The translations under genes were made by a program, and so were the position numbers. Of a stretch of 64,000 nt of DNA, positions 1-64,000 are shown piece by piece. This DNA comes from an uncultured Dialister sp. GTDB lineage: Bacteria > Bacillota > Negativicutes > Veillonellales > Dialisteraceae. The notes beneath the pieces were generated by a model. It ran no database searches and was not told the DNA's origin. It worked only from the letters and a program-made list of their open reading frames with translations. The stretch's first letter is position 1; every line of letters starts with the position of its first letter. Location: assembly GCA_900541485.1 (NCBI GenBank), contig UQJW01000008.1, positions 1-64,000 of the forward strand, in the 5' to 3' direction.

Positions 1-600
1 TTTCTTTCTTCCTTAGCGTTCGCTTCCCCCGAACACGGAGGGAAGTGCCGAGCCTTGCGAGGCGATAGGGGCAAGTTGGTGTACACAGGTCAGAATATCA
101 TAGAAAAACCCAAGCACCCCTGCCGTCATTCTTGAGCGGTGGGCAGAATCGGAACGATGATAGAAGAAAAAACATAATTTAACTCTTAGCGAAGAATCCG
201 GCATGGGTTATCGTCAAAAGCGTATTTAAATAATAAAAACTATAATTTCTTTCTTCCTTAGCGTTCGCTTCCCCCGAACTCGGAGGGAAGTGCCGAGCCT
301 TGCGAGGCGATAGAGGCAAGGATGCGTACACAGGTCAGAATATTTAAATCTTGCAACCTCTGCCCAGATTCTTACCGCTCCCGTTGGTCGGGTATGGCGT
401 TTCACTCATTTTTACAGCGTCGCTCCGCTCCTCGAAAAATGGTTCACTTGCCATCACTCAGCGGCAATTCTATTTATTCCGTTAAAGTCAAATCAGTTTT
501 TTACGACCGTTCAAGAATGACCGGCAGGTATATAATACCGTTTTGTAAGAACCCTTTTACGTTTTTGCTTATACTTATTTCTTTCCATGTAAAAAGCCCC
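1..600. repeat. Intergenic modular repeat block 1
   Basis: Two head-to-tail copies of the repeat family that recurs through the window. The module with the CCCCCGAACACGGAGGG hairpin followed by GTGCCGAGCCTTGCGAGGCGATAGGGGCAAG-type sequence lies near 22-75 and again at 269-320. The module with TGCCGTCATTCTTGAGCGG ... AGCGAAGAATCCGGCA lies near 113-205. The nested hairpin module (TTACAGCGTCGCTCCGCTCC core) lies near 373-455. I see no credible gene before pbuX; the open frames here are repeat translations. Confidence 0.8.
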
Positions 601-617
601 TTGCGGGGCTCTGTTTT
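590..617 (-). terminator. Intrinsic terminator of xpt-pbuX
   Basis: AGCCCC-TTGC-GGGGCT stem followed on the minus strand by a T tract, just after the pbuX stop. Confidence 0.8.
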
Positions 618-623
618 TATGTT

Positions 624-1940
624 TTATTTTACAATTTTCAGTTCTTCTTTTTCTTTCGGGAAGATAAGGTTCAGCAGAATGGCTACGATGAATACGACGG
701 CTACGCAGTTTTCTGCAAAGACACTTCTGAAAAGATCGGGGAAGAGACGGAATATTTGCGGAGTTTGTGTGAATCCCAGACCTATGGAAAGGGAAAGTGC
801 GGCGATGCTCATGTTTCTTTGGGAGTATCCGCACTGGCTAATCATTCTTACGCCGCTGACTACGATAGAACCGAACATCATGAGTGTACAACCGCCGAGG
901 ACGGCATCGGGCAGTGAAGCTAAAATGACTCCCAAGGCGGGAACGAATCCGGCAAGAATCATAATGGCCGCTCCGCAGGCAATGGCTTTTCTGTTCACTA
1001 CTCTTGTCATGGCAATGAGGCCTACGTTCTGGCTGAATGAGGTAATCGGCATACATCCGAAGAGGGCGGAAAGACTGCTGACGAATCCGTCAACGGTGAT
1101 GGCCCCTGATATTTCTTTGTCTTTGGCTTCTCTGCCGAATCCCATGGCAGCCAAGGCAGAGGTGTCTCCCAAGGTTTCCGTGGCGGAGACTAAAAAGATA
1201 AGAAATACGGAAAATATGGCGTCAGCGTGAAATTCAAGTTCATAAGGCATGAGTGCGGGAAGTGACAGAACGGAAACGGCTGTCATGCGTGTCAAATCGA
1301 CCATGCCGAAAAAGAACGCTGCTATATATCCTACGACAAGTCCGAAAAGTACGGAGAGTTGTTTGTAGAATGATTTTGCTTTGATATTAAAAATGAGACA
1401 GGATATGAGGGTAATCGTGCCGACGGTCAGGTATTTCCAGTCGCCGAATTCAGGATTTCCGAAACCGCCGCCGAAGGAATTGGCTCCGATGGGAAGAAGG
1501 GAAAATCCGATAGCGGTAACGACACTGGCAGATACGATAGACGGGACGAATTTCCGCCACCAGGCGGCACCGAGTCCCAAGATTCCTTCAAGAATCCCGC
1601 CTACAAGAGCCGCTCCGAGAACGGCACCGTAGCCGTATTTCGTTCCGATGACGCAGAAGATGGAAACAAAGGTGAAGCTGATTCCCATGATGATGGGCAG
1701 TCCGCTTCCTATCCGCCAGAAGGGAAACAGTTGGAGCATGGAGCCGACGCCGGCGATAATCATGGCTGCCTGTACGAGCGAGGCCGCTTCTGCCGCAGGC
1801 ATTTTCACCACACCGGTCACGATGAGTATCGGTGCAATATTGGACACAAACATGGCAAGTACATGCTGAAGTCCGAAAGGAACAGCTTTTTTTATGGAAA
1901 TATCTCCGTGAAATTCATAAATAGGGTCCTTGTTTTCCAT
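624..1940 (-). CDS. pbuX: Xanthine permease, NCS2 family
   Basis: A 438-residue inner-membrane nucleobase:cation symporter of the NCS2/NAT family, predicted to import xanthine. Seen: hydrophobic segments throughout; an FGLQHVLAMF start of the first helix; TETLGD around residue 255; and the family signature QNVGLIAMTR around residue 303. A Q at the start of that signature is typical of purine members, whereas the uraA-like gene at 58.7 kb has E there. AAGGAG lies 5 nt before the ATG. The gene sits 9 nt downstream of xpt, the classic xpt-pbuX salvage pair. Uric acid as the substrate cannot be excluded from sequence. Confidence 0.88.
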   Translation of the reverse strand: MENKDPIYEFHGDISIKKAVPFGLQHVLAMFVSNIAPILIVTGVVKMPAAEAASLVQAAMIIAGVGSMLQLFPFWRIGSGLPIIMGISFTFVSIFCVIGTKYGYGAVLGAALVGGILEGILGLGAAWWRKFVPSIVSASVVTAIGFSLLPIGANSFGGGFGNPEFGDWKYLTVGTITLISCLIFNIKAKSFYKQLSVLFGLVVGYIAAFFFGMVDLTRMTAVSVLSLPALMPYELEFHADAIFSVFLIFLVSATETLGDTSALAAMGFGREAKDKEISGAITVDGFVSSLSALFGCMPITSFSQNVGLIAMTRVVNRKAIACGAAIMILAGFVPALGVILASLPDAVLGGCTLMMFGSIVVSGVRMISQCGYSQRNMSIAALSLSIGLGFTQTPQIFRLFPDLFRSVFAENCVAVVFIVAILLNLIFPKEKEELKIVK

Positions 1941-1949
1941 GGTGTCTCC

Positions 1950-2525
1950 TTAGCGGAATGTAATGGTACCTGTAACGGCATCCATTTTTTCTATAATGGC
2001 AAGAGATTTGAGGTCGTAGCCTTTTTGACGGAGACGGTCGCCGCCTTCTTGGAATCCTTTTTCAATGCAGATGCCCACACCTTCTACGATGCCGCCGGCC
2101 TGTTTCACCAGTTCTATCAGTCCTTCTACGGCACAGCCGTTGGCAAGGAAATCGTCCATGATGAGGATATGCTCTCCGCGGCTGAGATATTTCTTTGAGG
2201 CTACTACATGGTTTGTTTTGTTGTGCGTGTAGGAGTGGACTTCCGTTTCGTACATGTCTTTATCCATATTGCTCCCTGCCGATTTTTTGGCAAAGAGAAC
2301 AGGCACTCCGAAATAAATGGCGGTGAGACAGGCAATGCTGATCCCTGATGCTTCGATGGTAAGTATCTTGTCTACTTTTTTACCGGCAAAGAGGGTTTTA
2401 AATTCTTTTCCCAATTCACTGATAAAGGGAACGTCGATTTGGTGATTCAAAAAACTGTCCACTTTCAAAACGTTCCCCGGCTTAATAACACCCTCTTTAA
2501 TTATTTTTTCCTGAAGTAAATTCAT
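1950..2525 (-). CDS. xpt: Xanthine phosphoribosyltransferase
   Basis: Converts xanthine and PRPP to XMP in the cytosol. The predicted 191-residue protein opens MNLLQEKI and carries KVDSFLNHQID, both closely matching Bacillus Xpt, and has the PRPP loop ILIMDDFLANG around residue 120. I chose the ATG at 2525 because it aligns with known Xpt N-termini. GTG codons at 2534 and 2537 lie at better spacing from GAGAGG and could be used instead. A TATAAT-type -10 lies near 2572-2577, leaving only a short 5' UTR. No purine riboswitch aptamer is visible, unlike Bacillus xpt-pbuX. Confidence 0.9.
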   Translation of the reverse strand: MNLLQEKIIKEGVIKPGNVLKVDSFLNHQIDVPFISELGKEFKTLFAGKKVDKILTIEASGISIACLTAIYFGVPVLFAKKSAGSNMDKDMYETEVHSYTHNKTNHVVASKKYLSRGEHILIMDDFLANGCAVEGLIELVKQAGGIVEGVGICIEKGFQEGGDRLRQKGYDLKSLAIIEKMDAVTGTITFR

Positions 2526-2750
2526 TTCCGCCACCACAGCCTCTCTATAAATGTATCTGTTTATTTCATGTATTATAATATATCGGCACTAAAAAAAACA
2601 GATAAAAATGATGCTTTTTCTCCGATAATTGCACATTTCTTTTGTTTTTTATATAATAAAAGTATCTTTTTTTCTGCTGCGGTCTGCTTTTATGCAGTGT
2701 AGCCATAGAAAAATTTTTATTCACTCTGTTTTTAAAGGAAGGGAACGGTT

Positions 2751-3428
2751 ATGACACAAGAAGAACAAAAAAGGGAGTCCCTGTCTAAGCTTCCTAAGGT
2801 CGGCGTGAAGGGCATGATTGCTCTTATCTGTGCGATTTTATTTTTCGCCGGCGTTATGGCGTCCGTCCAGGGCGCCGAATGGCTGAAAGCCTTCGATTTC
2901 GGGACATTAATCGGTAAATTCGGGACGATGAAGGACCCTGCAAAAAATACCTTCGTCGGTGCCGGCGGTATCAGTGCAAGAGGCGGTTTCCTCTTTGCCC
3001 TCTCTCTCATTCCGTCCGTCATGCTGGCACTGGGATGCATTGAAGTTTTTGCCCACTACGGAGCACTGTCGGCGGCCCACAAATTGATTACCCCGCTTTT
3101 AAAGCCGCTCATGGACGTACCGGGCCTGACAGGTCTGGCACTCATTACGGACATGCAAAGCACCGATGCAGGTGCAGTTCTCACAAAAGAACTGTACGAC
3201 CAGAATCTCATCGATAAACGGGAAAAGACAATCATTGCGGCATGGCAGTATTCCGGTGCCGGGGCGATTAATAACTACTTCGCCATTGTCGGCGCATTAT
3301 TCGGATTTATGATTTGCCCGATTATCATTCCCCTGGTTGTTATCACCATCATGAAATTCGTAGGCGCTATCATTTGCCGCTTTATACTGGATAAATTTTA
3401 CAAAGAGGACTTTACTTATGACAACTGA
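2751..3428 (+). CDS. YjiH-like nucleoside-recognition (Gate) domain membrane protein
   Basis: A 225-residue polytopic membrane protein of the nucleoside recognition/Gate family, related to E. coli YjiH and SpmA. Seen: several hydrophobic helices, the central PGLTGLALITDMQSTDAGAVLT region, and AAWQYSGAGAINNYFAIVG. Start ATG 2751 follows GGAAGGGAA. It overlaps the next gene by 11 nt, so translation is probably coupled. In E. coli, yjiH-yjiG lie beside the isoaspartyl dipeptidase gene iadA; here the pair is followed by an M20 amidohydrolase, which suggests uptake of an acylated amino acid or peptide. Substrate unknown. Confidence 0.75.
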   Translation: MTQEEQKRESLSKLPKVGVKGMIALICAILFFAGVMASVQGAEWLKAFDFGTLIGKFGTMKDPAKNTFVGAGGISARGGFLFALSLIPSVMLALGCIEVFAHYGALSAAHKLITPLLKPLMDVPGLTGLALITDMQSTDAGAVLTKELYDQNLIDKREKTIIAAWQYSGAGAINNYFAIVGALFGFMICPIIIPLVVITIMKFVGAIICRFILDKFYKEDFTYDN

Positions 3429-3909
3429 AACGAAACAAACAAAAGCAGCGAGTGAAAATATTTTTGATATCTTCGTCAACGGCTGCCGCAAAGGCTGGAA
3501 CCTGGCCACCCAGAATCTGGTTCCCAATATTCTCATGGCCTATGTTATTGCTTATATTTTAAATATTCTGGGCGTTATGAATTTCCTGAACCAGTGGCTC
3601 GGACCGGTAATGAATCTTTTCGGCCTTCCCGGCGAATCGATTCTCGTCCTTCTCACCACCTGGCTCTCCTGCTCCGCCGGTGTCGGCGTGGCGGCTTCCT
3701 TATACAGCACCGGCCTTTTGAACGGCGAACACATCACGATTCTTGCTCCCGCCCTCGTTCTTATGGCCTCACAGGTACAGTATATGGGCCGTCTTTTGGG
3801 CGTAGCGGATGTTCCGAAGAAATATTGGCCGTTCCTCATGGTAATCAGTATTTTCAATGCCGTTGTCGGTATGATTGCCATGAAATTAATTATTCCTTTC
3901 TTTAATTAA
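3418..3909 (+). CDS. YjiG-like Gate domain membrane protein
   Basis: A 163-residue membrane protein and partner of the preceding YjiH-like gene. Seen: NILMAYVIAYILNILG as an early helix, the Gate-type LVLLTTWLSCSAGVGVAASLYSTG segment reported here in pieces, and a hydrophobic C-terminus ending KLIIPFFN. The family usually works as a two-subunit complex, so the pair likely forms one transporter or channel in the inner membrane. The stop is followed at 23 nt by the amidohydrolase start. Confidence 0.75.
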   Translation: MTTETKQTKAASENIFDIFVNGCRKGWNLATQNLVPNILMAYVIAYILNILGVMNFLNQWLGPVMNLFGLPGESILVLLTTWLSCSAGVGVAASLYSTGLLNGEHITILAPALVLMASQVQYMGRLLGVADVPKKYWPFLMVISIFNAVVGMIAMKLIIPFFN

Positions 3910-3931
3910 CTTTTTGAAAGAAGGTTTTTGT

Positions 3932-5026
3932 ATGAGTAATGTAATGAAACACTTCAACTATCTCCATTCCATTCCGGAAATCGGAATGCAGGAGGTAAAA
4001 ACGTCCGCTTATGTGGCAGACGTCTTGAAAAAACTCGGCTATGACGTGGAAACAGGCGTCGGCGGCGGTACAGGTGTCGTCGGTGTCTTAGACAGCGGCA
4101 AGCCCGGTCCCGTACTGGGCCTCCGTGCAGACATGGATGCTCTCGCCACCAAAGACGGCGGTGCCGCTCATCTCTGCGGCCACGACGGCCACATGTCCAT
4201 GCTTCTTGCTGCCGCTGAAGAAATTATGAAAGAAAAACTTGTCAAAAAAGGAAAACTGAAACTCGTTTTCCAGCCGGCAGAAGAAACAACGGAAGGCGCT
4301 TTCTCCATGCTGAAAGGCGGCATTATCGATGATATAGATATTCTCATCGGTATGCACGGCCGTCCCATACAGGAATGCCGCACGGGAGAAGCTGCGCCTG
4401 CCCTTTACTACAGTGCCGCTTCCCACCTGAAAGTGGACATCAAAGGCGCACAGAGCCACGGTGCCCGCCCCTATTTGGGAATCAGTGCCTTAGATGCAGC
4501 CTGCCTCGTTGTGCAGTCCGTCAATGCTCTGCGTTTCAACTCGAATGTAGTCTATAATATCAAGGCTACACAAATTCATTCCGACTGCGGCGTTTCCAAC
4601 GCTGTTCCGGGAGAAGCAACCATCACCTTCGACCTGAGAAGCCAGGACAATGATGTCATGGAACTGATGATTGAAAAAGTCAAAACCGCAGCTGCCCACG
4701 CTGCCGCATCTATCGGCGCAAAAGCGGAAACCACCGTGATGAATCAGGTTCCTGCCTCCATTCTCACCCCGGAAATCACCGATATGCTTGCCGAAGTCAT
4801 TAAAGAAGAACTCGGTGAAAAAGCATGCATACCGCCGATCACCACAGCAGGCGGAGAAGACTTCTTCTGGTATCCGAAAGAACGGCCGAATCTGAAAACA
4901 GGCTTCGTTGCACTGGGTGAAGATGCACAACCCGGACTTCATGACCCGGCAATGCACTTCAATACCGATGCCCTGCCGAACGGTGTAAAAATCCATAAAG
5001 GAATCGTCAAAAAAATTCTCGGCTGA
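3932..5026 (+). CDS. M20 family amidohydrolase / N-acyl amino acid hydrolase
   Basis: A 364-residue cytosolic metallohydrolase of the M20D group (hippurate hydrolase, aminoacylase and IAA-amino acid hydrolase relatives), which cleaves amide-linked acyl or aminoacyl groups. Seen: GLRADMDAL, CGHDGHMSML with metal-binding His and Cys, FQPAEE, GMHG, and GGEDFFWY near the C-terminus. ATG 3932 is chosen because GAAAGAAGG lies 8 nt upstream; an in-frame TTG at 3914 lacks this. The dimerisation domain spans roughly residues 170-280. Its place behind the YjiH/YjiG pair suggests it processes what they import; the exact substrate is open. Confidence 0.85.
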   Translation: MSNVMKHFNYLHSIPEIGMQEVKTSAYVADVLKKLGYDVETGVGGGTGVVGVLDSGKPGPVLGLRADMDALATKDGGAAHLCGHDGHMSMLLAAAEEIMKEKLVKKGKLKLVFQPAEETTEGAFSMLKGGIIDDIDILIGMHGRPIQECRTGEAAPALYYSAASHLKVDIKGAQSHGARPYLGISALDAACLVVQSVNALRFNSNVVYNIKATQIHSDCGVSNAVPGEATITFDLRSQDNDVMELMIEKVKTAAAHAAASIGAKAETTVMNQVPASILTPEITDMLAEVIKEELGEKACIPPITTAGGEDFFWYPKERPNLKTGFVALGEDAQPGLHDPAMHFNTDALPNGVKIHKGIVKKILG

Positions 5027-5036
5027 TTTCTTCACA

Positions 5037-5066
5037 AAGGCAGCTCCTGCGGGGGCTGCTTTTTCT
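5037..5066 (+). terminator. Terminator after M20 amidohydrolase
   Basis: GCAGC...GCTGC stem followed by TTTTTC; it ends the 2.75-5.03 kb operon. Confidence 0.75.
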
Positions 5067-5122
5067 TTTCCCTTCAGGAAATTCCGGCACGGTTTTGCGA
5101 TTTCCTCTCTTAAAACAAGCAA

Positions 5123-5160
5123 TAAAAAAGCACATGCCTTTCGACATGTGCCGTTTTTTA
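5123..5160 (-). terminator. Terminator of the 5.2-kb hypothetical gene
   Basis: GCACATG...CATGTGC stem with A/T tracts on both sides, directly after the stop of the minus-strand gene; it could work in both directions. Confidence 0.75.
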
Positions 5161-5164
5161 TACA

Positions 5165-5479
5165 TTATACAGCTTTCGTGCTGTATTTTCCGTCCGTGAG
5201 CAAACCTGTCCACGCACCTGCTTTCATTTCTGCCACCATGGCATTCATGAAATTATATTCCCCTTCCAGACGGAGCAGATCCTCCAATCTTCTCGTATGG
5301 AGCAGGCGGGAATAAATACGGCCCGCTTCATCATAGACCATAATAGCCGGATGTACAGAGTTGTCATCGGTATAATCAATGCCGTTCTCTCTCATATAAT
5401 CCGATACATCTCCAATCAGACGTTCATACGACTCCAGTAATTGTTCCATTTTCATAACTGCATCATACATGTGGTTCAT
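5165..5479 (-). CDS. Small hypothetical protein, paralogue of the 52.9-kb gene
   Basis: A 104-residue soluble, mainly helical protein with no signal peptide. I recognise no named family. GGGAG lies 7 nt before ATG 5479. Its core can be aligned by eye with the 90-residue protein at 52832-53104: both have YxxLIxDxxxY, then a short acidic stretch after ID, a P-x-[MI]-V segment, and a C-terminal helix with (N/I)xMN- or LIN-type residues. This suggests a small lineage family with at least two members here. It stands alone, with its own terminator and a repeat block upstream. Confidence 0.6.
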   Translation of the reverse strand: MNHMYDAVMKMEQLLESYERLIGDVSDYMRENGIDYTDDNSVHPAIMVYDEAGRIYSRLLHTRRLEDLLRLEGEYNFMNAMVAEMKAGAWTGLLTDGKYSTKAV

Positions 5480-5720
5480 GGCGATTCTCCCTTCTATAAA
5501 ATTATTTCCAGTGAAATCCTTTATATATGTGACCGGTCTGAATTCAGGTTTCCCTTCCTTCTGATTTGATTATATGACTATTTTCCCCCAATTTCCAGTG
5601 TTTTATACAAGTTATTCCCATTTGTTATATCTCGCTCGTTTTTTCTACCTTTTAGTCCGTTTTTGAATGAACTTTGAGGAAATAAAGACATATTTTCCGG
5701 TTTTCAGAAAAGAAAAATCA

Positions 5721-5766
5721 GAAAACAGGGAAATGACTCACACAAAAAAGCTGTACTTGCTGATTT
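5721..5766. repeat. Left 46-bp direct repeat flanking block 2
   Basis: ACAGGGAAATGACTCACAC is followed by AAAAAAGCTGTACTTGC. A near-identical 46-nt copy lies at 6155-6200, on the other side of repeat block 2. Confidence 0.7.
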
Positions 5767-5784
5767 AAATCAAAGAGAAAAAAA

Positions 5785-6145
5785 CACGAACGTAAGCCGT
5801 CCCCGCTTGTCGGGGAAGGTGGCAACCGTCAGGTTGACGGAAGGGGCAAGTTGGAGCAGAAACGTAAGAAAGTTTCTTACAGAACGGTATTAAGTACCTG
5901 CCTGTCATTCTTGAACGACGTGATGGCAAGTGAACCACTTTTCGAGGAGCGGAGCGACGCTGTAAAATGAGTGAAACGCCATACCCGACCAACGGGAGCA
6001 GTAAGAATCTCGGCAAAGGATACGGGTATTAAATATTCTGACCGGTGTACGCACACTTGCCCCTATCGCCTCGCAAGGCTCGGCACTTCCCCCGAGTTCG
6101 GGGGAAGCGAACGACCAAGGAAGAAAAAATTCATATTTTATATGG
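5785..6145. repeat. Intergenic modular repeat block 2
   Basis: One complete unit in reverse orientation. Order: CCCCGCTTGTCGGGG hairpin, ACCGTCAGGTTGACGG hairpin, GTTTCTTACAGAACGGTATT, CATTCTTGAACGACGTGATG, the nested TCGAGGAGCGGAGCGACGCTG core, and the CCCCCGAGTTCGGGGG hairpin. It fills the gap between the genes at 5.2 and 6.3 kb. Confidence 0.8.
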
Positions 6146-6154
6146 GCAAAATCA

Positions 6155-6200
6155 AAAAACAGGGAAACGACTCACACAAAAAAGCCGTACTTGCCGGTTT
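6155..6200. repeat. Right 46-bp direct repeat flanking block 2
   Basis: Matches 5721-5766 with a handful of substitutions; the pair brackets the repeat block. Confidence 0.7.
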
Positions 6201-6265
6201 GAAAAAATAAAACGGGCATAAAAAAAGCGGATATCCCCGGAAAAATTAGATTTTTCTCTGATTTC

Positions 6266-6736
6266 CTAGGCCCGCTTGAACATTTTCTTTGTATTGCACT
6301 TGGAGAAAACGAATTTGTCTTCCCTGATCTGGTACTCGAGCGACCAGATTTCTCCATAACTCACTTCTACCCGCATATTTCTCGGTCCCACGTTGTATTC
6401 CTTAAACCGCTGGCCGCGGATATGACGGGACCAGGAGGCCTTCACTTCGATGACATGCTCGCCCGGTGCCAGGTATACCGCCGGAACGCCGACACAGTAG
6501 AGAAACGGCTCTGCTTTAAGGCCGTCAATTCTTGTGATTTCATTGATACTCGCATAGTTTGTATTTCCTGCATGTCTTTTATAGAGAAGAACGATGGCGG
6601 AATGGCGGTTCGATGTATTCAGGCGGGTAATCTTTTTCTTTTGCATTTGAAAAATAAAGAAAATAACAGCCATAGAGGCAATAATTCCGAGCACACGCCA
6701 TATGTAGAGTGTCGTTTCGTCTATCATGCCCGTCAT
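6266..6736 (-). CDS. Hypothetical membrane-anchored protein
   Basis: A 156-residue protein of unknown function. Seen: one hydrophobic helix near residues 10-30 (WRVLGIIASMAVIFFIFQM) followed by KKK, predicting a cytoplasmic or peripheral soluble domain anchored by one helix. That domain is rich in short beta-like segments, with YLAPGEHVIEVKASW resembling a small beta-sandwich. GGAAGGGGG precedes ATG 6736 at good spacing. Monocistronic; a stem whose 3' arm runs into a T tract (about 6215-6275, minus strand) overlaps the stop. I do not recognise a family. Confidence 0.65.
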   Translation of the reverse strand: MTGMIDETTLYIWRVLGIIASMAVIFFIFQMQKKKITRLNTSNRHSAIVLLYKRHAGNTNYASINEITRIDGLKAEPFLYCVGVPAVYLAPGEHVIEVKASWSRHIRGQRFKEYNVGPRNMRVEVSYGEIWSLEYQIREDKFVFSKCNTKKMFKRA

Positions 6737-6844
6737 GCGTTTTCCCCCTTCCTTTTCTTTTATTGTAGCTTATATTCTATGAAATAATAAAATTCCTTTA
6801 ATTTATATATAATATTCTTTCCGGTTATATTTCTTTTTCTCTTA

Positions 6845-6875
6845 TTAAAAAACGCCCTCTTATCGGGAGGGCGCC
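6845..6875 (-). terminator. Terminator of dgt
   Basis: CGCCCTC...GAGGGCG stem followed by TTTTTT on the minus strand. Confidence 0.8.
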
Positions 6876-6886
6876 GGAAATAAGGA

Positions 6887-7879
6887 TTATATATTCCAGT
6901 ATTTGGGAACGTATTTCGATGTAAATAAATTGATGGCAAAGTTGTCGGTAAGACCGCTGATGTAGTCTTTGGCGGCAAGGGAAATATTTCCGCCTGCCAG
7001 TTTTTTCTGTTTTTCCGGAAGTTCATCAGGGTGTTTCATGTACCATTCGTAGAGCATGACGACTACATCGTGCCCTCTTTTTCTGTCGGGAATGAGGGCC
7101 TCTGACATGTAGACCTGGGAAAACATAAATTCCCGGAATTCGAGGAGCGTTTCATCTCCTTCACGGCTCATGTGTATGCTGTCCTGATCCGCCGAATTCG
7201 CAACGAGATCTTCTACCATCGCGGTAATCATGGAGGAGTGGGTCGTTCCGAGAACTCTCCGTACTCTTTCGGGGAGCTTGTCCGCCGAGATGAGGCCCAT
7301 GCTTTCCGCATCGTCATAGTCGTGGCAAAGATAGGCAATACGGTCGGCGTATTTGATTAAACTGCCTTCCAATGTACGGGCTTTCAAATTTCCCGAGTGA
7401 TTTAAAATACCGTCTTTCACTTCTTTGGTCAGGTTCAGTCCTTTTCCGTCATTTTCCAGTGCATCGACAATCCGCAAACTTTGCTCGTTATGCTCGAAAT
7501 GTCCGCACGCATCACGGAGGGCCTGCTCGCCTACATGGCCGAATGGGGTATGTCCCAGGTCATGGCCCATCGCAATGGCTTCGACAAGGTCTTCGTTCAG
7601 CCGGAGTGCTCTTGCCATGGTCCGCCCGATTTGTGCCACTTCCAGCGTATGGGTCATACGGGTGCGGTAGTGGTCGCCTTTGGGGGCAATGTATACCTGC
7701 GTTTTGTGTTTGAGCCGCCGGAATGAATTGCTGTGAAGAATTCTGTCTCTGTCTCTCTGGAAAGCCGTTCTGATCGGGTCTTCCGTTTCCTTTCTTCCCC
7801 GCTCCGCTTCGTCTGCAAAAGCCGCCCGGGGGCTTAATATATTTCTTTCTGTCTGTTCTGTCCGTTCACGAATGAGCAT
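6887..7879 (-). CDS. dgt: dGTPase-like deoxyguanosinetriphosphate triphosphohydrolase
   Basis: A 330-residue HD-domain enzyme that hydrolyses dNTPs (classically dGTP) to the nucleoside and tripolyphosphate, limiting the dNTP pool. Seen: RTRMTHTLEVAQIGR with the first HD-domain His, then MGHDLGHTPFGHVGE (HD pair around residues 100-115), and an N-terminal RTAFQRDRDRILHSNSFRRL helix typical of the Dgt family. AAAGGAG lies 7 nt before ATG 7879. In Firmicutes this gene often precedes dnaG-rpoD, but here it is alone. A palindrome at 7910-7926 overlaps its likely promoter. Confidence 0.9.
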   Translation of the reverse strand: MLIRERTEQTERNILSPRAAFADEAERGRKETEDPIRTAFQRDRDRILHSNSFRRLKHKTQVYIAPKGDHYRTRMTHTLEVAQIGRTMARALRLNEDLVEAIAMGHDLGHTPFGHVGEQALRDACGHFEHNEQSLRIVDALENDGKGLNLTKEVKDGILNHSGNLKARTLEGSLIKYADRIAYLCHDYDDAESMGLISADKLPERVRRVLGTTHSSMITAMVEDLVANSADQDSIHMSREGDETLLEFREFMFSQVYMSEALIPDRKRGHDVVVMLYEWYMKHPDELPEKQKKLAGGNISLAAKDYISGLTDNFAINLFTSKYVPKYWNI

Positions 7880-7909
7880 GATCTCACTCCTTTCTGTATG
7901 TATTGTAAC

Positions 7910-7926
7910 ATGAGAATCAAACTCAT
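7910..7926. promoter_or_regulatory. Possible Fur/PerR-like operator upstream of dgt
   Basis: ATGAGAATCAAACTCAT is an inverted repeat (ATGAG...CTCAT) that resembles Fur-family boxes. It lies directly upstream of a TACAAT-type -10 for dgt. Assignment to a specific regulator is inference. Confidence 0.35.
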
Positions 7927-7960
7927 TTCCTTTTTCTTGTATCGGGAATTGTTTCTTCGC

Positions 7961-7987
7961 AAAAAAAGACGGAATGTCCGCCTTTTT
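7961..7987 (-). terminator. Terminator of the MFS gene
   Basis: CGGA-ATG-TCCG stem between A and T tracts immediately after the stop of the minus-strand transporter gene. Confidence 0.7.
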
Positions 7988-7996
7988 AAAGAAATA

Positions 7997-9193
7997 TCAG
8001 CAACGATTTCCCCGCAGATTGAACCAAATGACCAGACCGGCCACCATGAAAGCGGCGGCAGTCAGCCAGAATACCGAGCTGTAACCGAAAGTCATGGCAA
8101 TTGCTCCGCTGCACACGGGACCTGCCACATTCCCCATAATGGTGACACTGGAAACGATACCGAATACGATGCTTCTTTTTTCCGGAGACACCGACTCGGC
8201 GATATACGTATTGGCAATCGGCATGATGAATCCCATACCGAAGCCTGTCGCAGCCCTGAAGAATCCGAGACCCCATATATTAGGCATCAGATACTGCATG
8301 ATAAAGGTAAGTCCCGCAAAAAATGTAGATGCGAGAAGCACTTTTTTCATCGGTATCCGCGCCGTTACATTGCCTACGGAAAGTGAGCAGGCCGCACTGA
8401 CACCGCCGGCAAGAAAAATGATAATTCCCACCGTCGTTGCAATCAAATCCGCATCGCCGCCCATCATTTCCTTGATATAAAGAGGAAGAATGGGCCCGAT
8501 ACCGGTAATTCCGAAATTACAGAGAAACTGCATGCCCACCATGATACGGACAAGCGGAATTTTTATGAAATATTTCAATTCTTTCCACGTCGATGTCTTT
8601 TTCTCCGCCGGTTTTTCCCGTATATCAGGCATGAAGACATGCAAACTGATCAGACAGAGTATCGCCAGGACGGCGAAAAAAATAAACGGCATGCGGTACC
8701 CGAACGTATCCGCCACCAGTCCGCCTGCCAGAGGGCCGAACATAATGCCCATGACCATAGACGCCTGGAAATAACCGAGGAATCTTGACGTTTCTTCTTC
8801 CGGAGTCACCATAGTCACCACAGAAAGACCAATCGGCACAAATCCGCCTGCCAATCCCTGCACCGTACGCAGCACGAGTACCTGCCACGGAGCTGTCGCT
8901 ACCGCACAAAGAAGAGCCGTTACAATCGCTGCCGCTAAAACTATCGACATGACCAGCTTCGGTCCCCGCCGTGATGCCTCGAGTGACCAAAACGGCGCAC
9001 TCAGAGCAATCATAAAAGGAGTCACTCCCGATATAAGCCCTGCCCAAAAGGCCGCCTCTCCCGGATCATTGACCCCAAGCTCCCCCAAAAAAAGAGGTAA
9101 GAATGCCATGACACCGATCATCGCAATTCCTGCTCCCACTTGGATACCGCACATCAGATAGGCTATCCGTTTCCAATTTTCATTTTGTGTCAT
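7997..9193 (-). CDS. MFS drug-type efflux transporter
   Basis: A 398-residue inner-membrane protein of the major facilitator superfamily, DHA1-like. Seen: twelve probable helices; an APFWSLEASRRGPK loop in the motif A position between helices 2 and 3; a GLAGGFVPIGLSVVTM helix; and a second-half repeat with GMGFIMPIANTYIAESVSPEKR. ATG 9193 is chosen because GGGAGGTG lies at ideal spacing; the longer form from 9214 lacks this. It is divergent from the flavin reductase gene. Substrate cannot be read from sequence. Confidence 0.85.
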   Translation of the reverse strand: MTQNENWKRIAYLMCGIQVGAGIAMIGVMAFLPLFLGELGVNDPGEAAFWAGLISGVTPFMIALSAPFWSLEASRRGPKLVMSIVLAAAIVTALLCAVATAPWQVLVLRTVQGLAGGFVPIGLSVVTMVTPEEETSRFLGYFQASMVMGIMFGPLAGGLVADTFGYRMPFIFFAVLAILCLISLHVFMPDIREKPAEKKTSTWKELKYFIKIPLVRIMVGMQFLCNFGITGIGPILPLYIKEMMGGDADLIATTVGIIIFLAGGVSAACSLSVGNVTARIPMKKVLLASTFFAGLTFIMQYLMPNIWGLGFFRAATGFGMGFIMPIANTYIAESVSPEKRSIVFGIVSSVTIMGNVAGPVCSGAIAMTFGYSSVFWLTAAAFMVAGLVIWFNLRGNRC

Positions 9194-9245
9194 CGCTTTC
9201 ACCTCCCGTTCCAAAGTTTACAATTAAATATTTTTACCATTTCAT

Positions 9246-9273
9246 GGTATAACCTCATCAAGCGGTAAGTCAA
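9246..9273 (-). promoter_or_regulatory. Promoter of the MFS gene
   Basis: On the minus strand TTGACT is followed after 16 nt by TATACC. The transcript would start about 45 nt before the start codon. Confidence 0.55.
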
Positions 9274-9376
9274 GTATTTCCCGCTTTTTATCATGTATTT
9301 TCCCTTTTTTTCTCCTCTTTATTCCAATATTTGTTATAATACAATATATGAAATATTAATGTATTAAGAGGAGGAT

Positions 9377-9892
9377 ATGATGAAATTCACAGAAATCGCC
9401 CCTGAAGAATCAGGCTTTAACCCCTTTACCGACTGGAGTAAATATATCCTTGTCACGGCAGGGCAAAAAGAAAAGTGTAATACGCTCCTTGTCACATGGG
9501 GCACATTCGGCCAGATATGGAGAAAAAAAATCGCTACCGTTTATATCCGGCAGAGCCGTTTCACCAAAACATTCTTAGACAGTCAGGACTATTTCACCCT
9601 GTCCTGCCTTTCCGAAGACTATAAGCCGCAAATGAGCTACATGGGCCGCCACTCCGGCAGAGATGAAGACAAATACAAAAATTCCGGTCTGCACCCCATA
9701 GATTTAGACGGTGCCGCCGCCATAGAAGAAGCGGACCTCGTCTTTGTCTGCAAAAAAATCTACACCGACGAACTGACGGAGGACCACTACACCAACAAGG
9801 AAATCTACATGAAACACAACAGCGGCAGTCACAGCAATGACAACCACAGCGTGTACATGGGAGAAATCGTCAAAGTCTACAAAAAAGTATAA
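9377..9892 (+). CDS. Flavin reductase-like FMN-binding domain protein
   Basis: A 171-residue cytosolic protein of the flavin reductase-like (split-barrel FMN-binding) family, which binds FMN and transfers electrons or reduces flavin. Seen: NTLLVTWGTFGQIW where the family has its FMN-contacting N-T-x-T/A region, an ATVYIRQSRFTKTFLD strand-helix, and FTLSCLSEDYKP. GAGGAGG precedes ATG 9377; ATG 9380 is an equal alternative. A TATAAT-type -10 lies upstream and a terminator follows. Divergent from the MFS gene but with no clear functional link. Confidence 0.8.
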   Translation: MMKFTEIAPEESGFNPFTDWSKYILVTAGQKEKCNTLLVTWGTFGQIWRKKIATVYIRQSRFTKTFLDSQDYFTLSCLSEDYKPQMSYMGRHSGRDEDKYKNSGLHPIDLDGAAAIEEADLVFVCKKIYTDELTEDHYTNKEIYMKHNSGSHSNDNHSVYMGEIVKVYKKV

Positions 9893-9918
9893 TTCAGACA
9901 AGGGAAATAAAGGAAAAC

Positions 9919-9960
9919 AAAAGAGCAGAAAGAGGCATAAACACCCTGCTGCTCTTTTTG
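9919..9960 (+). terminator. Terminator after flavin reductase gene
   Basis: AAGAGCAG...CTGCTCTTTTT stem-loop. Confidence 0.7.
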
Positions 9961-9984
9961 CATGAGCAAAACCAGAAAATAAGG

Positions 9985-10650
9985 AAATGCCTCACACAAA
10001 AAAGACGTCATGACCGTCACAAAAACAAAAACCGACATTCCGAAAGCCGTCCCCGCTTGTCGGGAAGCAAGCGAACCGCTTTTCGAGGAGCGGAGCGACG
10101 CTGTAAAAGTGTGTGAGACGCCATACCCGACCAACGGGAGCGGTAAGAATCCGGCAAAGAATACAGGTATTAAATGTTCTGACCTATGTACGCACCCTTG
10201 CCCCTTTCGCCTCGCTTTGCCCGGCACTTCCCTCCGTGTTCGGGGGAAGCAAACGACTAAGGAAGAAAGAGTTCATAGTTTTTTATATGAGTAAAAACAA
10301 AAAATAAGGAAATGGATCATACAATAAGTTACTCCCGTCGTTTGCTTATGAAAGGAAAATTGCAAACTTCAAGCCGTCCCCGCTTGTCGGGGAAGGTGGC
10401 GGCGTCAGCCGTCGAAAGGGGCAAGTTGGAGCAGACACGGCAGAAAGTTTCTTACAGAACAGTATTAAATACCTGCCTGTCATTCTTGAACGAAGTGAAG
10501 AATCTGGCAAAGGATACGGGTATTAAATGTTCTGACCTATGTACGCACCCTTGCCCCTTTCGCCTCGCTTTGCTCGGCACTTCCCTCCGCATTCGGGGGA
10601 AGCGAACACTAAGGAAGAAAGAATTCATAGTTTTTATTTTTTATATAAGA
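9985..10650. repeat. Intergenic modular repeat block 3
   Basis: Two reverse-orientation copies of the unit (about 9985-10290 and 10365-10645). The first carries the nested TTTTCGAGGAGCGGAGCGACG element inserted between CCCGCTTGTCGGGAAGC and the CCATACCCGACCAACGGGAG arm. The second lacks it and shows the plain CATTCTTGAACGAAGTGAAG hairpin. No credible gene between the two flanking genes. Confidence 0.8.
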
Positions 10651-10654
10651 AAAC

Positions 10655-10690
10655 CGAAAACCGCCACCCTGTCTTTTGAGTGGCGGTCTC
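10655..10690 (-). terminator. Terminator of the aldehyde dehydrogenase gene
   Basis: ACCGCCAC...GTGGCGGT stem with a T-rich 3' side on the minus strand. Confidence 0.7.
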
Positions 10691-10716
10691 TTATTTCCGG
10701 AAATTGACCTTTCCGA

Positions 10717-12204
10717 TTACTTTACGTTATAAAGTCCTGTCGTTCCTTCTTTCAGGTTGATCATGATATTCTTTGTCTGGCTGTAATGTTCCAGCATGAC
10801 CTTGTGAGTTTCACGGCCGATACCGGACTGCTTGTAGCCGCCGAACGGAGCCCCTGCAGGAATGGCATTGTATGTATTCACCCATACACGGCCGGTCTGC
10901 ACACTGCGGCTTACCTTCATAGCCGTATTCAAATTGCTTGTGAATACACCGCCGCCAAGACCGTATACGCTGTCATTGGCCAGTTCGATAACTTCTTCTA
11001 CTGTCTTGAACTTCTGCACAACCACAACCGGTCCGAAGATTTCTTCCTGGCAAACACGGGCTGCATTATTTTTAGCAATCATGATTGTCGGTTTCAGAAA
11101 GAATCCTTTATCACAGCCGTTATCGGTGTATCTTTCACCGCCGGTCACCAGAGTTGCACCCTCGTCCAGACCGAGTTTGATATAGCTCAGCACTTTTTCC
11201 TGCTGTTTCTTGTAAATCTGTGCCCCCAGCTGGGTCTGCGGATCGGTCGGATCGCCTACCTTGACACCTTCGAAAGTAGCTTTCAATTTTGCCAGGAATT
11301 CATCAAAAATACCTTCCTGGATAAATACGCGGGAGCCGGCACAGCAAACCTGTCCCTGATTGAAGAGAATCCCTGTAGCTACCCCTTCTACTGCCTGATC
11401 GATATCGCAGTCGTCAAAAATCATATTTGCCGACTTGCCGCCAAGTTCGAGTGTTACGGGAATCAGCTTATCTGCTGCTGCTCTATATACATTGGCACCC
11501 ACTTCCGTAGAACCGGTAAACGCCAGTTTGTCGATATCCGGATGGTCGAGAATCCACTGTCCCGATTTAGAACCTGCACCGGTAATGACATTCAAAACGC
11601 CCTTCGGAAGAACATCGGCAATCAGTCTTACAAATTCAAGCATGGAAAGAGAAGTATGGGAAGACGGTTTGATAACAATCGTGTCCCCTGCGGCAAGAGC
11701 AGGCGCTAATTTCCATGCTGCCATGAGGAACGGAAAGTTCCAAGGAATGACCTGTCCCACAACACCGATAGGTTCATGAATCACAAGAGACATGGTATTG
11801 TCATCAAGCATCGTTGCCGTCCCTTCCTGGGCACGGATACAACCTGCAAAATAACGGAAATGATCGGATCCCATCGGGATATCTACCGCACTCGTTTCAC
11901 GAATCGGTTTCCCGTTGTCCAAAGTTTCCACCAAAGCGAGATGCTCTGCATTCTCGTCAATAATATCGGCAATTTTCAAAAGATAATTCTGTCTTTCGAT
12001 CGGAGAAGTATGACGCCAGGAAGCCAATGCACGGCGGGCTGCCGCTACTGCCTTATCTACGTCTTCCTTAGTTGCTTCTGCACAAGCAGCCAAAACCTCG
12101 CCATTGGCAGGATTATGTGCCTCAAACGTGCCGCCGTCAGATGCGGGAACAAACTCACCATCAATAAAAAGACCGTACTGTTTTTGAAGATTTGCGTTGA
12201 TCAT
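10717..12204 (-). CDS. NAD(P)+-dependent aldehyde dehydrogenase
   Basis: A 495-residue cytosolic ALDH superfamily enzyme that oxidises an aldehyde to the carboxylate; closest in style to the AldB/ExaC group. Seen: the NPANGEVLA start of the core, IPWNFPFLMAAWK cofactor loop, FTGSTEVG, catalytic-base segment VTLELGGKSANMIF (Glu around 260), nucleophile region NQGQVCCAGSRVF (Cys around 295), and EEIFGPVVVV. Length is normal. AAAGGCGG precedes ATG 12204. It has a strong distant promoter and a roughly 195-nt leader that can fold. Physiological substrate is unknown. Confidence 0.9.
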   Translation of the reverse strand: MINANLQKQYGLFIDGEFVPASDGGTFEAHNPANGEVLAACAEATKEDVDKAVAAARRALASWRHTSPIERQNYLLKIADIIDENAEHLALVETLDNGKPIRETSAVDIPMGSDHFRYFAGCIRAQEGTATMLDDNTMSLVIHEPIGVVGQVIPWNFPFLMAAWKLAPALAAGDTIVIKPSSHTSLSMLEFVRLIADVLPKGVLNVITGAGSKSGQWILDHPDIDKLAFTGSTEVGANVYRAAADKLIPVTLELGGKSANMIFDDCDIDQAVEGVATGILFNQGQVCCAGSRVFIQEGIFDEFLAKLKATFEGVKVGDPTDPQTQLGAQIYKKQQEKVLSYIKLGLDEGATLVTGGERYTDNGCDKGFFLKPTIMIAKNNAARVCQEEIFGPVVVVQKFKTVEEVIELANDSVYGLGGGVFTSNLNTAMKVSRSVQTGRVWVNTYNAIPAGAPFGGYKQSGIGRETHKVMLEHYSQTKNIMINLKEGTTGLYNVK

Positions 12205-12230
12205 AAAATAAACCGCCTTTCAAAAAATAA

Positions 12231-12287
12231 GGAATGTAATGCCGGGAACAAATCCCGAACCTTTCACCAAACGATGAAAGAGATTCC
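12231..12287 (-). ncRNA. Possible three-way-junction leader RNA of the aldehyde dehydrogenase gene
   Basis: On the minus strand a GGAAT/ATTCC closing stem (12283-12287 with 12231-12235) encloses an 8-bp hairpin CTTTCATC-GTTT-GGTGAAAG and a 5-bp hairpin CGGGA...TCCCG. This compact junction ends about 27 nt before the start codon. It matches no riboswitch class I know, and chance folding is not excluded. Confidence 0.35.
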
Positions 12288-12407
12288 GTCGGAGTTTTTA
12301 CGATTGACCGGAAGTCCGAAAGAATATACACAAATCATTATTATGAAGGAAATAGCCTGTCATATATTCACACAGTAGTCCCTCATTCATTCAAATTTGA
12401 TGAGTAT

Positions 12408-12436
12408 AGTATATCAGATATCCATAAAATATTCAA
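12408..12436 (-). promoter_or_regulatory. Promoter of the aldehyde dehydrogenase gene
   Basis: On the minus strand TTGAAT, 17 nt, TATACT. The predicted start is near 12401, about 197 nt upstream of the coding start. Confidence 0.65.
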
Positions 12437-12534
12437 GCCTATCGATTTACTATTAAATATTTAGATGTATGGTTTCATGTATGCAAAAAACAGATAACGC
12501 CTTCGAGAAATAAACCGTACGCCACCCGTTTAAA

Positions 12535-13120
12535 AGATCTTTCTTACCTGTCTACTCATACTTGCCCTTTCCGCCATTCGGGGACGGCTTGCATTCCTTA
12601 TTCTTTCTTTTGACACAACAGACAAAGAATAAGGAATCGCAATTCACCCCTGCCGTCATTCTTGAGCAGCGGGCAGAATCGAAATGATGACAAAGGAAAA
12701 AACATAATGTGACTCTTAGCGAAGAATCCGGCATAGGATAATCGCAAAAAGCGTATTTAACACCCGTATTCTTTGCCTAGATTCTTCACTATGAGTCAAT
12801 TCCCTTTTATTACATTACAGCCATACGGATTTTTACCGCCGTTCAAGAATGACAGGCAGGTATTTAATACCATTCTGTAAAAATATTTCTTTCGTTTTTG
12901 CTCACACTTATCCCTTTCGTCAGCTAACGCTGACACTTTCCCTGACAAGCGGGGACAGCTTGCATCTTGTATTCTTTGGTTTGGGATAAATCAGCAATAA
13001 CGTCTTTCAATTTATATAAAAATCATGAATTCTTTCTTCTTTAGTCGTTCGCTTCCCCCGAATACGGAGGGAAGTGCCGAGCCTGCGAGGCGATAGGGGC
13101 AAGTGTGCGTACACAGTGAA
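12535..13120. repeat. Intergenic modular repeat block 4
   Basis: Contains the CCCCTGCCGTCATTCTTGAGC ... AGCGAAGAATCCGGCA module (about 12640-12735), the TTCAAGAATGACAGGCAGGT module (12843-12880), GTCAGCTAACGCTGACAC plus CCCTGACAAGCGGGG hairpins (12920-12960), and the CCCCCGAATACGGAGGG module (13055-13110). No gene seen. Confidence 0.8.
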
Positions 13121-13188
13121 AATGCATTTAATCCTTTCATTCTTTGCTTTTCTTTAAATAAGCAGAAACCGGCTTTGATTTTACACAT

Positions 13189-13218
13189 CAAAAAAGACCT
13201 CCCGAAAGAGGTCTCTTT
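13189..13218 (-). terminator. Terminator of the first porin gene
   Basis: GACCTC-CCGAAA-GAGGTC stem with a T tract on the minus strand. Confidence 0.8.
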
Positions 13219-13241
13219 GATTGGAAGCAGTGATTCTCAAA

Positions 13242-14456
13242 TTAGAACTTGTAGTTCAGGGATACTGCCCAAGCATCATCTTCGTCTTTAACGTCTTTTG
13301 CGTCTACATCAAATGCATATTCACCCTGGAGATAAACGTTCTTCATAAGTGCTACCTTTGCAACAGCATTCCAGAAAGTAACATTGTCTGCATCTTTAAG
13401 GTAGTCCAATGCATTGGTTCCCAAACCGGTACCGCCGAAGTAAACATTTTGATCCACATCATTATAAGCTACATCAATGCTGAAAGTACCCGGTTTTTTC
13501 AGGTTCATCTTGCCATAGCCGATACCTGCGTTCCATGCTTTATCATTTTCATCTGCTGTGGTATTCTTCCAGTATTCGCCGAATACACGGAAATCTTCAA
13601 CAGGAACTACAAGGCCGGCACCCATGATTTCAGCTCTTTCATCCTTCGCAGAATCTTTGTCAGCCACATAGTTCAAATCCAGTTTAGCAACGCCGAAGTC
13701 AGCCATGCCTTTTGCATAGAGTACATCTGCATCCTTAGCTGCACCGGCATTGAACTGGCCATAGCCTACGGTTGCACCGAATTTGCCGAGACCGAACTGT
13801 ACCTGTGCACCGTCAAATCCTGCACCGGATCCGTAGAGCCAGCCGCCCTGGTTACCGAAGTTATTGCCATAACGACCAATAGTAACAGCTGCTGTATCAC
13901 CGAATTGATGTCTTACATTGAGAACATCCATCTGTACATTGCCATCATCATCTTTTGCATCTTTGAAATACATATTGGTAGAAATACGACCGTTTACAGT
14001 GGTGCTTTCATTGACATCAGCCTTTACATTGATTCTCATACGGCCGTCCCAATTATCATCTTTACCGTCTGTTTTATTCTGGTAACGCATACGAGCATCG
14101 CCGGACCAGTAGAGGTTTCCGACTTTCTTTTCCAACTTGGATACACGGACTCCGAGGTTTGCCAGTTCGTCAGCATATTCGCCTGCCAGTTTTTCCAAAG
14201 TTGCTTTCTGTTCTGCGTTCAGCTGGTCTTCACGGGCCATCATGCGGGCAACAATCTGTGCCAATTCATAACGGGTGATGTTTCTTTCTCCTCTGAATGT
14301 GCCGTCCGGGTAGCCGATAACAACGCCCTGATCGGAAAGATCGGCTACTGCCTGGTAAGCCCAGTCACTGGTGGATACATCAGAGAACGGATTTGCAGCG
14401 TATGCGGATACGCCGGTTGTGAGTGCTGCTGCAGCGATTGCGAGGATTTTTTTCAT
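13242..14456 (-). CDS. SLH-domain outer-membrane porin, OmpM-like (copy 1)
   Basis: A 404-residue outer-membrane protein of the Negativicutes OmpM type, which tethers the outer membrane to peptidoglycan and forms a pore. Seen: signal peptide residues 1-20 ending VSAYA; SLH domain about 22-80 with NPFSDVSTSDWAYQAV and ITRYELAQIVARMM; a coiled-coil linker about 82-117; then a beta-barrel with alternating short strands ending in a C-terminal aromatic YKF. ATG 14456 sits 8 nt from AAGGAG; the upstream ATG 14462 is too close to it. The first 120 residues are nearly identical to copy 2, while the barrels differ. Confidence 0.92.
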   Translation of the reverse strand: MKKILAIAAAALTTGVSAYAANPFSDVSTSDWAYQAVADLSDQGVVIGYPDGTFRGERNITRYELAQIVARMMAREDQLNAEQKATLEKLAGEYADELANLGVRVSKLEKKVGNLYWSGDARMRYQNKTDGKDDNWDGRMRINVKADVNESTTVNGRISTNMYFKDAKDDDGNVQMDVLNVRHQFGDTAAVTIGRYGNNFGNQGGWLYGSGAGFDGAQVQFGLGKFGATVGYGQFNAGAAKDADVLYAKGMADFGVAKLDLNYVADKDSAKDERAEIMGAGLVVPVEDFRVFGEYWKNTTADENDKAWNAGIGYGKMNLKKPGTFSIDVAYNDVDQNVYFGGTGLGTNALDYLKDADNVTFWNAVAKVALMKNVYLQGEYAFDVDAKDVKDEDDAWAVSLNYKF

Positions 14457-14521
14457 ATTCATCGCTCCTTCTAAAAAAATTTTTATCCTTGACAGATATG
14501 GATTTTCAGAAGAAGTTCCCT

Positions 14522-14539
14522 GAGTGACCGTGTTTCCTC
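14522..14539 (-). promoter_or_regulatory. Conserved 5' UTR element, porin copy 1
   Basis: GAGGAAACACGGTCACTC (minus strand) lies about 66 nt before the start codon. It is identical, and at the same distance, in the second porin gene. Confidence 0.55.
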
Positions 14540-14596
14540 CGTGATTTCTTCTTTTTCCATAAGCAATAAGATAAGGATATCCTTACCGCTATTTGC

Positions 14597-14625
14597 AATG
14601 TAGCATACCTTTTATAAATTTGCAA
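14597..14625 (-). promoter_or_regulatory. Promoter of porin copy 1
   Basis: On the minus strand TTGCAA, 17 nt, TACATT; it gives a leader of about 134 nt. Confidence 0.55.
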
Positions 14626-14639
14626 CAATCTCAAGGTAC

Positions 14640-14925
14640 GCTTTTCCCTTATATTGTCGCCTTTCTTCGGGATTTTTTGTTTTTTTATTTTAATAATTCC
14701 TTTTTGTTTTTATAATTACTTTTAATAAAAAATCCTTTCAACCGATGAATGCTGATTTTTCTAAAGTTCCTTTTTCCCAAAAATATCTGTTCCCGTTTTA
14801 ATTTTTTCTAATCTTTTTGAATCACAGTCGGCTATAGATTTTTCCTTTTGCCTGTTAGTTATATTTTTTATATGCTCTCGGAATATCTTTGAGTTATTAC
14901 TTTTCTCTCAGGGGCAGCCACTCTC
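14640..14925. other. AT-rich spacer upstream of porin copy 1
   Basis: Strongly AT-rich stretch between the porin promoter and repeat block 5. I see no gene, hairpin terminator or repeat module in it. Confidence 0.5.
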
Positions 14926-15200
14926 TCGAATACGAAGGAAAATATTTAAACCGTTCTGTACAAACCGCTTATCCGTGTCTGCTCAAACTTGCCCCTTTCG
15001 TCAACCTGTCGGTTGACACTTTCCCCGACAAGCGGGGACAGCTTTCTTATACGAGCCATTTCTATATTTTTGTTCTTACCCCTTCCGACGGCTTTTCTGT
15101 GCGAGTCATTTAGCGTCTCACTCACTTTTACAGCGTCGCTTTGCTCCTCGAAAAGTGGTTCGCTTGCTTCCCGACATCCGGGGACGGCTTGCGGTTTCTA
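14925..15200. repeat. Intergenic modular repeat block 5
   Basis: Shows the GTCAACCTGTCGGTTGAC and CCCCGACAAGCGGGG hairpins (14998-15035), then the nested TTTTACAGCGTCGCTTTGCTCC element (about 15112-15172) sitting inside a CCCGACATCCGGGGACGG hairpin region. Confidence 0.75.
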
Positions 15201-15274
15201 TTCTTATCTTCATTTTTAACCATACGGGACGACTTTTTTGTGTTTTTTCGGATAGAATTTTTTTATTTCACGCA

Positions 15275-15306
15275 ACAAAAAAGACCCCTTGCGAGGTCTT
15301 TTTTGT
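15275..15306 (-). terminator. Terminator of the second porin gene
   Basis: AAGACC...GGTCTT stem with TTTTTTG after it. Confidence 0.8.
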
Positions 15307-15325
15307 TATTTGTGAATCCGATTCA

Positions 15326-16615
15326 TTAGAATGCGTAGTTCAGTTCAACGCCCCAAGCATCTTTCGGATCTTCATTTATTCCCTTTACATCAGCAGCAAA
15401 GCTGTAGTAGGCATCGAGTTCGAGGTTCTTCTGAAGTGCAACGCCTGCTTTAGCCTGCCAGAAAGTTACATCAGCAAGTGATGCGAACTGAAGGTGATCT
15501 GTCAGATCAAGAGCGGAGTTACCAAACCAGATAGAACCGGCTTTTGCATCCACATAGTGTGCGCCGATGCTGAAAGAACCAGGTTTATCGAGATCTACTT
15601 CACCGAAAGTGACACCGGCCGTCCAAAGTTTAGCCTTTTCTTTTTCTCCGTTCAATTTTCCACGGGTTTCTACATAGTCACCGTCAACGGTTACAGGACC
15701 GAGTCCGAAGTTAGCACCGACACCCCAGACTTTTGTATCACGCAATGAATCATTTTCGTGTGTAAAGTCTTCCTTGTTTTCCAAATAGAAACCAGAGAGT
15801 CCTACAGGACCTGCATTGCCGGAAATTTTACCATACCATGCTTCAGCAGCAGAAAATTCAGGGAGATTTTCATCCAAGTCTCTCAAGTGATACGCCATTG
15901 CGTCCTGGAAACGACCATAGCCGAACTCGAGACCGATTTTGCCGGTGTCATAGCCTGCTACGACACCATCGAAACGGCCGTCTTCATCCCAGAATACGCC
16001 GGTCTTGTCGAGAGCTACGCCCTGACGACCGATGTCGATATATGCTGCTTCACTCGGAGCATAACGGACATGGATACGGTCCATCTCTGTATTGGAACCT
16101 GCTCCGTCCTGGAAATCAAATTCGTTGACAAAACGGCCGGAAACGGTGACCTTGTCATTCACTTCCGCATCCGCATTAATTCTGATACGGCCGTTCCATG
16201 TATCTGCATGGTCTCTCAGACCGTCCAGGTTGCGCTGGTATTGCATACGAGCATCGCCGGACCAGTAGAGGTTACCGACTTTCTTTTCCAACTTGGATAC
16301 ACGGACTCCGAGGTTTGCCAATTCGTCAGCATATTCGTTTGCCAGTTTTTCCAGAGTTGCTCTCTGTTCTGCATTCAGCTGGTCTTCACGGGCCATCATG
16401 CGGGCAACAATCTGTGCCAATTCATAACGGGTGATGTTTCTTTCTCCTCTGAATGTGCCGTCCGGGTAGCCGATAACAACGCCCTGATCGGAAAGATCGG
16501 CTACTGCCTGGTAAGCCCAGTCACTGGTGGATACATCAGAGAACGGATTTGCAGCGTATGCGGATACGCCGGTTGTGAGTGCTGCTGCTGCAGCGATTGC
16601 GAGAATCTTCTTCAT
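15326..16615 (-). CDS. SLH-domain outer-membrane porin, OmpM-like (copy 2)
   Basis: A 429-residue paralogue of the porin at 13.2 kb. Seen: signal peptide about 1-21, SLH domain about 23-81, coiled-coil linker with LANLGVRVSKLEKKVGNL, then a barrel of different sequence from copy 1 that ends in YAF. AGGAGG precedes ATG 16615. DNA identity with copy 1 is near-complete across the first 370 nt of coding sequence and then falls off abruptly in the barrel. That points to recent duplication or gene conversion of the anchor domain with diversification of the surface part. Each gene has its own promoter and terminator. Confidence 0.92.
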   Translation of the reverse strand: MKKILAIAAAAALTTGVSAYAANPFSDVSTSDWAYQAVADLSDQGVVIGYPDGTFRGERNITRYELAQIVARMMAREDQLNAEQRATLEKLANEYADELANLGVRVSKLEKKVGNLYWSGDARMQYQRNLDGLRDHADTWNGRIRINADAEVNDKVTVSGRFVNEFDFQDGAGSNTEMDRIHVRYAPSEAAYIDIGRQGVALDKTGVFWDEDGRFDGVVAGYDTGKIGLEFGYGRFQDAMAYHLRDLDENLPEFSAAEAWYGKISGNAGPVGLSGFYLENKEDFTHENDSLRDTKVWGVGANFGLGPVTVDGDYVETRGKLNGEKEKAKLWTAGVTFGEVDLDKPGSFSIGAHYVDAKAGSIWFGNSALDLTDHLQFASLADVTFWQAKAGVALQKNLELDAYYSFAADVKGINEDPKDAWGVELNYAF

Positions 16616-16681
16616 AGATTTTCTCCTCCTACTAAAAAACGGACTCTGTACATACTCGTCATGCAGAAGGAAGGTCTTGCC

Positions 16682-16699
16682 GAGTGACCGTGTTTCCTC
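16682..16699 (-). promoter_or_regulatory. Conserved 5' UTR element, porin copy 2
   Basis: GAGGAAACACGGTCACTC (minus strand), 67 nt before the start codon, identical to the element ahead of copy 1. An adjacent ATGGAAAA(A/G)GAAGAA is also shared. Confidence 0.55.
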
Positions 16700-16755
16700 T
16701 GCTTTTTTCTTCCTTTTCCATGATTGCGGAACTCAGAGTCAAATTCCACTTCTTA

Positions 16756-16784
16756 ATTATAACTTATCTGTCAATATTTTACAA
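16756..16784 (-). promoter_or_regulatory. Promoter of porin copy 2
   Basis: On the minus strand TTGTAA, 17 nt, perfect TATAAT; a leader of about 134 nt, like copy 1. Confidence 0.7.
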
Positions 16785-16854
16785 ATAAGTGCTTAGTCTT
16801 TTGGAATACAGAATCCTTTTTATCCTTACAAAACTATAATTCTTTTCCTTAAAT

Positions 16855-17275
16855 GTCGGCTTCTCCCGTTCTCGCAGACAAGCGATTATTGCCGCTTTGT
16901 AAGAAACTGTTTTTCGTGTCTGCTCCAACTTGCCCCTTCCGTCAACCTGTCGGTTGACACCTTCCCCGTGTCCGGGGACAGCTTACACCTTTCATTCTTT
17001 CCTTTCGTAACAACTCCCATTTAATACCATTTACAAAACGTACTTCACTTCTGCCGTCATTCTTGAGCGGTGGAAGTATGCAAATGAATAGAACCGAATA
17101 GTAGAGTAATGCGTGTTCGCGAAGAATCCGGCATCGCATACAGGAAAGCACATTTAATACTTGCAACCTTTGCCCGGATTCTTCACTCTTTCCCATACTT
17201 TTTTATAACACTATTCCCGACCGCTTTTTACGACCGTTCAAGAATGACAGGCAAGAATATAATACCGTTCTATAA
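16855..17275. repeat. Intergenic modular repeat block 6, left part
   Basis: Carries GTCAACCTGTCGGTTGAC and CCCCGTGTCCGGGGAC hairpins (16938-16982), the TGCCGTCATTCTTGAGCGGTGG ... GAAGAATCCGGCA module (17050-17135), and CCGTTCAAGAATGACAGGCAAG (17232-17253). It runs up to the GIY-YIG gene. Confidence 0.8.
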
Positions 17276-17340
17276 GAAATTCTTATTAAATGATATAATT
17301 ATTCTGATTTCACGAGAGCTTTTATATGGGGAGAAATAGA

Positions 17341-17634
17341 GTGGAATATTATGTATATATTCTCACAACAAAAAGGAAGCATGCTTTATATGTCGGAGTG
17401 ACTAATAATTTAAAAAGACGATTATATGAACATAAGAATGGTATACACCCCGGCTTTACAAAAAGATATCATTTTTGCCTATTGGTTTATTTTGAAAGAT
17501 TTAGTGACGTAAAGTATGCCATTCACCGAGAAAAGGTATTAAAGGGCTGGTGTCATTATAAAAAGCTAGAACTGATTAACAGCGTAAATCCTGCATGGAA
17601 TGATTTATCTGAAAATTGGTCTGATTCACATTAG
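17341..17634 (+). CDS. GIY-YIG nuclease family protein embedded in repeats
   Basis: A single-domain GIY-YIG endonuclease-fold protein of about 97 residues (UPF0213/YhbQ-like), expected to cut DNA or act on DNA ends. Seen: YYVYILTTKRKHALYVGVTN (the GIY-YIG pair), NNLKRRLYEHKNG with the Arg of the active site, and the conserved C-terminal RFSDVKYAIHREKVLKGW. GTG 17341 is preferred because GGGGAG lies 7 nt upstream; ATG 17326 would add five residues. The gene is visibly more AT-rich than its neighbours and lies between two partial copies of the repeat family, which hints at mobility. Confidence 0.8.
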   Translation: MEYYVYILTTKRKHALYVGVTNNLKRRLYEHKNGIHPGFTKRYHFCLLVYFERFSDVKYAIHREKVLKGWCHYKKLELINSVNPAWNDLSENWSDSH

Positions 17635-17635
17635 C

Positions 17636-17880
17636 ATTTAATACCTGTAACCTATGCCAGATTCTTACCGCTCCCGTTGGTCGGGTATGGCGTTTCACTC
17701 ATTTTTACAGCGTCGCTCCGCTCCTCGAAAAATGGTTCACTTGCCATCACTTCGTTCAAGAATGACAGGCAAGCAGTTAATACTGTTCTGTAGGAAAATT
17801 TCTTACCTTTTTACTCCAACTTGCCCCTTCCGTCAGCTCCGCTGACACCTTCCCCGTGTCTGGGGACAGCTTACGATTGA
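17636..17880. repeat. Intergenic modular repeat block 6, right part
   Basis: Begins within a unit at ATTTAATACCTG. It contains the nested ACCGCTCCCGTTGGTCGGG element (17667-17750), CGTTCAAGAATGACAGGCAAG, GTCAGCTCCGCTGACACC and CCCCGTGTCTGGGGAC. Confidence 0.8.
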
Positions 17881-18001
17881 TATTCTTTCCTTTTTGTGAC
17901 ACCTCCCATTTAATTCCATTTATAAAACGCATTTCACTTTTGCCGTCACAGGGCGGTCCTTTTTCTATTTCCTGTCTTGTTTGTCTTCATTCTTTCCATT
18001 T

Positions 18002-18032
18002 TAAAATCCCGCTTTTATTTGGCGGGATTTTC
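18002..18032 (-). terminator. Terminator of the yybS-gdpP-rplI operon
   Basis: AATCCCGC...GCGGGATT stem with T tract on the minus strand. Confidence 0.8.
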
Positions 18033-18035
18033 TCT

Positions 18036-18482
18036 TTATTCTGCTACTACGGAGATATGCACTTCGCTTGTTACGTTTTGGTGTATCCATACTTCTACGT
18101 CATATTCTCCCGTGGTTTTTATCGGATTTTTCAGTTTGATATTTTTCTTATCCAGTTTAAATTTGTACTGCTTTTCGATGGCATCACAGATGTCTTTGGC
18201 GGTGACGCTTCCAAATATGCGTCCGTCTTCTCCTGTCTGGACGGGAATGACGACTTTGACGGCTTTGAGCTGGGAAGCCATAATGACGGCTTCGTCGGCA
18301 GCTACTTGGGATTTGAATTCTTTTGCTTCCTGCCGCTGGTTGGCTGTGTTGATGTTTGCTTTATTTCCTTCTACACCGAGACCGCGGCGGATCAGTACAT
18401 TTCTTCCGTATCCGTCGGCAACTTCTACGATATCTCCCCGTTTCCCTAATTTTTTTACGTCTTGTAACAGTACTACTTTCAT
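18036..18482 (-). CDS. rplI: 50S ribosomal protein L9
   Basis: A 148-residue ribosomal protein binding 23S rRNA near the L1 stalk base. Seen: MKVVLLQDVKKLGKRGDIVEV start with the conserved GKRG, the ADGYGRNVLIRRG loop, the long central helix, and the C-terminal domain with VTAKDICDAI. Length is standard. It overlaps the gdpP stop by 4 nt, so the two are translationally coupled. The order yybS-gdpP-rplI is conserved across Firmicutes. Confidence 0.97.
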   Translation of the reverse strand: MKVVLLQDVKKLGKRGDIVEVADGYGRNVLIRRGLGVEGNKANINTANQRQEAKEFKSQVAADEAVIMASQLKAVKVVIPVQTGEDGRIFGSVTAKDICDAIEKQYKFKLDKKNIKLKNPIKTTGEYDVEVWIHQNVTSEVHISVVAE

Positions 18483-20461
18483 TCTTTTTCCTCCTCTATT
18501 TGTTTACGGACCAGGGCGATAATCTCGCCGGTCAATGTTTTTATATTTCCTTCTTCTCCGAATTGGGCCCCTGCCACGGTCTGGTGTCCTCCTCCGCCAA
18601 GGGCTTCCATGATGACTTGGACGTTAATGCTCCCGTTGGAGCGGGCAGAGAGGCAGAGTCCTTTTTCTGTGTGGTAGAAGAGGAAGCTGCACCGGACTTC
18701 TTGTACTTTAACAAGGAAGTCGGAGATTTGTCCTGCAATAATCTGGGAGTCCGCCGTGCCTTCCGGACATTCGGCAAAGACCATAAATCCGTCTACGACT
18801 TGCATGCGGGCAAGAACGGCTGCTTTGACTTTGATGAAATCCATGTCGACGGCAAATAGCCTGTTTACAAGGTCCGTGTCAGCTCCGCAGCGGCGGAGGT
18901 AGCTGGCAGCATCAAAGGTGCGTACGCTTGTCTGGACGGCAAAGCTCTTCGTGTCAACGACCATGCCTGCATAGAGGCAGGATGCTTCGAGAACGTTCAT
19001 TTCTTCTTCACCGCCGTAGTACTGGATGAGTTCGGTGACCAGTTCGGAGGCCGATGAGGAAGACGGTTCCATATAGGTGAGCAGAGGACTTGCAATCATG
19101 GTTTTTGCTCTGCGGTGATGGTCGATGACGACTTTCTTTTCTACTTTTTTGAGAATTTCCGGAGCGGCCACGAGTTCGGGGATATGGGTATCCACGATAA
19201 TCAGAATGGTTTTTTCCGTAACGAGATTTTTTGCTTTGTTTTCGTCAATGAGAAGTCCTTCGGCAAGTCCGCTGTTTTTGATGGCTTCTATCATCTTTTT
19301 CGAGGTGTCGTCCTGTTTCGAAAGTACGATATGGGCTTCTTTTCCGGACGCTCTGGCAAGGTGGGAAACGCCTACGGCGGCACCGAGGGCATCGAAATCT
19401 TCGTGGGCATGTCCCATGATAAGAACGAGATCGGATTCATTAATCAGTTCTCTCAATGCCTGTGCGACGACACGGACACGGACACGGGTATTGCTGACCG
19501 CAGTCGGTGCTTTTCCACCGAAGGCTTTCACGTCTTTTCCTATACGGACAATCGCCTGGTCACCGCCGCGGCCCAGGGCAAGGTCGAGAGAAACTTGGGC
19601 TTCTTCGTACTGCTTGGCAAAAGATTCCCCGCTTTTTACGATACCGATAGAGAGGGTGACGGGAATTCTGTTTACTGTATGTATTTCCCGTACCCGGTCC
19701 AGAATATCGAAGTTTTCGTTCATCATTTTTTGAAGGGCTTCTGCGGAAATACAGGCGACGAAATCCGACGAGCTGTATTGTTTGATGAATCCTTCTTCCT
19801 TGCTGAAGGCGTTCAGTACCATTTCCGTCACGTCCGCCATAAGAGAAGAGCGGTCCGCATCGGTCATTTCCGCCGTCACTTCCTGGGCGTTGTCGATACG
19901 AATGAGGCAGAATACGGGTCTTGATTTTTCCGCATCTTTTATCGCCTCGTCGGCATCGGTCCTGTCCATGAAATAGAACACCATGTAAGGTTCGTCGGTT
20001 TCGTCTTCAACGGGAAGGAATTTATAAAATATACGGTAAAATTTTCCTTCGGCGTAGCCGTCAAGCCAGCCTGTTTTTTCCCAAAGGCGGGACATTTTCT
20101 GTCCCTGTAAAATTTCCCGGAAAGGCATGCCTTCTTCGGCACGGGTCATCCATGCACGGAATACACTGTTTGCCCAGACGAGTTTCTTCTTCTCGTCCAT
20201 AACGGCAATCCCGAGAGGAAGATTTCTGACGGCATAGGAAGTCCCGGCACTGACCCCGGCGGACAAATTGTCCAGATAGAGCATGAGCTTTTTTTCCTGC
20301 ATCATATCGCACCGTTTCATCCAGACAATGCAGGCGGCAACGATGATGAAAAGGAGCATGCCGAGCTGCCAATTCTGCGTAGCCAAAACAACGACAGCAA
20401 GAAGCAGCAGGATAATCATCACTTTTGATGTTTTTTTGTATACCCAAATATCACTGAGCAT
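18479..20461 (-). CDS. gdpP: Cyclic-di-AMP phosphodiesterase GdpP
   Basis: A 660-residue membrane-bound DHH/DHHA1 phosphodiesterase that degrades c-di-AMP to pApA, influencing cell-wall and osmotic homeostasis. Domains seen in order: two N-terminal transmembrane helices (about 14-50), a PAS-like segment (about 65-150), a degenerate GGDEF region (about 175-305) without a GGDEF motif, a DHH domain with MGHAHEDFDALGAA and VVIDHHRRA (about 350-420), and DHHA1 with GGGHQTVAGAQF near the C-terminus. Ends 4 nt inside the rplI start; begins 72 nt after yybS. Confidence 0.95.
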   Translation of the reverse strand: MLSDIWVYKKTSKVMIILLLLAVVVLATQNWQLGMLLFIIVAACIVWMKRCDMMQEKKLMLYLDNLSAGVSAGTSYAVRNLPLGIAVMDEKKKLVWANSVFRAWMTRAEEGMPFREILQGQKMSRLWEKTGWLDGYAEGKFYRIFYKFLPVEDETDEPYMVFYFMDRTDADEAIKDAEKSRPVFCLIRIDNAQEVTAEMTDADRSSLMADVTEMVLNAFSKEEGFIKQYSSSDFVACISAEALQKMMNENFDILDRVREIHTVNRIPVTLSIGIVKSGESFAKQYEEAQVSLDLALGRGGDQAIVRIGKDVKAFGGKAPTAVSNTRVRVRVVAQALRELINESDLVLIMGHAHEDFDALGAAVGVSHLARASGKEAHIVLSKQDDTSKKMIEAIKNSGLAEGLLIDENKAKNLVTEKTILIIVDTHIPELVAAPEILKKVEKKVVIDHHRRAKTMIASPLLTYMEPSSSSASELVTELIQYYGGEEEMNVLEASCLYAGMVVDTKSFAVQTSVRTFDAASYLRRCGADTDLVNRLFAVDMDFIKVKAAVLARMQVVDGFMVFAECPEGTADSQIIAGQISDFLVKVQEVRCSFLFYHTEKGLCLSARSNGSINVQVIMEALGGGGHQTVAGAQFGEEGNIKTLTGEIIALVRKQIEEEKE

Positions 20462-20533
20462 AATGTCCTCTCTTACTCAAAGAGCTTTGCTAAGGGCAGT
20501 TTCCATAAAAAGAAACGGCCGTATACGGAAATA

Positions 20534-21490
20534 TTATTCATAATTTCTTTTTCTTCTGTAGGACAGAACCATGTCGGTAAGTCCCATGAGAACCAGAAAC
20601 ATTTGTATGAATCCCATGAAAGCGGATAAAACAATCACAATCCAGCGGATGGGTCTGATCATCGGGTATTTATGAGGCAGCCACCAAAGGGTCGCCACGC
20701 CTTGAAGCCAAAATACAAAAATACAGGCCAGCCCGATATTATATTGGATGACAGAAAACGTGGGATCGTCTTTCAGGAAAAACTGCATAGCCACGGAGAC
20801 GGCGTAAAGTACGACAAAAAACCGGGGGAATTCCCACCGTTCCAATTTGGGAAGTACGGGAATATCCTTGATTCCCATACGGCCGAAAATCATTTTCCCC
20901 AGTGTCATCGATGCCCAGGCGTAAAAGAAAGAGGCTCCAACCGTAGCAAAAGGAAGCGATTTTCTGATGACGTCCATCATTTGTTTCACATTGTCCTGTG
21001 CCTGGACGAGAAGTTCGCCTGTGTAAAAACCGCTCATCTGGTCCATCATTTCCTGTTCCATCTGGTCCATGGCGGTGCCGCCGAAAATCACGGCCGGCAC
21101 ATCAAGGATATACATCGCCGCCAGTGCTTCGCCGATGATAGCGGCCAAAACGACGACAGCGCCTGCAATGAGAGTCATGGAAGCGGATATTTTATTTTTA
21201 TAACAAATTCCCATGACAATACCGAGAACGCCGAAAATGGCACAGAGAAAGGCGGCGGAAATGATACCGAAAAAGACGGAGTCGAGAATCATGACCCCTG
21301 CCGTGACAATCACTGACCAGTGGACGCCCTCTTTCATGCCCAAATAGGCAATGGGAAGAGGAATGAGGAGAAATACGACGCTTGACACAAGAGGCATATA
21401 AAAGCCGATAACCGACAGCACCACGGCAAGAGCGGTGCACATGCCGGCAAGCACGACAGCATTCGTATCTCCCGATCTGTATTCGTTCAT
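20534..21490 (-). CDS. yybS: YybS-like DUF2232 membrane protein
   Basis: A 318-residue polytopic membrane protein of the DUF2232 family. Seen: about eight hydrophobic helices, AVVLAGMCTALAVVLSVIGFY at the start, and the LPKLERWEFPRFFVVLYAV region that is characteristic of the family just before its C-terminal half. AAGGAG lies 5 nt before ATG 21490. It opens the yybS-gdpP-rplI operon. The molecular function is not established; placement with gdpP suggests a membrane or second-messenger link, which is inference. Confidence 0.85.
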   Translation of the reverse strand: MNEYRSGDTNAVVLAGMCTALAVVLSVIGFYMPLVSSVVFLLIPLPIAYLGMKEGVHWSVIVTAGVMILDSVFFGIISAAFLCAIFGVLGIVMGICYKNKISASMTLIAGAVVVLAAIIGEALAAMYILDVPAVIFGGTAMDQMEQEMMDQMSGFYTGELLVQAQDNVKQMMDVIRKSLPFATVGASFFYAWASMTLGKMIFGRMGIKDIPVLPKLERWEFPRFFVVLYAVSVAMQFFLKDDPTFSVIQYNIGLACIFVFWLQGVATLWWLPHKYPMIRPIRWIVIVLSAFMGFIQMFLVLMGLTDMVLSYRRKRNYE

Positions 21491-21649
21491 AAATGCTCCT
21501 TATTTTTTATGTAAAGAAGTTTTCTTAACAGAAAAGGATAACAACTTTATTTTATCATATATTCCGCCTTTAGTGTCATTTGTCCACGCGCCAAGAAATA
21601 AAGCCGTATTCTTTCATTTTTAACCGGCAAAAGACCGGGAAATACGGAG

Positions 21650-22045
21650 TACAAATACATCATTCTTTTGTTTCTGCTCACACTTGCCCCTTTCGTCAAC
21701 CTGACGGTTGACACTTTCCCCGACAAGCGGGGACAGCTTACGCTCCCTATTCTGTTCATTGCGTACTCATTTGACAGTTAATATATTTATAAAACTATAA
21801 TTTCTTTTTCCTTAGTGTCAGCTTCCCCCGAACTCGGAGGGAAGTGCCGAGCCTGCGAGGCGATAGGGGCAAGCTTGCGTACACAGGTTAAAACACTTAA
21901 TATCCGTATCCTTTGCCCGGATTCTTCACTCTGATTCGATGTCCTTTCATTACATTACAGTCATAGCGGTTTTTACCCCCGTTCAAGAATGACGGGCAGG
22001 TATTTATACTTTTTTGTAAGAAACCTTTTTACGTGTCTGCTCGCA
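21650..22045. repeat. Intergenic modular repeat block 7
   Basis: Contains GTCAACCTGACGGTTGAC with CCCCGACAAGCGGGG (21695-21735), the CCCCCGAACTCGGAGGG module (21825-21885), and CCGTTCAAGAATGACGGGCAGG (21980-22002). Confidence 0.8.
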
Positions 22046-22084
22046 ATAAAAAATAATCTTTTTTCTTTTCATGTCAGAAATGCA

Positions 22085-22122
22085 TAAAAAAACCGCCTCC
22101 CTCTGATGAGGAAAGCGGCTTT
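22085..22122 (-). terminator. Terminator of the RNase J gene
   Basis: CCGCC...GCGG with an inner CCTC/GAGG stem, followed by a T tract on the minus strand. Confidence 0.75.
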
Positions 22123-22127
22123 CCGTT

Positions 22128-23789
22128 TTATCTGATTTCCTGGATAATCGGAAGAATCATCGGTCTTCTCTTTGTTTTTTCAAAGAAATAGCGTCCCAGG
22201 GATTCTCTGATTTGTGTCTTGATGAAATTCCATTCCGTCACATTGCCTGTGTTGCACCGTTCCAAAACGGCCTCCACTTTTTCTTTTGCGCCGTTCATGA
22301 GGCCTTCGCTGTCTCTCACATAGACGAAACCGCGGGAAACGATGTCCGGTCCTGCAGCGACGCGGTTGGTGCCCTTTTCAAGGGCAATTACGACAATGAA
22401 TACCCCGTCTTCAGCCAGCTGCTGACGGTCACGAATGACGATATTTCCTACGTCACCTACGCCGAGACCGTCGACAAATACGGCTCCTGCCTGCACTTTG
22501 CCGACAATTTTTCCGCTCCGGTTCGTAAATTCAAAGACCGAACCGTTTTCGCCGATAAGGATATTTTGCTTTTTCACGCCTAAGCTTTCTGCCAGTTCCG
22601 CATGGGCACAAAGCATACGGTATTCTCCGTGTACGGGAACGAAAAATTTCGGACGGACAAGGGCAAGCATGGTTTTCAAATCTTCCTGTGAACCGTGTCC
22701 CGATACGTGAACGCGGCTGGAATGGGAAGTGACTACTTTTGCCCCGAGCTGCATAAGACGATCGATGGTCCGTCCCACACTCATTTCATTACCGGGAATC
22801 GGTGAGGCGGAAATAATGACCGTATCTCCTGCATGAATCTGCACCTGCCGGTGACTGCCGTCTGCCATACGGGACAGTCCCGCCATCGGTTCGCCCTGGC
22901 TTCCTGTCGTAAGAATACAGATTTTATCATCTCTGTAACGATTCAGTTCTTCCGGCTCGATAAAGGTTCCCTCCGGTGCTTTGAGATAGCCCATTTCCAA
23001 GGCAATCCCCACGACATTCACCATGGAACGGCCGAAGACGCAAACTTTTCTCTTATATGCCACAGCGGCATCTACCGCCATTTGGATACGGGATACGTTA
23101 GAGGCAAACGTTGCCAGAATGACACGTCCTTTTGCCTCGCCATAAGCTTCCTTCAGCGACTTGGAAACAACAGCTTCTGACAAAGTATATCCCGGATTTT
23201 GTGCATTCGTCGAATCGGCACAAAGAATGAGAACGCCCCGGTGGCCCAGCTCGGACAATTTATACATATCCGTCTGCTCGCCGTCCATCGGTGAGTGGTC
23301 AAATTTGAAATCGCCAGTATGCACTACCGTTCCTACAGGGGTACGTAAATAAATTCCGCAGGAATCGGGAATGGAATGGCAGACATGGAAGAAACCGAAC
23401 TTGAAAGAGCCGGCTTTCATTTCTTCTTTCGTCGTCACCACATTCAGGCTGTACCGACCGATTTTATGTTCTTTCAATTTCCCTTCGATAAGACCGCAGG
23501 TCAGGCGTGTCGCATAGACCGGTGCCGAAATATCGCGGAGAAGATAGGCCAGAGAGCCGATATGGTCCTCATGACCGTGAGTAATAAGTATCGCTTTCAC
23601 CTTATCTCTGTTTTCAATGAGATAGCTGAAATCAGGGATCACAATATCGATCCCCGGCATTGTTTCATCAGGAAAGGCCATGCCTGCATCTATTACGATA
23701 ATTTCGTCGCCATAACGGAAAGCAGTCATGTTCTTCCCTATTTCCCCCAGACCTCCCAGGGGAATAATTTGTAATCTGGATTTTGCCAA
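22128..23789 (-). CDS. rnj: Ribonuclease J
   Basis: A 553-residue metallo-beta-lactamase/beta-CASP ribonuclease with 5'-3' exo- and endonuclease activity in mRNA decay and rRNA processing. Seen: IPLGGLGEIGKNM, the metal motif THGHEDHIG (about 70-78), HTGDFKFDHSP, ADSTNA, and beta-CASP motif VHVSGHGSQEDL (about 365), followed by a C-terminal domain. Full length. A TATAAT-type -10 lies upstream near 23858. Monocistronic between terminators. Whether it is J1- or J2-like cannot be told from one copy. Confidence 0.95.
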   Translation of the reverse strand: MAKSRLQIIPLGGLGEIGKNMTAFRYGDEIIVIDAGMAFPDETMPGIDIVIPDFSYLIENRDKVKAILITHGHEDHIGSLAYLLRDISAPVYATRLTCGLIEGKLKEHKIGRYSLNVVTTKEEMKAGSFKFGFFHVCHSIPDSCGIYLRTPVGTVVHTGDFKFDHSPMDGEQTDMYKLSELGHRGVLILCADSTNAQNPGYTLSEAVVSKSLKEAYGEAKGRVILATFASNVSRIQMAVDAAVAYKRKVCVFGRSMVNVVGIALEMGYLKAPEGTFIEPEELNRYRDDKICILTTGSQGEPMAGLSRMADGSHRQVQIHAGDTVIISASPIPGNEMSVGRTIDRLMQLGAKVVTSHSSRVHVSGHGSQEDLKTMLALVRPKFFVPVHGEYRMLCAHAELAESLGVKKQNILIGENGSVFEFTNRSGKIVGKVQAGAVFVDGLGVGDVGNIVIRDRQQLAEDGVFIVVIALEKGTNRVAAGPDIVSRGFVYVRDSEGLMNGAKEKVEAVLERCNTGNVTEWNFIKTQIRESLGRYFFEKTKRRPMILPIIQEIR

Positions 23790-24078
23790 GATTAACCTCC
23801 TATTCAGTTGTATTCGTACATTTTATAAAAAAATAATTATCCGTACCATAGTCGCTTTACTCATTATAACACGGATTAGAAAGACCCGTGCAAAGAAAAA
23901 TAAATTTCACCGGCTTCTATTTTCTCTCGGAAGAAATATTTTTTGAACGCCTTATATATTTTGAACGCCTATATATAAAGAAAAATATAACCGCCGGTTT
24001 TATCAGACAGACACGATTTTTGTGCGGGTCATTTCACTGTTTTTGATTCGTCTCATACTTGTTATTCTTTATTCCATG
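23790..24078. other. RNase J upstream region with a short tandem repeat
   Basis: No gene seen. It holds the RNase J promoter region (TATAAT near 23858 on the minus strand) and a tandem pair of TTTTGAACGCCT(T)ATATA units at 23941-23957 and 23959-23975. Confidence 0.5.
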
Positions 24079-24118
24079 AAAAAACCGCTATCCCCGGGTA
24101 TGGAGGATAACGGTTTTC
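24079..24118 (-). terminator. Terminator of the DASS transporter gene
   Basis: AAAACCG-C-TATCC...GGATA-A-CGGTTTT stem with T tract. Confidence 0.8.
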
Positions 24119-24145
24119 TTATTTCTGTTTTACCGCACTTCCGGC

Positions 24146-25438
24146 TTACGGGAAGAACGGCCATACAATCGGAATTACGATAATGGATACAATCATGGAC
24201 ACTATAACCAGACCGGATCCGCATTTTACGTAATCCATGAAAGAGTATTTCCCGGGTCCCAAGACGAGGGTGTTCGGCGGTGTGCCTACAGGGCTAGCAA
24301 ATGCGCAGGAGGAAGCAATGAGAATCGCCATAAGTACGGCTCTCGGTGATGCGCCTACCTGTGCGGCCAGGGCAATGCCGACCGGGCAAAGAAGTGCTTT
24401 AGATGCTGTATTACTCATGAACTGGGTGAGTACAACGGCAAGAGCAAAGAGTACTGCCGTAATGAGGTACGGTGACGGATCGCCGCCCATAGCTGCTACG
24501 GTGTATTCGGCAATCAATTTGCCTGCGCCGGAGGTGTTCATGGCAGTAGCCACCGGAATCATACCGGCAAAGAGGAAAATAGTGACCCAGTCGATAGAGT
24601 CATAAGCCTGTCTTTCCGTAAGGCAGCCTGTAACGACACAAAGAAGTGCGCCGATGACAGCGGCAATTTCAAGAGGTACAATGCTTGTCGCCATGGTGAT
24701 GATAACGCCGAGCATAATAATGCCGCAGATGATTTTCTTAGATTTTGTGGTTTCATTGGCTTCGATTTCCTGTTTCACTTCAGAAGCATCGAAATCATTG
24801 GCTTCCGTTTTCGGAAGAAGGAAACGGCCGATGAAAAGCATATAAAGAATACCTGCTACAGTAATCGGAATACCAATCCAGGCGTATTCAAAAAATCCGA
24901 ACTGGAGCTCTGGCATACCTGCGGTTTTGAGTGCCACGTTGGCAATGATGTTAGGCGGCGTACCGATTAATGTACATGTGCCGCCGAGACCGGCTGCAAA
25001 AGCAAGTGGCATCATCTGGCGGGATACGGGCAGATGCGCTTCCTTACAAATACCGATAACAACCGGAATCAGGCAGGCTGTCGTTCCCGTATTGGAAAGG
25101 AAAGCCGACATGGCAGCTGCAATGACCATGATACCAATCATCAGTTTGATTTCTCCGGTACCGAAGAGTTTAACGACCTGGGAACCGATGTCCTGGGCCA
25201 GACCGGTGTAGAACATGGCTGCACCGACGATAAACATACCGCCGAAAAGAACAACCGTGGAGTCGGCGAGTCCTAAAAATACCTGTTCAATCGGTACGAG
25301 TCCCAGTATCCAGCAAGCAATAGCTGCAAATACGGACGTTACTGCGAGCGGTAATTTTTCTGTAACAAAGAGAATGGCTACAACGAGCAGGAGGCATAAG
25401 CATTTCACTGCCGGATCCATCATAAGCAAGGTTTCCAT
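24146..25438 (-). CDS. DASS/SLC13 family anion:sodium symporter
   Basis: A 430-residue inner-membrane transporter of the divalent anion:Na+ symporter family (dicarboxylates, citrate or sulfate). Seen: two repeat halves, each with the Na+/anion-binding motif: FLSNTGTTACLIPV with GTPPNIIANVAL in the first, and FMSNTASKALLCPV with SPVGTPPNTLVLGPG in the second. About eleven helices. Length is typical. C4-dicarboxylates such as succinate are likely, since Negativicutes commonly exchange or decarboxylate succinate, but the substrate is inference. Monocistronic. Confidence 0.88.
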   Translation of the reverse strand: METLLMMDPAVKCLCLLLVVAILFVTEKLPLAVTSVFAAIACWILGLVPIEQVFLGLADSTVVLFGGMFIVGAAMFYTGLAQDIGSQVVKLFGTGEIKLMIGIMVIAAAMSAFLSNTGTTACLIPVVIGICKEAHLPVSRQMMPLAFAAGLGGTCTLIGTPPNIIANVALKTAGMPELQFGFFEYAWIGIPITVAGILYMLFIGRFLLPKTEANDFDASEVKQEIEANETTKSKKIICGIIMLGVIITMATSIVPLEIAAVIGALLCVVTGCLTERQAYDSIDWVTIFLFAGMIPVATAMNTSGAGKLIAEYTVAAMGGDPSPYLITAVLFALAVVLTQFMSNTASKALLCPVGIALAAQVGASPRAVLMAILIASSCAFASPVGTPPNTLVLGPGKYSFMDYVKCGSGLVIVSMIVSIIVIPIVWPFFP

Positions 25439-25522
25439 AAATTACATAATCCCCCAATTTCATGAATTAAAATAAATTGTATAAATAATAAATATGAGTG
25501 CATGAATCTTTATACTTCGTTC

Positions 25523-25690
25523 TTATTCGGACTTCTGTATATCGGGAAGCGTCCGGCCCGGATCTCTGTCTGTATCAATGACCTCACCGGATATGGCTTT
25601 ACGCACTTTTATATCCGGCCGGTAGTAGTCTTTATCTACTTTTTTTAAATATTCACGAATCCGTTTTTCTTCTTCTTCACTGTTCCCCAT
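25523..25690 (-). CDS. Small acidic hypothetical protein
   Basis: A 55-residue charged protein (MGNSEEEEKRIREYLKKV...) with no membrane segment or cysteine. ATG 25690 is chosen because GGAGG lies 7 nt upstream; the longer frame starting near 25723 reads through that ribosome-binding site. It lies 84 nt downstream of nothing on its strand and 84 nt upstream of the DASS transporter gene, so it could share a transcript with it. Function unknown. Confidence 0.55.
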   Translation of the reverse strand: MGNSEEEEKRIREYLKKVDKDYYRPDIKVRKAISGEVIDTDRDPGRTLPDIQKSE

Positions 25691-25872
25691 GTGTTCACCT
25701 CCTCCCTGAAACGGGACAGACACTCAACTGCATAAAAGATTAACATTTATTCCAATAAATTAAAAATACATTATCAGAATATTTGTGTATATATAGTTGT
25801 TCATTATTCCAAATTTTCCGAACCCCTATATCTTTAAGGAATGACGGTTTTTTCTAAAAAAGAAACAGACAA

Positions 25873-25903
25873 ACAAAAAAAGGCCCCTGAAACGAGCCTT
25901 TTC
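25873..25903 (-). terminator. Terminator-like hairpin left of repeat block 8
   Basis: AAAGGC...GCCTTTT flanked by A and T tracts; it may end transcription that runs through the repeat block from the EcsC-like gene. Confidence 0.5.
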
Positions 25904-25959
25904 TTCTTTATCTTTTATTTTTAGAGCTGTATGCCCTGTCGTTCTTTAAAATTGATTCT

Positions 25960-26575
25960 TCCGGTTCTGCTCACACTTACCCCTTCCGTCAACCTGTCGG
26001 TTGACACCTTCCCCGACAAGCGGGGACGGCTTCTCTGTATGAGCCAATTCATTATTTTTTGTTTTGCTTATACAAAATAACATTTAACTCCTGCATTTTC
26101 TGCCTAGATTCTTCACTTCGTTCGAGAATGACAAGGCAAGTATTTAATGCCGTTGAAAAACGAAATTCACCCCTGCCGTCATTCTTGAGCGGTGAATAGA
26201 ATCGGAATGATGACAGGAGAAAAAACATCATGTGCCTCTTAGCGAAGAATCCGGCATAGATTATCGTCAAAAGCGTATTTAAATAATAAAAACTATGAAT
26301 TCTTTCTTCTTTAGTGTCAGCTTCCCCCGAACACGGAGGGAAGTGCCGAGCCTTGCGAGGCGATAGGGGCAAGGGTGCATACACAGGTAAAAACATTTAA
26401 ATCTTACAACCTCTGCCCAGATTCTTACCGCTCTCGTTGGTCGGGTATGGCGTTTCACTCATTTTTACAGCGTCGCTTTGCTCTTCGAAAAGCGGTTCGC
26501 TTGCTTCCCATCATCCGGGGACGGCTTTTCTATGTAAGTCATTTCGTTATTTTTTGTTTTTGCTCACACTTATTT
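25960..26575. repeat. Intergenic modular repeat block 8
   Basis: Contains the un-interrupted (empty) site GATTCTT|CACTTCGTTCGAGAATG at 26107-26130 that corresponds to the filled site in block 13. Also GTCAACCTGTCGGTTGAC (25988), the CATTCTTGAGCGGTGAATAG module (26180), the CCCCCGAACACGGAGGG module (26324), and a nested-element copy (26430-26510). Confidence 0.85.
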
Positions 26576-26578
26576 TTT

Positions 26579-27385
26579 TTATTCTTCCCTTTCCCTTGCT
26601 CTCTCTGCCTTTGCGTAAGCGTTCGGGTGGTGTTGCAAAAAACGCTGGAGCCTTCTTGCCATGGGATAGAAGGTCAGGTATGTGAGACTTCCCGAAACTG
26701 CACCGCCTACGAAGGGAACGGATTTGGAAATCCATCCGGCCAGTGCCTTTTCCGTCACCTTTGCCCCGGTCATTTCCGCGCCTTTTTTCAGTACGGGAAT
26801 TCCGTTTTTCAAAGTGTGGCGAATCATCTGATCGCTTATTTTTTCTGCATATTTCTTCGAATAATAGGTCACTGCCTGGCCTGCCAATTTATCTCCGCAC
26901 ATGATGCGGTAAAATAATCTGATTTTATCTTTGATTTCCTCCTCCATACCGCGGCCGCCTTTTTCAAGCGCCGGCCAACCGTAAAGGTACAGCAGTTTCT
27001 GCATAACCAAAATGACGTGTCGGTTGAACTGGCGGGCATCATAGACTGTCGCAACGACGGCGGCAATACCTCCGGGAATCCCTGCCGCAGCCGAACGGAT
27101 AGCTGCTTTTTTCGTTTCCCGGCGGATACATATATCTGCCAGACGGTCGATGACGTCAGGCGGTATTTCTGCCTGTGCCGGCGAGAATGCAATCGCTTTT
27201 TCAACCTGCTCCGCCGGATAATACGGTCCGAGACAATCCCACAAAAAAGCGGCACGGTCCAGACGGTTTTCCTTACTTTCAAGTAATTTGGCGACTCCTT
27301 CGGGCGTGAAATCATTCCATATATCTTTCGCTACGGAATAACTGCCTGAAATATCGGCAAGCCGCCATATATTTTTCAACTTCAT
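26579..27385 (-). CDS. EcsC-like protein
   Basis: A 268-residue protein resembling the EcsC family. Seen: a central hydrophobic stretch with GIPGGIAAVVATVYDARQF followed by HVILVMQKLLYLYGWP, the family's conserved P..D...-YG pattern, and a second VPFVGGAVSGSLTYL segment. Otherwise it is helical and charged. ATG 27385 is chosen for AGGAGG spacing over ATG 27391. It lies 84 nt downstream of the endolysin gene and may be read with it. EcsC function is poorly defined; a link to the lysis genes is only positional. Confidence 0.65.
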   Translation of the reverse strand: MKLKNIWRLADISGSYSVAKDIWNDFTPEGVAKLLESKENRLDRAAFLWDCLGPYYPAEQVEKAIAFSPAQAEIPPDVIDRLADICIRRETKKAAIRSAAAGIPGGIAAVVATVYDARQFNRHVILVMQKLLYLYGWPALEKGGRGMEEEIKDKIRLFYRIMCGDKLAGQAVTYYSKKYAEKISDQMIRHTLKNGIPVLKKGAEMTGAKVTEKALAGWISKSVPFVGGAVSGSLTYLTFYPMARRLQRFLQHHPNAYAKAERAREREE

Positions 27386-27469
27386 TCCCATTCCTCCTGA
27401 AATTTCCTGTATCTCATTTTTCTTTTTTATTTATCATACCATAATATGACTTTCGGTCAAAATCGTAAT

Positions 27470-28012
27470 TTATGAAATCAATTGTTTACTGTAAAATTCC
27501 GCTTTACCGCGGAGCAAACGACCGCCGGGGACAAGAACACCGTTATTTTCATAATCGGGCAGGTAGAGAAGGTCCCACCGCATATCGGGATCACCGCTTC
27601 CGATTCCGTAGCCGTCTGTTTTGGCAATTTCCGCATGGGTATAAATATCACCGGCAGAAAGTCCCAGATAAAACAGGGCGTACCCGCAAAAAAGCGCCAG
27701 TGCCTCTATCTGTTCTTCCGACGGTGCTTCTCCCAAATCCACGCCCGAAGGAGCGTCATACCAGCAGCACGCCCCGCAGGCACAGGCCATCGCCACACCG
27801 AGAGAACGTCCGTTTCTCCGCCATGTATGGGACAGCACCCGGGTGAAGTCGGAATGCATGACATGGAAACAGCCCCCACGGTCAATGACCGCGTGATAGG
27901 CCATGAAATCCGTCATGCGGTACGGCGCTGCCGTCCAATGAGCGTAAATACGGTCTATTTCTCCTTTCGCCGACATCAAATGTTTTGTTATCTCTTCTAT
28001 ATTCTGAATCAT
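27470..28012 (-). CDS. Phage-type endolysin, peptidoglycan amidase-like
   Basis: A 180-residue protein with the look of a PGRP/Amidase_2 N-acetylmuramoyl-L-alanine amidase of phages. Seen: MTDFMAYHAVIDRGGCFHVMH near residues 35-55 where the first zinc His and strand are expected, WRRNGRSLGVAMACACG, and the C-terminal THAEIAKTDGYG ... DMRWDLLYLPD that closes the zinc site in such enzymes. No signal peptide, so it needs a holin, and the gene directly upstream encodes one. ATG 28012 is preferred over TTG 28021. A small AAGGG-GAAA-CCCTT hairpin spans the holin stop just before its ribosome-binding site. Confidence 0.7.
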   Translation of the reverse strand: MIQNIEEITKHLMSAKGEIDRIYAHWTAAPYRMTDFMAYHAVIDRGGCFHVMHSDFTRVLSHTWRRNGRSLGVAMACACGACCWYDAPSGVDLGEAPSEEQIEALALFCGYALFYLGLSAGDIYTHAEIAKTDGYGIGSGDPDMRWDLLYLPDYENNGVLVPGGRLLRGKAEFYSKQLIS

Positions 28013-28033
28013 AATCTCCAAAAGGGTTTCCCC

Positions 28034-28537
28034 TTATTTCTTTCCTTTCATCTGTTTTACCAATTCCGCCAACGCGCTTACGCCGGCGTCGTTTAAATTT
28101 TCTGCAATACTCACCATTTCCGACGCCGCCAGATAGGCGATGCAGAGCCCGGCAAATACGGGCTGTCTTCCTGCTGCAACCAGCATATGGTCCGCCAGTG
28201 CACTTCCCAAAGTCAGAAGAATATACACCGCCAGTTTACCGCAAAATCCGTATTTCATTTCCCTGCTTGAAATAATTCCTGCCCGGTGAGCCGCCGGAAT
28301 GGCAAAAAGACAGGACAGGATATCCCGTTTCTTTTCCCCACGAAACTCCAGATATCCGTGAGCAAGAGCCAGCCACTTCGTCAGAAGATCAATCATCACC
28401 ACCGCCGCAAAAAGAGACGCCAGCTCTACATGGAAGAGGCCCTCTGCCAGAAAACCTGTCGCGATTCCCTTCAGCGGCCAGTCCTCAAAAAGACGATGCA
28501 GACTGTCCCGCAAAAAATGGTCCTGCCAAAACTCCAT
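28034..28537 (-). CDS. Phage holin, Cph1/TcdE-like family
   Basis: A 167-residue membrane protein of the phage holin 4 (Cph1/TcdE) type that would permeabilise the inner membrane for endolysin. Seen: hydrophobic segments at about 30-60, 100-120 and 125-150, with FAAVVMIDLLTKWLALAHG and the family's D-x-x-[ST]-[KG] pattern, and a C-terminal amphipathic helix SEMVSIAENLNDAG that is highly typical. ATG 28537 follows AAAGGAGG. It lies 14 nt downstream of the HTH gene and 21 nt upstream of the endolysin, forming a compact lysis cassette with no other phage genes. Confidence 0.8.
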   Translation of the reverse strand: MEFWQDHFLRDSLHRLFEDWPLKGIATGFLAEGLFHVELASLFAAVVMIDLLTKWLALAHGYLEFRGEKKRDILSCLFAIPAAHRAGIISSREMKYGFCGKLAVYILLTLGSALADHMLVAAGRQPVFAGLCIAYLAASEMVSIAENLNDAGVSALAELVKQMKGKK

Positions 28538-28551
28538 CCTCTCCTCCTTTC

Positions 28552-28785
28552 TTAAAACCAATACTCCGGATCTTTTTCCTTATCGAAGAAATATACGCCC
28601 AGTTCCTCCGGTGAAATCTGCAAAATTCTCATGGACTTGTAAATGTCCCGCTGGGAAAAATGAATCTGGTTATTCAGCCGCAATGACAACGACGTTTTAC
28701 TGATTCCCAAGCGTTTTGCAAATACTGTATCTGAACGCATTTTCTCGCGGATTCGTCCGCGGAGCTTTTCATAATTGAAATTCAT
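28552..28785 (-). CDS. Cro-like HTH protein, DUF739 family
   Basis: A 77-residue phage-type DNA-binding protein. Seen: MNFNYEKLRGRIREKM, a helix-turn-helix with TVFAKRLGISKTSLSLRLNN, and the family's C-terminal ISPEELGVYFF. The pattern closely follows DUF739/Cro-like proteins of Firmicute phages. ATG 28785 is chosen with GAGGA 5 nt upstream. It heads the HTH-holin-endolysin cassette, behind a TTGACA promoter with an 18-bp palindromic operator. It could autoregulate through that operator, though the operator also fits LexA. Confidence 0.8.
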   Translation of the reverse strand: MNFNYEKLRGRIREKMRSDTVFAKRLGISKTSLSLRLNNQIHFSQRDIYKSMRILQISPEELGVYFFDKEKDPEYWF

Positions 28786-28832
28786 CCTCTTCCTCACTTT
28801 CAAAACTATTCCCAAGGAATTTCAACTTTATT

Positions 28833-28850
28833 ATAGAACATATGTTCTAT
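28833..28850. promoter_or_regulatory. LexA-type (SOS) operator
   Basis: ATAGAACATATGTTCTAT is a perfect 18-bp palindrome containing GAAC-ATAT-GTTC, which fits the Gram-positive LexA box GAACRNRYGTTC. It lies just downstream of the predicted start site of the lysis cassette. Confidence 0.7.
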
Positions 28851-28859
28851 TTATAAGTA

Positions 28860-28888
28860 AGAATACCCCTTGCACAGAAGGCTGTCAA
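28860..28888 (-). promoter_or_regulatory. Promoter of the HTH-holin-endolysin cassette
   Basis: On the minus strand a consensus TTGACA, 17 nt, TATTCT. The start near 28853 puts the SOS-type palindrome at about +3 to +20. Confidence 0.7.
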
Positions 28889-28911
28889 CACCCCCGGTTT
28901 CCCCTGTTTAT

Positions 28912-28945
28912 AAAGAAAAACCCGGGCATCCGATACGCCCGGGCA
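28912..28945 (-). terminator. Terminator of the DUF2922-DUF1659 pair
   Basis: CCCGGGC...GCCCGGG stem followed by TTTTTC on the minus strand; it separates this pair from the lysis cassette. Confidence 0.8.
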
Positions 28946-28961
28946 TTTCTTATGTTCCCTC

Positions 28962-29174
28962 TTAACCCTTATGGGTCAGAACGGATACTTCAGAACGGCG
29001 GACTGACTCCACCGGCATCTCTTGTAAATCACCGATTGCATTTCCCGCTTCAAAAAGCGCTTCATCGGGAGCACTTTCTTTGATACTGTTGAAAGTCATA
29101 TTTTTATAAGTCCCTTCGCCCGCTTCCACACGGACAATCAGCTTCGTCTTTTCAACGGTTTTAGCTACTGCCAT
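28962..29174 (-). CDS. DUF1659 small protein
   Basis: A 70-residue protein matching the DUF1659 pattern: a short beta-rich start (KLIVRVEAGEG), then TFNSIKESAPDEALFEAGNAIGDLQEMPVESVRRSEVS. GGAGG lies 6 nt before the ATG. It follows the DUF2922 gene by 45 nt. DUF1659 and DUF2922 genes are commonly paired in Firmicutes, often near amidase or holin-like genes; no function is established. The pair has its own terminator, so it is a neighbour of the lysis cassette and not part of its transcript. Confidence 0.75.
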   Translation of the reverse strand: MAVAKTVEKTKLIVRVEAGEGTYKNMTFNSIKESAPDEALFEAGNAIGDLQEMPVESVRRSEVSVLTHKG

Positions 29175-29219
29175 ACATACCCTCCTTTCTTATACGAATC
29201 ATAAAAAATATTGAATCTG

Positions 29220-29429
29220 TTAACGGATTTCCGTTTCAGTTGTGGTCACAATGACCGCCTTGGAAAAAGAAGCCGCCTCAAGTCCTGCATGGTTTGCCAG
29301 AACAGGACGGATTTTTTCTGCTGCCGTTTGTACCTTTGCCAAATCCAAGTTGTCTTTCGGATTATTGATACGGACAGTCATCACCGTATCGGCAGCGGTC
29401 ATAAATTTCAATTCCAGTCTTTTATTCAT
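29220..29429 (-). CDS. DUF2922 small protein
   Basis: A 69-residue protein of the DUF2922 type: MNKRLELKFMTAADTVMTVRINNPKDNLDLAKVQTAAEKI reported here as a description of its start, followed by a beta-strand ending in TTTETEIR. ATG 29429 is chosen with AAGGAG 7 nt upstream; ATG 29435 is less well placed. It is the first gene of a two-gene unit with DUF1659. Function unknown. Confidence 0.75.
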   Translation of the reverse strand: MNKRLELKFMTAADTVMTVRINNPKDNLDLAKVQTAAEKIRPVLANHAGLEAASFSKAVIVTTTETEIR

Positions 29430-29439
29430 GAACACTCTC

Positions 29440-29780
29440 CTTTCCTTCGTTTCCGCCCCGGGGAGGAAACAAATATCTCAGCGCTGGAAGTATCATAAAT
29501 CATTGCTGTTTAAATCGGATTAAACAAAGAAAAATTTTGTGAAATATAACAGAACCTTTTTCTTTCTTTCTAAAGAAATACAGATACCACCGGCTTTTTC
29601 CTTTTATTTTCATGTCCCGTTGTCTCTATTCATGTATTCTAATTTATGAATATGAACTTTTATGTCATTTTATGTATGTATCGCGGGAACGATTTTGTTT
29701 TTCATCTATGTCTTTTTACTTATGATTTATTTTTCAATTATATTTTAATGTTTATATATAAATGTATTAGACTATTTTAA
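29440..29780. other. AT-rich intergenic stretch
   Basis: Upstream region of the DUF2922 gene. Strongly AT-rich, with no repeat module, hairpin terminator or credible reading frame seen. Confidence 0.5.
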
Positions 29781-29789
29781 AGAAAAGGG

Positions 29790-29973
29790 GTATCTTATAA
29801 ACATAAGAACAATAACAATGCTTCACAAGGGGGAGACCGCCACTATTTTCTTTGTTGCGGCAGTCAAAGCAAACTCAAAAACGGCATGCACTTTTGGTAT
29901 TGCAGTGCTATCCCGGAAGGGATAAAAAGCAAGTACAATCAAAACGTTTGTCTCGGACAGACGTCTTTTTTTT
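29790..29973 (+). ncRNA. Candidate small RNA with intrinsic terminator
   Basis: Inferred from structure, not from a known family. From 5' to 3': a weak GCACT...AGTGC hairpin (29888-29908), a perfect TATCCC-GGAA-GGGATA hairpin with a GNRA-type loop (29909-29924), and a 9-bp terminator stem ACGTTTGTC-TCG-GACAGACGT followed by CTTTTTTTT (29944-29973). No gene on this strand lies upstream to need that terminator, except a possible 35-codon frame at 29818-29925 with no ribosome-binding site. The 5' end is a guess; a TATCTTATAA box lies near 29791. Confidence 0.45.
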
Positions 29974-29984
29974 GCAAGAATTTT

Positions 29985-30720
29985 GTATCTGCTCCAACTT
30001 GCCCCTTTCGTCAGCTCCGCTGCCACCTTCCCCGTGTCCGGGGACGGCTTGCGGTTTGTCTTCTTTCTTTTTATAAGCAAAAAGTCATTTAATATCACAC
30101 CGAAACGCAATTCACTTCTGCCGTCATTCTAGAGCGGTGGCAAGCATACATAAAGAAATGAATTATAAAAAACAGGTTATTATGAGCAGCGAAGAATCCG
30201 GCAGCGGATATCGTCAAAAGCGTGTTTAAATAATAAAAACTATAATTTCTTTCTTCCTTAGTGTCAGCTGTCCCCGACTTCGGAGGCAAGCGAATTGTGT
30301 TTTTAGGAGCATAGCGACGCGAAAACACAATGAGACACTTTGCCTTTGGCTGAAAGTGCCGAGCCTTGCGAGGCGATAGGGGCATGCTTGCGTACACAGG
30401 TCAGAATATTTAAATCTTTCAACCTCTGCCTAGATTCTTCACTCTGAGTCGATTTCCTTTTATTACATTACGGTCATAGCGGTTTTTACCATCGTTCAAG
30501 AATGACAGGCAGGTATTTACTGCCGTTTTGTGAGAAATTTTCTTACGTATCTGCTCACACTTGCCCCTTCCGACGGCTGACGCCGCCACCTTCCCCGTGT
30601 CCGGGGACGGCTTACGGGTTTCATTCTTTCCTTATTTCCCATCACGTAGGGACAGCTTGCATTTCCTATTCTTTCCTTACTTCCCGTCATGTGGGGATGG
30701 CTTGCGGTTTGTATTCTTTC
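29985..30720. repeat. Intergenic modular repeat block 9
   Basis: Large block. It contains GTCAGCTCCGCTGCCACC and CCCCGTGTCCGGGG hairpins (30009-30050), the TTCTAGAGCGGTGG ... GAAGAATCCGGCA module, and the GAGG...GCCGAGC module interrupted at about 30285-30350 by an inverted, diverged copy of the nested element. Further on are CCGACGGCTGACGCCGCC and three degenerate CCC...GGGGA(C/T)GGCTTGC copies to 30720. Confidence 0.8.
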
Positions 30721-30904
30721 CTTTCACAAGCAAATAACGGGAACGGATTTTTTATGTCCGTCATTTCTTTATTTTCCGGTTTGGCTCTCTTATATTTTTT
30801 GATTTTTCCCGTCCGAAAAGCCGGATCTGTTCCTTTCCTGTGGATATTTCTTTTCTTTCGGTCCATAATAAAGAAAAGATTATTATGTTTTAAAGGAGTA
30901 TTTT

Positions 30905-31642
30905 ATGAAAACATATACGATACGGGATATGGATGAGGACGGGCTTTCTTCACTGATTGTGGATATGGTACACCGCACGGCGGTACATCATACGCTTTGG
31001 TTCCGTGAGGTGGAGCATCAACTCGGGTTTGAGAAGGCTTTGGAAGTCATGGATGCCACGTGGGAGAAGACGAAGAAAATTTTTGTCCGCCGTTTGTCGG
31101 AGGTGCTTTCTTTCCGGGAACATGACGGGATTCCCGATTTCATCGGCCACCTTCCCCGGGAAAAGAAGTTATCTCTTTTGGATGCAGTGGCTAAAAATTG
31201 GCTGGCCCAGGACGGTATCTGGTTTCAGAGCGTGGAGTTTGCATACGGTATGAATGATGCGAAACGGTGTAATGATTCCACGTGGACCCGTTTTTCTCCT
31301 TTTGAGGCGCATTGCGTGAAAAAACTTCTTCACTTGGGCGAACATCCCGGTCTCGAGGGACTTGAACAAGCGCTCGGGTTTCGTATGTACAGCCGTATCA
31401 ATGTCCAGTCGTCCCGTTGGGAGAACGGGGCTTTGATTTTCCAAATGGATGACTGCCGTGTCCAGTCAGCGCGGCGGAGGAAAAATTTGCCCGATTATCC
31501 CTGCCGGAGTGCCGGGCTTGTGGAGTATGCCCGTTTTGCTTCCGCCATCGATTCACGGATCAGGACGGAGTGCCTTTCTTGTCCGCCCGAAGTTTCTTCT
31601 CCCTATTCTTTCTGTGCCTGGAAATTTACTTTGGACGAATAA
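30905..31642 (+). CDS. DUF6125-like cytosolic protein
   Basis: A 245-residue soluble protein, tentatively of the DUF6125 type. Seen: a helical N-terminal half with HTLWFREVEHQLGFEKALEV, a central FQSVEFAYGMNDAKRCNDSTW segment typical of a small ligand-binding fold, and a C-terminal cysteine set (DYPCRSAG, TECLSCPPE, FCAWKF). The pattern resembles hydrolase-like proteins with a conserved Cys cluster. AAAGGAG precedes ATG 30905. It is alone between a repeat block and a shared terminator. Function unknown; the cysteines could bind metal, which is inference. Confidence 0.55.
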   Translation: MKTYTIRDMDEDGLSSLIVDMVHRTAVHHTLWFREVEHQLGFEKALEVMDATWEKTKKIFVRRLSEVLSFREHDGIPDFIGHLPREKKLSLLDAVAKNWLAQDGIWFQSVEFAYGMNDAKRCNDSTWTRFSPFEAHCVKKLLHLGEHPGLEGLEQALGFRMYSRINVQSSRWENGALIFQMDDCRVQSARRRKNLPDYPCRSAGLVEYARFASAIDSRIRTECLSCPPEVSSPYSFCAWKFTLDE

Positions 31643-31651
31643 TTTTCCGCA

Positions 31652-31690
31652 TAAAAAAACGGCTCCCCGTCATGAGAGCCGTTTCTTGTC
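31652..31690. terminator. Bidirectional terminator
   Basis: ACGGCTC...GAGCCGT stem between A and T tracts, shared by two convergent genes. Confidence 0.8.
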
Positions 31691-31697
31691 ATTCCTG

Positions 31698-32342
31698 TTA
31701 TGCCGCTATATCTTCGCCCTGTTTTTTTGTTCTTTTATAGAGATACCAGCTGCCGCCTGCAAGAACCGCAAAGCCGATGAGGTATCCGATATAGGCAAGA
31801 ACCGGTGTTTTTTTGGTGAACTGGAAATAAATTTCCTGTCCTTCCTGATAGGTCACCGTATTTCCTTCCAGAGTACCGCCACCGATGGTGTCTTTGGAAA
31901 TATCGGCATCCAAGGTGATTTTTGTAATGCCCGGTGACCGTCCCAAGCTGAATTTATAGACTTTGTCATTGTCCGGAAGAGGCGTAATGACGTCCCGTAT
32001 ATCCCGTCCGCCCACCGTTCCGAGGGCATGGCCGAGTTTTGCCAGTTCCTGGCTGTTTTTGAAATCCGCTTCAATCTGCCAGTTCGGGAAAGCGCCTTTT
32101 GCTTCTTTGTCTTTAATCACTTTTCCTTCATTGTTGATGGGATATACGGTATACCCGGTGAGTCCGGTTTTCCTGATTTCCTGCTCCACATCGCCGCGGC
32201 TGAGCGGTCCCACCTGGGACTGTACGACAGCCTGCCATTTTCCGCTGAAATCGGAATTTACTTTGATGTCGGAATCAATTTTTACGCACCCCGACACAAG
32301 AATCATACAAAATGAACAGAGTAGAAATAAAAGTTTTCTCAT
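31698..32342 (-). CDS. LppM-like (DUF3153) lipoprotein
   Basis: A 214-residue lipoprotein. Seen: signal peptide with lipobox LVSGC (Cys about residue 19), a domain with DSDIKVNSDFSGKWQAVV typical of LppM/DUF3153, and a C-terminal transmembrane helix (about 182-202, YIGYLIGFAVLAGGSWYLY) followed by KRTKKQ. So it would be anchored at both ends on the outer face of the inner membrane, with its main domain periplasmic. Function unknown. A TATACT-type -10 lies upstream on the minus strand. Confidence 0.7.
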   Translation of the reverse strand: MRKLLFLLCSFCMILVSGCVKIDSDIKVNSDFSGKWQAVVQSQVGPLSRGDVEQEIRKTGLTGYTVYPINNEGKVIKDKEAKGAFPNWQIEADFKNSQELAKLGHALGTVGGRDIRDVITPLPDNDKVYKFSLGRSPGITKITLDADISKDTIGGGTLEGNTVTYQEGQEIYFQFTKKTPVLAYIGYLIGFAVLAGGSWYLYKRTKKQGEDIAA

Positions 32343-32465
32343 TTACGGCTCCTCTCTTGATTCACATAGGAATTTTTCCTGTTTTCATATATAATTCCAG
32401 TATACCATTATCTATTGTTTTTTAATATCTCACTCGTATTTTCCGGTTCCGGGAAAGGAGGTCTT

Positions 32466-32570
32466 ATGAAACCGTGGCGTATATTTCTATCCCTTTGGTT
32501 ACTTCTTACGTTTTCGGTGGTTCTGCTTGACCGTATTTTTATCTTTTATGTATCATCGAAACAAAAATAA
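32466..32570 (+). CDS. 34-residue single-helix membrane peptide
   Basis: A very short gene found by its ribosome-binding site: AAAGGAGG lies 4-5 nt before ATG 32466. It encodes 34 residues: MKPWRIFLS, a hydrophobic core (LWLLLTFSVVLLDRIFIFYV) with one Asp-Arg pair inside it, and a basic SSKQK tail. The stop runs directly into a strong terminator. The strong signals at both ends argue it is expressed. It is too short for any family call. A possible promoter is TTGTTT-16-TATTTT just upstream. Confidence 0.55.
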   Translation: MKPWRIFLSLWLLLTFSVVLLDRIFIFYVSSKQK

Positions 32571-32608
32571 AAGCACCGTCTGTTTTTCGCAGGCGATGCT
32601 TTTTTTAT
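32569..32608. terminator. Bidirectional terminator between the small peptide gene and ileS
   Basis: AGCA-C-CGTCTG...CAGGCG-A-TGCT stem with A and T tracts on either side. Confidence 0.8.
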
Positions 32609-32612
32609 TTCT

Positions 32613-35468
32613 TTATTCTCCCATTTCGGTCAAAACACGGCTGCAACGGCCGCAGACATGTTCATGCGCGGGATCGTGTCCTACATCGGGTGTCCGTTTC
32701 CAGCAGCGTTCGCACTTTTCGAGGGTGCAGACGGCAATGGAAACTTTGACGGCTCCGTCTTCGGAGGAAACTGCATTTTCAGGTGCATTTCCAAGTCCTT
32801 CCGTAACTTTTGTCTGGGAAACCAGGCAGAAGTCGGCCAGTTCTTTTTCCATGTCTTTCAGAACGGCAAGATTTTCTCCTTCCGCATAGACGGTGACTTC
32901 CGCATCCAGAGGATGACCGATGATTTTTGCCTGTCTCGATTCTTCAAGCGCTTTGGTAACGACACTTCTCAAAGCAAGACGTTTTTTCCACTTTTCATCC
33001 AGTTCTTTGTCCAGATAACGGTCATTTTCTTCCGGCATGTCCATCATGTGAACGGACCATTCCTTTTCGTCACGGACGGGCAGGGCCTGCCAGACTTCTT
33101 CGGCGGTAAAGCAGATGACGGGAGCGACGAGTTTCACAAGAGTGAGCAGGATTTCATACATCGCCGTCTGGGCGCTTCTCCGCAGGCGGGAATCGTCTTT
33201 TTCCGTATAAAGACGGTCTTTCAGGATATCCAGATATACCGAGGACAGGTCGACGGTGCAGAAATTATGAACCGCATGGTACATGACGTGGAATTCATAG
33301 TTTTCATAAGCCTTGAGAACGGTCCGTTTCACCTGTTCCATACGGAGCAATGCCCATTTATCCAGTTCTTCCATATCTTCATAAGCCACACTGTCTTTTG
33401 CCGGATCGAAATCGTAGAGATTGCCCAAAAGATAACGGAAGGTATTTCTGATTTTTCTGTATACATCGCTCATGGATTTCACGATTTTATCGGACAGACG
33501 AACGTCGCCCTGATAGTCGACGGAGGAAATCCAAAGACGCATGACGTCGGCGCCGTATTTATCGATAATATCCTGCGGTGCCACTACATTGCCTACCGAC
33601 TTGGACATTTTACGGCCCTCGCCGTCCATGGTAAATCCGTGGGTGAGTACCGCTTTATACGGTGCTTTGCCGTTGACGGCCACACTGGTAAGAAGTGAAC
33701 TCTGGAACCAGCCGCGGTGCTGGTCGGACCCTTCCAGATAGAGATCGCACGGATATTCCGCTCCGTCTTTTTTCCAATTTTCATGCGGATCTTTCAAGAC
33801 GCCGTTCCATGTCGATCCCGAATCGAACCATACGTCCATGATGTCCGTTTCCTTGTGGAAATGCGTACCGCCGCAATGAGGGCATTTGAAATTTTCGGGC
33901 AGAAGTTTTTCCGCCGGATAACTCCACCATGCATCGGAGCCTTCTTTTTCCACAACGTCCTTCACTTTTCCGATGGTTTCGGGGGTAATTACATATTTTC
34001 CGCAATCATCACAGTAGAAAGCGGGAATCGACACACCCCAGGAACGCTGGCGGGAAATACACCAATCCTGACGGTCACGGACCATATTGTAAAGACGGTC
34101 ATGACCCCAAGAGGGAATGAACGTTGTATTATCCACCGCTTCCAATGCTTTTTCACGGAAATCATTGATAGAAGCAAACCACTGCTCTGTCGCTCTGTAA
34201 ATTACAGGGTTCTTACAACGCCAGCAGTGAGCGTACTGGTGATGAATGGATTTCTTTCCGAGAAGCATACCTGCATGAGCCAGTTCGGAAATACAAGGTC
34301 CTTCCGCTTCCCAAGTCGTTTTTCCTTCGATAAATTCGCCTGCTTCTTTTGTCATGCAGCCCTTATCATCGACAGGACAAATGACTTCCTGCTTCAGCTT
34401 GCCTGCATTTTCATATTTCTTGTAAACTTCAAAGTCATCGACGCCGTGGCCGGGAGCGGTATGAACGCAGCCTGTACCTGCATCGAGCGTGACGTGGCTT
34501 CCTTCAAGCACGTATACCGTGCGGTGATAGAATTCCCAAGGATGTCTGAATGTCGCCATATCCCATTCTTCGCCTGTCATTTCACGGCCGGCAAATTCGT
34601 AATTTTCAATCTTGCAGTCCGCCATAGCCGCCGGAGCAAGCTCCTTATTCATGAGATAATATTCGTCGGCATCGAGATTATGCACCCATACATAAGTAAA
34701 TTTCGGATTGACGGAAATATACAGGTTTGCCGGAATGGTCCAAGGCGTAGTCGTCCAGATAACCGCAAAAAGTTTCGACGGATCGACCCCTTCAGGCCCG
34801 AGATTTTTAATATCCAGAGCAGGGAATTTTACATAAATGGACGGAGATTTTCTGTCCTTATATTCGATTTCCGCTTCTGCCAGCGCCGTTTCACAGTGAG
34901 GGCACCAGTAAACCGCTTTCTTGCCCTTGTAAATATAGCCCTTATTGGCCATTTCACCGAAAACTTCAATCTGCCGTGCTTCCAAATGGGGATCGAACGT
35001 GACATAACGGTTTTCAAAATCGCCGACAACACCCATGCGGATAAAATCGGTTTTCTGGATTTCAATCCATTTCTTTGCATACGCAAGGCACTTGCGGCGG
35101 AGTTCCAACGCCGTCATATTGGCCCGGTCCTCTCCCGAATCTTTCAGCACCGCATACTCGATCGGCAGTCCGTGGGTATCCCAGCCGGGTACATAATTGA
35201 CCTTATACCCTGCCATATGGCGGTAACGGACGATGATATCTTTCAGCGTCTTATTCAAAGCGTGGCCGATATGAATTTTCCCGTTTGCATAAGGCGGTCC
35301 GTCATGAAGAACGAATTTTTTCGCCCCTTCATTTTCTCTCTTTGCAATTCTTTCTTTATACAGATTGCGGTTTTGCCACAATTCGACAAATTCCGGTTCC
35401 TTTTGCGGCAGATTTCCCCGCATCGGAAATTCCGTCTGCGGCAAATGCAATGTTTTGCTGTAATCCAT
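32613..35468 (-). CDS. ileS: Isoleucyl-tRNA synthetase
   Basis: A 951-residue class I aminoacyl-tRNA synthetase charging tRNA-Ile. Seen: DGPPYANGKIHIGHALNK (HIGH motif, about residue 65), the CP1 editing domain, GRKMSKSVGN (KMSKS, about 610), the WWSYP and DIMDVWFDSG segments, and a C-terminal zinc domain with KCERCWKR and VCGRC. Full length, bacterial type. AGGAGG precedes ATG 35468. Expression is controlled by the T-box leader directly upstream. Confidence 0.97.
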   Translation of the reverse strand: MDYSKTLHLPQTEFPMRGNLPQKEPEFVELWQNRNLYKERIAKRENEGAKKFVLHDGPPYANGKIHIGHALNKTLKDIIVRYRHMAGYKVNYVPGWDTHGLPIEYAVLKDSGEDRANMTALELRRKCLAYAKKWIEIQKTDFIRMGVVGDFENRYVTFDPHLEARQIEVFGEMANKGYIYKGKKAVYWCPHCETALAEAEIEYKDRKSPSIYVKFPALDIKNLGPEGVDPSKLFAVIWTTTPWTIPANLYISVNPKFTYVWVHNLDADEYYLMNKELAPAAMADCKIENYEFAGREMTGEEWDMATFRHPWEFYHRTVYVLEGSHVTLDAGTGCVHTAPGHGVDDFEVYKKYENAGKLKQEVICPVDDKGCMTKEAGEFIEGKTTWEAEGPCISELAHAGMLLGKKSIHHQYAHCWRCKNPVIYRATEQWFASINDFREKALEAVDNTTFIPSWGHDRLYNMVRDRQDWCISRQRSWGVSIPAFYCDDCGKYVITPETIGKVKDVVEKEGSDAWWSYPAEKLLPENFKCPHCGGTHFHKETDIMDVWFDSGSTWNGVLKDPHENWKKDGAEYPCDLYLEGSDQHRGWFQSSLLTSVAVNGKAPYKAVLTHGFTMDGEGRKMSKSVGNVVAPQDIIDKYGADVMRLWISSVDYQGDVRLSDKIVKSMSDVYRKIRNTFRYLLGNLYDFDPAKDSVAYEDMEELDKWALLRMEQVKRTVLKAYENYEFHVMYHAVHNFCTVDLSSVYLDILKDRLYTEKDDSRLRRSAQTAMYEILLTLVKLVAPVICFTAEEVWQALPVRDEKEWSVHMMDMPEENDRYLDKELDEKWKKRLALRSVVTKALEESRQAKIIGHPLDAEVTVYAEGENLAVLKDMEKELADFCLVSQTKVTEGLGNAPENAVSSEDGAVKVSIAVCTLEKCERCWKRTPDVGHDPAHEHVCGRCSRVLTEMGE

Positions 35469-35493
35469 TCCTGTTCCTCCTGCATTTCATAAA

Positions 35494-35709
35494 ACAAAAA
35501 AATCCCGCCCGGCAAGGGGCGAGATTATATCCCGTGGTACCACCCTAATGACATAAAGCCACTCGGTACAAATAACGGTGTCCCGGCGAAGCCTTTCCTC
35601 TCCGCAGCTCAGAAGTGATTCATCCGCTTCTCCCGCTCCTCATTCCACCATACAGAGGCTCTCTGTGCCGGGTTCAAAACCGATCGTCTTCGTCAAAGCT
35701 TTTCTTATG
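35494..35709 (-). promoter_or_regulatory. T-box riboswitch of ileS
   Basis: Transcribed on the minus strand. The T-box core AGGGTGGTACCACGG is at 35531-35547 or so, followed by a terminator stem AATCTCGCCC/GGGCGGGATT and TTTTTTT at 35494-35526. Uncharged tRNA-Ile would stabilise the antiterminator. A candidate ATC specifier (35619-35617, in GAATCAC) fits isoleucine; that codon call is tentative. Confidence 0.9.
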
Positions 35710-35715
35710 CATTGT

Positions 35716-35744
35716 ATTGTAACGGTATTTATCCTTATCGTCAA
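35716..35744 (-). promoter_or_regulatory. Promoter of ileS
   Basis: TTGACG, 17 nt, TACAAT on the minus strand, ending just before the T-box leader. Confidence 0.75.
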
Positions 35745-35799
35745 GGGAAGGAAGAAATATTTTCCCCGTGATTCATATCCGTCACACCAGCTTCTTACC

Positions 35800-36370
35800 T
35801 TTCTTCCCACACTTGCTCCTTCCGACGGCTCCGCCGCCACCTTCCCCGTAGTCGGGGACGGCTTTCGGTTCGTATTCTTTTCTTCTTAGGCAAAAAGTCA
35901 TTTACTGCTTCTCGAAAACGCATTTCCCCCCTGCCGTCATTCTTGAGCGGCGGGTAAAATCGGAATGACGATAGAAGAAAAAACATCATGTAAGTCTTAG
36001 CGAAGAATCCGGCAGAGGATACACATAAATACGTATTTATAAATAAAAACTGTAATCTCTTTTTTCCTTAGTATCAGCTTCCCCCGAACACGGAGGGAAG
36101 TGCCGAGCAAAGCGAGGCGATAGGGGCATGCTTGCGTACACAGGTCAGAATATTTAAATCTTGTATCCTTTGCCCGGATTCTTCACTCTTTCCCGTACTT
36201 TTCTATAATGCTATTCCCGACCGCTTTTTCACTTCGTTCAAGAATGACAAGGCAGGTATTTAATACCATTCTGTAAAAATATTTCTTCCGTTTCTACTCC
36301 AACTTGCCCCTTTCGTCAACCTGACGGTTGACACTTTCCCCGACAAGCGGGGACAGCTTTTCTGCCAGAG
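35800..36370. repeat. Intergenic modular repeat block 10
   Basis: CCGACGGCTCCGCCGCCACC and CCCCGTAGTCGGGG hairpins (35820-35860), CATTCTTGAGCGGCGGG ... GAAGAATCCGGCA module (35935-36015), CCCCCGAACACGGAGGG module (36083-36130), plain CACTTCGTTCAAGAATGAC hairpin (36230), and GTCAACCTGACGGTTGAC (36316). Confidence 0.8.
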
Positions 36371-36474
36371 TCATTTTTTATTTTTTTCTTTTTTATGATT
36401 TTCTTTTTTCTTTCAAATGCATTAAAATATAATTATTCTGATTATTCATAAATTAATGATAAAGCGAGGTTTCT

Positions 36475-37173
36475 ATGAAAAAATTATTAATCGCACTTAC
36501 TGCTGTTTTGGCTTTCGGTTCCGGCGTGGCTGATGCCGCTGTCCCCGAAGGCGGTTATTTCCTTGATAAGAACGGTGTGCCGCTGACGAAAGAACAGTGG
36601 ACACCGCCGAAACTTAAAACACACCCTACGCCTCCGATGAGCCGGCTTGTGTATAACGCCGTGAAAGCGTTGCCCCATTCTTCTTCAACAATCATCCACC
36701 TTGCCGTCAATGAAGACGGTTTTCCCGTGGGACCTGCAGTGACGCAAAGTGCAGGCTCGGTCATTCTTGACGAATATGCCGTCAATTCCGTAAAAAACTG
36801 GACATTTGTTCCCGCAAAAATGGGTGACAAGGCTGTCAACAGTGAAGTGGAAGTCCCCGTCCGTTTCGTTTCCCTTATGGTTGCGATACCTTCCGCCATA
36901 AAGAGTCAACCGATGAAAACACCGTCTGCCGCCGTAAAAGAAGCGGCGGAAAGAAATCATCATCCTTTGATGCACGTATCCGTTCTTATCGAATCGGACG
37001 GTACGATACAGGAAAAGCCCGTTGCCCTGGAAAATGAGCAACTGAGTGAGGAAGATTTCAAATTGCTGGCCCGTTATGCGGAAAAATGTGTCCGTGACTG
37101 GACCTTTACTCCCGCTGTCAATCCTGACGGAGAAATTATCCCCGAAGATACGGTTCTTGCCGTACAACTTTGA
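36475..37173 (+). CDS. Secreted protein with tandem TonB-C-like domains
   Basis: A 232-residue exported protein. Seen: signal peptide 1-21 ending VADAA, then one TonB C-terminal-like domain (about 50-133) with VILDEYAVNSVKNWTFVPAK, the hallmark AxxxxxxWxFxPA pattern, and VPVRF. A second, more diverged copy follows (about 160-232) with LARYAEKCVRDWTFTPA and TVLAVQL. There is no transmembrane anchor or proline-rich spacer, so it is not a classical TonB. It would be free in the periplasm. A role as a periplasmic adaptor is inference. It is monocistronic with a strong terminator. Confidence 0.75.
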   Translation: MKKLLIALTAVLAFGSGVADAAVPEGGYFLDKNGVPLTKEQWTPPKLKTHPTPPMSRLVYNAVKALPHSSSTIIHLAVNEDGFPVGPAVTQSAGSVILDEYAVNSVKNWTFVPAKMGDKAVNSEVEVPVRFVSLMVAIPSAIKSQPMKTPSAAVKEAAERNHHPLMHVSVLIESDGTIQEKPVALENEQLSEEDFKLLARYAEKCVRDWTFTPAVNPDGEIIPEDTVLAVQL

Positions 37174-37215
37174 TTTTCTATACTGTCTGTTTCAAAATAA
37201 ACTGAATTTTTGCAA

Positions 37216-37259
37216 TAAAAAAGCGTTTTCTTGGAAATTTCCTTGAAAACGCTTTTTTT
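37216..37259. terminator. Bidirectional terminator
   Basis: AAGCGTTTTC...GAAAACGCTT stem with flanking A/T tracts between convergent genes. Confidence 0.85.
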
Positions 37260-37260
37260 G

Positions 37261-37935
37261 TCAGTCCGTAATCGTGCCGATGCCTTCCTGATCCATTTTT
37301 TCCACTTTCACGGCTTCCAGATGATAGAAAGGCGCGGTGATGTGGTCGTTCAGGTGGACTTTGGCTTCTCTCAGTATTCCGTAGACACGAATCCATGTGG
37401 AGGCCGGTTCGTAGCCCGTGAAGTCCTGGTCGGAGGTAAATTCAAAGTCTACGTATCCGCCGGTACAGTAAGGACAGGTCGGGCCGTTTCTTCCTACAAA
37501 GTAGTGGCCGTTGATGGAAAGGTAGTAGCCTTCAATCATGACGGTTTTGTCTTTGTAATCAAGGAAGTTCATGAACCAGTCATTGATCTGGGTCATGTAC
37601 TTTTTGTCGCCCACAACGATGTCTACGTTGTTGTAGTCGAAGTTTTGTCTGTCTTCTTCTATGTTATACGGATATTCAAAATAGGGATAATGTCTTTGCC
37701 CCGTTGCTGCTGCCGCATTTCCTTGCGAAGCGGGTTGCGGCTGGGGTATGGCACTTTGTTGCGGCGTTGCAGGCGTTTCCGTTTTTTCGGGCACCTTGTC
37801 TTTTTTCGCAGCGTCCTGCACGGTTTTCCGGGTGATGATTTGCCCTTCCTGCGGTGATTTAGTATCGTCTGTTCCAAATCCGCAGCCTGAAATCAGAAGG
37901 AGCGGAAGGAGAAGTAAACATATTTCCTTTTTCAT
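37261..37935 (-). CDS. Lipoprotein with DUF1980-like C-terminal domain, zinc operon
   Basis: A 224-residue lipoprotein. Seen: lipobox LISGC (Cys about 18), a low-complexity spacer rich in Pro, Gln, Lys and Thr (about 25-78), then a domain with DYKDKTVMIEGYYLS, GRNGPTCPYCTGGYVDFEF and WIRVYGIL. The small OB-like fold with a CPYC pair resembles the DUF1980/TIGR03943 proteins, which are often linked to zinc or metal uptake. It is the last gene of the zinc operon, adjoining znuB with no gap. A role in metal handling in the periplasm is inference. Confidence 0.6.
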   Translation of the reverse strand: MKKEICLLLLPLLLISGCGFGTDDTKSPQEGQIITRKTVQDAAKKDKVPEKTETPATPQQSAIPQPQPASQGNAAAATGQRHYPYFEYPYNIEEDRQNFDYNNVDIVVGDKKYMTQINDWFMNFLDYKDKTVMIEGYYLSINGHYFVGRNGPTCPYCTGGYVDFEFTSDQDFTGYEPASTWIRVYGILREAKVHLNDHITAPFYHLEAVKVEKMDQEGIGTITD

Positions 37936-38754
37936 TTAAAAGCCTTCTTTCCATTTACGTAAAAGGACGGCCCCGGCAAGGAGGAATATATCGCAGACGA
38001 CGATACAGGCACCGGTCGGGACGGATCCCACGTAGGAAATCGTAATACCTGCCATGAAGGAAAGAACGGAGAGTACGGCAGAGAGCAGCACTGTCGTTTT
38101 GAAACGGGAGCAGAGCTGCATGGCCGTAAGGGACGGAAATATAATCAGGCTCGAAATGAGGAGCGCTCCCATCATACGCATGCCGAGCACGATGGTGACG
38201 GCAGTAAGGAGTGCAATAATCATATGGTAGAGTCTTGTTCTTGTCCCTGTGGCGGTGGCAAATGCTTCGTCAAAGGTGACGGCAAAGATGCGGTTATAAA
38301 AGAGAACGAAAAGTATAACGACAGCGATGCCGAGTATGACGGAAAGCCATACATCTCCTTTGCTCATGGCAAGAATGCTTCCAAACATGTAGTTACATAC
38401 GTCGGTATTCATGCCGGTGGTAAGGGAAATCGTCATGACACCCGTGGCGAGTGCGCCGCTGCAGAGAAGTGCTACGGCGGAGTCGCCTTTGATGCGGGCG
38501 CTGTCTTTAATCTGGAGCAGGAGAAAAGCGGCGGCAATGCAGGCGGGAATCGCAACGGAAAGAGGCTGTGCATGAAAGGCGTAAGCGACGGCAAGCGCGG
38601 CAAAGCCTACATGGGAAAGACCGTTTCCGATCATGGAGTACCGTTTCAGAACGAGGCTCGTGCCTAAAAGAGAGGCACAAAGGGAAACAAGACAGCCCAC
38701 GATAATGGCACGGACCATAAAGGGATATCCCAGCATTTCAGTCAAAAGATTCAT
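37936..38754 (-). CDS. znuB: Zinc ABC transporter permease
   Basis: A 272-residue inner-membrane permease of the ZnuB/AdcB family. Seen: about eight helices, LGTSLVLKRYSMIGNGLSHVGFAALAVAY at the start (typical of the family), TGTRTRLYHMIIALLTAV, and GALLISSLIIFPSLTA. It overlaps the znuC stop by 4 nt. It pairs with ZnuC below and the binding lipoprotein above. Manganese cannot be wholly excluded, but the His-rich binding protein favours zinc. Confidence 0.88.
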   Translation of the reverse strand: MNLLTEMLGYPFMVRAIIVGCLVSLCASLLGTSLVLKRYSMIGNGLSHVGFAALAVAYAFHAQPLSVAIPACIAAAFLLLQIKDSARIKGDSAVALLCSGALATGVMTISLTTGMNTDVCNYMFGSILAMSKGDVWLSVILGIAVVILFVLFYNRIFAVTFDEAFATATGTRTRLYHMIIALLTAVTIVLGMRMMGALLISSLIIFPSLTAMQLCSRFKTTVLLSAVLSVLSFMAGITISYVGSVPTGACIVVCDIFLLAGAVLLRKWKEGF

Positions 38755-39461
38755 ATCGCACCGCCTCCCGTAAAGCGCTGGCGGAGCGGACTTTTCAAGT
38801 AGTCTTCTTTGCTCCCGTAAAAAAGCTGTCCGCCGTCGGCCAGATAGAGAATCCGGTTCGCTTCTCTGAGTGTCCCTTCCACATCGTGGGACACCATGAC
38901 AATCGTGAGGCCGTATTTTTCAATGCAGTCTCTGAATATTTGATACAGGTCGCGGGTAACGGCAGGGTCAAGGCCTGTGACAGGCTCATCCAAGAAAAGC
39001 AATTTCCCTGCGGCACATAAGGCTCTGGCGAGAAGTACGCGTTGCTGCTGTCCCCCCGACAGGTCGCGGTAGCACCTGTTTTTCAAAGGGGTGATACCGA
39101 GAAGATCCATTTTTTCAAGGGCGTCCTCTTTATCCCGTTTCCTGTAAAAAGGATACATGCCGCACCGGTTCAGCCGTCCGGAAAGTACGACTTCCCATAC
39201 ACAGGCGGGAAAATCTTTCTGCACCGGTGTCTGTTGGGGAAGATACCCTATATCCCGGGGGGAAAGACCGGCGTCTGTTATCATTTCGCCGCCGGAAATT
39301 TTTTTCATACCCAAGAGTCCTTTGATGAGTGTACTTTTCCCTGCGCCGTTTTCTCCGATAATTCCCAGATAATCGCCAGTGTTGACGGAAAAATCGATAC
39401 CCGACAAAACGGTGCGCCCTTCATAGGCCATGGAAACCTGACGGCATGTAAAAAGGCTCAT
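38751..39461 (-). CDS. znuC: Zinc ABC transporter ATP-binding protein
   Basis: A 236-residue ABC ATPase energising zinc import. Seen: Walker A GENGAGKST (about 37-45), Q-loop YLPQQTPVQKDFP, signature LSGGQQQRVLLARAL, Walker B KLLFLDEPVTGLD, and the switch His in MVSHD. It overlaps the end of znuA by one base (TAATG) and the start of znuB by 4 nt, so the three are co-translated. Confidence 0.9.
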   Translation of the reverse strand: MSLFTCRQVSMAYEGRTVLSGIDFSVNTGDYLGIIGENGAGKSTLIKGLLGMKKISGGEMITDAGLSPRDIGYLPQQTPVQKDFPACVWEVVLSGRLNRCGMYPFYRKRDKEDALEKMDLLGITPLKNRCYRDLSGGQQQRVLLARALCAAGKLLFLDEPVTGLDPAVTRDLYQIFRDCIEKYGLTIVMVSHDVEGTLREANRILYLADGGQLFYGSKEDYLKSPLRQRFTGGGAI

Positions 39462-40498
39462 TAATTGAGGGCCTCCTTTAATACACTGACGTTATGTTTC
39501 ATCAGGTCAATGTAGGTAGTACCGTTTTTAAACTGTTCCGCCGTTACATTGTGGACCGCATTAAGCAGTTCGTTTTTGGCGCCTGTTGCCTCCGCAATGG
39601 ACCGGCTCATCTGTTCATTCGACATTTCGATATGGAATACCACGGGAATACCGTCTTCTTTCACTTTATCAATAAGGAATGCTACGGTAGCCGGATTGGC
39701 TTCCGTTTCTTTGGCACAACCCGGGAAAGCGGCGTAGTATTTCAGGCCGAATTCCTTCACGAAATAAAGGAAGGGGAAACGATCGCCGACGATGATTTCT
39801 TTTCTCTTTGCATTGTCGATGACATCGCGGAATTCTTTATCAAGGGCTTCAAGCTTTGCCACATAGGCATCGGTATTCTTCTGGAATACGTCCTTATGGC
39901 TTTCATCAAGAGAGGAAATCGCCGTATTCAGTGCTTTTACGATGAGAACGGCATTGGCAGGGGACGTCCATACATGTTCGTCCATTTCAGGCTCTTCTTC
40001 CTCATCATGGTGATCATGGTCTTTGTCCTCATGATGGTCTTTGTCCTCATGATGGTCTTTATCCTCTTCTTTTCCGTCATGATGGTCGTGGTCATGGTCT
40101 TCTTCCTGCATACCTTCTGCCAGTTCTTCTTCATGAAGTGTGACAGCGTCCATCATCTTGAACGTTTTCAGATGACTTTTATCCATGGAATCGAGAATAC
40201 CGTCGACCCATTCATCGGAGTCGCCGCCGACGTAAATGAAGAGATCGCTCTTCTGAATCATCTGTATATCCTTCGGGGACGGCTCATAACTGTGTGCCTC
40301 CGCACCCGGCTTGAGGAGCATGGTGACCGTTGCTTTGTCGCCTACGATTTGACGGACGAAATCATAAGCGGGGAAATTCGTACATACGATATGAAGTCCT
40401 TCCTTTTCGGAAGCGGCCTGCTTCTTTTCCGTCGAGCAAGCCGTAAGACCGTAAATGGCAAGAAAACATGCCATCAGACAAGCTATTATTTTTTTCAT
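39461..40498 (-). CDS. znuA: Zinc-binding lipoprotein, ZnuA/AdcA-like
   Basis: A 345-residue cluster A-I substrate-binding protein. Seen: lipobox LTAC (Cys about 21), TNFPAYDFVRQIVGDKA at the start of the mature lobe, an SYEPSPKDI segment, and a His/Asp/Glu-rich loop (about 118-162) with repeated HHEDKD units typical of zinc chaperoning; then DEHVWTSPANA with a metal-ligand His. The loop is encoded by a short tandem DNA repeat, so its length may vary between strains. AGGAGG precedes ATG 40498. First transporter gene in the Zur-controlled operon. Confidence 0.92.
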   Translation of the reverse strand: MKKIIACLMACFLAIYGLTACSTEKKQAASEKEGLHIVCTNFPAYDFVRQIVGDKATVTMLLKPGAEAHSYEPSPKDIQMIQKSDLFIYVGGDSDEWVDGILDSMDKSHLKTFKMMDAVTLHEEELAEGMQEEDHDHDHHDGKEEDKDHHEDKDHHEDKDHDHHDEEEEPEMDEHVWTSPANAVLIVKALNTAISSLDESHKDVFQKNTDAYVAKLEALDKEFRDVIDNAKRKEIIVGDRFPFLYFVKEFGLKYYAAFPGCAKETEANPATVAFLIDKVKEDGIPVVFHIEMSNEQMSRSIAEATGAKNELLNAVHNVTAEQFKNGTTYIDLMKHNVSVLKEALN

Positions 40499-40547
40499 TA
40501 CATACCTCCTGGAAATATAAATTCTGTCAAGACATTTCCTGCTTTAT

Positions 40548-40853
40548 TTAATTGGAAAGCTTGACCCGGAGAGATACGAGCGTAGATGGAGCTATGAAAA
40601 AAACAATAAAGGGAAGTATCATGACTGGATAAGACGGTACCGCCCCGGAAAGAACGGGATCACCGCCCGTACCGTCAAGAAGAGAATGGTAGTGGGCGAT
40701 CGTTTCGATGCACATTTCTATTTCCCCGCAAACGGGACATTGGTCACCTTCACAGTCATGACTTGCTTTTTCGGCGATACAAAGATAAGAAATAAAAATC
40801 GTGGCAGCCAAAGCAAGACTGATAAAAAGAGCTGTCCATTTTTTATATCCCAC
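40548..40853 (-). CDS. Small membrane protein with CPVC motif, zinc operon
   Basis: A 101-residue membrane protein of unknown function. Seen: an N-terminal helix (about 8-28), an exported loop with HDCEGDQCPVCGEIEMC, and a second helix (about 70-90, VMILPFIVFFIAPSTL). The Cys/His cluster suggests metal or redox chemistry on the outer face. GTG 40853 is chosen because AAAGGAGG precedes it; the longer frame starting upstream runs through that site. It lies between zur and znuA in the same operon, so zinc-related activity is likely by position. Confidence 0.6.
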   Translation of the reverse strand: MGYKKWTALFISLALAATIFISYLCIAEKASHDCEGDQCPVCGEIEMCIETIAHYHSLLDGTGGDPVLSGAVPSYPVMILPFIVFFIAPSTLVSLRVKLSN

Positions 40854-40931
40854 GGCTGCCTCCTCCTTTTGTATCCGTAAAATAAAGAAATAAAAAGCAC
40901 TTTTCCCGACGGAAAGCGCTTGAAAAATCAA

Positions 40932-41324
40932 TTATCTGCACTTTTTACACCATCCGTAGAGGGTTGTGCGGGAAGCGTCAATCGAAAAATCATCTGAAGA
41001 AATAACTTCTTTGTATAAAATATCAGAAACACGGGAATCCATATGTATCGTCTTACCGCACTTCAGACAAGTCAGATGCAGCTTGTTGTCGCAATGATTG
41101 TCCGAAACATAGCGGTACAAACTTTCCCTGCTCGTCCTGCCTGCACTGCGGATGAGAAGTCCCTCTTTTTCCATTTTATCCAGATTTCTGTAAACGGCAC
41201 TCACGCTCACAGGCGTTCCGCCGCTTTCCTGCACGGCACGGACGATGTCCTTAGCCGACAGATTCACATCGGGCCGGGCGCGGAAAAAAGCAAACAATTT
41301 TTTTCTCTGCTCCGTCATGTACAT
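40932..41324 (-). CDS. zur: Fur family metal regulator, probably Zur
   Basis: A 130-residue Fur-family repressor. Seen: winged-helix with SAKDIVRAVQESGGTPVSVSAVYRNLDKMEKEGL, then the dimerisation domain with LTCLKCGKTIHMD and C-terminal WCKKC, giving the four structural-zinc cysteines. Zur rather than Fur or PerR is inferred from its place at the head of the znu operon. ATG 41324 is close to GGGGA; ATG 41318 is an alternative. The promoter ahead carries an inverted repeat over its -10, fitting autoregulation. Confidence 0.85.
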   Translation of the reverse strand: MYMTEQRKKLFAFFRARPDVNLSAKDIVRAVQESGGTPVSVSAVYRNLDKMEKEGLLIRSAGRTSRESLYRYVSDNHCDNKLHLTCLKCGKTIHMDSRVSDILYKEVISSDDFSIDASRTTLYGWCKKCR

Positions 41325-41352
41325 AAAATCCCCGCCCTTTCCAAATTGCAAC

Positions 41353-41393
41353 TTATTCGCAAATAATTATAGCATTTCTTTGTATGAAGTCAA
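41353..41393 (-). promoter_or_regulatory. Promoter and Zur-type operator of the zinc operon
   Basis: Minus strand: TTGACT, 16 nt, TATAAT. TTATT-TGCG-AATAA (41353-41366), a near-palindrome, starts at the -10 and covers the start site, a good repressor position. Confidence 0.6.
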
Positions 41394-41443
41394 CTTCCAC
41401 TTTGAAAAATGCACGTAAAAAACGTAAAAAAGGTACTGCGGAA

Positions 41444-42244
41444 TCAATCTTTTTTCTTTTGGGAAATCAATATTTCAAGAGCCCGCCGTGCCACCTGTCT
41501 GAACCGTTTTTCCGCCAGCTCATAGACTTCACGGGGCGCTACCGATTCACTGTCCGTCCGTTTGGCAACGACACCGCAAACCGAGCCGCCTTTCAGTCCC
41601 AGCACCGACGTCAAGGTAAAAAGCGTAGCGTTTTCCATTTCATAATTGGTACAGCCGATATGGCGGTAATCCTCAAGTGCACCGCGCAATCTGTGGAGGA
41701 CATATCCGCCGAAACTGTCGTACCGCTCCTGTCCCGGCCAGAAACTGTCGGTGCTTATGGAAATCCCCGTTTTAAAAGGAACTCCCAGTTCTTCCGCCGC
41801 CGTTTCCAAAGCCAGCGTCGTTTCCAAATCGGCAACGGCAGGATACGCGAGAGGTGCATACGAAAGAGAAGCACCGTCTTTTCTGACCGCTCCCTTATTA
41901 ATGACAAGATCTCCCAAATCCAAATCTTCCTGTATCGACCCGGTCGTACCGACACGGATAAACGTCGTCACCCCGAGGCGCGCCAGCTCTTCCACCGCAA
42001 AAGATACGCACGGTCCGCCCATGCCTGTCGACATGACGACCACCGCCTCACCGTTCACGTGGGCAAGCCAGCTTGTGTAATCTCTGTGGGAAGCCAGGAA
42101 ATACGCATTTTCATCCAGTGCCTTTGCAAGTCCTTCCACACGACCGGGATCGCCGGGAACAAGAGCATAAGAAGCACCGTCAATCTGATTTCCCGAAATT
42201 CCTATATGATACATCACTTCATCGGGGCGGGCGTAATTTTTCAT
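41444..42244 (-). CDS. udp: Uridine phosphorylase
   Basis: A 266-residue nucleoside phosphorylase that splits uridine to uracil and ribose-1-phosphate. Seen: YALVPGDPGRVEGLA, phosphate site RVGTTGSIQEDL (about 90-100), VRKDGASLSYAPLAYPAVAD, and NYEMENATLFTL with the ribose-binding Met-Glu. The alignment by eye with E. coli Udp is close throughout. ATG 42244 follows AAGGAGG; a longer upstream frame runs opposite to mnmE and is not used. It complements uraA and deoC in pyrimidine salvage. Confidence 0.92.
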   Translation of the reverse strand: MKNYARPDEVMYHIGISGNQIDGASYALVPGDPGRVEGLAKALDENAYFLASHRDYTSWLAHVNGEAVVVMSTGMGGPCVSFAVEELARLGVTTFIRVGTTGSIQEDLDLGDLVINKGAVRKDGASLSYAPLAYPAVADLETTLALETAAEELGVPFKTGISISTDSFWPGQERYDSFGGYVLHRLRGALEDYRHIGCTNYEMENATLFTLTSVLGLKGGSVCGVVAKRTDSESVAPREVYELAEKRFRQVARRALEILISQKKKD

Positions 42245-42403
42245 GAGAACCTCCTTCAAAAAAATCCGTTCTGTCTGATCGGTTTTATTATAGCACCGGC
42301 GCGGTACAAAAACGGAACTCCCCTTTTCCCCGTATCCGCTATATAGGAAAAAATAAATTATGATACAATAAAAAGAAAAATGTCCGTAAAACGGGAGGAC
42401 CGT

Positions 42404-43780
42404 ATGTACGAAGAAACAACGATCGCAGCCATTGCGACAAGCCCCGGCGAAGGGGGCATAGGAATTGTAAGAATCAGCGGCATTCGTGCGGCCGACATAG
42501 GAAATACCCTTTTCCGCGCGAAAAAAATCAAAGATTTCAAAGACGCCGAACCGTACCGCATGTATTTCGGCCACGTCATGAAAGAAGACCGCCCCGTCGA
42601 CGAAGGACTCGCCGTCTTTATGAAAGCGCCTCACTCCTACACCGGCGAAGACGTCGTGGAAATACAAATTCACGGCTCAACGGAAGCCTTGCGGGAAACA
42701 TTGGAACTTGCCCTCAAAAGCGGAGCCGTTCCGGCGGCACGGGGAGAATTTACAAAACGCGCCTTTTTGAACGGCCGCATCGATCTCGCCCAAGCAGAAG
42801 CGGTGATGGACATCATTTCCGCCAAAGGACGGGCGGCCCTTTCGCAAGCGGAAAGTCATCTGGCAGGCGCACTCTCCCGTTTCGTCCGTGAATGTATGAA
42901 CGAACTGAAAGACCTCATCACCAAACTGGAAGTCACCATCGACTATCCCGAAGAAGATTTGGAAGACCTGACAAGAGAAGAAATCGGCACCGCTCTTGAA
43001 AAAATAGACAATTCCCTGTCCGCCCTTTTACGCCGCTCCGAGCAGGGACGGATTATCAAAGAAGGTCTCCGCACCGTCATTGCAGGCAAACCGAATGCAG
43101 GGAAATCAAGCCTTTTGAACGCCCTTTTACAGGAAGAACGGGCCATCGTCACCGACGTGCCCGGTACGACAAGAGATACCATTGAAGAAACGATACGCAT
43201 CGGCGGCGTCCCTCTCGTTCTCATGGATACGGCAGGCCTCCGGGAAACGGACAACAAAGTAGAAAAAATAGGCATAGAACGGACAAAAGCCTCCGTAGAA
43301 AAAGCGGACCTCGTTCTTGCCGTCATTGACAGCTCCGTTCCTCTTGACGATGCGGACAGGATATGGCTTTCTGCTCTGGCAGGACGAAAAGCCGTTATCA
43401 TTCTGAATAAATACGATCTGCCTTCCGCCGTCAATGCAGAGGAAATCGGAAAACTTGCCGCTTCACCCGTTGTACCTCTCTCCGCCAGATACGGAAGCGG
43501 TATGGACGAACTGGAAGAAAAACTGGCAGAAATGACGGCTCATCAGGATATGGAAGCAGGGCGGGAACTCTTTCTCACCAACCTGCGCCATGTGGATTTA
43601 GTGCGGAAAGCGTTGGACGATGTACTCCGTGCCAGAGCGTCCGTCCGTGACGGCCTCATGGCAGACTTCATCGCCGTCGACCTCACCGAAGCCTGGCATA
43701 CACTGGGAGAAATCACCGGCGAAACCGTCGATGACGAACTCATTCATTCCATTTTCAAAAATTTCTGCGTCGGCAAATAA
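42404..43780 (+). CDS. mnmE: tRNA modification GTPase MnmE
   Basis: A 458-residue GTPase which, with MnmG, modifies the wobble uridine of certain tRNAs. Seen: IAAIATSPGEGGIGIVRISG at the N-terminus (folate-binding domain), G1 GKPNAGKSSLLN (about 225), G3 DTAGLRET, G4 NKYD, and the C-terminal FCVGK with the conserved Cys. ATG 42404 is chosen because GGGAGG lies 5 nt upstream. A TACAAT-type -10 lies near 42364. It stands apart from the usual rnpA-yidC-jag cluster. Confidence 0.95.
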   Translation: MYEETTIAAIATSPGEGGIGIVRISGIRAADIGNTLFRAKKIKDFKDAEPYRMYFGHVMKEDRPVDEGLAVFMKAPHSYTGEDVVEIQIHGSTEALRETLELALKSGAVPAARGEFTKRAFLNGRIDLAQAEAVMDIISAKGRAALSQAESHLAGALSRFVRECMNELKDLITKLEVTIDYPEEDLEDLTREEIGTALEKIDNSLSALLRRSEQGRIIKEGLRTVIAGKPNAGKSSLLNALLQEERAIVTDVPGTTRDTIEETIRIGGVPLVLMDTAGLRETDNKVEKIGIERTKASVEKADLVLAVIDSSVPLDDADRIWLSALAGRKAVIILNKYDLPSAVNAEEIGKLAASPVVPLSARYGSGMDELEEKLAEMTAHQDMEAGRELFLTNLRHVDLVRKALDDVLRARASVRDGLMADFIAVDLTEAWHTLGEITGETVDDELIHSIFKNFCVGK

Positions 43781-43787
43781 AAAACGA

Positions 43788-43817
43788 AAAACAGTCCCGG
43801 AAGGGGCTGTTTTTTTA
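43788..43817 (+). terminator. Terminator of mnmE
   Basis: ACAGTCCC-GGAA-GGGGCTGT stem followed by seven T. Confidence 0.85.
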
Positions 43818-43916
43818 TGCGTTTTTCACCGGATACATAAAAAATTCATAACCCGCAACACCTGACAGAGCGGAATATTTTTTCCTGCAAAATAAAAAAA
43901 CAGAAGCCGTTTTTAT

Positions 43917-43945
43917 TTGTAATTCAAATTTGAATTTGATATAAT
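43917..43945 (+). promoter_or_regulatory. Promoter and palindromic operator of the ybh-like operon
   Basis: TTGTAA, 17 nt, TATAAT. The perfect 16-bp palindrome AATTCAAATTTGAATT (43921-43936) fills almost the whole spacer. This is a typical TetR-family operator; the last gene of the operon encodes such a regulator. A leader of about 160 nt with small CGGAAATTTCCG and AACGG-AAAAAA-CCGTT hairpins follows. Confidence 0.65.
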
Positions 43946-44112
43946 AATGAAACAGAAATAAAATGTGAAATCAAAAAGCGCGGGCAAAACGGAAATTTCC
44001 GGAATACGCGGTAAAAACAGACGGCGCAAACGGAAAAAACCGTTCTGCCCTCTATAAAAGTAAAATCATATGCAACTTCCTTATTTCCTCTTTCACAGAA
44101 AAGGAGTCTGTC

Positions 44113-45102
44113 ATGGAATTTTTAGCAAAACACAAAAAAATCATAGCTCTTGCGGCAGTCGTTATTTTAGCGGCGGCAGGTTTTTATTTTTGGTACAGGG
44201 ATCATCACAAAGAAACGGGACCTCTCGTCTTGTACGGCAACGTGGATATCCGCCAGGTGTCCGTTGCTTTTAACGGAAGCGAGCGGATTGAAGAAATGAC
44301 GAAAAGGGAAGGCGACAGGGTGAAAAAAGGCGAGGTCCTGGCCCGTCTTGCCACGCGTCCTATCGAACTCGGAATTGCCCGTGCGAAAGCGGGAATTGCA
44401 GGACAAGAGGCTATCGTCGCCAAACTTCACAACGGTTCACGGCCGGAACAAGTCATTCAGGCAGAGTCGCAGGTCAATGCGATTGCGGCGGAAGAGGAAA
44501 ATGCCCGTACCTATTATGAACGTATGTCCGCGCTTCTTGAGGAAGGTGCCGTGAGCCGCCAGAGTGCGGACACCGCAAAAGCGCAGTGGAAATCGGCGGA
44601 GGCAAAACTAAGAAATGCAGAGGCCGCACTTTCTCTGGCGGAAACAGGTCCGCGGGAGGAAGATATCCGTGCCGCCGAGGCAAAATTATCCGCTCTCAAA
44701 GCGGAACTTAAAGATTACGAATACCGCCTCAGTGAGTCTACTCTGACGGCGCCGCAGGACGGTGTCATCCGTTCACGCCTTGCCGAACCGGGTGATATGG
44801 CATCACCGCAGCGTCCTGTCTATCTCATGGGACTGGAAAGTCCGAAATGGATTCGCGTCTATGTCCCCGAAAGCCGTCTCGGCGATATTTCCGAGGGCAT
44901 GAAAGCAAATATTTATACCGACAGTGATAAAAATACACCGCTTACGGGACAGGTCGGCTATATTTCCGACACCGCCGAATTTACGCCGAAATCGGTGCAA
45001 ACGGAAGAACTTCGCACGTCTCTTGTCTATGAAGTGCGTATTTATGTAGACGATGAGGACAACCGTCTTCGCATGGGTATGCCGGTAACGGTGAAATTCT
45101 GA
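44113..45102 (+). CDS. ybhG: YbhG-like HlyD-family periplasmic adaptor
   Basis: A 329-residue membrane fusion protein linking the ABC exporter to the outer membrane. Seen: one N-terminal helix (about 9-27), a lipoyl/barrel-sandwich half-motif with YGNVDIRQVSVAFNGSERI, a long alpha-helical coiled-coil hairpin (about 85-205, AEEENARTYYERMSALLEEG and following), then LTAPQDGVIRSRLAEPGDM. AAAAGGAG precedes ATG 44113. It opens an operon whose order (adaptor, double ATPase, two permeases) matches E. coli ybhGFSR. The substrates are likely drugs or toxic compounds. Confidence 0.85.
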   Translation: MEFLAKHKKIIALAAVVILAAAGFYFWYRDHHKETGPLVLYGNVDIRQVSVAFNGSERIEEMTKREGDRVKKGEVLARLATRPIELGIARAKAGIAGQEAIVAKLHNGSRPEQVIQAESQVNAIAAEEENARTYYERMSALLEEGAVSRQSADTAKAQWKSAEAKLRNAEAALSLAETGPREEDIRAAEAKLSALKAELKDYEYRLSESTLTAPQDGVIRSRLAEPGDMASPQRPVYLMGLESPKWIRVYVPESRLGDISEGMKANIYTDSDKNTPLTGQVGYISDTAEFTPKSVQTEELRTSLVYEVRIYVDDEDNRLRMGMPVTVKF

Positions 45103-45136
45103 GCAGAAAGAAATAAAACGGACAGAAAGGAGAGCC

Positions 45137-46894
45137 ATGGAACAAGAAAAATTTGCGGTCCGCGCGGAACATCTGACAAAAATTTTTCGTGATGAAGTCA
45201 CAAAAGTCCCCGTGACCGCTTTGGAAAATCTGCATCTTTCCATACCCGCCGGAAAAATGACGGCTCTCACAGGTCCCGACGGTGCGGGAAAAACGACCTG
45301 TCTCCGTCTAATTTGCGGTCTTTTGTCACCCACCGAGGGCCGTGTCGAAGTGCTGGGAAGAGACGTGGAGGAAAAGCGGGACGAAGTGCAGTCCCTTCTC
45401 GGCTACATGCCTCAAAAATTCGGCCTTTATGAAGATCTTTCGTGTATGGAAAATATGAATCTTTATGCCGACCTTCACGGTATTTCCAAAGAAGAAAGAG
45501 AAAAACGGTATGACCGTCTGCTCACCATGACAGGACTTGCTCCTTTTACGGACCGCCGGGCAGGGCAGCTTTCGGGTGGTATGAAACAGAAGCTCGGTCT
45601 TGCCTGCACGCTCATAAGAACGCCGGCTCTCCTTCTTCTCGATGAACCGACCGCCGGTGTCGATCCTCTTTCACGGCGGGAGCTTTGGGAAATTTTGAAA
45701 GCGCTCGTCAAAGACGAAGATATTTCACTCCTCGTTTCGACAGCCTACATGGAAGAAGCGGAACTTTGCGACACTGTTTATATCCTTCATAAAGGTCATA
45801 TCCTCGACAAAGGAACGCCGGAAGAGTTGCGGAAAAAATCGGAGGGGTTTGTCTACCACACGGACTGTCCCGACGGAATTCCGCCGCGGTTTCTGCAGGC
45901 CGCTCTTCTTGATGATACCGCCTGCATCGGCGATGCCGTACCCGAACGGGGCGGCGTGCGGTTTACCTTGAAAAAAGGAGCGTCTCTTGAAAATGTACGG
46001 GCCTTTTCCGTTTTTCCCGGTCCGTCTCCCCAAAAAGTGACGGCCCGGTTGGAAGACAGTTTCATGCAGGCTCTGGGACAGGCGGAAAAAAGACAGCCCG
46101 TTCTTGACGGATTTGATTTGGATTACCGGAAGAAACAAAATATTTCTTCCCACTCCCATATAAAAGTAAAAGAACTGGTGCGGCGTTTCGGTGACTTCAC
46201 CGCCGTCGACCATACTTCTTTTGAAGTGTACAAAGGGGAAATTTTCGGACTTTTGGGGCCGAACGGAGCAGGCAAGTCGACGACGTTTAAAATGCTCTGC
46301 GGTCTTCTCCCCGCTACGTCGGGCGAACTTTCCGTAGCCGGCGTGGATCTCCGTACCGCCGCCGCGGCGGCAAGAGCCAATATCGGCTATGTGGCGCAAA
46401 AATTTTCCCTCTATACCATGTTGAGTGTCCGTGAAAATCTCGAATTTTTCGGCGGCGTTTACGGCCTTCCTTATAAAAAGCTGCAAAAACGGATTGACGA
46501 AGTGATCGGACAATTTCATTTGGAAGGAACGGAGCATAAAAATGCAGGCACGCTCCCTTTCGGCTACAAACAGCGCTTATCCATGGCCGCCGCTCTTCTC
46601 CACGAACCGGATATTTTATTTCTTGACGAACCGACGAGCGGCATCGATCCCGTTGCACGCCGTACATTTTGGCGCCAGATTACCGCTCTTGCCGCAAAAG
46701 GCACGACCATCATCATCACGACCCACTTCATGGAAGAAGCGGAATACTGCGACCGTATCATGATTCAGGACCGGGGAAAAATGCTCATTCTCGGCACGCC
46801 CGGCGAAGTACGGGGCAGGGCAGGAAAAGAGGCCGCCATGAACGAAGCCTTTATCGCTATTGTGGAAGAAAACAGGAGGAAGAACCATGCGTGA
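45137..46894 (+). CDS. ybhF: YbhF-like ABC exporter, fused double ATPase
   Basis: A 585-residue protein with two ABC ATPase domains. Domain 1 (about 8-235): Walker A GPDGAGKTTC, signature LSGGMKQKLGLA, Walker B LLLLDEPTAGVD. Domain 2 (about 335-570): Walker A GPNGAGKSTT, a non-canonical signature LPFGYKQRLSMA, Walker B ILFLDEPTSGID. The fused layout matches E. coli YbhF. AAAGGAG precedes ATG 45137, 34 nt after ybhG. The ybhS start lies 7 nt inside its end. Confidence 0.9.
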   Translation: MEQEKFAVRAEHLTKIFRDEVTKVPVTALENLHLSIPAGKMTALTGPDGAGKTTCLRLICGLLSPTEGRVEVLGRDVEEKRDEVQSLLGYMPQKFGLYEDLSCMENMNLYADLHGISKEEREKRYDRLLTMTGLAPFTDRRAGQLSGGMKQKLGLACTLIRTPALLLLDEPTAGVDPLSRRELWEILKALVKDEDISLLVSTAYMEEAELCDTVYILHKGHILDKGTPEELRKKSEGFVYHTDCPDGIPPRFLQAALLDDTACIGDAVPERGGVRFTLKKGASLENVRAFSVFPGPSPQKVTARLEDSFMQALGQAEKRQPVLDGFDLDYRKKQNISSHSHIKVKELVRRFGDFTAVDHTSFEVYKGEIFGLLGPNGAGKSTTFKMLCGLLPATSGELSVAGVDLRTAAAAARANIGYVAQKFSLYTMLSVRENLEFFGGVYGLPYKKLQKRIDEVIGQFHLEGTEHKNAGTLPFGYKQRLSMAAALLHEPDILFLDEPTSGIDPVARRTFWRQITALAAKGTTIIITTHFMEEAEYCDRIMIQDRGKMLILGTPGEVRGRAGKEAAMNEAFIAIVEENRRKNHA

Positions 46895-48011
46895 TTTTTT
46901 CCGCCGTCTGAAAGCACTTACTTATAAAGAATATCTCCAACTGATTCGTGACCGGAGCAGTGTCGTCATCGGGATTTTTTTGCCGGCTCTTCTCATTGTT
47001 CTCGTCGGTTTCGGCTTGTCCCTCGACGTGAAACATGTGCCTGTCGCCGTCGTTATGGAAGACCGTTCCCCGGTAACCCGGGATATTCTGTCTTTTATGG
47101 ACGGCTCGGAGTATATTTCCCCTGTTTACGTGACGTCCATGAAAGACGGCGAAACGCTGATGAACGAAAGAGAAGTGAACGTCATTTTGCGGATTCCGCC
47201 TGATTTCACGCGGCAACTCCAAAAAGGAGAAGCGAAAGTGCAAATTATTTTGTGGGGCGTTGATGCGGCAACTGCCAGAGTCGCGGGAAGTTATATCGAA
47301 TCAGGAATCGCCGGCCGGGTTGCCGCCTATATGGAAAAACAGGGCGGCGTCGTACCGGCAAGCGGTTTTGTGGAAATCGTCCCCCGCCAGTGGTTTAATG
47401 ATGCGAATACGAGTACCTGGTTCTTTATTCCCGGTCTTGTCGTTCTCATCATGACCCTTGTCGGCGTCTTTCTTACCACCATGGTCATGGCCAGAGAATG
47501 GGAACGGGGCACGCTGGAAGCCCTTTTCATCAGTCCCGTAAAACCTTTGGAAATACTGATTGCCAAAATCATTCCCTACTTCTGCACCGCCATGGTAGGA
47601 TTCTCTCTTTGCCTCCTCGCCTCTTACTATATCTATCACGTGCCTCTCCGCGGATCTTTCCTCGTCATCCTTGCAAGCTCCGTGATTTACCTTTTTTCCG
47701 CCCTCGGCATCGGACTCACCGTTTCCACACTCATCAAAAACCAATTCGTCTCCTGCCAGGTCGCCCTTCTGGTCAGCATGCTCCCGACAATGATGCTGAG
47801 CGGTTTCATCTTCGACCTCAGGAGCGTTCCCGCTTTTATCAGCTTCATCGGTCATTTACTTCCCGCCACTTATTACATGGAACTTTTGAAATCCCTCTTT
47901 CTGGCGGGAAATGACTGGCCTCTCATCATTAAAAACACGACCATTTTATTACTCTATGCCCTCTTCTTTACGGGCCTGTCGTACAAAGTGACAAGAAAGA
48001 GATTGGAATAA
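46887..48011 (+). CDS. ybhS: YbhS-like ABC-2 permease
   Basis: A 374-residue ABC-2 type permease of the exporter. Seen: N-terminal KALTYKEYLQLIRDR and a first helix (about 24-44), a large extracytoplasmic domain (about 45-175), then five helices including VVLIMTLVGVFLTTMVM and AREWERGTLEAL, the conserved family motif, and MLSGFIFDLRSVP. ATG 46887 is chosen with AGGAGG 7 nt upstream. It shares one base with the next start (TAATG). Confidence 0.88.
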   Translation: MRDFFRRLKALTYKEYLQLIRDRSSVVIGIFLPALLIVLVGFGLSLDVKHVPVAVVMEDRSPVTRDILSFMDGSEYISPVYVTSMKDGETLMNEREVNVILRIPPDFTRQLQKGEAKVQIILWGVDAATARVAGSYIESGIAGRVAAYMEKQGGVVPASGFVEIVPRQWFNDANTSTWFFIPGLVVLIMTLVGVFLTTMVMAREWERGTLEALFISPVKPLEILIAKIIPYFCTAMVGFSLCLLASYYIYHVPLRGSFLVILASSVIYLFSALGIGLTVSTLIKNQFVSCQVALLVSMLPTMMLSGFIFDLRSVPAFISFIGHLLPATYYMELLKSLFLAGNDWPLIIKNTTILLLYALFFTGLSYKVTRKRLE

Positions 48012-49126
48012 TGGAAGAAATACGACTCTATCTCCGGCGGATTCTTTTCATGATACAAAAAGAACTCATCGCCACCTTAAAAGACAAAAAAAGCCGCCTT
48101 GTCCTTCTCATGCCCGTCCTCGTACAGACGCTCGCTTTCGGCTATGTCGCCACCTATAATCTGGACAAAGTGGAATATGCCGTGCTCGACCAAAACCGCA
48201 GCCGTTACTCGGCGGAACTTCTTTCCAAAATTGACGGCAGTCCCGTATTTACAAGAGCCGCCACACTGGAAACGACACAAGGCATGGCAACGTGGATAGA
48301 CAGCGGAAAAGTCTCGGCCGTTCTCGTCATACCGCCCGACTTCGACCGCCGTATCCTTTCCGGCTCGGCCGCACCGGTCCAAGTCATCACCGACGGTAGA
48401 AATACGATGATTTCGGGACTTGTCACCGCTTATATTTCAAAAATCGCCGCCACATATAATTACGAACTTCACGGCGGAAAACAAAGTATTTCCATCGAAA
48501 CCGTCGCCTGGTACAATCCGAATCTGGACAGCCGTTGGGGATTTCTCGCCTCTCTCATACCCATGGTGAGCCTGACCCAGGTCCTCGCTCTGGCAGGCCT
48601 TTCCGTCGCAAGAGAACGGGAACAGGGTACTTTCGACCAACTCATGGTCACGCCACTCACACCGTCCCAGATTTTCATCGGCAAAACCGTACCGCCCGTT
48701 CTGATCGGCCTCGCCCAGTCCATGATTGTTCTTTCCATTTCCGTCTGGTGGTTCGGTGTCGCCCTGGCAGGCTCGATTTTCACCCTCATTCTTACGATGC
48801 TTTTCTTCCTCATGAGCATCGTCGGTATCGGACTTGCCACATCTGCCGTTTCAAGAGATATGCAGCAGGTCATGGTCTATAACTTTTTTGCCATTATGCC
48901 GATGATTCTTTTATCCGGCATGGTCACGCCGATAAAAAACATGCCCCCTGCCCTTCAGGTCTTCACTTACATCAACCCCATGCGCTTTGCCATCGATTCG
49001 GTCCGCCGGATTTATCTGGAAGGCGCAGGCCTCAGTCTCATATCCCACAACTATATCCCCCTCCTCCTCATTGCCGCCGTCGCCATGCCTCTCGCGGCGT
49101 GGATGTTCAGACACAAACTCGTCTGA
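48011..49126 (+). CDS. ybhR: YbhR-like ABC-2 permease
   Basis: A 371-residue paralogue of the preceding permease and its likely heterodimer partner. Seen: IQKELIATLKDKKSRLVLL, first helix (about 32-50), extracytoplasmic domain, then AREREQGTFDQLMVTPLTPSQIFIGK and MILLSGMVTPIKNMPPAL. Translationally coupled to ybhS. Together with YbhF it forms the inner-membrane part of a drug exporter. Confidence 0.88.
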   Translation: MEEIRLYLRRILFMIQKELIATLKDKKSRLVLLMPVLVQTLAFGYVATYNLDKVEYAVLDQNRSRYSAELLSKIDGSPVFTRAATLETTQGMATWIDSGKVSAVLVIPPDFDRRILSGSAAPVQVITDGRNTMISGLVTAYISKIAATYNYELHGGKQSISIETVAWYNPNLDSRWGFLASLIPMVSLTQVLALAGLSVAREREQGTFDQLMVTPLTPSQIFIGKTVPPVLIGLAQSMIVLSISVWWFGVALAGSIFTLILTMLFFLMSIVGIGLATSAVSRDMQQVMVYNFFAIMPMILLSGMVTPIKNMPPALQVFTYINPMRFAIDSVRRIYLEGAGLSLISHNYIPLLLIAAVAMPLAAWMFRHKLV

Positions 49127-49187
49127 ACAGAGGAACAGAATCTGTAAATTATAAAAATAAAGATATTCACCGGACAAGGAGAGTTTT

Positions 49188-49823
49188 ATGAAATTCAGAC
49201 AAAGAATCCGTAGTGACGGAGAAGAAACGAAAAAGAAAATCATCACCTGTGCAGGCCGCCTTATGGCTGAAAAAGGCTTTGCCGCCGTGACAAGCAAAGA
49301 AATCTGCGAAAGTACAGGTGTAAATACTGCCGCCGTGAACTATCACTTCGGCAGCCGTGACGGACTTCACCTTGCCGTTCTTTCTTACGTGCAGAACTAT
49401 ATCATTTCCCTGGAAACACTGCGCAACCTTTATGAAGCCCCGTATACGGCGGAAAGAAAAATAGAAATCATCGTAGACTTTCTGGTCGACACCGCTTTCC
49501 ACAAAAAAGACTGGCCCGTCACCGTTTGGATGCGGGAAATGATGAACCCGTCGAACATGTTGCGCCAAGTTTTACGTGAAACGGGACTTCCCAAATTTTC
49601 CATCATAACCCACCTCTTTGCCGAATATACGGGATACGCCATGGACGACCCCATGCTTTACAGCATCATGCTCACCCTCATGTCTCCCTTCGCTCTGGCA
49701 CTCCTCGGAAGTTACCACGGCCTGCAAAAAGAATCGCCCCTGCAAATCCCGGGAGAAGTCATGGCGGAAAACCTGAAAAAATTAACCCTTGCCCATCTGC
49801 AACATCTGAAAAACATCGGATAA
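49188..49823 (+). CDS. cecR: TetR-family regulator, CecR-like
   Basis: A 211-residue TetR repressor. Seen: HTH with VTSKEICESTGVNTAAVNYHFGSRDGLHLAVL (the Y-H-F-G recognition region) at about 32-65 and a C-terminal ligand domain resembling the DUF1956 type of E. coli CecR (YbiH), whose gene neighbours ybhGFSR. AAGGAGAG precedes ATG 49188, 61 nt after ybhR. It is likely to bind the palindrome at 43921-43936 and repress its own operon until an inducer binds. Confidence 0.85.
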   Translation: MKFRQRIRSDGEETKKKIITCAGRLMAEKGFAAVTSKEICESTGVNTAAVNYHFGSRDGLHLAVLSYVQNYIISLETLRNLYEAPYTAERKIEIIVDFLVDTAFHKKDWPVTVWMREMMNPSNMLRQVLRETGLPKFSIITHLFAEYTGYAMDDPMLYSIMLTLMSPFALALLGSYHGLQKESPLQIPGEVMAENLKKLTLAHLQHLKNIG

Positions 49824-49854
49824 GAACATGTCACAAAAAAGTAAGGAGAACCCT

Positions 49855-50241
49855 ATGGAAGAAAAAAATATGTACCGCTGTCCCATCCGCTACTACAGCA
49901 TCGTCACCGTACCGAAAGACTTCATTTCCCAAGAGACCGTCATCCCGCCCGGGAAAGCGGAAATGACGGAAGAAGAAAAAGAAAACACATTCCGTGATAT
50001 CGAAAACAGGGAGAAAGAAAAATCAACCTACGCCACCGTCGTAAACAGCCTCACTCCGTATGCGTTCGTACTCATCGAAACGGAAACGGGCGCTCCCTAC
50101 TGGCAATACCTTGATTTGGCGGGATCACTCCAAAGAATCCGCTTCACCGACGAGCCGTCCTATGCGGAGGCCGAAAAAGTCATCTATCCCAGCGGCGCCT
50201 ACATGTACCGCCTGGACTGTATTTATCTGCAAAGAAAATAA
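49855..50241 (+). CDS. Hypothetical protein at end of ybh-like operon
   Basis: A 128-residue soluble protein of unknown family. Seen: MYRCPIRYYSIVTVPKDF opening, an acidic/Lys-rich helix (about 35-60, TEEEKENTFRDIENREKEK), and a beta-rich C-terminal half with PYAFVLIETETGAPYWQYLDL. ATG 49855 is chosen with AAGGAG 6 nt upstream. It starts 31 nt after cecR and ends at a terminator, so it is probably the last gene of the efflux operon. Confidence 0.55.
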   Translation: MEEKNMYRCPIRYYSIVTVPKDFISQETVIPPGKAEMTEEEKENTFRDIENREKEKSTYATVVNSLTPYAFVLIETETGAPYWQYLDLAGSLQRIRFTDEPSYAEAEKVIYPSGAYMYRLDCIYLQRK

Positions 50242-50246
50242 AAAAT

Positions 50247-50275
50247 AAAAGCACCCTGTCAGGAGTGCTTTTTTA
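50247..50275. terminator. Bidirectional terminator
   Basis: AAAAGCAC...GTGCTTTT stem between convergent genes. Confidence 0.8.
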
Positions 50276-50285
50276 TTGCAGAAAA

Positions 50286-51158
50286 TCATGTGTCTGATAA
50301 AAGCGTGAGCAAAATATCCACATTTTCCGTATCATATTCGATTTGTTCCGACCAGCGCCGGATATTTTCGGAGAAATCACCGCAAAGGGCCGATTCCATA
50401 AGAATGAAATCCGTACTTTCCCGGGCGTAGCGGATCAGAATTTCCGGTCCGTACATTTCCGTTTTTTCCAAACTGCGGTACAGAATATATTCATACAGCC
50501 TCTGCAAGTGGGAAACGGGAACGGTTTCCTTATATGTTTCCGTCAATGCCGCTCCGCGGGATATCTCTTTTTCCAAAAAGGAAAGCCGCTTTGTCCACGC
50601 CTCGTCAATAGGCTCCGTACGCTCCAGACGGGAAAGCAAGCTTTTGTAATACGACATGTCCGTGCAAGGCGTAAAACGAAGTGACTCCTCCGTCATTTCC
50701 GTTCCCAGCGCATGAAAAATCTGCGGAAGCGTCCACGATTTCCCCGTTTCCTCTATGAAATACAGAGGCCCCGTATCCGCCAAAAGAAGCTCCACACTTT
50801 TTTCGCAGGCAAGACCGACCCCGGCGAGTTCGAAATCTCCTGCATAAACGAAAAAGCGGGGGTGCATGGTGCAAATATCGCAAAGATAATCTTCCCCTTT
50901 TTCAAGAATAATACGGCAAAGACCGTCTTCCCGGAAAAAAGGACAACCGCCGTCTTTTTTCATACGAAACGAAAACGTCCCGTCCTTGCAAACCATGGAA
51001 CGGCGCAGCTCGTCCCCCAAAGGCCCGTCTATTGTCCTGTATATATCCGCCGTCACATCGTCAATATCAATATCCCAGTCTGACACACAGCAGGAATGGC
51101 GGCAATCGCCGGCCTTACAACGGAAACGGCGGTAGAAATAAGGATACAGAGTCGTCAT
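50286..51158 (-). CDS. FliB-like (lysine-N-methylase family) Cys-cluster protein
   Basis: A 290-residue protein of the FliB/flagellin lysine-N-methylase family. Seen: the N-terminal cysteine pattern RCKAGDCRHSCCVSDWDIDI, GCPFFREDGLCRIILEKGEDYLCDICTMHPRF, and a further ACEKSVELLL; these Cys probably ligate a metal or Fe-S cluster. It is shorter than typical FliB. No flagellar genes are in view and Dialister-type relatives are non-motile, so the substrate is probably not flagellin. It overlaps the phosphatase gene by 4 nt, so the two are co-translated. Confidence 0.75.
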   Translation of the reverse strand: MTTLYPYFYRRFRCKAGDCRHSCCVSDWDIDIDDVTADIYRTIDGPLGDELRRSMVCKDGTFSFRMKKDGGCPFFREDGLCRIILEKGEDYLCDICTMHPRFFVYAGDFELAGVGLACEKSVELLLADTGPLYFIEETGKSWTLPQIFHALGTEMTEESLRFTPCTDMSYYKSLLSRLERTEPIDEAWTKRLSFLEKEISRGAALTETYKETVPVSHLQRLYEYILYRSLEKTEMYGPEILIRYARESTDFILMESALCGDFSENIRRWSEQIEYDTENVDILLTLLSDT

Positions 51159-51613
51159 TTCTCATGTACCAACCGTGAAAACAAAGCGGTGCAGCCTTTC
51201 TTTATGTCCCGGTAAGCCGTTTCATAATCACCGGTATACCAGGGATCGGCGACACCCCTGTTTTCCCCGCACCACGAAAGAAGAAGCGACACTTTTTTCT
51301 CCCTGTCATTTCCCGTATACCGCATCAAATCCCTTTCATTTGCCTCGTCCATAGCGATGATATAATCATTATTCTCATAATCGGCCGCCGTAAAAAGACG
51401 GGCCGCCCGGGGCGTGAAAGAAATATGCCTGGCAAGAAGCAATTTTTTCACCGGCGGATACATATCATTTCCCAGCTCATCGGTATGAGCAGCCGCACTG
51501 GAAACAGAGAAATCATCTTCCCTGCCTGCCTTTGCGATAATATCTTTCATCACAAATTCCGCCATAGGGGAGCGGCAAATATTTCCGTGACAAACAAATA
51601 AAATTTTTATCAT
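51155..51613 (-). CDS. Low-molecular-weight protein-tyrosine phosphatase
   Basis: A 152-residue LMW-PTP. Seen: the P-loop VCHGNICRSPMAE (nucleophile Cys at about 8, Arg at about 14) and the acid loop DPWYTGD (Asp about 123) that acts as general acid. All key residues are present, so it should be active. GGAGG precedes ATG 51613. It is coupled to the FliB-like gene. Role in dephosphorylating protein tyrosine (capsule regulators) or arginine is inference. Compare the inactive-looking relative at 63.5 kb. Confidence 0.9.
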   Translation of the reverse strand: MIKILFVCHGNICRSPMAEFVMKDIIAKAGREDDFSVSSAAAHTDELGNDMYPPVKKLLLARHISFTPRAARLFTAADYENNDYIIAMDEANERDLMRYTGNDREKKVSLLLSWCGENRGVADPWYTGDYETAYRDIKKGCTALFSRLVHEK

Positions 51614-51699
51614 AAATCCTCCGGGACAGCAAAAATAAAAACGGACATTCTTTACTTTTACTATATCACAGAGAAACCGTTTTTCGTTCCCGCCTTTGC

Positions 51700-52285
51700 G
51701 TTTCTACTCATACTTGCCCCTTCCGTCAGCTCCGCTGACACCTTAGCCAAGGCAAAGCGTCTCACACACTTTTACAGCGTCGCTCCGCTCCTCGAAAAGC
51801 GGTTCGCTTGCTTCCCGTCATCCGGGGACGGCTTGCGATTTGCATTCTTTCCTTTTTACACAACAGTAAAAAATTCTTTGGAAACGCAATTCACCCTTGC
51901 CGTCATTCTTGAGCAGTGGATAGAATCGGAATGATGACAGGAGAAAAAACATCATGTGACTCTTAGCGAAGAATCCGGCATAGGATATCGTTAAAAGCGT
52001 ATATAAAATAATAAAACTATGAATTTTTTCTTCCTTAGCGTCAGCTGTCCCCGACTTCGGGGAAAGTACCGAGCAAAGCGAGGCGAAAGGGGCGAGCTTG
52101 CGTACACAGGTGAGAATATTTAAATCTTGCAACCGCTGCCCAGATTCTTACCGCCCCCGTTGGTCGGGTATGGCGTTTCACTCATTTTTACAGCGTCGCT
52201 TTGCTCCTCGAAAAATGGTTCACTTGCCATCACTTCGTTCAAGAATGACAGGCAGATATTTAATACCGCTCTGTAAGAAACCGCT
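51700..52285. repeat. Intergenic modular repeat block 11
   Basis: At 51742-51815 the nested element (AAGCGTCTCACACACTTTTACAG-type core) interrupts the stretch between GCTGACACCTT and the GGGGACGG arm. Also the CATTCTTGAGCAGTGG ... GAAGAATCCGGCA module (51900-51980), CCCCGACTTCGGGG (52048), and a second nested copy (52148-52232). Confidence 0.8.
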
Positions 52286-52301
52286 TTTTCTTTTCTGAAA
52301 G

Positions 52302-52346
52302 CAATATAAAAACCCTACGGAGTACATTCCGCGGGGTTTTATATTT
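52302..52346 (-). terminator. Terminator of the hicB-like gene
   Basis: AAAACCC...GGGTTTT with an inner CGG/CCG stem, T-rich on the minus strand. Confidence 0.75.
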
Positions 52347-52383
52347 TATGGATACGCTTTGACCGTTTTATATTTTCGGTTCT

Positions 52384-52677
52384 TTACTCCATGCTTTTTA
52401 TCATTGCTTTTCTATATTCAGCCGTATCTGCATGAACCATAGCAATAAAATCATTTTTGTTTTTTATGCTTATTGTCCCGGGAGATGACGGCTCCGGAAT
52501 TTTTTCATTTCTTTCTTCTTTTTCCCACAACATTAGATTTAATGCGTCTGTTGCCATTTCTAACGCTTCAGAACGCGTTTCTCCCTGACTGTAACAACCG
52601 CTGATATCAGGAAAAGATACAGAAAAACCGCCTTTCTTTTCGTGACAAAATAAAGCAGGATACGTATATTTCATCAT
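52384..52677 (-). CDS. HicB-family antitoxin-like protein, no HicA partner
   Basis: A 97-residue HicB-like protein. Seen: the partial RNase H-like fold MKYTYPALFCHEKKGGFSVSFPDISGCYSQGETRSEAL reported as a region, with the family's V-x-F-P-D-[IL]-x-G-C pattern and ALEMATDALNLML. ATG 52677 or 52674 follows AAAGGTTGGG. HicB normally binds and neutralises the HicA mRNA interferase encoded next to it, but no HicA-like gene is found within several hundred bases on either side. It may be a solitary regulator or a remnant. Confidence 0.8.
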   Translation of the reverse strand: MMKYTYPALFCHEKKGGFSVSFPDISGCYSQGETRSEALEMATDALNLMLWEKEERNEKIPEPSSPGTISIKNKNDFIAMVHADTAEYRKAMIKSME

Positions 52678-52696
52678 CAAACCCAACCTTTCTCTT

Positions 52697-52831
52697 TTAT
52701 AATTCATTTTCGATGTATGCAAGCATTTCCGGACAAGCGGGAACTACTTTTTACAGTTCTGACATCAAATCTCTTTCAAGTCTTGCAATATTTCCTGTCA
52801 TTTCCTTATTTCCCGACAGGGTTTGTAATAT
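52697..52831 (-). pseudogene. Possible degraded 3' extension of the 52.9-kb gene
   Basis: Directly in frame after the stop of the gene at 52832-53104, 26 sense codons (ILQTLSGNKEMTGNIARLER...), one TAA, then 17 codons (KVVPACPEMLAYIENEL) to a final stop. The protein-like quality of both stretches suggests a formerly longer or separate gene broken by two stop codons. Chance is possible. Confidence 0.3.
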
Positions 52832-53104
52832 TTATTGCTCTCGTAATTGCTGTAATAACTTATTTATGAGCTTAAATTGTCCGATGGCTTCCTGTACTTC
52901 TTCTATTGTTTTCATACCCATCAGGTTGTGCAATGTTTCTTTTGTTTTGTCAAAAAGAATGACCATAGGCGTATTTTTTTCTTTTTCATCGTCCGGATCA
53001 ATATGATGAGATTCAAAATAATTCAAAAAATCTGCAATTAATCCGAAGTAAGCTTCAAACATAATTTCTTTTTTTAATGCCCGGTCATAATTTGAGTTTT
53101 CCAT
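52832..53104 (-). CDS. Small hypothetical protein, paralogue of the 5.2-kb gene
   Basis: A 90-residue helical, acidic protein. Seen: YFGLIADFLNYFESHHIDPDD, then TPMVILFDKTKETLHNL and a C-terminal IGQFKLINKLLQQLRE helix. It can be aligned by eye over most of its length with the protein at 5165-5479, sharing YxxLIxDxxxY and a following ID pair. It lies 43 nt downstream of the RelB/DUF6290-like gene, where a RelE toxin would normally be, but it does not look like RelE. Function unknown. Confidence 0.55.
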   Translation of the reverse strand: MENSNYDRALKKEIMFEAYFGLIADFLNYFESHHIDPDDEKEKNTPMVILFDKTKETLHNLMGMKTIEEVQEAIGQFKLINKLLQQLREQ

Positions 53105-53147
53105 AATTTACCTTCTTTTTTATTTCTTCTCCTCCGGTTGCGTTATT

Positions 53148-53372
53148 TTATTTTCTCTCTAATTCTTCCCACAGTTTTTCAATAGGTTCGCTTTTTTTAT
53201 TATCTTTCAGATAGTCTTCGTAGGCTTCATTGGCCACTTTCACATCATATTCATCTTCAATGCGTTCCATAACAATGTTTCTTATGAATTCGGATACCGT
53301 GATTCCTTTCATTTCGGCACATTTTTTTAAAAATGTTTCATCTGCTTCACTCAATTCTAAAGATATCGTCAT
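53148..53372 (-). CDS. RelB/DinJ-like (DUF6290) antitoxin, no RelE partner
   Basis: A 74-residue ribbon-helix-helix antitoxin-like protein. Seen: MTISLELSEADETFLKKCAEMKGITVSEFIRNIVMERIEDEYD reported as a region, the standard RHH/DUF6290 opening, then NEAYEDYLKDNKKSEPIEKLW. Such genes are nearly always followed by a RelE-type toxin gene; here the next gene downstream is an unrelated 90-residue protein. It may be an orphan antitoxin. Confidence 0.75.
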   Translation of the reverse strand: MTISLELSEADETFLKKCAEMKGITVSEFIRNIVMERIEDEYDVKVANEAYEDYLKDNKKSEPIEKLWEELERK

Positions 53373-53470
53373 GATAAATTCTCCTCTCTTATATCATATA
53401 CCGTATTCCGCTTTTGTTTTTGTGTCAATTTCTGTAAATAACCCTTATCCGAAAATGGTATCTGCACTTT

Positions 53471-53881
53471 TTATTTCGGCTCATTTTCTTCTTCGTTTGT
53501 TTCCGCAAAAGAAAGACGGAAAGACAGGTCATCGGTCCATTTTTTCATCTCTTCCCGTACCATGTAGGGCGGTGTCGTTTCAGTGCCGCCCACCGTATTC
53601 GGCAGGGTCTTGAAGTGTCCGCCCCGGCCGTCGATACGGGTGAGGAGAATTCTGTTGATTTCTTTGACTTCCTCAAGAGTGATATTTTCTTTTTCGTGTG
53701 CCCGCAGGTACATCATGAGTTCTTTGTAATTGACGACTTCATTCACTTCGGTGCGTTCCGTTACCGGTGTATCTCCTGTAAGAAGACGCTCCGTTTCTTC
53801 TTCTGTCAGTGTATTTCCCTCGATGGCGGTGCTGTGGTGTGCCATTCTCACCATGACGGATTGCCGGTAGGCTTTATTCAT
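53471..53881 (-). CDS. Truncated Fic-like protein lacking the catalytic motif
   Basis: A 136-residue protein matching only the N-terminal half of Fic proteins. Seen: the inhibitory helix motif STAIEGN ([ST]xxxE[GN]) at about 17-23, and LEEVKEINRILLTRIDGRGGHFKTLP, the first part of the Fic fold. It stops before the HPFx(D/E)GNGR loop that catalyses AMP transfer, so it cannot be an active transferase. No continuation is visible after the stop. AAGGAA precedes ATG 53881. It follows the M48 protease gene by 34 nt. Either a truncated relic or a domain kept for regulation. Confidence 0.75.
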   Translation of the reverse strand: MNKAYRQSVMVRMAHHSTAIEGNTLTEEETERLLTGDTPVTERTEVNEVVNYKELMMYLRAHEKENITLEEVKEINRILLTRIDGRGGHFKTLPNTVGGTETTPPYMVREEMKKWTDDLSFRLSFAETNEEENEPK

Positions 53882-53915
53882 AATGCTTCCTTTATCCTTC
53901 CTCTTACCCGCTTCG

Positions 53916-54839
53916 TCATTCTTCTTCGGGCAGGTAATTTTTCCCTGTCTGTTTCATAATACTTTTGATTCTGCTCTTTGTCCGCGGGTGATCCAGCGAA
54001 AGAACGGACCACCACGGAGCATCGCCATAAAACTTGTACAGCCTGTACAGTCCCTGTGCCATTTCTTCTCCGAGTCCTACCTTGACGGCATAGGCATCGG
54101 CTTTGTATTCCACATGGCGGTTAAAAAACAGGTGAATCACTCGTGTCGGTAAGTAAATCAAAAAGGAATAGGCGGTCACGAAGAGGCTGATCAGTAAAGC
54201 AAATGCAAAGGTAACCAGTCCCAAAAGGGGAATGAATCGGAACAGATTCAAGATATACACGCAGGCTACTAATATTTTCAGGAAAAACAGGCTGAGCATC
54301 GTGATTCCCCGGGTTATATTCATGAAAATAACATCTTTATTTCTGTGATGTCCCATTTCATGAGCGATGATTCCCGCTATTTCATTGACGGGAAAGGCGG
54401 AGAGCAAACCGCTTGTGACGGTGATGTCTTTTACTCCCGATGCCAACGCATTCATTTCCGGTGTCCTTTGCACGAAATATCTATATTTCCCGGGATCCAC
54501 CTTTGTTTTTTCCTTGATATACCGGAAAACTTCCTCCAGTTTTTCCTGTTCTTCCGCCACCGGTCTTTCCTGTCCCAAAGAAATTCTTTGCAACCGCCGT
54601 GTGACGGGGAAATAAGGAAATACAAAGCTCCAAAGGATACAAACTAAAAAAATCAGGGACGCCAGTTCTGCCGTGAAAACCGTGTCCTGATTCGCCGGTA
54701 TATGAAAATAGGGAAGTACGGCTGTCCAAAAAGCATCCATCCGCGGAACGGGGTACAGTTCTCTCCCTATAGCAAATACAGGGAGAATCAGCACCATATT
54801 GACTATAAAATTCAGAATGCATTGAAGAAGAATCCACAT
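53916..54839 (-). CDS. M48 family (HtpX-like) membrane metalloprotease
   Basis: A 307-residue integral membrane zinc protease. Seen: two N-terminal helices (about 7-27 and 50-70), GVKDITVTSGLLSAFPVNE, the zinc motif IIAHEMGHHRN (HEMGH) with a third ligand Glu in NRHVEYKADAYAVKVG, and two more helices between (about 190-240). Catalytic domain faces the cytosol; family members degrade misfolded membrane proteins. ATG 54839 is chosen with GGAGAA upstream. It is cotranscribed with the Fic-like fragment. Confidence 0.88.
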   Translation of the reverse strand: MWILLQCILNFIVNMVLILPVFAIGRELYPVPRMDAFWTAVLPYFHIPANQDTVFTAELASLIFLVCILWSFVFPYFPVTRRLQRISLGQERPVAEEQEKLEEVFRYIKEKTKVDPGKYRYFVQRTPEMNALASGVKDITVTSGLLSAFPVNEIAGIIAHEMGHHRNKDVIFMNITRGITMLSLFFLKILVACVYILNLFRFIPLLGLVTFAFALLISLFVTAYSFLIYLPTRVIHLFFNRHVEYKADAYAVKVGLGEEMAQGLYRLYKFYGDAPWWSVLSLDHPRTKSRIKSIMKQTGKNYLPEEE

Positions 54840-54944
54840 TTGACGTTCTCCACGTATACAAATCAACCGCAATCATACAATTGGCAGGTATTTCGGTCGT
54901 TCATCAGTTCATAAATTTTATTGTAGCACAGAAAAAATCTTACG

Positions 54945-55440
54945 TTTCTGCTCATACTTGCCCCTTTCGTCAACCTATCGGTTGACACTTTCCCCGACAA
55001 GCGGGGACAGCTTTCGATTTGTATTCTTTTCTTTTTACACAACAGTAAAAAATTCTTTGGAAACGCAATTCACCCCTGCCGTCATTCTTGAGCGGTGTAT
55101 AGAACCGGAATGATAACAGGAGAAAAAACATCATGTGACTCTTAGCGAAGAATCCGGCAAGGGATACACATAAATGCGTATACAAATATAAAACTATGAA
55201 TTCTTTCTCTTTAGTGTCAGCTGCCCCCGCTTACGGGGGAAGTGCCGAGCCTTGCGAGGCGATAGGGGCAAGCTTGCGTACACAGGCAAGAATATTTACT
55301 TCTTGCAACCTCTGCCCGGATTCTTACCGCTCCCGTTGGTCGGGTATGGCGTCTCACACACTTTTACAGCGTCGCTCCGCCCCTCGAAAAGTGGTTCGCT
55401 TGCTTCCCGACAAGCGGGAACAGCTTTTTTTGCATGCGTC
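54945..55440. repeat. Intergenic modular repeat block 12
   Basis: GTCAACCTATCGGTTGAC and CCCCGACAAGCGGGG (54968-55006), CATTCTTGAGCGGTG ... GAAGAATCCGGCA (55083-55160), CCCCCGCTTACGGGGGA (55225), and the nested TTTTACAGCGTCGCTCCG element (55327-55405). Confidence 0.8.
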
Positions 55441-55478
55441 ATTTTGATATTTTTTAAACCGGCGGTTCTTATTTTCTA

Positions 55479-56429
55479 TTATTTACCTTTAGAAATTTTC
55501 TCTATGGCCCGTTTCTGGATTTTGACTTGGTCTATGGGGATTTCTCCTTTCGGCCCGAACAGTTCGTGCGTCAAAAACTCCGGTTCTGCGGCTTCTACGA
55601 TACGGGCAGCCGCACTTGTTCTGAACGGGTTGTGGCGGTCGATGGAGGTAATGTGTTTCATAATCGTGTTTCCGTCAAGGTTCTCCGGCGGAGTGTCGGG
55701 ACAGGATTTCCTGTATGCCCCGGAGAGGGAGCAGGAGAGATGCATGCCCCGGATCAGGGATTTCATGCTTCCCAGGCGGTGAATCATCCGGATAATATAG
55801 TCCGCTCCGTCGTCTTCCGTTTCAAGGTCGGGGTTCGTATTCATATAGTGTCCGGTGTCGAGTACGATGCCCGTATTATTTCCCGGTAAGAGTGAAAAGA
55901 AATAGTCTGTTTCTTCCGGAGAAAGTGTGCATAGGCCCGGCCAAAAAATATTTTCAAAGAGGATTTCCACGTTTTCCGGTATTTCTTTGTATACTTCTTT
56001 GTAAATTTCAGCCGTACAGGTGAGTACTTCTTTTGAGGTGTAGTGAAATTTCCTTGTCCACGTTTCTTCCACAAGGCAGTCCGCCACGTGCCATACAAGG
56101 TAGGACGGTTCTTCTGCCAGCGCGGCACGGATATTTTTTTTGATTTCTTCTATCCATTTTTCGGGAGTGTCTGCCCCGTAGCAGGCAATGAGTGATTGTT
56201 TATCCGGGTATTGTTTCTGGACCCGTTTTTTGTTACCCAAATAAAAGTCCATCCAGGTGGGCCAGAATTTCAGGTGGGCACCGACAGTCAGCCGTGTGAA
56301 CGGCGAGGGTGACGGTGTCGTCCCGTATATCAGGTTTTCAATTCCGTCCAGTCCGAGGGAACGAATCAGTTCTGTCGTTTCCGTTTCCGATTCACCGGGC
56401 ATGACGTAGTGGCTGACGCTTTCTAACAT
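55479..56429 (-). CDS. Xylose isomerase-like TIM-barrel protein
   Basis: A 316-residue protein of the AP endonuclease 2/xylose isomerase-like TIM-barrel superfamily. Seen: VEILFENIFWPG, IVLDTGHYMN, IRGMHLSCSLSG and EFLTHELFG, which supply the Glu, Asp, His and Glu ligands of the divalent metal site. It lacks the features of a classical EndoIV. It would act on a sugar or polyol derivative, or be a DNA-repair relative; substrate unknown. ATG 56429 follows a weak AGAGAA. Monocistronic between repeat blocks. Confidence 0.7.
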   Translation of the reverse strand: MLESVSHYVMPGESETETTELIRSLGLDGIENLIYGTTPSPSPFTRLTVGAHLKFWPTWMDFYLGNKKRVQKQYPDKQSLIACYGADTPEKWIEEIKKNIRAALAEEPSYLVWHVADCLVEETWTRKFHYTSKEVLTCTAEIYKEVYKEIPENVEILFENIFWPGLCTLSPEETDYFFSLLPGNNTGIVLDTGHYMNTNPDLETEDDGADYIIRMIHRLGSMKSLIRGMHLSCSLSGAYRKSCPDTPPENLDGNTIMKHITSIDRHNPFRTSAAARIVEAAEPEFLTHELFGPKGEIPIDQVKIQKRAIEKISKGK

Positions 56430-56569
56430 GGCATTCTCTTTTCTTTTTTAATTTATCAACAGGAAATCTGCGGGCTTGCCGTCCGGCTGATTTTACAGAA
56501 ATACGTATTTCTTCTCTTTTGTGTTGACTCATACGGATTATGCATTCTTTCGTTTTTATTCATATTAAA

Positions 56570-57445
56570 AACAACATTTAATACCTGTATCCTCTGCCGG
56601 ATTCTTCACTCAGAGGCAATTTCTATTTATCACGTTGTCGTCATACGGATTTTTACCGCCGTTCTAGAATGACAGGGCAGACAGGTAATACCGCTCTGTA
56701 AGAAACTTTTTTACGTTTCTGCTCACACTTTCCCCTTCCGGCGGCTCCGCCGCCACCTTCCCCGACAAGCGGGGACGGCTTTTTGGTACGAGTCATTTCG
56801 GTATTTTTTGTTTTTACTTATATAAAATAACATTTAACTCCTGCATTTTCTGCCTAGATTCTTACCGCTCCCGTTGGTCGGGTATGGCGTTTCACACACT
56901 TTTATAGCGTCGCTTCGCTCCTCGAAAAGTGGTTCACTTGCCATCACTTCGTTCGAGAATGACAATGCAAGTATTTAATGCCGTTGAAAAACGCAATTCA
57001 CCCCTGCCGTCATTCTTGAGCGGTAGGCAGAATCGGAATGATGACGGGAGAAAAAACATCATGTGACTCTTAGCGAAGAATCCGGCATAGGATATCGTTA
57101 AAAGCGTATATAAAATAATAAAAACTATGAATTCTTTTTTCCTTAGTCGTTCGCTTCCCCCGAACTCGGAGGGAAGTGCCGAGCCTTGCGAGGCGATAGG
57201 GGCATGCTTGCGTACACAGGTAAGAACATTTACTTCTTGCAACCTCTGCCCGGATTCTTCACTCAGAGGCAACTATCTTTTATCACGTTATAGTCATACG
57301 GATTTTTACGACCGTTCAAGAATGACAGGCAGATATTTAATACCATTCTGCAAGAAACTCTTTTATGTTTCTGCTCACACTTGCCCCTTCCGACGGCTCC
57401 ACCATCACCTTCCCCGTGTCCGGGGGACGGCTTTTATGTGTGAGT
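56570..57445. repeat. Intergenic modular repeat block 13
   Basis: The longest block. The filled site is at 56857-56965, where the 81-bp nested element (56864-56944) splits GATTCTT|CACTTCGTTCGAGAATG; its flanks match the empty site in block 8. Also CCGGCGGCTCCGCCGCCACC (56735), CATTCTTGAGCGGTAGG (57009), CCCCCGAACTCGGAGGG (57157), and CCGACGGCTCCACCATCACC (57388). Confidence 0.85.
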
Positions 57446-57465
57446 CAATTCGTTATTTTTCGTTT

Positions 57466-58461
57466 TCAGTATCCTTTGATTTGTTTTTCTTCTGTCATGT
57501 CAAAGAGGATGGGGCCGTAGGCGGCGTTGGCCATGGCTTTGATGGCGTAGACGCAGTTTTGTGAGGCGGCGTAGATGTAGCGGTCATCCAGGGTTTTTAT
57601 GTTTTTGGCGGCTCTCATATTCTGAACCGCCGGATTTTGGAAGAATTCATTTCTGAATTTGCCGGCTCCCGTTTCGTCGGATTTCCTGTCGGAGGAGACG
57701 ATGAAGAAGTCGGGGTCCGATTTTACGACGAGTTCCTGGGCGAGAAGCTGTCCGTTCGATACTCCCGCTTCGCCGATGGCGTTTCTGATTCTCGCTCTGG
57801 TGAGGAGTTCGTGGTACATCGAGCCGGGACCACCGTAGCGGCTCATCTGGGTGACGAGGAAGGCTTTCGGGATTTTGTCCGTTCTTTGTCCCAGTATGGC
57901 ATCGATTTCTGCCAGTTGTCTGTCCATTTCGGCAATTACTTTTTCGCCCCGTTCTTTTTCTCCTGCCGCGGCGGCAATGATTTCGATGTCCTGCTTAACT
58001 TGGTCAAGGGATTTCGGGCCGTCGATTTGAATGACCGGGTAGCCGAGATTTCTCCACAGTTCCAGTTCCTTCGGTTTCGTGTACGACGAGGCGACAATGA
58101 GATCCGGGGCCGCTTGGGTAAGGATTTCCATGGAGAGGCCGTTCAGGGGCATGGTGAGGGAAATATTTTTTGTTTCTTCGGAAATATAGGAAATCGCCGG
58201 GTCTTTGTCGGCTGTAAAGCAGGCGACAAGACGGTCCGGTTCTACGACACCGAGGAGCATGGTGTCGATGGATGAAGAGGTTCCCAATATGCGCCGCGGT
58301 TTGTGGGGCAGTGTGACGGTATGTCCGAATGCGTCAGTCACCTGATAGGCGGAAGAGTCGGCAGGCGTTTCCGTTTTTTTCATGGAGCAGCCTGTAAAAA
58401 GAAGTACCGCTAAAAGAAACAGTATGGTACAAATGACGGACCTCTTTGCTGTATTTTCCAT
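57466..58461 (-). CDS. ABC transporter substrate-binding lipoprotein, iron/cobalamin type
   Basis: A 331-residue class III (BtuF/FhuD-like) periplasmic binding lipoprotein. Seen: lipobox LFTGC (Cys about 25), VTDAFGHTVTLPHKPRRILGTSS at the start of lobe 1, LIVASSYTKPKELELW, an interdomain helix near residues 155-185, and SDPDFFIVSSDR in lobe 2. The family binds iron-siderophore, heme or cobalamin. No permease or ATPase gene is adjacent, so it must use a transporter encoded elsewhere. GAAAGGA precedes ATG 58461. It is divergent from uraA. Confidence 0.85.
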   Translation of the reverse strand: MENTAKRSVICTILFLLAVLLFTGCSMKKTETPADSSAYQVTDAFGHTVTLPHKPRRILGTSSSIDTMLLGVVEPDRLVACFTADKDPAISYISEETKNISLTMPLNGLSMEILTQAAPDLIVASSYTKPKELELWRNLGYPVIQIDGPKSLDQVKQDIEIIAAAAGEKERGEKVIAEMDRQLAEIDAILGQRTDKIPKAFLVTQMSRYGGPGSMYHELLTRARIRNAIGEAGVSNGQLLAQELVVKSDPDFFIVSSDRKSDETGAGKFRNEFFQNPAVQNMRAAKNIKTLDDRYIYAASQNCVYAIKAMANAAYGPILFDMTEEKQIKGY

Positions 58462-58573
58462 TTTATATTTCCTTTCTCATGCAAATTTAAGTTCTTTATA
58501 ATTAGTTTAGCGGCGCCGCGGGGAATCGTCAAACCTGTTTTTTATTTTTTTCTCCGTTTTTTGAAAAGGGTTC

Positions 58574-58602
58574 TTGCTTTTACGGCGTGAAAAGTATAAA
58601 AT
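58574..58602 (+). promoter_or_regulatory. Promoter of uraA
   Basis: TTGCTT, 17 nt, TAAAAT; it yields a leader of about 80 nt. Confidence 0.5.
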
Positions 58603-58628
58603 AGGTGAGATAAATTATTGGTCACAGG

Positions 58629-58666
58629 AAAGGGGGGATCGCATCAATGGCGGTCTTCCCTTTTTT
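58629..58666 (+). terminator. Attenuator-like terminator in the uraA leader
   Basis: AAGGGGGGATCGC pairs with GCGGTCTTCCCTT (13 bp with G-U wobbles) around a 7-nt loop and is followed by TTTTTT, all upstream of the uraA ribosome-binding site. This would stop transcripts unless overridden. Confidence 0.6.
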
Positions 58667-58690
58667 GCGGATTAGGTTAAGGGAGATAGT

Positions 58691-59962
58691 ATGGAAAAAA
58701 GAATTATTGATGTAGAAGAAAAGTTACCTCTGCTGCCTACGATTCCACTGAGTCTGCAGCACTTGTTCGCCATGTTCGGCTCGACGGTTCTCGTTCCGTT
58801 CCTTTTAAATGTCGATCCGGCGACTTGTCTTTTCATGAACGGGATCGGTACGCTTTTGTATCTGACAATTTGTAAGTGGAGATTGCCCGCTTATCTGGGC
58901 TCGAGTTTTGCTTTCATTTCTCCTGTACTGGCGGTCACGTCCACGGCAGGTATGTCCTATGCGGATGCCCAGGGAGGGTTCATCTGTTTCGGTCTGTCTT
59001 TCATCGTTCTTGCGTTCCTGGTCAATAAAATCGGGACGTCCTGGATTGATGTTCTTTTCCCGCCGGCAGCAATGGGCGCCATTGTCGCCATCATCGGTTT
59101 GGAGCTTGCGCCTCTTGCCATGAGTATGTCGGGTTTCATCGGTGAAACGCAGGGTATGCCGAATGAAACGGCTATTATTATTTCCATGTTCACCCTGGTG
59201 GTCACGATTCTTGCCACCGTGCTGGGCCGCGGATTTATTTCCATCATTCCGATTCTTATCGGTGTCATTTCCGGCTATATCCTCTCGATTTTCATGGGTG
59301 TCGTAGATTTCACCAAAGTAAAGGAAATCGCCTGGTTCGCCGTGCCGACACTCTATGCACCACATTTCAATTTCAGTGCGATTATGATGATTATGCCCGC
59401 TCTCTTCGTCGTATTTGCCGAGCATTTGGGTCATCTTTTCGTCACCAGTGATATCGTGGGCCGCGACCTCATTAAGGAACCGGGCCTTCACCGTTCTCTT
59501 TTTGCCGACGGTCTTTCCAATGTCATTTCCGGCTGTGTCGGCTCGACGCCAAATACAACGTACGGGGAAAATATGGGTGTCATGGCGATGACCGGCGTAT
59601 ACAGTACCTGGGTCATCGGCGGTGCTGCCGTTTTTGCTATCGTTTTCTCCTTCGTCGGAAAAATTGCGGCTCTCATTCATGCCATTCCTTCGCCTGTCAT
59701 GGGCGGTGTCTGCATTCTCCTCTTCGGCTTCATTGCCGCTTCGGGGATTCGTATGCTTATCGAGAAAAAAGTCAATTACACGAAATCAAGAAATCTGATT
59801 CTCACCGCCGTCACCATGATTTCCGGTCTTTCCGGAGCGACTATTGTCCTCGGACCGGTCCAGCTGAAAGGCATGGGACTTGCTACGGTCGTTGCCATTC
59901 TTTTATCTCTTTCATTCCTTATTTTTGATAAACTCCACATGTCGAATGACGAAAAAGAATAG
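58691..59962 (+). CDS. uraA: Uracil permease, NCS2 family
   Basis: A 423-residue NCS2 uracil:H+ symporter. Seen: IPLSLQHLFAMFGSTVLVPFLL in the first helix, VFAEHLGHLFVTSDI (the UraA-type E-H-x-G-H in helix 8), and the signature GENMGVMAMTGVYS (E where the xanthine carrier has Q). Fourteen helices are expected. AAGGGAG precedes ATG 58691. It pairs by logic with uridine phosphorylase. The leader hairpin suggests control by attenuation. Confidence 0.9.
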   Translation: MEKRIIDVEEKLPLLPTIPLSLQHLFAMFGSTVLVPFLLNVDPATCLFMNGIGTLLYLTICKWRLPAYLGSSFAFISPVLAVTSTAGMSYADAQGGFICFGLSFIVLAFLVNKIGTSWIDVLFPPAAMGAIVAIIGLELAPLAMSMSGFIGETQGMPNETAIIISMFTLVVTILATVLGRGFISIIPILIGVISGYILSIFMGVVDFTKVKEIAWFAVPTLYAPHFNFSAIMMIMPALFVVFAEHLGHLFVTSDIVGRDLIKEPGLHRSLFADGLSNVISGCVGSTPNTTYGENMGVMAMTGVYSTWVIGGAAVFAIVFSFVGKIAALIHAIPSPVMGGVCILLFGFIAASGIRMLIEKKVNYTKSRNLILTAVTMISGLSGATIVLGPVQLKGMGLATVVAILLSLSFLIFDKLHMSNDEKE

Positions 59963-59970
59963 GAGGTCTT

Positions 59971-60291
59971 ATGGACACATTAACGAATGAAGAAATTTCT
60001 CTTTTAAACAGTCTGACGGAACAGCAGAAAACGCAGGCGCTCAATCTCTATGCATCACGGGAAAAGAAAACTTCCACGGCTTATATTTTCTGGATTCTTT
60101 TTTCCTGCCATTACTTCTATCTCGGCAAGCCTGTCAGAAATATTATTCTCTGGCTTCTCATGTGCTGCTTTATCGGGGAAATATGGTGGCTCATCGATGC
60201 TTTCCGCATGAGCGGTCTGGTGGAAAAGAAAAATCTGGAAATTCTGAAAGAATGTATCCGCGAAGCCAAAGCACTCTATCCGGGCGTATAA
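59971..60291 (+). CDS. TM2-domain-like membrane protein
   Basis: A 106-residue protein with two transmembrane helices. Seen: KKTSTAYIFWILFSCHYFYLGKPVRNIILWLLMC and the WWLIDAFRM segment that together form a TM2 domain, with N-terminal and C-terminal cytosolic helices. AGGAGG precedes the ATG 8 nt after uraA, so both are on one transcript. Function unknown. Confidence 0.75.
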   Translation: MDTLTNEEISLLNSLTEQQKTQALNLYASREKKTSTAYIFWILFSCHYFYLGKPVRNIILWLLMCCFIGEIWWLIDAFRMSGLVEKKNLEILKECIREAKALYPGV

Positions 60292-60297
60292 TTTCAT

Positions 60298-60337
60298 AAA
60301 AAAAGCACGGTACCCGTTCAAAAGGTACCGTGCTTTT
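60298..60337. terminator. Terminator after the TM2 gene
   Basis: AGCACGGTACC...GGTACCGTGCT stem with flanking A/T tracts; serves the two convergent genes. Confidence 0.85.
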
Positions 60338-60352
60338 CATTTGCCCGTTTCA

Positions 60353-60532
60353 TTAAAAACGGCGGGACAGGCGCTTGGCCATCCACCGTGCAAAGGCTTC
60401 TTTGGCCTCCTCCGGTGCGTCTGCGGACAGTTCGATTTCCCCTCTTGCCCGTTTCGCAATATCCTTCGTCAGTATATACGGCTCAAAAGTTTTATACCAC
60501 TCCATTTTCTGTATATCTTCGGCTAAGCTCAT
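60353..60532 (-). CDS. Small hypothetical protein
   Basis: A 59-residue soluble helical protein (MSLAEDIQKMEWYKTFEPYI...). ATG 60532 is chosen because GGAGG lies just upstream. Similar small proteins with a PEEAKEAFARWMAKRL C-terminus occur as unnamed hypothetical genes; I recognise no function. It lies 121 nt after the P-type ATPase stop on the same strand. Confidence 0.5.
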   Translation of the reverse strand: MSLAEDIQKMEWYKTFEPYILTKDIAKRARGEIELSADAPEEAKEAFARWMAKRLSRRF

Positions 60533-60653
60533 TTTCTCCTCCTTCACGGGCTTAAAAAATCCCTTCTATAATTGCATGGAATCCCGGCCCTCCCCGGGGT
60601 CGTACATATCTTCCATGCCTGCCGGTATGTGAAACAACGGAATCTCTGCCGTT

Positions 60654-62501
60654 TTATTTATCTTTATATTGTAACAGCAACGCCGCATTTATTACAACAA
60701 AAACAGATCCGAAATTGTGCCACAATGCACCGGTGACAGGATTTAAAATTCCCGCCGAAGAAAGAATCACCGCCGTGATATTGATAATCATACCGGCTAC
60801 AATATTTACATTCACCTTATGCATCACTTTTTTGGTCAACATAAAAAGATACGGGATTCTTTTGATTTCATCACCCACCAGGACAGCATCTGCCGACTCG
60901 ATGGCAATATCACTTCCGATTCCGCCCATAGCAATTCCTGCGTCCGCACGGGTCAGCGCCGGAGCATCATTGACACCGTCACCAATCATACACACTGCCC
61001 CGCCGCTTTTGCTGATATCTTCTATGATTCTCATTTTTTCTTCCGGCAAAAGCCCGGACTTCACCTCGCTGATACCAACCTGCCCGGCTATATATCCTGC
61101 CGCCGCCTCATTATCCCCGGTGAGAAGCAGGGGAACGACACCGCTTTTTTTCAAACGGGAAATCGTTTGCGCCGCATCACTCCGTATCGTATCAGAAAGC
61201 ACGAAAAACCCTCTGCAGGTTCCGTCAACCGCTGCATAAATTAAAGTCGCTCCCGTTTCCTCTGCTTTTTGGGCCTGTTTCTCAAATGAGGACACAGAAA
61301 TATTTTGTTCTTCCAGCCATTTCCCTTTCCCGGCAAGCAACTTTTTCCCTGCCACAACAGCGGAAATCCCCTGTCCCGCCTGCATTTGGAAATCCCAGAC
61401 ACTCTCCGTATTTCCTTTATAGCTATCTGCAACCGCTTTCCCGAGAGGATGCTCCGAATAACTTTCAGCAGCAGCGAAAAGACGTAATAATTCATTTTTA
61501 TCACAGCCGTCAGTCACGATATCCGCCACCTCCGGCTTTCCGCATGTAAGCGTTCCCGTTTTATCGAAAGCTGCTTTTTTTATTTTTGATAATTTTTCCA
61601 ATGCAGAACCGGAACGGATAATAATTCCATATTTGGCAGCATTTCCTATCCCCGCTAAAACAGCCGTAGGAGTGGCAAGAATAAATGCACAAGGGCAAAA
61701 AACCACAAGCACTGTAACGGCCCGCATAAATTCTCCTGTAATCATCCATGTACCGCCCGCCCAGGCAAGAGCACCGAATACAAGCCACGTCGCCCATTTA
61801 TCTGCCAGCGAAACGATAGGTGCTTTATTTTCTTCCGCCTCCTTGGTCAAACGGATCATTCTCTGCAATGAAGAATCTTCACTCCTTTTTTCCACCCTCA
61901 TCGTAAAAGTGCCGAACCGGTTGATTGTCCCGGACCTGACGGTATCCCCTGTTTTTTTATCTACAGGAATACTTTCGCCGGTCATGACGGATTGGTCAAT
62001 CGTCGTCTCTCCGTCAAGTATTTTCCCGTCTACAGGAACCGTTTCTCCTGCCAGCACACGGACCGTATCGCCTGCCTGCAACTCTGACGGGGATACTTCA
62101 AAGACTTTCCCCTCCCGCACCACATGTGCCTTTTGCGGGGAAAGACGGATCAATTTCCCAATACTCTCATTTGCCTTTTCTGACGTATAGTCCTCCAAAA
62201 GCGACCCGATTTGCATAATTAGCGCCACTTCACCGGCAGCAAAATATTCCTCTGCCGTCACCGATGCCACAAGTGCCATAGCTACAAGAACATCCGCCTT
62301 TACATCATGCTCCCAAATAAGCCCTTTCACCGCTCCTGTCAAAATAGGAACTCCGCAAAGAATAATCGCCGCCCAGGCAATATCAAAAGGCAGAACCGTT
62401 CTTCCCGGAAATCCCGAAAGACTGAGTACAAGGGAAATAATAGAAATTCCGGCAAAAACAGCCGTTATTTTCGCTTCATTTTCCAGCCACCGGTTTAACA
62501 T
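60654..62501 (-). CDS. P1B-type heavy-metal ATPase
   Basis: A 615-residue metal efflux ATPase. Seen: actuator TGES in MTGESIPV, the transmembrane metal motif CPC in VVFCPCAFILATPTA, phosphorylation site FDKTGTLTCG, SEHPLGKA in the nucleotide domain, GDGVNDAPALTRADAGIAMG, and the last helices with LWHNFGSVFVVINAALLL. There is no N-terminal metal-binding domain: it begins directly with the membrane domain. CPC fits the Cu/Zn/Cd classes; the specificity is not resolved. AAGGAG precedes ATG 62501. No metal-responsive regulator gene is adjacent. Confidence 0.88.
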   Translation of the reverse strand: MLNRWLENEAKITAVFAGISIISLVLSLSGFPGRTVLPFDIAWAAIILCGVPILTGAVKGLIWEHDVKADVLVAMALVASVTAEEYFAAGEVALIMQIGSLLEDYTSEKANESIGKLIRLSPQKAHVVREGKVFEVSPSELQAGDTVRVLAGETVPVDGKILDGETTIDQSVMTGESIPVDKKTGDTVRSGTINRFGTFTMRVEKRSEDSSLQRMIRLTKEAEENKAPIVSLADKWATWLVFGALAWAGGTWMITGEFMRAVTVLVVFCPCAFILATPTAVLAGIGNAAKYGIIIRSGSALEKLSKIKKAAFDKTGTLTCGKPEVADIVTDGCDKNELLRLFAAAESYSEHPLGKAVADSYKGNTESVWDFQMQAGQGISAVVAGKKLLAGKGKWLEEQNISVSSFEKQAQKAEETGATLIYAAVDGTCRGFFVLSDTIRSDAAQTISRLKKSGVVPLLLTGDNEAAAGYIAGQVGISEVKSGLLPEEKMRIIEDISKSGGAVCMIGDGVNDAPALTRADAGIAMGGIGSDIAIESADAVLVGDEIKRIPYLFMLTKKVMHKVNVNIVAGMIINITAVILSSAGILNPVTGALWHNFGSVFVVINAALLLQYKDK

Positions 62502-62697
62502 AAGCTTCTCCTTTATAAAAATGATAAAGTTTCTTTTTTATCTTATAAAAAAATAAAGCCTGATTGTATCGCCAAAAAAGTACATCTGTTCAATAAAATA
62601 CAAATTATGCAAACTGCTCTTTTTTGCTATAGGGAAAACGGAATTTAAGAGTTTTTCCAAAACATCAGATTTCCCGGAAGTACAGGATTCCAATAAA

Positions 62698-62736
62698 AAA
62701 ACTCCTTCTCTTATTTCTAAAAGACGGAGTTGATAA
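62698..62736 (-). terminator. Terminator of deoC
   Basis: AACTCC...GGAGTT with an inner TCTTTT/AAGAGA stem and a T tract on the minus strand. Confidence 0.7.
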
Positions 62737-62764
62737 AAATACACCAACAGTTTTTATATTCTTC

Positions 62765-63415
62765 TTACTTTACACCCGTCAGGGCTTTGATTGCACTGCT
62801 TGCCCCGATACGGTCAACGCCGAGAGCCAGGTAGGCCTCCATTTCCTCTTTCGTATGAATCCCGCCGGACGCTTTAATTTTTACGGCCGGTCCGATGTAC
62901 TTTTTAAAAAGCACCACATCGTCCAAAGTCGCTCCGCCCGTTCCGAAACCCGTTGACGTCTTGATATAGTCCGCTCCGCCGCGGGTGACACAGCGGCAGG
63001 CCTCTATCTTTTCCTCTTCCGTAAGATAGCAGGTTTCCACGATGACTTTGAGTATTTTATCGCCTACCATTTCTTTCATGCGCCGTATTTCACGGGTCAC
63101 ATAGTCACTGTCCCCGTCTTTCAGGGCTGCAACGGCCATTACCATATCTATTTCATCCGCCCCACCGGAAAGCGCCGCTCTGGCCTCTTCCAATTTCGAT
63201 TCCGTATTTCCGTTTCCTAAAGGAAATCCGACAACCGTGCAGATATTGAGCGAAGGAAAAGCCTCCCGCATCTGTTTTACATAGGACGAAGGAATGCAAA
63301 CCGACGCCGTATGATACATCACTGCTTCCTCACAAAGTTTTTTTATGTCCGCCCGGCTTGCCGTCGCCTTCAAAAGCGTATGATCCACATGGCGGAGTAT
63401 CTCTTCATTATTCAT
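62765..63415 (-). CDS. deoC: Deoxyribose-phosphate aldolase
   Basis: A 216-residue class I aldolase that splits 2-deoxyribose-5-phosphate to glyceraldehyde-3-phosphate and acetaldehyde. Seen: HVDHTLLKATASRADI, VVGFPLGN, EIDMVMAVAALKDG, KVIVETCYLTEEE, catalytic Lys in AVKIKASGGIHTKEE (about 180), and GASSAIKALTG. ATG 63415 has better spacing from AAGGAG than ATG 63418. It completes a pyrimidine deoxynucleoside route; the acetaldehyde could be oxidised by the ALDH at 11 kb, which is inference. Confidence 0.95.
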   Translation of the reverse strand: MNNEEILRHVDHTLLKATASRADIKKLCEEAVMYHTASVCIPSSYVKQMREAFPSLNICTVVGFPLGNGNTESKLEEARAALSGGADEIDMVMAVAALKDGDSDYVTREIRRMKEMVGDKILKVIVETCYLTEEEKIEACRCVTRGGADYIKTSTGFGTGGATLDDVVLFKKYIGPAVKIKASGGIHTKEEMEAYLALGVDRIGASSAIKALTGVK

Positions 63416-63536
63416 CATTTTCTCCTTTTTTCCTTATTATACCAATTTCATCACAGAAAAACCGCCTGTCTTTTCAAAGATTTTACAAACCCGTGGTATG
63501 ATACAGAAAAGAAATTCTTTTTGGAAAGGAGTCATT

Positions 63537-64000
63537 ATGCTGAAACTGCTTTTCATCGCCCACAGCGGCTCCTGCCGTCCCCCGATGGCAGAATTTATCA
63601 TGAAATCCCTCATCGCCCGGTCCAGGCAGGACGATAAAATTTACGCAAGCTCTGCCCACCTGCAAAAAAAGAAAGGCGAACCGCTCGGACAAAAAGAAAG
63701 AGAGCTCCTTACAAAAAAGGAAATCCCGTACACGGAAAAAATCTGTCCGTCTCTCACCTGGTCCGATTATGACAGATACGACTACATTTTCCTCACGGAC
63801 GACGAAGAAAAATGGCCTTTCCTGAAAATTATAGGCGGCGACCCGAAAGAAAAAGTCCGCCTCTTGGGAGAATATGCAGGCATTACAGGAAATATCGTAA
63901 ATCCCGAAAAGACGGGCCAATATGAAGAAGCCTGTACCGCCTCTCTTGCGGCCTGCCAAGGTCTCTTTGAAAAGCTCCTCGACTGGGTAGCCGTAAAACC
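63537..64000 (+). CDS. LMW protein-tyrosine phosphatase-like protein without catalytic Cys (cut by window end)
   Basis: At least 154 residues, continuing past the window. Its fold pattern follows LMW-PTP: MLKLLFIAHSGSCRPPMAE matches the P-loop region of the gene at 51.2 kb (VCHGNICRSPMAE), but the nucleophile Cys is Ala, and the general acid Asp of DPWYTGD is Asn in NPEKTGQYE. The Arg is kept. It should therefore not be an active phosphatase, although the fold could still bind a ligand or partner. AAAGGAG lies 7 nt before ATG 63537. The 3' end is not in view. Confidence 0.7.
   Translation, partial: MLKLLFIAHSGSCRPPMAEFIMKSLIARSRQDDKIYASSAHLQKKKGEPLGQKERELLTKKEIPYTEKICPSLTWSDYDRYDYIFLTDDEEKWPFLKIIGGDPKEKVRLLGEYAGITGNIVNPEKTGQYEEACTASLAACQGLFEKLLDWVAVK

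Follow-up and report, generated by a model that had tools for sequence, protein, structure and literature searches.

Lysis driven by the SOS response has been described in prophages and tailocins, and there a phage can be blamed. In Bacillus subtilis, the xhlAB-xlyA genes of PBSX encode a holin and an endolysin that are induced by DNA damage and lead to vesicle release, and they sit in a defective prophage with head and tail (PMC5589764, available excerpt). The Hol/Lys genes of Pseudomonas aeruginosa, phage lysis genes acting without a phage, belong to the R/F-pyocin tailocin cluster and cause explosive lysis in a RecA-dependent manner, as the accessible part of PMC4834629 describes. Clostridial release loci of the TcdR/UviA type carry a non-phage holin-lysin pair (PMC9527704, in excerpt). 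A helix-turn-helix (HTH) regulator related to the one described below, MOR, forms part of the CI-MOR switch of TP901-1 (PDB 6to6, 6tri). Among published LexA boxes, that of B. subtilis reads GAACN4GTTC, and the C. difficile genes lexA and recA have GAACN4GTTT (PMC4234289, excerpt).

Here we analysed a lysis cassette in the window, by which we mean the whole 64-kb stretch of DNA under study. Unlike the PBSX genes, the window operon stands alone and has its own LexA-type box, and unlike Hol/Lys it has no tail genes among the ORFs scanned. As in the clostridial loci, a sigma-70-like gene lies close to relatives of the window module in the genomes G005, G009 and G010. The window itself carries a MOR-like gene plus a LexA-type box where those have a sigma factor, and no cargo is known for it. 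From TP901-1 it differs in having no CI gene beside the MOR relative and a LexA-type box in the promoter.

Results

A lysis cassette with a LexA-type box lies among ordinary chromosomal genes

Relatives were taken from 61 genomes of the NCBI order Veillonellales, the order of Allisonella (Dialister) histaminiformans. Annotation and the comparison with G007, the one genome of the set with the whole cassette, were made in six frames. The features are as follows.

29220..29435, minus strand: DUF2922 gene, 71 aa (PF11148, E 2.5e-15); same position in G007, 45% identical
28962..29174, minus strand: DUF1659 gene, 70 aa (PF07872, E 2.5e-17); same position in G007, 43% identical
28920..28944, minus strand: terminator-like hairpin, lying after DUF1659 and before the cassette promoter, 10-bp stem and T run
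28883..28888, minus strand: -35 element TTGACA, also in G007, G011, G012 and G013
28860..28865, minus strand: -10 element TATTCT; TATTCT in G007, TATACT in G011, G012 and G013
28833..28850, no strand assigned: LexA-type operator ATAGAACATATGTTCTAT, with the core GAACATATGTTC at 28836-28847, 12 nt past the -10 element
28552..28785, minus strand: DUF739 protein, MOR/Cro-like, 77 aa (E 8.7e-17); TP901-1 MOR by profile and fold
28034..28537, minus strand: holin, Phage_holin_4_1, 167 aa (PF05105, E 1e-7); 3-4 hydrophobic segments
27470..28012, minus strand: Amidase_2 endolysin, 180 aa (PF01510, E 1.5e-6)

The promoter of the original prediction, TTGACA and TATTCT with a 17-nt spacer, was found as claimed and lies on the minus strand, which that prediction had left unstated. 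The perfect 18-bp palindrome follows right after it, and the DUF739, holin and endolysin genes come in the claimed order with the correct gaps (DUF739-holin 14 nt, holin-amidase 21 nt). ATAGAACATATGTTCTAT is the only perfect 18-bp palindrome in the window, and a search for this sequence allowing up to 3 mismatches gave one occurrence (0.03 expected). The core pattern GAACN4GTTC occurs once against 1.24 expected per window; the bare core therefore carries no proof and was dropped as stand-alone evidence, and the weight rests on the place of the box and its conservation. As a Gram-positive LexA-type box, GAACATATGTTC occupies a promoter position and is kept in G007. The DUF1659 and DUF2922 genes, absent from the original prediction, lie upstream on the same strand and belong to the conserved unit. 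The hairpin before the promoter folds within a 106-nt stretch, with a z-score for the stretch of only -1.57.

The neighbours of the cassette are ordinary chromosomal genes for permeases, RNase J, MnmE and ABC transporters. An SLH-porin and a TonB-domain protein are also encoded in the window, and both fit a two-membrane cell. In a Pfam scan of 46 of the window's ORFs, no integrase, head, capsid, tail, packaging or phage replication family was found, which for these ORFs bears out the earlier claim that integrase, capsid, tail and replication genes are missing.

Several other features of the window were recorded. The ORF directly after the amidase gene (26579-27391, 270 aa) has no Pfam or PHROG match, no NCBIfam match near the cut-off and, within the 80 kb of G007 contig compared, no counterpart. 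A degenerate repeat of several hundred bases, interspersed between genes, forms about 11 clusters (judged from 20 of 29 repeat families), at 0.1-0.5, 12.5-13.1, 15, 17, 21.6-22, 26.0-26.6, 29.85-30.9, 35.8-36.3, 51.7-52.3, 55-55.4 and 56.6-57.4 kb; two of the clusters flank the cassette region, one on each side, and the repeat yields many false ORFs. A 300-nt direct repeat (14064-14363 and 16220-16519, 95% identical), the second copy of which lies within the SLH-porin gene (15326-16615), was read as a duplicated or truncated porin copy. A HicB-like antitoxin gene (52384-52722) has a DUF6290 gene and a short ORF with a phrog_11900 match (E 5e-25) close by, at 53148-53881; these are possibly toxin-antitoxin genes or their remnants.

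The cassette encodes a MOR-like protein, a holin and an amidase

The DUF739 protein belongs to the MOR/Cro type by both sequence and fold. Its profile matched TP901-1 MOR (E 3.9e-13), and its model (five helices, mean pLDDT 79, pTM 0.59) had MOR bound to CI as its best fold match (6tri_B, E 1.4e-4). A CI gene beside it was seen neither in the window nor in the G007 cassette. By comparison, a CI-like gene lies divergent to DUF739 in 7 of the 8 prophage-type loci opened (L004, L006, L007, L008, L011, L012 and L015) and was not seen in the eighth, L014; these 8 do not include L009, L010 and L013. Both CI-like proteins tested (from L006 and from L080, a wider stretch of L007) have a LexA-type C-terminal part that scores under the LexA cut-off. 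Judged from sequence, the window cassette lacks CI and has a LexA-type box in its stead.

The holin scored 32.4 bits against PF05105 (cut-off 22.2) and 15.3 bits against TIGR01593, under the cut-off of 40.2, and hydropathy gave 3-4 transmembrane segments. The amidase scored 29 bits against PF01510 (cut-off 26) and has no evident signal peptide. Its AlphaFold model (pLDDT 88.4, pTM 0.88) has AmpDh2, T7 lysozyme, PGRPs and clostridial endolysins as fold neighbours at a modest TM of about 0.35-0.5, and a sequence search against the PDB gave no match. His25, His126 and Asp141, which we take to be the zinc ligands of this family, are invariant in 12/12 sequences. Family, fold and the His/His/Asp set indicate a peptidoglycan hydrolase with an intact predicted active site.

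The same holin family occurs in three prophage-type lysis cassettes of the clade (L076, L086 and L078 18854-19923), where a holin and a GH25 lysin are followed, by eye, by a coiled-coil membrane protein that is perhaps a spanin. The window cassette differs from these in having an amidase instead of GH25, a MOR-like gene in front and no coiled-coil third gene. In a two-membrane cell, the absence of this third gene may favour vesicles or partial lysis.

The five-gene unit is kept in a second species

The window IleS is 82-83% identical to that of five genomes of the order (G005 and G007-G010). Among the 61 genomes, relatives of the DUF739 protein were found in 11, of the holin in 12 and of the amidase in 17, and the three genes are adjacent in G007 only. 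There the unit reads DUF2922-DUF1659-box-DUF739-holin-amidase, in the same order and strand as in the window and between different flanks, with identities of 61% for DUF739, 47% for the holin and 65% for the amidase. The promoter alignment keeps TTGACA, AAGGGGTATTCTT and GAACATATGTTCTAT, and the outer palindrome bases are partly lost; the conserved part is thus the LexA-type core, not the long palindrome. When the 274 six-frame window ORFs of at least 60 aa were compared with 80 kb of the 115-kb G007 contig, the five unit genes were matched (some also via antisense frames), and the only other matches were to a second holin and a second DUF739. Since no other window ORF was matched there, the unit stays together while its surroundings differ. 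Relatives of all three cassette genes also come from contigs of 1675 nt (P0002, P0067 and P0096), and the equal sizes suggest that the trio is present elsewhere.

Confinement of the cassette to intact prophages would have spoken against the original prediction. In G007 a prophage-type lysis region lies some 8 kb away from the cassette, and genes that by eye resemble argS and pyrG separate the two. The DUF739-holin-amidase trio was likewise not seen in phage or viral collections. Comparison with the relatives upheld the LexA-type operator, the lysis gene order and the non-prophage setting.

Against 50,697 phage records, the cassette DNA gave no match by blastn and the holin no relative in protein mode; the amidase gave 2 weak matches, and DUF739 relatives occurred in 288 records, all below 60% identity. 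On these searches, a phage copy of the cassette was rejected. A pattern scan of viral contigs gave 9 amidase and 8 holin loci at 27-44% identity; it confirmed a DUF739 relative in none, and none of the 17 loci had a DUF739 match within the stretch examined. The genome contigs searched yielded 3 distant holin loci.

The box is very probably a LexA site

In the whole G007 genome there are 5 GAACN4GTTC sites, 4 within ORFs and 1 at the cassette promoter, and 4 GAACN4GTTTG sites, 3 within ORFs and 1 at the lexA promoter, coding status being judged by ORF inspection. The lexA and cassette promoters are thus the only promoter-placed sites of both strict patterns. A lexA gene was found in 7/8 relatives' genomes, and GAACN4GTTTG lies in all 7 of the lexA promoters checked; that of G033 additionally has AGAACATATGTTCT, identical to the window 14-mer. 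G011 and G012, with no DUF739 match, carry TTGACA-17-TATACT-12-GAAC(AAAT or AAAC)GTTC, followed by a small ORF, DUF2922 and DUF1659, so that TTGACA-17-TAT(T/A)CT-12/13 nt-box is common to the window, G007, G011 and G012. G013 has the same layout with a 7-of-8 box. Boxes also precede radA in G011 (GAACGCATGTTC, L218 1501) and G012 (GAACGCCCGTTC, L229 1501), both read on the + strand of the locus; the G011 radA was identified by TIGR00416 and the G012 copy by likeness. In G012 a box further lies upstream of lexA. GAACN4GTTC totals 8 sites in G012 and 11 in G011, and the remaining sites are in ORFs or not classed with certainty. From the site placement in G007, the boxes of G011 and G012 without DUF739, the radA boxes and the 7/7 lexA promoters, the box is very probably that of LexA and not of the HTH protein.

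Over 941,346 bases (61 stretches including the window), 6 of 7 GAACN4GTTC sites lie at starts of sigma, DUF2922, DUF1659, holin or DUF739 genes, within intervals from 500 nt before to 120 nt inside the called gene that cover 6.65% of bases. The binomial probabilities (5.7e-7; 9.3e-6 for 5/6 sites without the window; 1.1e-4 for 4/5 without the window and L078 of G007) are too small, because some genomes are related (G011/G012 and G034/G035 seem to be close pairs) and the sites had already been seen when the interval limits were fixed. Eleven permuted palindromes had 0-2 matches in the intervals and 5-35 outside. In G005, GAACN4GTTC is rare (4 sites vs 86 for the reversed control), and its 4 GAACN4GTTTG sites include one at lexA and another where a sigma-DUF2922-DUF1659 module begins. 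Such depletion is not general, the site and control counts being 5 and 10 in G007, 11 and 10 in G011, and 8 and 6 in G012.

The promoters of recA (L182-L191) and uvrB (L192-L201) were examined in ten relatives each. A full box lies within 300 nt of recA in 0/10 genomes, with a 7-of-8 box in 2 (G011 and G012); uvrB has a full box in 0/10 and a 7-of-8 box in 5 (G004, G008, G011, G012 and G013). In G011, G012 and G013 the latter reads GAACGGCTGTTT, which has the published C. difficile form GAACN4GTTT and makes uvrB a possible target in these three. Given the absence of a full box at recA and uvrB, this clade has either a small SOS regulon, perhaps an unusually small one, or one that works with weaker boxes.

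DUF2922 and DUF1659 form the steady core of a wider module

DUF1659 scored above the cut-off in 55/61 genomes of the order and in 1/14 control genomes. We examined 45 DUF1659 loci, 44 of the 67 matches plus the window: DUF2922 is present in all 45, a sigma-70-like match in 16 and a holin of the cassette family in 5. A strict box stands at the module in six (GAACN4GTTC in the window, L078, L082, L143 and L145; GAACN4GTTTG in L077), and neither strict box in the other 39. In G010 the box is followed by sigma-DUF2922-DUF1659-holin-GH25, in G009 it lies between a sigma-like gene and holin-GH25, and in G004 two small ORFs of membrane type come after sigma-DUF2922-DUF1659, together with a lysin-like ORF. 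On this sequence comparison, the regulator and lysin appear to vary around a steady DUF2922/DUF1659 core.

A lysin-like family was also noted downstream of DUF1659 (L145 7430-7984, L174 7746-8303 and L143 about 7305-7733). The lysin-like ORFs of G004 and G011 matched neither a Pfam nor a PHROG family and came close to no NCBIfam cut-off, and the G004 ORF gave nothing worth naming against PDB sequences; the label comes from position and a lysozyme-like motif seen by eye.

In titles and abstract openings, the literature linked no LexA box to DUF2922/DUF1659/holin modules, and at the same depth no such module was described under LexA in Negativicutes, UviA/UviB, or LexA or holin in Megasphaera/Dialister. 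Searches on LexA-regulated domesticated lysis found nothing. Among the papers searched, one mentions DUF1659 and none DUF2922.

Discussion

The observed sequence, gene order, conservation, family membership and box distribution point to a chromosomal, phage-derived lysis operon repressed by LexA, and we consider it likely that this is a domesticated SOS-inducible module for lysis or release. LexA control of the operon is very probable, and its retention by selection probable. In an undamaged cell, LexA would sit on the box just past the strong promoter and block it. Upon DNA damage, RecA would trigger LexA self-cleavage and release the cassette, and one transcript would yield the MOR-like protein, the holin and the amidase. 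The holin would open the inner membrane, and the amidase would reach and cut the peptidoglycan. The cell would then lyse or shed vesicles, letting out its contents, perhaps including the DUF2922 and DUF1659 proteins. A probable task of the MOR-like protein is to limit or postpone expression of its own operon, or else to displace the CI repressors that resident prophages carry.

Beside the domesticated module, the original prediction had offered a stripped prophage remnant that kept its lysis control; as a rival we considered decaying lysis genes, left over once the rest was lost and without present function. All three cassette genes come from phage families, holin relatives in G005 and G001 adjoin GH25 lysins near tail-like genes (by eye), and in viral contig L062 an amidase relative lies beside a weak holin match. 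Yet the ORFs are intact, order, promoter and box are the same in a second species with other flanks, and the amidase keeps its putative zinc ligands, which makes a remnant improbable; moreover, the cassette aside, no phage family occurs among the ORFs scanned, and the 1675-nt contigs hint at the trio elsewhere. We therefore prefer the domesticated module. A prophage trigger, in which an SOS-made MOR-like protein acts as antirepressor on a resident CI and the extra holin-lysin pair speeds release, is consistent with the MOR match and with the DUF739/CI-like pair of prophage type on the same G007 contig (L015). It is very doubtful, as the window DUF739 is only 33% identical to the DUF739 of that prophage locus.

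The palindrome might also serve the HTH protein, or a prophage CI, as operator. Cro-type proteins often autoregulate, and prophage-type DUF739 genes mostly adjoin a divergent CI-like gene, as described above. But G011 and G012 share the box and the layout without having DUF739, boxes also lie upstream of lexA and radA, and palindromes, each unlike the box, turned up in three of six prophage CI/DUF739 intergenic regions scanned, the other three having none. The OL of TP901-1, AGTTC-N9-GAACT, has the opposite orientation and another spacing (PMC4941734, excerpt), and MOR apparently does not bind DNA efficiently alone (PMC7250872, excerpt). An HTH self-operator was dropped as the main reading on the box distribution and the TP901-1 comparison, and we regard ownership of the box by the HTH protein or CI as highly unlikely. 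Release of cargo as in the clostridial sigma-holin-endolysin loci, with the DUF2922/DUF1659 or a distant product freed without a virus, would be a special case of the LexA-controlled module. In the window and G007, DUF2922-DUF1659 precede the holin-lysin pair on one strand with DUF739 between, they also precede such a pair in G010, at L082 and, across a long gap, at L083, with a sigma-70-like gene in front and GH25 as the lysin, and sigma factor, holin and endolysin are a known clostridial pattern (PMC9527704, excerpt). However, the cassette holin family is found in only 5/45 DUF1659 loci within the stretch, and in the window the box and the two DUF genes have a terminator-like hairpin between them, so that cargo release is conceivable and on the unlikely side.

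More speculatively, in this branch of the Veillonellales the SOS response may have shrunk to hardly more than lexA and a module for self-lysis or release, joined by radA in some species; opening the cell would be its main output after damage. Host LexA would have replaced CI, the DUF2922 and DUF1659 proteins would be the released goods, and regulators (sigma factor, MOR) and lysins (GH25, amidase and an unknown type) would swap between species. We put this picture forward only tentatively.

If our reading is true, a stand-alone, LexA-boxed lysis operon in at least two species, within a wider module that includes two widespread, uncharacterised small proteins, would represent a host-owned release circuit, and DNA-damaging drugs could trigger it. 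The cassette context would also give a first handle on DUF2922 and DUF1659.
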